From Candidatus Woesearchaeota archaeon (GTDB taxonomy: Archaea; Nanobdellota; Nanobdellia; Woesearchaeales; UBA525), in the NCBI GenBank assembly GCA_013331575.1, contig DUGD01000003.1, forward strand, positions 1,135-18,988: a DNA stretch of 17,854 nucleotides. Reading direction: 5' to 3'. A program made the translations under genes and the position numbers. This document shows positions 1-17,854 of this stretch, piece after piece. Each line of letters begins with the position of its first letter. Within the stretch, counting starts at the first letter, position 1. The notes beneath the pieces are model-generated. The model was not told where the DNA came from, did no database searches, and worked only from the letters and a program-made list of their open reading frames with translations.

Positions 1-2
1 GC

Positions 3-689
3 GTCGCACCGCGCTCGTTCGTCGTGTGGGTGTATGTGCTCTTGGCGCGCATCTTCGGCGTCACTTTCGCACTCAAGTTGATGGAGGGCGGTGAAAGCCG
101 CGCCCAGGACCGTTATGCGCAGGTGCGCGGCATAGAGGGCATCGAGCGTATCATCCGCGACGAACACAAACACGAGGATGCGCTCATCACGCTCCTGCAC
201 GACGAGCGTCTCGAGTATGCCAGCAGCATCGTGCTCGGTCTCAACGACGCGCTCGTTGAACTCACTGGTGCGCTCGCGGGCATGACGCTCGCGTTGCGCG
301 ATGGAACGCTCGTCGCCGTCGCGGGGCTTGTCACCGGCATTGCCGCGTCGTTCTCGATGGCTGCGAGCGGCTATCTTTCAAGTAAAGAGGAGAAGGACTC
401 TCGCAAGAACCCTTTGAAATCGGCGGTGTACACCGGCGTCACGTATCTCATCACCGTCTGCATCCTCATCGCGCCGTACTTCCTGTTTGGCAGTATCTAC
501 GTCGCTCTCGCCATCACTCTCGTGCTCGCGGTGAGCATCATCGCGGCGTACACGTTCTACATCACGACTGCGAAAGAGTTGCGTTTCTGGCCGCGTTTCC
601 TCGAGATGGCAGGGATATCGCTCTCCGTCGCAGCTATCACCTTCTGCATCGGTTGGGCGCTCAATCACTTCCTAGGGATAGGCGCGTAG
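3..689 (+). CDS. VIT1/CCC1-family iron/manganese transporter with ferritin-like N-terminal part (5' end outside window)
   Basis: The frame is open to the left edge, so this is the C-terminal part of a longer protein; the GTG at 24 is not the real start. The first visible segment (LLARIFGVTFALKLMEGGE, then a helix with EHKHED) looks like the end of the ferritin-like domain found in rubrerythrin-VIT1 fusions. It runs into the VIT1 signature (DERLEYASSIVLGLNDALVE) and about five hydrophobic membrane segments up to the stop at 687-689. The family moves Fe2+ or Mn2+ across a membrane, with the ferritin-like part binding metal on the soluble side. The family call is firm. The metal and the transport direction are inferred from the family. 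The missing N-terminus should contain the first iron-binding helices. Confidence 0.85.
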   Translation, partial: VAPRSFVVWVYVLLARIFGVTFALKLMEGGESRAQDRYAQVRGIEGIERIIRDEHKHEDALITLLHDERLEYASSIVLGLNDALVELTGALAGMTLALRDGTLVAVAGLVTGIAASFSMAASGYLSSKEEKDSRKNPLKSAVYTGVTYLITVCILIAPYFLFGSIYVALAITLVLAVSIIAAYTFYITTAKELRFWPRFLEMAGISLSVAAITFCIGWALNHFLGIGA

Positions 690-712
690 CACAGGGTCGA
701 TTGTGTAACTCG

Positions 713-742
713 GATTTCGTAGAACTAGATTTCGTAGAACTG
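713..742. repeat. 15-bp tandem duplication
   Basis: Two adjacent copies of gatttcgtagaact(a/g), at 713-727 and 728-742, match at 14 of 15 positions. They sit in the short spacer between two convergent genes. This is probably replication slippage; no function is apparent. Confidence 0.8.
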
Positions 743-774
743 ATAGGTGTTCGTGCGAATGTGGTGCGGGATCA

Positions 775-1401
775 TCAAGTTTTCCTTGCCAATATCCAGG
801 CTTCGCGCATCAAGTAATGCTCACCTTTCTTGTTCGGCACGCGCGACGTCGTCCATACCAGTTCCTGTAGGATGATGCTCCACCCGGTATATGCCGTGGT
901 GAGGAGCGTATCGTTGCAGATGAAATCGTCGCCGAAACAAGCCCCCGTTATCGGGATGATATGGGCGTGCAGCGCGTCAGGATAGCGTGTTTTCAGCTCT
1001 TCGATGTAGTCGCGCCTATGCGTTGCGGGGATCATCTGGAGCGCCATGCGCGAGAAAATGACGTCGAATGTTTCTTCAGGGAGCTCGCGCATATCTTGTT
1101 CCAGTGCGATAATTGCCGTTTGTCCCTTCGGAAGTTCTTCTGCGTGTTTGCGTAGGTCGGCGATGGCAATGGGCGATATATCCATCGCTGTGACATTGAA
1201 TCCTTTACGGACGAAGAAGAGCGTGTCAGGTCCTTGTCCGCAACCGATATCGAGGAGCCGTGTGCGGCCTATCGCTCCAGTCGTCTTCGTCTTTACATGT
1301 TGGAGTAGAATAAGTGAGAGCGGCGATGGCGATTCTCCCCAGTAGCGATCGTTCTCGTTGTAGAGCGAATCATATCGTTTGCGCATGTCTTTTTCAGTCA
1401 T
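775..1401 (-). CDS. Class I SAM-dependent methyltransferase (TehB-like)
   Basis: The protein is 208 aa. Residues 49-60 (LLDIGCGQGPDT) form motif I of a Rossmann methyltransferase; an acidic residue ends strand 2 (TAMDIS, 71-76), and FDVIFSRMALQMIP (112-125) is the motif IV/V region. The N-terminal YWGESPSPLS resembles tellurite-resistance (TehB) and related small-molecule methyltransferases, but the substrate cannot be read from sequence. ATG at 1399-1401 is the start. The gene lies just beyond the distal copy of the tRNA-derived direct repeat. Before the insertion it would have begun 33 nt after the tRNA 3' end. A TATA-like sequence inside the insertion (about 1465-1474) now points towards it. 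Confidence 0.8.
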   Translation of the reverse strand: MTEKDMRKRYDSLYNENDRYWGESPSPLSLILLQHVKTKTTGAIGRTRLLDIGCGQGPDTLFFVRKGFNVTAMDISPIAIADLRKHAEELPKGQTAIIALEQDMRELPEETFDVIFSRMALQMIPATHRRDYIEELKTRYPDALHAHIIPITGACFGDDFICNDTLLTTAYTGWSIILQELVWTTSRVPNKKGEHYLMREAWILARKT

Positions 1402-1429
1402 TTTGCTGAAGAATGCGGTTGGGTAGAAA

Positions 1430-1455
1430 AAAGTAGCGGGGGGTAGATTTGAACT
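1430..1455 (-). repeat. Distal att-like direct repeat (copy of tRNA-Met 3' end)
   Basis: These 26 bp are identical to 2277-2302. They contain the last 21 nt of the initiator tRNA (part of the T arm plus the 3' acceptor strand) and 5 nt beyond it. Similarity stops at 1456. On the minus strand the copy runs directly into T6 (1427-1432), which looks like the original tRNA terminator. The intact tRNA copy now lacks that run. Confidence 0.9.
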
Positions 1456-1464
1456 GGAGGCCCC

Positions 1465-1474
1465 TATTATAAAG
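1465..1474 (-). promoter_or_regulatory. TATA-like box facing the methyltransferase gene
   Basis: The plus strand reads tattataaag, an AT-rich TATA-like box on either strand. Read leftwards, initiation about 25 nt on would give a leader of about 40 nt before the ATG at 1401. It lies inside the insertion, so the element may have supplied a replacement promoter. Confidence 0.35.
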
Positions 1475-1496
1475 GAAAGTTACGGATGTTTATCCA

Positions 1497-2273
1497 CTAT
1501 TTGTGTTTCTTTCTTTTTTCATGAATGTATTCTACTGATGAACATAAGAGATAAATCACACCAATCCATGCTATTACGAATATTGCTTCCTTTATTCTTC
1601 TTTCCCACTTAACACTCTGAGCGTATACTTTTATGTCACTATTTACATCAACACATGATTGACTCGATCCATCTAAGAAGCATCCGAATTGTGACGATGA
1701 ATTGTTATCCGTCCACGAGAATGTAATTTGACTGATGCCTATTCGTCTTGCTCCTTCTTTTCCCAGTGTTTTTTCCATATCTACAGAACCAATCAGCATG
1801 ATGGTATAGGTATATGAGCTATCTATGCTCGCAGGTATACAAAGGGGTTCTGAGGATGTCAAATTAAAATTTTTTCCGTCGCTAAAATTAATGCTTGTCA
1901 CCACTTCGATCGGAGAACTTAAATTTCCGGGATAAATAAAGGAAGAGTTGTGGTTTTCAAAACAAACATCATAATATCGAAAATCGAGGGGGACGGAAAG
2001 AATACCATTTATGCTATTTTCCCAGGTGGGTTTGCGAAACTCTTCTAAATCTATTTCCCACACAGTCCGATTATTCTGCGTTTCACTTTTTAGAGGGAGA
2101 ACAGTTTTTGACTCCCATATATGGGCTGCAAGAATTACGGGAACGACATAGAAAAATATGATTAGTATTGGTATCTTCCATACGTCCAGAAACCGCAATA
2201 TTCTTTTCCATGCATCCTTGGCCCTAGTTCCAAACCATACAGCCATTGACTTAACTGCAGCTAATAGAGTCAT
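1497..2273 (-). CDS. Membrane-anchored, sequon-rich surface protein carried by the insertion
   Basis: This 258-aa protein belongs to no family I recognise. It has a basic N-terminus, a hydrophobic segment at about 33-51 (IPILIIFFYVVPVILAAHI) and an extracellular-looking domain of about 170 aa. A second hydrophobic segment near 230-246 is followed by a Lys/Arg-rich tail. The middle domain holds several N-X-S/T sequons (NRT, NSS, NLS, NFS, NLT and NSS) and four cysteines that could pair as two disulfides, as expected for a glycosylated surface protein. Codons are A/T-rich, unlike neighbouring genes. The ATG lies 8 nt after the tRNA 3' end on the same strand, and the tRNA has lost its T-run. Expression by read-through from the tRNA promoter is therefore plausible. 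Confidence 0.65.
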   Translation of the reverse strand: MTLLAAVKSMAVWFGTRAKDAWKRILRFLDVWKIPILIIFFYVVPVILAAHIWESKTVLPLKSETQNNRTVWEIDLEEFRKPTWENSINGILSVPLDFRYYDVCFENHNSSFIYPGNLSSPIEVVTSINFSDGKNFNLTSSEPLCIPASIDSSYTYTIMLIGSVDMEKTLGKEGARRIGISQITFSWTDNNSSSQFGCFLDGSSQSCVDVNSDIKVYAQSVKWERRIKEAIFVIAWIGVIYLLCSSVEYIHEKRKKHK

Positions 2274-2276
2274 ATG

Positions 2277-2302
2277 AAAGTAGCGGGGGGTAGATTTGAA
2301 CT
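2277..2302 (-). repeat. tRNA-proximal att-like direct repeat
   Basis: This is the second copy of the 26-bp repeat at 1430-1455. Here it is part of the intact initiator tRNA (3' acceptor strand, T loop and one side of the T stem) plus 5 nt of flank. Confidence 0.9.
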
Positions 2303-2355
2303 ACCGACCTCCGGGTTATGAGCCCGGCGGGCACTCCTGGCTGCCCTACCCCGCT
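2282..2355 (-). tRNA. Initiator tRNA-Met (CAT)
   Basis: The 74-nt cloverleaf reads on the minus strand. The acceptor is AGCGGGG/CCCCGCT, giving A1:U72. The anticodon stem-loop is CCGGGCTCATAACCCGG, with anticodon CAT and the GGG/CCC pairs typical of initiators. The T stem is GGTAG/CTACC. CCA is not encoded. Its 3' end is the target of the adjacent insertion. Confidence 0.95.
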
Positions 2356-2377
2356 GTAGTCGAGAACCTGAGGACCG

Positions 2378-2386
2378 TTTAAATAT
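2378..2386 (-). promoter_or_regulatory. TATA box of tRNA-Met
   Basis: The plus-strand sequence tttaaatat (minus: atatttaaa) is centred about 27 nt upstream of the tRNA 5' end, where an archaeal TATA box should be. It may also drive the inserted ORF by read-through. Confidence 0.75.
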
Positions 2387-2565
2387 GTTTGGGTGGTGAA
2401 TTGTGGCGGTGCGCGTGATTGCTGCGTTTGAGGTACGTGGTGTGACGATGTTGTGAGCGCGACGGTGTTAAGACCACAATATACTTCGGCTCTATTGCGG
2501 ATTGTTTGTGCCGCTTCGATGATGCTGGTTATTCCGGTGGGTGTGTGCTGGACACGAAGATTGAT

Positions 2566-3201
2566 TCAGAATCCTATTTTGTTCCGGGCAGGTGCATAGT
2601 TTTTGTACTTGCTGCGGAGAGATGCTATTGTGTCATCATACGCGTTGAGCTTGCTATTGATGATGCTTACTTCGGCGGTGATCGCGCGTGCACGATCATC
2701 TATGTGGAGGATTGTATCGTGCCTATCGCGTTCTTGAAGCGCAATGACGCCGGCTTCTGTGACCATGAGCCGTTGGGCTTGCTGTGCCGTCTCATGTATG
2801 AGCGGTCCTAACCTCTTCTCGGTCTTCGTTAGCATGATGAGCAGCGTGATGATTTTCTCCGGCATACTCTCGCGGCGCATGTTCTCGTTAATGAGGTCTC
2901 TCGCTGTCCTGTCATGCTCTTCACTGAGTTCTCGTATCTCGTGCATGCGGCGTTCGAGAATCTTGAGATTGTGTTCCATATCCTCGAGTTTGCGCAGTTC
3001 GTTCCTGAGGCTATCTTCCGCTTTGCACACTTCGATCTTCTGCGCGTGTATCGTCTCCTCCGCCTGTTTGGCGTTTTCCTCGACTGCATTGAACCCTATC
3101 GCCATGCGTTCTTCTGCCGGTTCGGTCCTTATATATTTTGCGTCGTTCTCGATGATGGGTTGTGTTGCTCGAGGGTAGTCTTCCAGTGGCGGGGCGGTCA
3201 T
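2566..3201 (-). CDS. Coiled-coil protein of unknown function
   Basis: The protein is 211 aa and not recognised. Residues from about 30 to 105 are rich in E, K, R and heptad-spaced L/I (for example LRNELRKLEDMEHNLKILERRM), predicting a long coiled coil. A second helical stretch covers about 130-200. No signal peptide or membrane segment is visible. It is divergent from metK. The ATG is at 3199-3201, with an AT-rich stretch (about 3228-3238) upstream and only a weak GAGG touching the start. The call rests on the coiled-coil character and on being the longest sensible frame here. Confidence 0.6.
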   Translation of the reverse strand: MTAPPLEDYPRATQPIIENDAKYIRTEPAEERMAIGFNAVEENAKQAEETIHAQKIEVCKAEDSLRNELRKLEDMEHNLKILERRMHEIRELSEEHDRTARDLINENMRRESMPEKIITLLIMLTKTEKRLGPLIHETAQQAQRLMVTEAGVIALQERDRHDTILHIDDRARAITAEVSIINSKLNAYDDTIASLRSKYKNYAPARNKIGF

Positions 3202-3249
3202 CCTCTATCGAGTGACGTTATTCTCTTCGGAATAATAGTATCATGAGTG

Positions 3250-3287
3250 TTTATATCGGATTGCGGCGTCAATCCGTGCATCGAGGT
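3250..3287 (+). promoter_or_regulatory. metK promoter, possible operator and ribosome binding site
   Basis: A TATA box (tttatatc, 3250-3257) predicts transcription from about 3278. A Shine-Dalgarno sequence gaggtg (3282-3287) lies 9 nt before the ATG at 3297. Between TATA box and start site is a perfect inverted repeat, GGATTG-6 nt-CAATCC (3258-3275), well placed for a repressor. The TATA position excludes the upstream in-frame ATG at 3243. Confidence 0.6.
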
Positions 3288-3296
3288 GCAATCATC

Positions 3297-4472
3297 ATGG
3301 TAAAGACTTGGATAACGAGCGAGAGCGTCACCGAAGGACATCCTGACAAGATATGCGATCAGGTCAGCGATGCGATACTGGATGCGCATCTCGCGCAGGA
3401 TGCTGACGCGCGTGTCGCGGTCGAGACGATAACGACGACGGGGTTGGTGCTGGTCGCGGGAGAGGTGACGAGCCGTGCCGTTGTCGATTACCAGCGGATA
3501 GTCCGTGATACGTTGCGCCGGATAGGCTACACCGATCCATCCTTCGGCATCGATGCCGATGACGCTTCTGTCCTCGTCGCAATCCATTCGCAAAGTCCCG
3601 ATATCGCGCAAGGAGTCGATGCGAGCGATGCGCATGAACAAGGCGCTGGCGACCAAGGGATCATGTACGGTTACGCGACCGAGGAGACCGATGAGCTCCT
3701 GCCGCTCCCCATAGTGCTCGCTCATCGTTTGGCGAAACGCCTCGCCGATGTGCGCAAGAACCGTATCATACCCTATCTCGGTCCCGATGGAAAATCGCAG
3801 GTGAGCATCGAGTACGACGACGGAACCCCCGTTCGCGCGAGCGCTATCGTCGTGAGCTGCCAGCACAGGGAGGATGTCCCTATCGACGTGCTACGCGATG
3901 AGATACTACGTTCCGTCATCATACCTATCTGCGGTGAATGGCTCGATGACAATACTGACATTTTCATCAATCCGACCGGTCGTTTCGTCATCGGCGGACC
4001 GCAAGGCGATACCGGCGTCACGGGACGCAAGATTATCGTCGATACATACGGTGGTGTCGGACGGCATGGCGGCGGAGCGTTCTCCGGCAAGGACCCGAGC
4101 AAGGTGGACCGCAGCGCCGCATATGCCGCACGATGGGTCGCGAAGAATGTGGTCGCAGCAGGTCTCGCTCGTCGTTGCGAGGTGCAAGTGAGTTACGCTA
4201 TCGGTGTGGCCCGTCCGACGAGCATACATATCGATACGTTCGGGACCGCCACCATCCCCGAGTCCGAGATAGCGCGTATCGTGCGTGATACTTTCGATCT
4301 CCGTCCCCGGGCGATCATCGAGAAACTCGCGCTCAAGCGACCGATATACTCGAAGACCGCGAGCTATGGCCATTTCGGGCGTAATGATGCCGATTTCACA
4401 TGGGAGGATACCGCGTTCGCTTCGAGGCTCCGACTGAGCGCTGAAGTATTGCGCGCAACAACGTGTCCGTGA
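3297..4472 (+). CDS. metK: S-adenosylmethionine synthetase, bacterial type
   Basis: This 391-aa protein makes SAM from methionine and ATP. It matches the bacterial/eukaryotic MetK family along its whole length. It has [16 protein letters not shown] at the N-terminus (ATP-binding His in GHPDK), [15 protein letters not shown] in the substrate loop region, and [18 protein letters not shown]. These are followed by [19 protein letters not shown] and a C-terminal YGHFGRND. Most archaea use a distinct, highly diverged SAM synthetase instead, so the gene was probably acquired from bacteria or is typical of this lineage. The start was chosen from the TATA box and the gaggtg site upstream. The product would supply SAM to the two methyltransferases in this window, among many other enzymes. 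Confidence 0.95.
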
Positions 4473-4585
4473 TCGGAATGATTGTATGGTTGTATGGATT
4501 AGCGCAGTATTGCGTGTTAGCGTGTGGTGCGGCTGAGCGTGCGATTCGTGGAGCTGCTAGTCGCGTGGTGGGTCGGAACTACTGA

Positions 4586-5143
4586 TCACAGATGTTTCCA
4601 CGATGCGACTTTGAGCATGTCAGACCGTGTGACGACGCCCGCTATGCCTTTCTCGCCGCGCACGAGCACTATCGATACATGCTCTAGAAGGCGTATGGCT
4701 GTCGGTAGCGGTGTGTTCGCGGGGAGTATAGGAGGGGCATCTTGCATCACGTCGCTGGCCTTGAGATCAGCGACCGGATTCCCGTCGGCCATTGCTTTGA
4801 GGATGTCCTGTTCGGTTATGAGCCCGGCTACGTGCTTTCCATCCATGACTGGCACTTGCGATATCCCTAGGCTGCGCATCCGTTTGATGAGATGGAGTAA
4901 TGGCTCTTTCATCGTGGCCGCGGCGATGCCGTGATGCATGACTTCCATAATGGTGCGTTGCGTGCCGTGCTCGAGCCGAGCGATTGTCTCCTCTATCCGT
5001 ATTACGGTCGAGTATTTCGGGTCGAGCTTGCCGGATTCTATCTTCGTGACAAGCGATTGGCTCACGCCCGCTTGCTTCGCGAATGCCGTCTGCGTGAGGC
5101 CGAGCTGGAGCCTCGTGCGCTTGAGCATGGATATATCGAACAT
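4586..5143 (-). CDS. HTH (XRE)-CBS pair transcriptional regulator
   Basis: The protein is 185 aa. Residues 6-60 are a Cro/C1-type helix-turn-helix (LKRTRLQLGLTQTAFAKQAG, then VSQSLVTKIESGKLDP). Two CBS domains follow, at about 66-120 (SQVPVMDGKHVAGLITEQDI) and 130-183 (ASDVMQDAPPILPANTPLP, then GIAGVVTRSDML). CBS pairs usually bind adenosyl ligands such as AMP, ATP or SAM, so a ligand-controlled repressor is likely. The metK neighbour makes a SAM link tempting, but nothing in the sequence proves it. The ATG at 5141-5143 lies about 24 nt from a TATA-like attcttaaa (about 5164-5172, minus strand), so the mRNA is probably leaderless. Confidence 0.9.
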   Translation of the reverse strand: MFDISMLKRTRLQLGLTQTAFAKQAGVSQSLVTKIESGKLDPKYSTVIRIEETIARLEHGTQRTIMEVMHHGIAAATMKEPLLHLIKRMRSLGISQVPVMDGKHVAGLITEQDILKAMADGNPVADLKASDVMQDAPPILPANTPLPTAIRLLEHVSIVLVRGEKGIAGVVTRSDMLKVASWKHL

Positions 5144-5244
5144 CCTGTTCGACAGCGGTATTCCTTTAAGAATATTTTGGTGATTTCGATAGTGTTATTT
5201 GGCGTTACTGCCGGATAGCATCCGCTCTCATTATTTGGAAGAAC

Positions 5245-5316
5245 GTCCCCGCCCGGATTTGAACCGGGGACCTCGTGGTTAACAGCCACGCGCTCTAACC
5301 GCTGAGCTACAGGGAC
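5245..5316 (-). tRNA. tRNA-Asn (GTT)
   Basis: The 72-nt cloverleaf on the minus strand has acceptor GTCCCTG/CGGGGAC (with one G-T pair), D arm TAGCTCAGCGGTTAGAGC, anticodon stem-loop GTGGCTGTTAACCAC (anticodon GTT), and T arm CCCCGGTTCAAATCCGGG. CCA is not encoded. Confidence 0.96.
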
Positions 5317-5347
5317 TTCGGTATGCGTCTGCTGGACCCGAGGGCTG

Positions 5348-5355
5348 TTTAAATA
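5348..5355 (-). promoter_or_regulatory. TATA box of tRNA-Asn
   Basis: The sequence tttaaata (tatttaaa on the minus strand) is centred about 35 nt upstream of the mature tRNA 5' end, implying a short 5' leader of about 10 nt. Confidence 0.65.
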
Positions 5356-5359
5356 GTTT

Positions 5360-5438
5360 TCTGGCCGTTCTCAGCCGTCTCCGACGAGGTGTCATGTTCT
5401 CTCTCTGGCGCAATGTCACCCTTGGCCAGACTGCCGTC
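5360..5438. other. Hairpin-rich spacer with a 12-nt match to the repeated element
   Basis: TCTGGCC (5360-5366) and GGCCAGA (5424-5430) form a 7-bp inverted repeat. The 12-mer cagactgccgtc at 5427-5438 is identical to the left arm of the hairpin at 15149-15160 and, inverted, to 8914-8925. The matching right arm is missing here. It may be a degenerate relative of those elements; the evidence is weak. Confidence 0.35.
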
Positions 5439-5479
5439 CGGGCCGTACGTCGGACCACAGGTCAGCGCCGGTAAACGCT

Positions 5480-5487
5480 TTTATATG
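5480..5487 (+). promoter_or_regulatory. TATA box of the RecA1-less Hel308 gene
   Basis: The sequence tttatatg is centred about 25 nt before the ATG at 5508, predicting a leaderless mRNA. It shows that the shortened helicase gene has its own promoter and begins where it appears to begin. Confidence 0.7.
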
Positions 5488-5507
5488 ATGACGCTGCACG
5501 CACCGAG

Positions 5508-7160
5508 ATGCCACACACATTCGAGCTTCCGCAATCATACCCTGATGCGGCGCTCGCCATAGCGATGGACACTATCGTGCGGGACAAGCAAGCGCTTGTC
5601 TTCTGTAGCACGAAGAAAGGTGCGGAGAGCCAAGCGGAGAAGATAGCGCAGAAGGTCAAGATCAAAGGGGCCTCGCAGGCGGATGCTGCACAGGTGGGTG
5701 TCGCGCGCGAGGCTGTCTTGGCGGAGATAGCGCAGTCCATACTCGACGCCGTGAACTCCCCCACGAAGCAGTGCACCCGTCTCGCCGCGTGCGTACGCAA
5801 AGGCGTCGCGTTCCACCATAGCGGTCTCGCCTCGAAGCAACGCGAGATCGTCGAGACTCGTTTCCGCGACGGCACGATCAGCGTGATATGCGCCACACCG
5901 ACGCTTGCCATGGGTATGGACTTGCCCGCGTTCCGCAGTGTCATACGCGACCTCAAACGCTTCAACAAGGGGACGAGCTGGGGCATGTCCGAGATACCGG
6001 TGCTCGAGTACGAGCAGATGGCGGGCCGTGCCGGGCGACCGGGTAAGGAGACTGCAGGCGAGGCCATCTGCATCGCCGAGACTGAAAGCGAGCGGGATCG
6101 CATTGTCGAGCGTTACCTGCTCGGCGACCCTGAGGAGATCCACAGCAAGCTCGCGGTCGAGCCGGTGCTGCGCACATACGTCCTCTCGCTTATAGCGTCG
6201 GGCTATGTGCATGATGTTGAAGAACTCTACGCGTTCTTCGACGGGACATTCTATGCGTGGCAGTACGGCGACACCGATAGGCTCCATGAGATACTCGACA
6301 GGATGGTGCGGTTGCTTTCGGATTGGGGTTTCGTCGAAGCGCCTGCTGGCGGGTACGATCGTGGCGTCGGCGGTGGTTTCGTCGTCGCTAGCGACATGGC
6401 GGCCGGCGTATTGCGCTCAACGCCTGTCGGGCAACGAGTGGCGCAGCTCTATATCGACCCGTACACCGCGCACCACCTCATCGTCTCGCTCGAGCACGCC
6501 CTCGCGGCCGGTCTGCAGGTCGATGGTTTCGCGCTCTTGCATCTGCTTTCCACCACGCTCGAGATGCGACCTCTCCCTTCTGTGAAGCAGTCTGAGCTCG
6601 ACGATATCGATCGATTGGTGGTGGAGCGCGAGGATGCTCTTATCGTGAAATCTCCGTCGATATACTCGCACGAGTACGAAGAGTACTTGCAATCGATAAA
6701 GGTCGCTGCATTCCTGGAGGGGTGGATCGAAGAGTTAGGCGAAGATGTGTTGCTCGAGAGTTTCGGTGTGACGCCGGGAGATCTCCAAGCGAAGCGCACG
6801 ACTGCCGATTGGCTGCTCTATTCTCTCGTCGAGCTATCGAAATTGGAAGGGTGGCATTCTCTCATCGCCGGTCTCGAGCGGATGCGCGTCCGTTTGGAGT
6901 ACGGCGCGAAAGAGGAACTGCTCGCGCTCCTGCGTCTCAAGGGAATCGGCCGCGTGCGCGCGCGAAAGCTCGTGCACAACGGCGTAAGATCGATCGAAGA
7001 TGTGAGGCGCATCGATGCGACTCATCTCAAGATGTTGTTAGGCGAAAAAATGGCCATAGACCTGAAATCGCAAGTGGGGCAGGAGATAGCTCCTTCGAAG
7101 ATCGTTGTTGCGCCTAACAAGCGGAAAGGACAGGTGAATCTCGGCGATTTCGGTGAATGA
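5508..7160 (+). CDS. Hel308/Ski2-like helicase lacking the first RecA domain (C-terminal half)
   Basis: This 550-aa protein lines up with Hel308 from just before motif IV to the C-terminus. It contains ALVFCSTKKGAES (29-41, motif IV), AFHHSGL (101-107), VICATPTLAMGMDLPA (126-141, motif V) and QMAGRAGR (170-177, motif VI). These are followed by the winged helix, the ratchet domain and a helix-hairpin-helix (LLRLKGIGRVRARKL, 474-488). Full Hel308 is about 700-750 aa. The missing N-terminal 200 or so residues are RecA1, with Walker A and DExH, so this polypeptide cannot be a helicase alone. The cut is at the domain boundary, the frame is intact and a TATA box precedes the ATG. This suggests a split gene whose RecA1 half lies elsewhere, or a specialised non-ATPase paralogue. 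No Walker A motif occurs in this window. The C-terminus (QVNLGDFG, 542-549) resembles a PCNA-interacting box. Confidence 0.88.
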   Translation: MPHTFELPQSYPDAALAIAMDTIVRDKQALVFCSTKKGAESQAEKIAQKVKIKGASQADAAQVGVAREAVLAEIAQSILDAVNSPTKQCTRLAACVRKGVAFHHSGLASKQREIVETRFRDGTISVICATPTLAMGMDLPAFRSVIRDLKRFNKGTSWGMSEIPVLEYEQMAGRAGRPGKETAGEAICIAETESERDRIVERYLLGDPEEIHSKLAVEPVLRTYVLSLIASGYVHDVEELYAFFDGTFYAWQYGDTDRLHEILDRMVRLLSDWGFVEAPAGGYDRGVGGGFVVASDMAAGVLRSTPVGQRVAQLYIDPYTAHHLIVSLEHALAAGLQVDGFALLHLLSTTLEMRPLPSVKQSELDDIDRLVVEREDALIVKSPSIYSHEYEEYLQSIKVAAFLEGWIEELGEDVLLESFGVTPGDLQAKRTTADWLLYSLVELSKLEGWHSLIAGLERMRVRLEYGAKEELLALLRLKGIGRVRARKLVHNGVRSIEDVRRIDATHLKMLLGEKMAIDLKSQVGQEIAPSKIVVAPNKRKGQVNLGDFGE

Positions 7161-7204
7161 GAGCGCGTGACTGGAGCGATATCGTCGGAATTCCCGCGCC
7201 GCGG

Positions 7205-7654
7205 TCATTCCTTGCGATACGTTCCAACGAGAACCGTTTTGCCGATGATGCGGCCTTCCATCGCCCTCTCGAGATCGCGTTTCGTCGATCCCTCTGCGAG
7301 ATCGACGGTCTTGTCGAGCGCGTAGGCAGTGAAGGTATAGCGGTGGGTCCCTGATGGCGGACATGGTCCTCCGTATCTGCTCATTCCCCAACCGTTCTTT
7401 CCCTGTACTGCGTTAGACGGAACGGAGTGCTCCTTGATATCTCTCGTCTGGGCGTCGATGTTCCAGAGTAGCCAATGGTCCCAAACTCCTACAGGGGCAT
7501 CGGGATCATCCATGACGAGCGCCATGCTTACAGTGCCTTTCGGCACGCCGTCAAAGCGCAGCGGCTCTTTCGTGTTCTCGCCTTGGCACGTGTGCTTCGC
7601 AGGTATGGCACCCCCGTCAGAGAATGAGGTGCTTGTGATGCGAAATGTTATCAT
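7205..7654 (-). CDS. PEBP / YbhB-YbcL family protein
   Basis: The protein is 149 aa, the usual size for small prokaryotic PEBP proteins. Family hallmarks are present: FSDGGAIPAKHTCQGENTKE at the N-terminus, LVMDDPDAPVGVWDHWLLWNI (the ligand-site DPDAP and the conserved His), and YGGPCPPSGTHRYTFTAYAL. The family binds phosphate or phospholipid-like anions; its role in archaea is unclear. ATG at 7652-7654 is preferred over an in-frame start 15 nt upstream because it starts at the family N-terminus and has gagggg 4 nt before it. It follows tRNA-Pro on the same strand by 44 nt and converges with the Hel308 gene. Confidence 0.9.
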   Translation of the reverse strand: MITFRITSTSFSDGGAIPAKHTCQGENTKEPLRFDGVPKGTVSMALVMDDPDAPVGVWDHWLLWNIDAQTRDIKEHSVPSNAVQGKNGWGMSRYGGPCPPSGTHRYTFTAYALDKTVDLAEGSTKRDLERAMEGRIIGKTVLVGTYRKE

Positions 7655-7698
7655 GTATCCCCTCGTCAACCTCAGTATGACGCAGAGGTGGCCAAGAC

Positions 7699-7770
7699 GG
7701 GGCTACGAGGATTCGAACCCCGATTATGCGGCCCCGAACCGCATGTGATACCAGGTTACACTATAGCCCC
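7699..7770 (-). tRNA. tRNA-Pro (CGG)
   Basis: The 72-nt cloverleaf on the minus strand has acceptor GGGGCTA/TAGCCCC, anticodon stem TGCGG/CCGCA with loop TTCGGGG (anticodon CGG), and T arm CGGGGTTCGAATCCTCG (one G-T pair). CCA is not encoded. Confidence 0.94.
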
Positions 7771-7796
7771 AATTCATCCTTGGCAAACGGCGCTCC

Positions 7797-7804
7797 TTTT
7801 TAAA
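7797..7804 (-). promoter_or_regulatory. TATA box of tRNA-Pro
   Basis: The sequence ttttaaat (atttaaaa on the minus strand) is centred about 31 nt upstream of the tRNA 5' end. Confidence 0.65.
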
Positions 7805-7910
7805 TCTTGGGGGGCGTGTTGTGGTGGGATGATTGTGTAGAAGATATCGTTGTGTCAGGTTCGCGTCGGATTTTTGATTGAGACGATTTCTGCAGTTTTT
7901 CCTTTTGTGT

Positions 7911-8552
7911 CTACTGGGTTCGCATCGCTTGTTTCTTCGCGCGTCGTCGCAATGTGCGCTTCTCGATCTCTTTGAAGACGAACCACGCCGCGAGTCCCAC
8001 GATCACGATCATAATGATGACTTCGAACGGCTTGCTCAGACGGGCTATCTGTTGCCAGTTCTGGCCCATGAGCACGCCGCACCATGTGAGGAACAGGTTC
8101 CATGCGAACGCGCCCGTGAATGTGTAGAAGAAGAAACGCGGTTTGTTCATCCCCGAAGCTCCTGCCGGGATGCTGATAAAGTGGCGGACGACCGGGATGA
8201 GGCGTGAGAGGAATATCGTCTTCTCGCCGTATTTGCGGAACCATCTCTCCGTCCAGTCGAGATGTGTCTCGTTGAGTAGGAAGTATTTACCGTATCGTCT
8301 GAGGAACGGCCGCCCTCCGAAACGTCCCATCTCGTATCCGATCCAGCTGCCGATAACGCTGCCTATGGTCGCGGCGAGCACGACAAGCCAGATGTTGAGC
8401 GAACCCTCTGATACGAGGTACCCTGCGAATGGGAGCACCGCTTCGCTCGGAAGCGGGAATATCATGCTCTCGAGCACCATGAGGATAGCTATCCCTGGGT
8501 ATCCGAGAAAGAGGATGATATTGACGACCCATTCTATGGCGAAATCGAGCAT
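7911..8552 (-). CDS. DedA family membrane protein
   Basis: The protein is 213 aa with about five hydrophobic segments. DedA signatures are clear: FLGYPGIAILMVLESMIFPL with FPLPSE (conserved acidic membrane residue) and GSWIGYEMGRFGG. The Arg-containing motif is FLSRLIPVVRHFISIPAG, and the C-terminus is Lys/Arg-rich. Members of the family act in membrane lipid handling, including undecaprenyl-phosphate or phospholipid flipping in bacteria; the archaeal substrate is unknown. The ATG at 8550-8552 is chosen over a TTG 12 nt upstream. The gene begins 4 nt after the stop of a small membrane ORF, so the two are probably one transcript. Confidence 0.9.
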   Translation of the reverse strand: MLDFAIEWVVNIILFLGYPGIAILMVLESMIFPLPSEAVLPFAGYLVSEGSLNIWLVVLAATIGSVIGSWIGYEMGRFGGRPFLRRYGKYFLLNETHLDWTERWFRKYGEKTIFLSRLIPVVRHFISIPAGASGMNKPRFFFYTFTGAFAWNLFLTWCGVLMGQNWQQIARLSKPFEVIIMIVIVGLAAWFVFKEIEKRTLRRRAKKQAMRTQ

Positions 8553-8556
8553 GCGG

Positions 8557-8682
8557 TCACACAAGGAGGCGTTTGAAGAGCCATATGTACATGAGCAGGA
8601 GCATCATGGTCGCGGCTATGAGCGTGATGCCTGTCTGGATGACAACGCGATGCAACCGTGATGGTGCTGCGCGCTGCTCCAT
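8557..8682 (-). CDS. Possible 41-aa single-span membrane protein ahead of DedA
   Basis: ATG at 8680-8682 opens a 41-codon frame. It has a basic N-terminus (MEQRAAPSRLHRVV), one strongly hydrophobic helix (TGITLIAATMMLLLMYIWLF) and a short basic end. It stops 4 nt before the DedA ATG. A TATA box (tttataa, 8704-8710) is centred about 25 nt upstream of this ATG, which fits leaderless transcription starting exactly here. It could be a real small membrane partner of DedA or only the transcribed leader of the operon. No family is recognised. Confidence 0.45.
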   Translation of the reverse strand: MEQRAAPSRLHRVVIQTGITLIAATMMLLLMYIWLFKRLLV

Positions 8683-8703
8683 CCTACGTGGCATACGCGC
8701 CGG

Positions 8704-8710
8704 TTTATAA
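8704..8710 (-). promoter_or_regulatory. TATA box of the DedA operon
   Basis: The sequence tttataa (ttataaa on the minus strand) is centred about 25 nt from the ATG at 8682. No better promoter lies nearer to the DedA start. Confidence 0.65.
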
Positions 8711-8753
8711 GCACTTCGTGCATTTCGGCTCTCGGATAAATCACCGATGATGC

Positions 8754-8946
8754 TCTGGTTGTGGCGGCACATTTGTGACGCGAAGAAATCGCTAGATTCA
8801 AAGAATTCGAGTGTCGAATTCTTGAACGCGGAAGACACTTCCGCCGTTTCTTGCGCAGGGAGAATATCTCCCTCGCGCAGTCTTTGTGCGACTGCCGTCG
8901 GCTGCGGCCAGTTGACGGCAGTCTGCTATCGCGCCAAGGCCACAAC
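8754..8946 (-). repeat. Repeated structured intergenic element, long copy
   Basis: Outer inverted repeat: GTTGTGGC (8758-8765) and GCCACAAC (8939-8946). Inside are four hairpins: AAGAATTCGA/TCGAATTCTT (8801-8823), GCGGAAG/CTTCCGC (8828-8844), AGGGAGA/TCTCCCT (8857-8873, extended by TGCGC/GCGCA around one bulge) and GACTGCCGTC/GACGGCAGTC (8890-8923). Read on the minus strand, both ends and the last hairpin match 15130-15222, while about 100 nt in the middle is unique here. It lies between two minus-strand genes, about 45 nt upstream of the DedA-operon TATA box. Confidence 0.8.
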
Positions 8947-9039
8947 AATATACCTGCCAATGATGGTCGCTATTCTATTGGCCAAGCGCGGCGAATTCTT
9001 TGTAGCCGCATTCCTTTGTCGTTTTGGGCCGGGATGTCT
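8947..9039. other. Rest of the spacer downstream of the coiled-coil gene
   Basis: Together with the structured element this completes a gene-free stretch of about 350 bp. I see no gene, clear promoter or terminator in these 93 bases. Confidence 0.5.
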
Positions 9040-9426
9040 CTATGGGTGTTCGTGGTACATGTCGCGTTTGTCGCGGAGTATGCGCTGTATCTTGCGCTCG
9101 AAAAACCACGTCCTGATGGCCGTCTTCCGTCGTGCGAACCATGCCGTTATGCGTTCATGCATATCTGTTATTCGTGCACGCATCTTCGCGATGGGCGTTC
9201 GTATCGATTCAACGGTGCGTTTGCGTTCATAGATGGCCTGTTGCTCGTGCTGATACTTGGCGATAAGCGCTCGATACCGTTTATCGAACTCTATCTTCGC
9301 CGCATCAGGCTTCTTGTGCACCTGTAGCGCGGCGAGGAACTTCTCCTCGAGTTTTCCCCGTTCCTCGACGAACCAATCTTCGAGTTCCGCCTCATCCATC
9401 GGTATCGTCCTTGTGACAGCGGTCAT
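9040..9426 (-). CDS. Short charged coiled-coil protein, unknown function
   Basis: The protein is 128 aa, very rich in K, R and E, and not recognised. It looks almost wholly helical (for example LEDWFVEERGKLEEKFLAAL and KMRARITDMHERITAWFARR), with no Cys cluster, signal peptide or membrane segment. ATG at 9424-9426 lies about 32 nt from the TATA element shared with pth2; an internal ATG at 9397-9399 is an alternative start. The divergent pairing with pth2 and the good promoter position support a real gene. Confidence 0.6.
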   Translation of the reverse strand: MTAVTRTIPMDEAELEDWFVEERGKLEEKFLAALQVHKKPDAAKIEFDKRYRALIAKYQHEQQAIYERKRTVESIRTPIAKMRARITDMHERITAWFARRKTAIRTWFFERKIQRILRDKRDMYHEHP

Positions 9427-9453
9427 CCATAGTACGTGGTCTGGAACGGCGGT

Positions 9454-9462
9454 TTTTTATAC
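9454..9462. promoter_or_regulatory. Single TATA element between divergent genes
   Basis: The sequence ttttttata (plus) / tataaaaaa (minus) is the only TATA-like element in the 58 bp between two divergent ATGs (9426 and 9485). Its centre is about 27 nt from the pth2 ATG and about 32 nt from the other. It appears to serve transcription in both directions. Confidence 0.6.
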
Positions 9463-9484
9463 CCTTGCATCAGACCATCCGATC

Positions 9485-9847
9485 ATGGTTCAAGAGGGCG
9501 ATTCTGGATACAAACAGCTCATCCTGGTGCGGCATGACTTGGGTCTGCCCAAAGGGAAACTCGCTGCGCAAGCAGCCCATGCGAGCGTCGAGGCGACATT
9601 GCGCGCAGAACACCGTGATGTCGCGGCATGGCGCGCTGAAGGTATGGCGAAGATAGTGCTCAAGGTCACTGATGAGAAAGAGCTCTTGCGACAGGTCCAG
9701 CGTGCGAAAGATGATGGCATCATCACGGCGGTAATCACGGATGCGGGTCACACAGTGGTGGCTCCCGGCACACGCACTTGCGCAGCGATCGGACCTGCCG
9801 ACGCGAACCGTCTCGATAGGCTCTTCGGCACCCTCAAGCTGTTGTGA
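9485..9847 (+). CDS. pth2: Archaeal/eukaryotic-type peptidyl-tRNA hydrolase 2
   Basis: This 120-aa protein cleaves the ester bond of peptidyl-tRNAs dropped from ribosomes, freeing tRNA. The match to Pth2 is complete. It has YKQLILVRHDLGLPKGKLAA with the catalytic-site KGKLAAQAAHA (23-33), a central helix, VITDAGHTVVAPGTRTCAAI (83-102) and the closing IGPA. Family length is 115-120 aa. The longer upstream frame is not coding: the ATG at 9485 starts the family N-terminus and lies about 27 nt after a TATA box, so the mRNA is probably leaderless. Confidence 0.95.
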   Translation: MVQEGDSGYKQLILVRHDLGLPKGKLAAQAAHASVEATLRAEHRDVAAWRAEGMAKIVLKVTDEKELLRQVQRAKDDGIITAVITDAGHTVVAPGTRTCAAIGPADANRLDRLFGTLKLL

Positions 9848-9850
9848 CGA

Positions 9851-9912
9851 TCAGCTGTTGTACAATTGTATAGTCTGCATCGTATAGTCTGCTGTGATAC
9901 GTAGACATCGTG
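9851..9912. repeat. Small repeats between pth2 and the channel gene
   Basis: The spacer holds the palindrome tacaattgta and two direct copies of gtatagtctgc separated by 3 nt. It lies between convergent gene ends. No T-rich terminator is evident. Confidence 0.5.
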
Positions 9913-9917
9913 GGAGG

Positions 9918-10388
9918 TCATCTCCGCATGATTGTGGCAGCGTCATCTCTGTGCTTCCGTGCGCTTTCGAGAATTGCTGTGCGCGTAGGCTCCCGCTTCT
10001 TTCGTGTGATGGCGCCGATATGCTTGCGTACATGCGTTATCCCTTGCGCGATGCTCGTTACAGGTTGTATGAGCTGCTGAGGGTGCGTCGTCTCCCATAT
10101 TTTCTGCAAACGCTCCTCTTCGCGCTCGAAATACCTGCGTGCAATGACTCCCAACGCGTAGAATACCACGCTGATGCCGGTGAATGCGAATAGTACTGCG
10201 ATGATCTTCGCCAAGTCTGTGTGCGGCGTGAGATCGCCGTACCCGACAGTGGTGAGCGTCACGCCGCTGAAATAGAACGCATCGACAAAGCTCCATCCTT
10301 CAAGCAGATGGAAAAGTATCGTTCCGGCGAACATATAGAAAATAACGATGGATGTCGCGATGAGCAACTGTCTATCGTATCTCTCCAT
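9918..10388 (-). CDS. Two-TM potassium channel
   Basis: The protein is 156 aa. It has TM1 at about 8-28, a pore helix and the selectivity filter TTVGYGD (46-52), and TM2 at about 60-83. This is the minimal pore unit of K+ channels; four subunits form a pore in the membrane. The last 70 residues are charged and helical (RRYFEREEERLQKIWE and a Lys/Arg-rich end) and carry no RCK nucleotide-binding domain, unlike MthK. ATG at 10386-10388 is chosen: the TATA box (ccttaaaaac, minus strand of 10411-10420) is about 27 nt upstream. An ATG 12 nt earlier is possible. The longer frame beyond runs through a structured element and is not coding. Confidence 0.9.
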   Translation of the reverse strand: MERYDRQLLIATSIVIFYMFAGTILFHLLEGWSFVDAFYFSGVTLTTVGYGDLTPHTDLAKIIAVLFAFTGISVVFYALGVIARRYFEREEERLQKIWETTHPQQLIQPVTSIAQGITHVRKHIGAITRKKREPTRTAILESARKHRDDAATIMRR

Positions 10389-10410
10389 TCGACATGTCAT
10401 TGTCACGTCA

Positions 10411-10420
10411 GTTTTTAAGG
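10411..10420 (-). promoter_or_regulatory. TATA box of the K+ channel gene
   Basis: The minus strand reads ccttaaaaac, centred about 27 nt from the preferred ATG at 10388. It lies 10 nt from the left direct repeat of the structured element. Confidence 0.55.
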
Positions 10421-10430
10421 TTTGTCCTCG

Positions 10431-10630
10431 GTCTTGCTTTGCCCGAAACGTAATCGAAGGCACTGCCTTGGAGCAAGCCACGAGATGCGACGAATTCGTG
10501 TGAATTCCGAATTCGTGCACAGGGAGAACATCTCCCCGGTGGTAGCAACCCTCGTCGAGGTTACTCTCCGCTGCGCGGCAGATGCTCCGCAGTGCACTCC
10601 AGCATGCGGACTTTTCGGGCAAAGCGTCTT
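10431..10630. mobile_element. MITE-like structured element between divergent promoters
   Basis: A 13-bp perfect terminal inverted repeat (GCTTTGCCCGAAA 10436-10448; TTTCGGGCAAAGC 10613-10625) is flanked on each side by the 5-bp direct repeat gtctt (10431-10435; 10626-10630), like a target duplication. Inside are nested stems GCACTGC/GCAGTGC (10460-10466/10589-10595) and GGAGCA/TGCTCC (10470-10475/10583-10588). Within those are hairpins ACGAATTC/GAATTCGT (10490-10516) and GGGAGA/TCTCCC (10522-10536). The last two echo hairpins of the 8754-8946 element in the same order. No protein is encoded. Confidence 0.65.
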
Positions 10631-10640
10631 TGCGGGAAAG

Positions 10641-10648
10641 TTTTATAA
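10641..10648 (+). promoter_or_regulatory. TATA box of lysS
   Basis: The sequence ttttataa is centred about 28 nt before the ATG at 10673 and lies 10 nt after the structured element. Confidence 0.75.
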
Positions 10649-10672
10649 GCGACGTGAAGGCTGCTTTGTTTT

Positions 10673-12253
10673 ATGGCCGAACAACAACGCACTCCTGCGG
10701 TGCAATCCCCATCACACCCATCGCAATCACAGACAACGGGCTCACACGCATCGGGTGGTGCCGTTGCCGACGTCGTACCGGATGAGCATCGGCTCATAGC
10801 CGACCGCAAGCGGAAACTCGACGATCTACGTGCGAAAAGCATCGCACCGTACCCGCACCGTTACGATCCCACGCACCATGCCGCGGAGCTGCAATCGCTC
10901 TTCGCTCGGTTGCAGCATGAGGAGCGGTCCGGCGAACGCGCGGACATCGCAGGCCGTATCATGCTCTTGCGCCGCATGGGCAAGGTCGCGTTCGCCACGC
11001 TGCAGGACGAGACTGGCCGCATACAGCTTTTCCTCAAGAGCGATGTGTTAGGCGACAATTATGACTTGGCCGCCCTTCTGGACCTGGGCGATATCGTCGG
11101 CGCAGCCGGCGAAATCGTCAAGACGAAGACTGGCGAGGTCAGTATCCTTGTCGATAAGCTCACTCTCCTTTGCAAATCGCTGCGGCCGTTGCCGGAGAAA
11201 TACCACGGCCTCAAGGATGAGGAGGCGCGCTTCCGTAGGCGATACCTGGATCTCGTCATGAACCCGCAGGTGAAGGATCTCTTCGTGAAACGGGCGAAGA
11301 TAGTGGAATCCGTACGGCAGACATTGCTCGCCCGAGGATTCCTCGAAGTCGAGACTCCGATGCTGCAGACCATGTACGGCGGCGCCAATGCACGACCGTT
11401 CATCACGCACATCAACGCATGGGACATGAAGCTCTATCTCAACATCTCGCCCGAGCAACACCTCAAGCGTCTTCTCGTCGGCGGATTCGAGCGCGTGTTC
11501 ACCATCTGCAAGAACTTCCGCAACGAGGGCGTCGATCAATCGCATAATCCTGAGTTCACGATGGTGGAATGCTACCAGGCGTACGCGGATTACAACGACA
11601 TGATGGCGCTCACCGAGTCGTTGTACGAGAACGCCTGCCGCGCCGCGAACGGCGGCACCACCGTTGAGCGCAACGGCGTGATGCTCGACTTCAAAGCACC
11701 CTGGCCGCGTATAACCATGAAAGATGCTATCAAACGCTGGGGCGGAATGGATGTTGACCAACTCTCCGATGATGCGATGCACGACCTTGTGGACGAGCAC
11801 GGTCTCAAGGCGACGCGCCAATCATCGCGCGGCGATATCATCCTCGCGCTCTTCGAGCACTTCTGCGAGGAGCATCTCGTGCAGCCGACGCATGTCATCG
11901 ACCATCCTATCGAGAGCACGGCGTTATGCAAACCGATGCGCACCGGAGACGCGACCATGATAGAGCGCTTCGAATCGTTCTGCATGGGTATGGAGTTATG
12001 CAACGCGTACTCCGAGCTCAACGACCCTGTGCTTCAACGGAAGCTACTTGAGGGACAAGCGACGTTGCTTCGCGCAGGCAACAGCGAAGCGATGCCTATG
12101 GATGAAGATTTCGTCCAGGCCATCGAGTATGGCATGCCGCCTGCTGGCGGTCTCGGGGTCGGTATCGATCGTATGGTGATTTTCCTGACGGGCGTCGAGG
12201 GCATCCGCGACATCATCCTCTTCCCGACCATGCGCCCGGATGATCAGCAGTGA
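10673..12253 (+). CDS. lysS: Lysyl-tRNA synthetase, class II
   Basis: This 526-aa enzyme charges tRNA-Lys with lysine. It has an OB-fold anticodon-binding domain (about 90-170, AGRIMLLRRMGKVAFATLQD). The class II catalytic domain contains motif 1 around EVETPMLQ (225-232), motif 2 FRNEGVDQSHNPEFTMVE (282-299) and motif 3 GGLGVGIDRMVIFLTG (492-507). The lysine-pocket region ELCNAYSELNDP is at 441-452. The first 35 residues are a low-complexity Ser/Gln/Pro/His tail not expected in the family core. Many archaea use class I LysRS instead, but class II is also common. ATG at 10673 fits the TATA box. T-runs follow the stop. Confidence 0.96.
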   Translation: MAEQQRTPAVQSPSHPSQSQTTGSHASGGAVADVVPDEHRLIADRKRKLDDLRAKSIAPYPHRYDPTHHAAELQSLFARLQHEERSGERADIAGRIMLLRRMGKVAFATLQDETGRIQLFLKSDVLGDNYDLAALLDLGDIVGAAGEIVKTKTGEVSILVDKLTLLCKSLRPLPEKYHGLKDEEARFRRRYLDLVMNPQVKDLFVKRAKIVESVRQTLLARGFLEVETPMLQTMYGGANARPFITHINAWDMKLYLNISPEQHLKRLLVGGFERVFTICKNFRNEGVDQSHNPEFTMVECYQAYADYNDMMALTESLYENACRAANGGTTVERNGVMLDFKAPWPRITMKDAIKRWGGMDVDQLSDDAMHDLVDEHGLKATRQSSRGDIILALFEHFCEEHLVQPTHVIDHPIESTALCKPMRTGDATMIERFESFCMGMELCNAYSELNDPVLQRKLLEGQATLLRAGNSEAMPMDEDFVQAIEYGMPPAGGLGVGIDRMVIFLTGVEGIRDIILFPTMRPDDQQ

Positions 12254-12266
12254 ATGCGCTCCCGGT

Positions 12267-12290
12267 CTGATTTTTTCAGTCACTATTTTT
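12267..12290 (+). terminator. T-rich terminator after lysS
   Basis: Shortly after the stop come ctga-T6-cag and then T5 (12286-12290), typical of archaeal T-run termination. The rest of the 100-bp spacer to the convergent gene holds nothing else clear. Confidence 0.5.
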
Positions 12291-12353
12291 GATGTGTTCA
12301 CTATCAGTATGATGCTGGATTGCAGTATCATGTGTGCTTGTTAGATATGCGGG

Positions 12354-14327
12354 TTAGATGTATGGTATGTCCTTGCGTTCTTTGATGCCGCTTATGTGCA
12401 GATAGTTCCAGAAGATGCCGTGACGTACCTTCACGTTCACGACGAACCCCGCTTCTGCGAAGACTTCCCGTACAGTATCGATATTGGAGAGCCATTTCGG
12501 GTTGGGCAAGATGTGGAACATGTCGATGTACTCCACGAAATAGATCTGTCCTCTGCGCGGCATGATGTCGCCTATCTCCCGCAGGACCTTCTTCACATCC
12601 TGGATGTAGCTGAGATGATTGATGCTGATGACGATATCGGCGTATTTTATCGATGGGTGGACTCTGTTCACCAGGTGCGGATCGTGGATGGCCTCCACGT
12701 GCAAGTGGCCGTTCTTCTTCACGCGTCGTTCGAGTATGTTCCTATCCGCCTCGCTTAGTCCCACCGCGTAGATCTTCCCTTCGCTACCCACATGTTCCGC
12801 GAGGTGGAGCGTGAGCGTCCCCACGCCGCTGCCGAACTCGAGCACATGCTTGCCGTTTGCATTGTGCAACATCGATAGTATCTCGTGTCTGATGCGTCGC
12901 GGAAGAAGAAAGTTCTCGAGCAGGAGATTGATCTGCGAGAAAAAACTGAGTGTCCCGATGAGCTTGTCGGGATCGTAGAAGTACGATAAGAGGAGGTAGA
13001 TCGGGACGCTGAAGAAGACGAAACTGCCGAGCAAGCGCAATTGGCTTATCGCTGCAGGATCGCCCATTGTCCAGAGGATGAGCAGCGCCACGAAGAATCC
13101 CGCCACGAACACGGGCAGCACACTGCCTAGCGGCGCGCGGAATTTGCGTTCCTTATCGGGCAATCGCCATCGGAAATACGGCACGAGGATGATTATTGCA
13201 GCGTATAGCGTGAGGCTCACGGGCACGAGAAGACCGAGGAGCTGCGCGTACATCCCGCCGCCTTTCGCGTTGGGGCCTGCGAATGCGATGAGCACGATGA
13301 TGATGGAAACGATGGCCTGGAAAATAATCGCCTTGTGAGGTGTCTGGCGCCGCGGGTGGATGTCTGCGAATTGCTCGATGAAGAGCTTGTCGCGGCTCAT
13401 GGCGAGCAAAAGCCTTGGAAGGCTCACTGTGTTGCCGCTCGCGTTGCCGAGGATGGCGACCACGATGCCCACCGTGACTATCGTGATGAGTATCGGGATA
13501 GCCTCGATGTGCTGGAGTACTGCGAGCATGATGTTCGTGTCGCTCGCAATCACTCGCCCCGTGCCCAGCACACCTATCGTGACGATCGCTATCCCGAGCA
13601 TCATGAGCGCGACGAACGCAGAGACTGCGACGAGCGCGCGTGGCACCACCCTCGCCGCATCCTCCGTCTCCTCGCTCATATACGACGCGGATTCCCATCC
13701 GAAAAACGTCTCGGAGAGGAAGAACACTGCGAGCATGATGCCGCTCCACTGGAGCGCAAAGCCACTCAGGTTGGCGATCTCTATCTCAGTTGAACCGGGC
13801 ACTATCACCGCGAGCATCACCCCTACCATGAATATCGATAGGAGGATCATGATTCTGGCGCTCGCTTCAGCGCCGCGATAAGCGATATAGTTGAGCAGAA
13901 GGATGATCGTGACTGCGAGCATCATCTTCGCAATTGCGGCGCTCACGAAGAGCGTCCCGATGAAGAATCCGCTCGCGGGAATGACGCTATCGGGTAATGC
14001 ATTGATCGCCGCCACAGTGAAGAGTGCTGTGGCGATGTTCCCCGCGACCCAGAGCGTCCAACCGATGAGGAAACTCACGAACCTGCCATAGCCCTGCTTC
14101 GCGAATTCGTACACTCCGCCCGCGCTGGGGAACATGCTCGTGAGCTCACCGAAGCACGTGGCGATGTATATGCTCAATGCCGCGAGTATGCCCCATGCGA
14201 TGAGGCTATCGACCCCTGATTGCTGCGCGCCGATGACCACGCCGAAGAACATCCCTGTGTTGACGAGATTGAGGAATGCGATGGCCGCAATCATCCAAAA
14301 GCCCATCGTTTTCTTGAGCTCGGCCAT
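12354..14327 (-). CDS. APC-family permease fused to a SAM-dependent methyltransferase
   Basis: A single 657-aa frame. Residues 1 to about 450 are an amino acid/polyamine permease: around 12 hydrophobic segments, with the N-terminal FLNLVNTGMFFGVVIG substrate-site region, GELTSMFPSAGGVYEFAKQG, and SYMSEETEDAARVVPRA after TM6. After a linker and amphipathic helix (about 453-490) comes a class I methyltransferase of about 165 residues, with motif I HVLEFGSGVGTLTLHLAE (494-511), a strand-2 region KIYAVGLSEADR and ADIVISINHLSY (563-574). There is no break between the parts, and the last permease helix runs straight into the linker. The methyltransferase would sit in the cytoplasm at the membrane; substrate and transported solute are unknown. 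Two ATGs are adjacent; the second (14327) gives better spacing from aggtgag (14331-14337). Confidence 0.88.
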   Translation of the reverse strand: MAELKKTMGFWMIAAIAFLNLVNTGMFFGVVIGAQQSGVDSLIAWGILAALSIYIATCFGELTSMFPSAGGVYEFAKQGYGRFVSFLIGWTLWVAGNIATALFTVAAINALPDSVIPASGFFIGTLFVSAAIAKMMLAVTIILLLNYIAYRGAEASARIMILLSIFMVGVMLAVIVPGSTEIEIANLSGFALQWSGIMLAVFFLSETFFGWESASYMSEETEDAARVVPRALVAVSAFVALMMLGIAIVTIGVLGTGRVIASDTNIMLAVLQHIEAIPILITIVTVGIVVAILGNASGNTVSLPRLLLAMSRDKLFIEQFADIHPRRQTPHKAIIFQAIVSIIIVLIAFAGPNAKGGGMYAQLLGLLVPVSLTLYAAIIILVPYFRWRLPDKERKFRAPLGSVLPVFVAGFFVALLILWTMGDPAAISQLRLLGSFVFFSVPIYLLLSYFYDPDKLIGTLSFFSQINLLLENFLLPRRIRHEILSMLHNANGKHVLEFGSGVGTLTLHLAEHVGSEGKIYAVGLSEADRNILERRVKKNGHLHVEAIHDPHLVNRVHPSIKYADIVISINHLSYIQDVKKVLREIGDIMPRRGQIYFVEYIDMFHILPNPKWLSNIDTVREVFAEAGFVVNVKVRHGIFWNYLHISGIKERKDIPYI

Positions 14328-14330
14328 CAT

Positions 14331-14450
14331 CTCACCTGAGTATTCTGTTTGCGGTGTCGTCTAGATTCGTGCAGCCGTCTGCTGCGGTACTATCGATGCG
14401 GTATGTTGCGTGGGCGCATTGTCTGTGCTCGCGCGCCATCCTCTGTGGAA
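14331..14450. other. Spacer between two minus-strand genes
   Basis: It contains the Shine-Dalgarno aggtgag (minus strand of 14331-14337) for the permease fusion. I see no convincing TATA box, so that gene may be transcribed from the Q/P-rich gene upstream. Confidence 0.4.
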
Positions 14451-14960
14451 TCACCAGTACCTCTTCTGTTGCTGCTCCTTGGTGTCGTACGCTTGCTCTA
14501 TCTTACGCACGCGTTGATGGAGCGCGTCAAGCTCACTTTTGATGCCGTCGAGCTTCGCGATGATAAGTTCAACATCACGCGATTGCACACCGCCGTGCAG
14601 CTCGGTCGGGGAGAACTGTTGCTGTGTGTGCGGCGGGTATCCTTGCTGTGGCTGTTGGCTTTGTTGCTGGCTGCCGGGGAATGGAGTGCTGCCAGGGTAC
14701 TGTTGGGCGAACGGTTGTGATGGGTACTGTTGCGGTTCCTGGCCGAACATACTGTCGCTCTGCTGTGAGAATTGTTGGTTGCCTGCCTGTTGGAGCGGGT
14801 CGTGCTGCGCGAGCGGATCGGCGCCATAGCCAGGATCGAGCGGCGGCGCGCCATTCGGATTGCTCGTGTCGAACTGCCGAGCGCCGAGGTCATACTCCGG
14901 CGGAGTGTTCGAAGGCTCTTCGCTCTGCTTCCAGAATTTCACTCTATCGAATACTCCCAT
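14451..14960 (-). CDS. Q/P-rich disordered protein with C-terminal coiled coil
   Basis: The protein is 169 aa. It has a short N-terminal segment (MGVFDRVKFWKQ), then about 100 residues dominated by Q, P, S and G that are surely disordered. Near the C-terminus is a helix SRDVELIIAKLDGIKSELDA followed by heptads (LHQRVRKIEQ). That helix resembles a short coiled-coil segment seen at the ends of many small archaeal proteins, but I cannot name a function. No signal peptide or membrane segment is visible. ATG at 14958-14960 follows gaggtg (minus strand of 14964-14969); a GTG 6 nt upstream is less likely. The promoter is a strong TATA box at 14991-15000. Confidence 0.75.
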   Translation of the reverse strand: MGVFDRVKFWKQSEEPSNTPPEYDLGARQFDTSNPNGAPPLDPGYGADPLAQHDPLQQAGNQQFSQQSDSMFGQEPQQYPSQPFAQQYPGSTPFPGSQQQSQQPQQGYPPHTQQQFSPTELHGGVQSRDVELIIAKLDGIKSELDALHQRVRKIEQAYDTKEQQQKRYW

Positions 14961-14990
14961 GCCCACCTCATGTGGAACGGCCTCTCGGGG

Positions 14991-15000
14991 ATATATAAAT
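14991..15000 (-). promoter_or_regulatory. TATA box of the Q/P-rich protein gene
   Basis: The sequence atatataaat (atttatatat on the minus strand) lies about 35 nt before the ATG at 14960, leaving room for a short leader with the gaggtg site. Confidence 0.7.
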
Positions 15001-15129
15001 GTTGTTGCGGTTTTCGATCTCGATAATTATCGTTCTCAATACGCATAGCTAGACGATGTGGGTGAATTATGACCTGCAGCTGGGCGGGACGTGGTCAACA
15101 ATCAGTTATCGTAGTTCTCGTTTTAGAAC

Positions 15130-15222
15130 TGTGGCCTTGGCGTGGTTTCAGACTGCCGTCATGGCCGCAGCCGACGGCAGTCGCACATGGACTGCGTCAT
15201 ACAATGCGCCGCCACAACCAGA
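15130..15222 (+). repeat. Repeated structured intergenic element, short copy
   Basis: Outer inverted repeat: TGTGGC (15130-15135) and GCCACA (15211-15216). Inside is the perfect hairpin GACTGCCGTC/GACGGCAGTC (15151-15182). Segments 15130-15142, 15149-15196 and 15203-15222 match, in order, the minus strand of 8932-8944, 8876-8925 and 8754-8773. Only 6 nt separate the last two segments here, against about 102 nt of extra hairpins in the long copy. Confidence 0.8.
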
Positions 15223-15230
15223 AAAGAGTG

Positions 15231-15276
15231 TTGCAAGAGCGTCGCTAACAGGAGTTACGAAACGATCGCTTTGCAA
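15231..15276 (-). terminator. Long imperfect hairpin just 3' of the minus-strand gene
   Basis: TTGCAA-g-AGCG (15231-15241) pairs with CGCTTTGCAA (15267-15276), and inside it TCG-c-TAAC pairs with GTTACGA around the loop agga. It begins about 9 nt after the stop codon at 15285. It may stabilise the 3' end or aid termination of that mRNA, or be part of the structured cluster with the repeated element. A further small hairpin AGTTCT/AGAACT lies at 15113-15130. Confidence 0.45.
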
Positions 15277-15284
15277 AAAGAAAT

Positions 15285-15944
15285 TTATATTGCGATGCCG
15301 AGTATCTTCTCGCCATCCCGCGTCTCCTGCGGCTTACCCATGTAGATTTTCACATTGAAATTAGGGTGTCTTGTCTCCAGATCATTCGTCATGAGGCGCA
15401 GTTGGAGCTCTGGCGGAAGACCGCTCGTGTGGTGGCGGGTCGTGTAATGCAACCCTTTGGCGTTGTTAAGCGCTACAAGCACCGATGTATAATGTCCGTC
15501 ACGCGGACCCCAGTATGCTGTATCGCCTACGCCGACGAGGAGTTGCGGCCGATGGGCGCGTATGTCTGATTGTTTCCGTCCGAGGTATACTCCTGCGTGC
15601 TTCTCAAGCAGCCCTTGGAACTCCTTCGCGTCGTACTCTTTGGTCTGCATCGCCTTCTCGTAGATGCGGCGCGCAGTCCAATACCTACGATGATTCGCCC
15701 ATATGTTCGGGTCGGTCGTCGGGAATATCGTGCGCAAGAATGCATCCGCACTCTCATTGTCATTGGGGACTGCTATCCTGCGTCGTTTGATGGTATTCGC
15801 GATGCGTTCAAGACGATCGATACGTTCGCCCAATGCGAAGATGCTCGGTGCGACCGCGTTCTTATCGCTTTTCTGCGCGAGGTCGCCCTGCGATGGTGTG
15901 CATTGTGCATCGGTGGATTGCGATGTGGTTGCTTGCGGCGTCAT
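15285..15944 (-). CDS. Protein of unknown function
   Basis: The protein is 219 aa and not recognised. Residues 1-40 are rich in T, Q, S and D. Then comes a helical segment (ALGERIDRLERIANTIKRRR). The remaining mixed region has FPTTDPNIWANHRRYWTARR, a LEKHAGVYLGRKQ segment and a probable compact C-terminal domain (HRPQLLVGVGDTAYWGPRDG, then YTTRHHTSGLPPELQLRLMT). The many conserved-looking aromatic, His and Arg residues suggest a folded domain, possibly enzymatic, but I will not guess which. ATG at 15942-15944 is preferred over 15968 because the TATA box (tttataaat, 15968-15976) lies about 28 nt upstream of it and overlaps the earlier ATG. Confidence 0.65.
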   Translation of the reverse strand: MTPQATTSQSTDAQCTPSQGDLAQKSDKNAVAPSIFALGERIDRLERIANTIKRRRIAVPNDNESADAFLRTIFPTTDPNIWANHRRYWTARRIYEKAMQTKEYDAKEFQGLLEKHAGVYLGRKQSDIRAHRPQLLVGVGDTAYWGPRDGHYTSVLVALNNAKGLHYTTRHHTSGLPPELQLRLMTNDLETRHPNFNVKIYMGKPQETRDGEKILGIAI

Positions 15945-15967
15945 CGGTGTTGTATCGTGCGCGCGCA

Positions 15968-15976
15968 TTTATAAAT
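15968..15976 (-). promoter_or_regulatory. TATA box of the 219-aa protein gene
   Basis: The sequence tttataaat is centred about 28 nt before the ATG at 15944 and implies a leaderless mRNA. Confidence 0.65.
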
Positions 15977-16287
15977 ATTTCTATTTTATCTACTTATCAG
16001 TGGTTAATTTGTAGTTACGGTTGCTGGAGGTGGTTGGGTGTGCTAAGATGGTTAGGTGTGTTAGTTAGGTGTGCTATGAGTCGCAGTAAGCTGTTTGATG
16101 TGCGTAAACATTACTTGCGATCCGATCGGCCGTACCTGTGCGGCTGTGTTGTTACGGTTGTTACGTGCACGCCGGTTTATCACACGTCCGCTGGGGTTCT
16201 CCACCCGGAACCCGTCCCTTTACCATCAACCATTGCCTTATTTCTATCATTCATTCGCGCCAGCAGCCGCTGTCGCTGCACCGCTAC
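15977..16287. other. Gene-free spacer with short repeats
   Basis: The roughly 310 bp between divergent genes begin AT-rich. They then hold three spaced copies of ggtgtg(c/t)ta (16037-16045, 16055-16063, 16068-16076), two of ttgttacg, and a hairpin GGGTTC/GAACCC around the loop tccaccc. An open frame crosses it in phase with S8e, but its sequence is not protein-like. No RNA gene is recognised. Confidence 0.45.
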
Positions 16288-16315
16288 TTTTATAAATGGC
16301 CTGCTGTTCCAGCAG
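16288..16315 (+). promoter_or_regulatory. S8e promoter with possible operator
   Basis: TATA box ttttataaat (16288-16297) lies about 27 nt before the ATG at 16319. Between it and the predicted start site is the perfect inverted repeat CTGCTG-ttc-CAGCAG (16301-16315), well placed for a repressor. Confidence 0.6.
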
Positions 16316-16318
16316 CGT

Positions 16319-16699
16319 ATGGTAGTCATCCAAGCACGTTCACGAAGGAAACCCACTGGCGGCCGCTACAAGAGCACGCTGTCAAAGCGCACGCACATGA
16401 TCGGTCGTAATCCCACGCTCACGAAGCTCGGGAGCACCCGTAAGTCGAAGATATCGACAAAAGGCGGCAACAGCAAGATGCGACTTTTCGAGGGGAACAA
16501 CGCGAACGTCTTCGACCCGAAGACGAAGAAGTATTCTGCCGCCGCGGTCAAGAATGTGATCGAGAGCCCGGCAAACCGCAACTTCGTGCGCCGTAACATC
16601 CTGACCAAGGGTGCCATCATCGAGACCAGCGCCGGTAAGGCGAAGATCACGAATCGCCCCGGGCAAGACGGCACCATCAACGCGATCCTCATCGAATGA
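16319..16699 (+). CDS. rps8e: Ribosomal protein S8e
   Basis: This 126-aa small-subunit protein is found only in archaea and eukaryotes. Family features are clear: the basic N-terminus QARSRRKPTGGRYKSTLSKR, then GRNPTLTKLGSTRKSKISTKGGN, a beta-rich core ending in NRNFVRRNILTKGAIIETSA, and the C-terminal KITNRPGQDGTINAILIE. The frame is open much further upstream, but ATG at 16319 starts the known family N-terminus and fits a leaderless mRNA from the TATA box. Confidence 0.97.
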   Translation: MVVIQARSRRKPTGGRYKSTLSKRTHMIGRNPTLTKLGSTRKSKISTKGGNSKMRLFEGNNANVFDPKTKKYSAAAVKNVIESPANRNFVRRNILTKGAIIETSAGKAKITNRPGQDGTINAILIE

Positions 16700-16740
16700 A
16701 TCGACAGACGCACGCACAACACTCCAAGAATACCAATCAT

Positions 16741-16746
16741 AGGTGA
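16741..16746 (+). promoter_or_regulatory. Shine-Dalgarno site of the LSm gene
   Basis: The sequence aggtga lies 6 nt before the ATG at 16753. It indicates translation from within a longer transcript, probably started at the S8e promoter, unlike the leaderless genes here. Confidence 0.7.
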
Positions 16747-16752
16747 TATTGT

Positions 16753-16977
16753 ATGGACGCATCGCGACCCTTAGACGCACTGAATATGGCACGCGGAAAA
16801 CGCGTTATCGTCGAGCTCAAGAATGGCCGGACCTACGTCGGCGTCTTGCGCGCTTTTGACATCCACATCAACACCGTCCTTGAGGACGCCGAGGAGCACA
16901 TCGATGGTGCGCTCAAGCGAAAGCTCGGCATGGTCTTCCTGCGCGGCGACACGATCACCGTGATCAGCCCACAATAG
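16753..16977 (+). CDS. Sm-like (LSm) RNA-binding protein
   Basis: This 74-aa protein is the usual archaeal LSm size. Sm1 motif: GKRVIVELKNGRTYVGVLRA, continuing FDIHINTVLEDAEEH (the D-x-H/N-x-N uridine-binding loop). Sm2 motif: KLGMVFLRGDTITVISP (the RGD of the second RNA-binding loop). Archaeal LSm proteins form heptameric rings that bind U-rich RNA. It lies 53 nt after S8e and 9 nt before L37e. The LSm-L37e pair is a conserved archaeal arrangement. Confidence 0.96.
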   Translation: MDASRPLDALNMARGKRVIVELKNGRTYVGVLRAFDIHINTVLEDAEEHIDGALKRKLGMVFLRGDTITVISPQ

Positions 16978-16986
16978 AGGTAATGC

Positions 16987-17151
16987 ATGAAAGGCACTCC
17001 TAGCATGGGCAAGAAGAGCGGCAAGACCTCGCACGTCACGTGCAGACGCTGCTCCAAGCACTCGTACCACGTGCGCAAGCACAAGTGCGCGAGCTGCGGC
17101 TACGGCAAGTCCGCCAAGAGACGCTCCTACAACTGGCAGGTCGGACAGTAG
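16987..17151 (+). CDS. rpl37e: Ribosomal protein L37e
   Basis: This 54-aa large-subunit zinc-ribbon protein begins [20 protein letters not shown]. Zinc ligands are Cys19, Cys22, Cys34 and Cys37 (CRRC...CASC), followed by [17 protein letters not shown], the typical C-terminus. ATG at 16987 is preceded by gaggtaat (16977-16984) overlapping the end of the LSm gene, so the two are translationally close in one operon. Confidence 0.96.
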
Positions 17152-17155
17152 ATAC

Positions 17156-17161
17156 TTTTTT
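17156..17161 (+). terminator. T-run terminator of the ribosomal/LSm operon
   Basis: T6 starts 5 nt after the L37e stop, with further T-rich tracts at about 17170-17190. No stem precedes it, as is usual for archaeal terminators. Confidence 0.55.
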
Positions 17162-17257
17162 CTCTCCAATATTTTCTTAGTCAGTTTTTCGAACGCTATA
17201 TTCTCCGCTATGCGCTGTGTTCCATCTTTGGTCAGTCCTTCAGCAGTCTCGTCTTCG

Positions 17258-17281
17258 TCAGTATCAGTTACAGTATCAGTT
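17258..17281. repeat. 12-bp tandem duplication
   Basis: cagtatcagtta occurs twice in tandem in the spacer between L37e and the DUF1653 gene. It is likely replication slippage. Confidence 0.7.
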
Positions 17282-17287
17282 ATCTAG

Positions 17288-17385
17288 TGCGCCGCCTTGG
17301 CATGCGTTCCGAGCCATGAGCGCGGGGAGCGGGCCCCCGCCCCGCGAATGGCGAGACCGACCGAGAGTGATTTCGCCGCGGCGCA
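17288..17385. other. GC-rich structured element ahead of the DUF1653 promoter
   Basis: An 8-bp closing stem TGCGCCGC/GCGGCGCA (17288-17295/17378-17385) encloses GCCAT/ATGGC. Within that is a long hairpin CGCGGGG/CCCCGCG (17321-17346) with a further inner CGGG/CCCG. The palindrome CGCCGCGGCG lies at 17374-17383. GC content is far above the flanks. It ends 20 nt before a TATA box. It has the same plan as the other structured spacers but no sequence match to them that I can see. An unknown small RNA is possible. Confidence 0.5.
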
Positions 17386-17405
17386 ATGATCACGTCCGGC
17401 GCAAC

Positions 17406-17414
17406 AATAATATA
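17406..17414 (+). promoter_or_regulatory. TATA box of the DUF1653 gene
   Basis: The sequence aataatata is centred about 27 nt before the ATG at 17438. Confidence 0.65.
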
Positions 17415-17437
17415 GCTCATCGAGCAAAACCGGCGCT

Positions 17438-17662
17438 ATGACAGACGTCGTTCCCGGTATCTACGAACACTACAAAGGAAAGCGCTACGAAGTCCTCGGG
17501 ATCGCGCGCCATAGCGAGACGTTGGAGGAGATGGTGGTCTACCGAGCGCTCTACACCTCGGAATTCGGACCGAACGCGCTCTGGGTGCGGCCCAAAACCA
17601 TGTTCCTCGGCACCGTCACGGTGGATGGCAAACAGGTGCCGCGGTTCGCTCTTGTCTCTTGA
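17438..17662 (+). CDS. DUF1653 domain protein
   Basis: The 74-aa protein is essentially one DUF1653 domain: PGIYEHYKGKRYEVLGIARH (6-25), then SETLEEMVVYRALYTSEFGP and ALWVRPKTMFLG. The family is widespread in bacteria and its biochemical role is not established; its compact beta-rich fold is often a stand-alone small protein. ATG at 17438 fits the TATA box, so the mRNA is probably leaderless. Confidence 0.9.
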   Translation: MTDVVPGIYEHYKGKRYEVLGIARHSETLEEMVVYRALYTSEFGPNALWVRPKTMFLGTVTVDGKQVPRFALVS

Positions 17663-17735
17663 CAACTTTTGTATCAGTCAGTTCGCCGATAGGAATCACT
17701 ATTATATATGAGAGCGGACGCTCTTCCATAATCGT

Positions 17736-17770
17736 GCGGGAGTACGGTCGTTATCACTTCCCACTCCTGC
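17736..17770 (+). other. Hairpin sharing the 5' end of tRNA-Leu
   Basis: GCGGGAG (17736-17742) can pair with CTCCTGC (17764-17770, one G-T pair). The ten bases gcgggagtac are identical to the first ten of the tRNA-Leu at 17789. A smaller hairpin AGAGC/GCTCT lies at 17711-17724 and a TATA-like attatatat at 17701-17709. It could be part of a leader, a small RNA, or a remnant of a partial duplication. Confidence 0.4.
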
Positions 17771-17788
17771 TTCTCCTTTTCAGTCAAA

Positions 17789-17854
17789 GCGGGAGTACCA
17801 AAGCGGTCAACTGGGCAGGGCTTAGGACCCTGTTGCCTCGTGCATTCGCAGGTT
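17789..17854 (+). tRNA. tRNA-Leu (TAG), 3' end outside window
   Basis: It starts GCGGGAGTACCAAAGCGGTC, the typical start of a tRNA-Leu. The anticodon stem is CAGGG/CCCTG with loop CTTAGGA (anticodon TAG), followed by a long variable arm (TTGCCTCGTGCA...) and the first half of the T arm (CGCAGGTT). The sequence is cut at the window edge in the T loop. Confidence 0.93.

Follow-up and report, generated by a model that had tools for sequence, protein, structure and literature searches.

A Hel308 helicase split into two unlinked genes across a woesearchaeotal order

The window analyzed here is a 17,854-nucleotide stretch of a contig from a Candidatus Woesearchaeota archaeon whose genome assembly (G000) is 74.6% complete and consists of 99 contigs. 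On the plus strand of the window lies an open reading frame that starts with ATG and runs for 550 codons without interruption (Table 1), in agreement with the clean frame described in the first-pass annotation. When the 550-aa protein was compared with the PDB using phmmer, the top match was Hjm/Hel308 (2zj2; E value of 2.1e-77; chain residues 230 to 681). The top four matches were all Hel308/Hjm structures, with the best stretch beginning at chain residue 230 to 277, so that RecA1 was left entirely unmatched. Pfam identified Helicase_C, Helicase_dom4_arc, and HHH_5, and together with the 2zj2 alignment these assign to the protein the winged helix, ratchet domain, and helix-hairpin-helix (HhH) that follow RecA2 in Hel308. 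Neither Walker A nor DExH was seen on inspection of the sequence. The locus had been annotated as a Hel308 without RecA1, and hence without these two motifs, that keeps RecA2, winged helix, ratchet, and HhH, and the PDB, Pfam, and sequence data bear this out; its start, which had been put about 20 residues before motif IV, is 27 residues before QALVFCST. Two close relatives of the protein encoded on other contigs (95%, 545 aa, contig 6,518; 92%, 544 aa, contig 19,589) both begin with MPHTFEL and therefore share the start of the window protein.

Table 1. Positions of the two predicted Hel308 half genes and of associated features (window coordinates unless a contig is given)
Feature	Position	Strand	Remarks
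tRNA-Asn	5244-5316	minus	Upstream of the C-half gene, opposite strand
TATA-like TTTTATAT	5479..5486	+	About 25 bp upstream of the C-half ATG; putative promoter
Predicted C-terminal subunit of split Hel308 (C-half), 550 aa	5508..7160	+	RecA2 (first residues lacking), winged helix, ratchet, and HhH
First residues MPHTFELP	5508..5531	+	Supposed second hairpin strand after RecA1, facing the N-half tail (from alignment)
Motif IV, QALVFCST, residues 28-35	5589..5612	+	Q28 and F32 invariant in 53 aligned sequences
Motif IVa, AFHHSGL, residues 101-107	5808..5828	+	[FY]HH[AS]G in 50/50 intein-free C-halves
Motif V, TPTLAMGMDLP, residues 130-140	5895..5927	+	TPTLA and G136 invariant (n=53); intein site in some relatives
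Motif VI, QMAGRAGRP, residues 170-178	6015..6041	+	Q170, G173, R174, G176, R177, and P178 invariant (n=53)
C-terminal KRKGQVNLGDFG	7119..7154	+	PIP-box-like motif
Predicted N-terminal subunit of split Hel308 (N-half), 220 aa	G000:C44:1049-1711		TPTASGKT (Walker A), DEIH, SATIGN (SAT); ends GVYLNGKIEFV-stop

When the same genome was scanned for the DEAD domain, a 228-aa open frame on a contig other than that of the window ranked first. The stand-alone RecA1 protein found there, read as 220 aa with Walker A, DEIH, and SAT motifs, is the partner that a two-piece Hel308 would call for; its best PDB match was again 2zj2 (residues 7 to 213; E value of 5.8e-63). On the NCBIfam profile PRK02362, which has 739 positions, the N-half covers positions 6 to 217 and the C-half positions 224 to 709. 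The two halves scored 439 and 282.3 bits, below the equivalog cut-off of 887, but this cut-off does not discriminate the split form, since the fused Hel308 proteins of the phylum also fail to reach it (0/371 genomes). The database entry for the identical 220-aa protein represents three contigs, the longest being 29,987 bases compared with 9,459 for the contig used here. An intact Hel308 was not found in the window's genome. The frame that matched the C-half next best, 694 aa long and on contig C36 with 29% identity over residues 30 to 276, was ruled out because a DSHCT domain replaces the Hel308 C-terminal domains. This frame (L002:613-2694) is an intact Ski2-like helicase in its own right, and frames of about 630 to 710 aa with similar matches are present in many relatives.

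The motif labels in Table 1 follow from QALVFCST, TPTLAMGMDLP, and QMAGRAGRP, which we take to be motifs IV, V, and VI, respectively. SF2 helicases normally have both RecA lobes on one chain. Motif IVa is named in a Hel308 study (PMC10484726). Motifs were counted in a set of 56 C-halves, one of them the lone C-half of genome G428 described below, with the fused fragment of G176 excluded. Of the 50 intein-free C-halves, 44 had the TPTL of motif V and 48 had motif VI as QxxGR[AG]GRP, the other two having GRCGRP, and Walker A, DExH, and SAT were present in the N-halves without exception (62/62). The Hel308 motifs I to VI and IVa are therefore all present once the two chains are counted. A feature expected of Hel308 that was absent is the location of both RecA domains on a single polypeptide; in this order they are encoded by two unlinked genes. 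In six relatives (L186, L187, L188, L191, L192, and L193) the C-half gene contains a large intein-like insert in motif V, after TPTL (gene coordinates include L186:919-4026, L187:1228-4236, and L192:1176-4322). In three of these C-halves, those scanned with Pfam, domains for intein splicing and of the LAGLIDADG type were confirmed; such a half-helicase would need to splice itself before pairing.

The position of the break was defined relative to PfuHjm, in which domain 1 comprises residues 1 to 197 and domain 2 comprises residues 198 to 399 (passages of PMC2636818). The PDB alignments place the break at about PfuHjm 216/225, some 20 residues into domain 2, and since residue 202 of the N-half corresponds to Pfu residue 198, the N-half extends about 19 residues beyond RecA1 into domain 2. 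The original proposal was that exactly the first RecA domain is missing and that the break is at a domain boundary. RecA1 is indeed missing, but the cut lies inside RecA2, about 20 residues past the RecA1/RecA2 boundary. The resulting N-half tail, WRPVKLxKGVYxxGxIEF, is the start of RecA2 in one-piece Hel308. Side-by-side alignment of the fused protein of G069 (GIYTNSEIDFFNEKENIKLEE) with GVYLNGKIEFV / MPHTFELP indicated that no residue was lost at the break, and the two new ends would form a hairpin with one strand on each chain. Within the tail, D200, W202, R203, P204, and L207 were invariant in 44/44 split rows and F219 was conserved in 93%. Set against the 28 fused relatives, the tail looked newly strengthened in the split set, but a change as large was seen in 67/687 compared windows, and a gain as large or larger in 178/685 when only the ten nearest fused relatives were used. 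The idea that the tail was newly strengthened after fission was therefore rejected; the ten nearest fused genes are about equally conserved at this site, which argues that the tail has been retained rather than newly constrained.

The TATA box that had been noted before the C-half ATG was found as a TATA-like element (Table 1), and the C-half transcript may be leaderless. TTTAWAWW-like boxes (at least 7 of 8 positions) located 24 to 28 bp before the start were present in 26/56 C-half genes and 29/62 N-half genes, compared with 2.9 and 3.3, respectively, in shuffles. The N-half start in the window's own genome is preceded by GGAG and by a same-strand gene. At the other end of the C-half, [KR][KR]xGQxx[LMVI] occurred within the last 30 residues of 40/56 C-halves but of none of the fused relatives (0/28), and the looser PIP-like pattern Qxx[LIMV]xx[YFW] occurred in 43/56 C-halves and in 4/28 fused relatives (G080, G180, G295, and G334). 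PfuHjm has a C-terminal PIP box, according to passages of PMC2636818, and the PIP-like C terminus of the split form is a candidate counterpart.

The distribution of the split was determined in 100 genomes of the phylum, for which at least 80% completeness was asked, with the window's genome (74.6%) among them; 74 of the genomes belong to the order, are mostly named Candidatus Woesearchaeota, and range from 0.6 to 2.1 Mb in size. In a full-length profile search whose matches were listed down to an E value of about 1e-56, both halves were found in 66/74 order genomes, the N-half only in 5/74, the C-half only in 2/74, and neither in 1/74, among the matches listed. A fused hel308 was found in 0/74, again among the matches listed. 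The search was repeated at an E value of ≤1e-3 for the eight order genomes lacking one or both halves; no stand-alone C-half was found by this permissive profile search in the five N-half-only genomes, which are 96 to 100% complete by estimate. Among the 58 genomes nearest to the window's (itself counted), a stand-alone N-half was found in 55 (absent from G007, G036, and G051) and a stand-alone C-half in 51. Eight genomes had both halves on one contig (G017, G020, G074, G090, G109, G115, G121, and G134), and there the spacing was 21.0 kb or more. Of the best 80 matches in a collection of named records, 61 were titled Candidatus Woesearchaeota, and the rest were titled Nanoarchaeota, Nanoarchaeia, DPANN, Euryarchaeota, or archaeon.

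The fused genes found were all in other orders. A survey of 371 phylum genomes gave 35 fused matches, extending over both RecA domains, at an E value of ≤1e-150, a threshold that an intein-interrupted fused gene could miss, and every one of them was outside the order; three (G176, G276, and G349) were without the first 37 to 101 profile positions. No split Hel308 was found among 26 other members of the class, of which 7 had a fused gene and 19 had no match at an E value of ≤1e-28. A full-length copy in relatives, which would have spoken against the split, was thus not found in the order, and the same break was found order-wide. In the order of G069, a full-length Hel308 frame was observed in just 5/99 genomes, a sixth, in G176, being a fused gene truncated at the end of its contig, and loss or absence of Hel308 is apparently widespread there. 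The same 99 genomes included one lone C-half, in G428 (70% complete; L128 / L189).

Given the incomplete and fragmented assembly of the window's genome, a truncated pseudogene, a misassembly, or a break at a contig end was considered as the source of the short gene. As a control, the related helicase aLhr2 was searched for in the 74 order genomes and was recovered in one open frame in 61 (55 as a single match and 6 as two stretches), partly matched in 4 (G067, G073, G093, and G094, at contig ends according to the coordinates), and without a match at an E value of ≤1e-40 in 9. The intact aLhr2 in 61/74 of the same genomes indicates that the Hel308 split is not assembly damage, the break is the same in the 66 genomes with both halves, including single-contig ones, and the close relatives on other contigs share the start. 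We therefore rejected an artifact, whose probability is negligible, and the earlier view that this is no random truncation was upheld.

For the phylogenetic analysis, 47 genomes with both halves were collected, of which G014, G025, and G047 were left out of the tree and distance sets because of an intein, stop codons, and a long frame, leaving 44 split pairs. Of 33 fused loci with an N terminus, five (L118, L119, L121, L122, and L123) were dropped by a BLAST score threshold, leaving 28. The tree, built from these rows and the lone C-half of G428, contained only Hel308 rows and was obtained by a quick search with no bootstrap, unrooted or with a midpoint root. A single change was needed to account for split and fused forms. 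The split rows and G428 were on one side of a branch with an SH-aLRT value of 95, and their neighbors were the fused genes of G069, G288, G407, G416, and G424, which belong to other orders of the class; on this unrooted tree of Hel308 rows, split Hel308 thus groups with the fused Hel308 of other class orders. The C-half of G428 was placed inside the woesearchaeotal rows, its exact place being without starred support, and may represent a binning error or a transfer. The tree indicates a single fission of hel308 on the line to the woesearchaeotal order. Both pieces in most genomes of the order, a common breakpoint, and a single origin are what is expected of a split protein, and the sequence comparisons indicate that Hel308 is split order-wide in these archaea.

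We considered whether the two halves, being encoded by unlinked genes, have since gone separate ways, the C-half now binding forks or junctions independently of ATP and the RecA1 half working with another partner or in another role. The C-half was undetected in seven genomes with an N-half (G012, G013, G019, G099, G112, G120, and G130), and the C-half alone was present in two (G058 and G100), as might be expected of such divergence, but these nine one-half genomes are in about 10 to 120 contigs, whereas both halves were present in 12/12 order assemblies of six contigs or fewer (among the matches listed). The correlation between N- and C-half distances, a possible sign of co-evolution, was weaker in the split set than in fused Hel308 (r of 0.45 versus 0.83; 0.42 versus 0.62 when range matched). 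The relative rates of the halves nevertheless nearly equal those of fused Hel308. The median N/C distance ratio was 0.721 in the split set (946 pairs) and 0.726 in the fused set (378 pairs), which suggests that fission had little or no effect on how strongly the lobes are constrained relative to each other. In addition, motifs V and VI, which are expected to matter only opposite RecA1, are strongly conserved in the C-halves, and the N-half retains a tail that belongs to RecA2. We consider it improbable that the halves have diverged in this way, and the earlier suggestion of a non-ATPase derivative of Hel308 is not favored, since the C-half retains motifs V and VI and has a RecA1 partner available.

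The halves could also be joined after transcription or translation, by trans-splicing through split inteins or at the RNA level. Split genes are known in the phylum (passages of PMC3655853) and some relatives have inteins within the C-half, but these inteins sit at motif V, roughly 130 residues from the C-half start. Measured from the first residue of the WRP motif, the N-halves run for 18 to 26 residues in 60/62 cases and for 41 to 42 in the other two, too short a stretch for an intein piece, and joining by a split intein was rejected for this reason. In many C-half genes, moreover, the start codon has a TATA-like box at the customary spacing before it. We regard joining in either form as highly unlikely.

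These results led us to the interpretation that Hel308 very probably consists of two subunits here, with the window gene encoding the larger one and the ATP site lying between two polypeptides. With the pieces encoded far apart in the genome, the ATP-driven motor is probably put together from two proteins. A two-polypeptide Hel308 with RecA1 made elsewhere had been raised as a possibility from the window alone, and it is now supported by the RecA1 gene in the same genome, by the genomes with both halves, and by the single fission. The sequences show that hel308 was severed by one fission, some 20 residues into RecA2, on the branch leading to the woesearchaeotal order, and that its two parts have persisted as distinct genes at unlinked sites, many of them preceded by a TATA-like box. 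RecA1 and the WRPVKLxKGVYxxGxIEF tail make up the small subunit (220 aa), and the remaining RecA2, winged helix, ratchet, and HhH make up the large one. On the assembly of the two chains that we infer, the tail would add a strand to RecA2 of the large subunit, and RecA1 would dock on the other domains in the manner of Hel308 structures. RecA1 would also bind ATP, with the site completed by motifs V and VI of the large subunit, motif VI being expected to supply the arginine finger. The assembled pair would act as a 3'-5' helicase on forks and D-loops, in keeping with the 3'-5' translocation and substrates of Hel308 given in passages of PMC10484726, and a PCNA tether through the PIP-like motif of the large subunit is possible.

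In Hjm, the tunnel for the unwound strand is formed by domains 1, 3, and 4, and ATP sits on domain 1, next to the cleft that separates it from domain 2 (passages of PMC2636818). With this geometry, the RecA1 subunit of the split enzyme must close not only the tunnel but also the ATP site. A further proposal, to which we attach a rather low probability, is that the helicase is assembled on DNA, with the large subunit (RecA2 hairpin, winged helix, ratchet, HhH, and PIP-like motif) binding forks on its own as an open cradle and RecA1, the product of a separate gene, docking as a lid. If so, RecA1 would close the single-strand tunnel and supply the ATPase, allowing loading without threading or ring opening, and the supply of RecA1 would switch Hel308 between a passive binder or annealer and an active helicase.

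The two genes combined contain the same domains and motifs as archaeal Hel308/Hjm (PRK02362, PRK00254, and NF040935; 2zj2 and 2p6r), the difference being that the latter is one polypeptide whereas the split form is encoded by two unlinked genes and cut about 20 residues into RecA2. No report of a split Hel308 was found in open-licence PMC papers, represented mostly by passages. A similar case is the Large helicase-related protein of Nanoarchaeota (NEQ003-409 / Nst172-239), which is also a helicase in two pieces and from a related lineage, although it is a different helicase cut at different sites in two species, whereas Hel308 is cut at one site in a whole order (passages of PMC3655853). YprA-family helicases are likewise of SF2 type and sometimes encoded by several genes, but these are in operonic order and in defense systems rather than unlinked genes for a repair helicase (passages of a preprint, PMC12458937). 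Gene fission has likewise been kept in Woesearchaeota and relatives for Dph1/2 and other DPANN proteins; unlike split Hel308, split Dph1/2 has no motor with an ATP site between the pieces (passages of PMC6349945).

If the two-subunit reading is correct, the covalent tie between the RecA lobes was severed once and has stayed severed throughout the order, without a shift in how well the lobes are conserved relative to each other, and split Hel308 would be a natural test of whether covalent lobe linkage matters for translocation. It may also be a starting point for controllable Hel308 motors, Hel308 being used in nanopore sequencing (passages of PMC10484726). Annotation can miss such a split protein, as the halves carry generic or hypothetical names: "DEAD/DEAH box helicase" for the N-halves and "helicase-related protein," "helicase," or "hypothetical protein" for the C-halves.

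Three further observations were made. In one 798-aa protein (P0094), a C-half shares its frame with an AsnC-type domain (PF01037), either as a fusion or through an assembly join. In G136 and G138, from another order, aLhr2 was in two frames or shortened, possibly owing to inteins or representing another split helicase. In the window itself, a 658-aa open frame on the minus strand (12354-14330) combines an amino-acid permease with a C-terminal methyltransferase domain.
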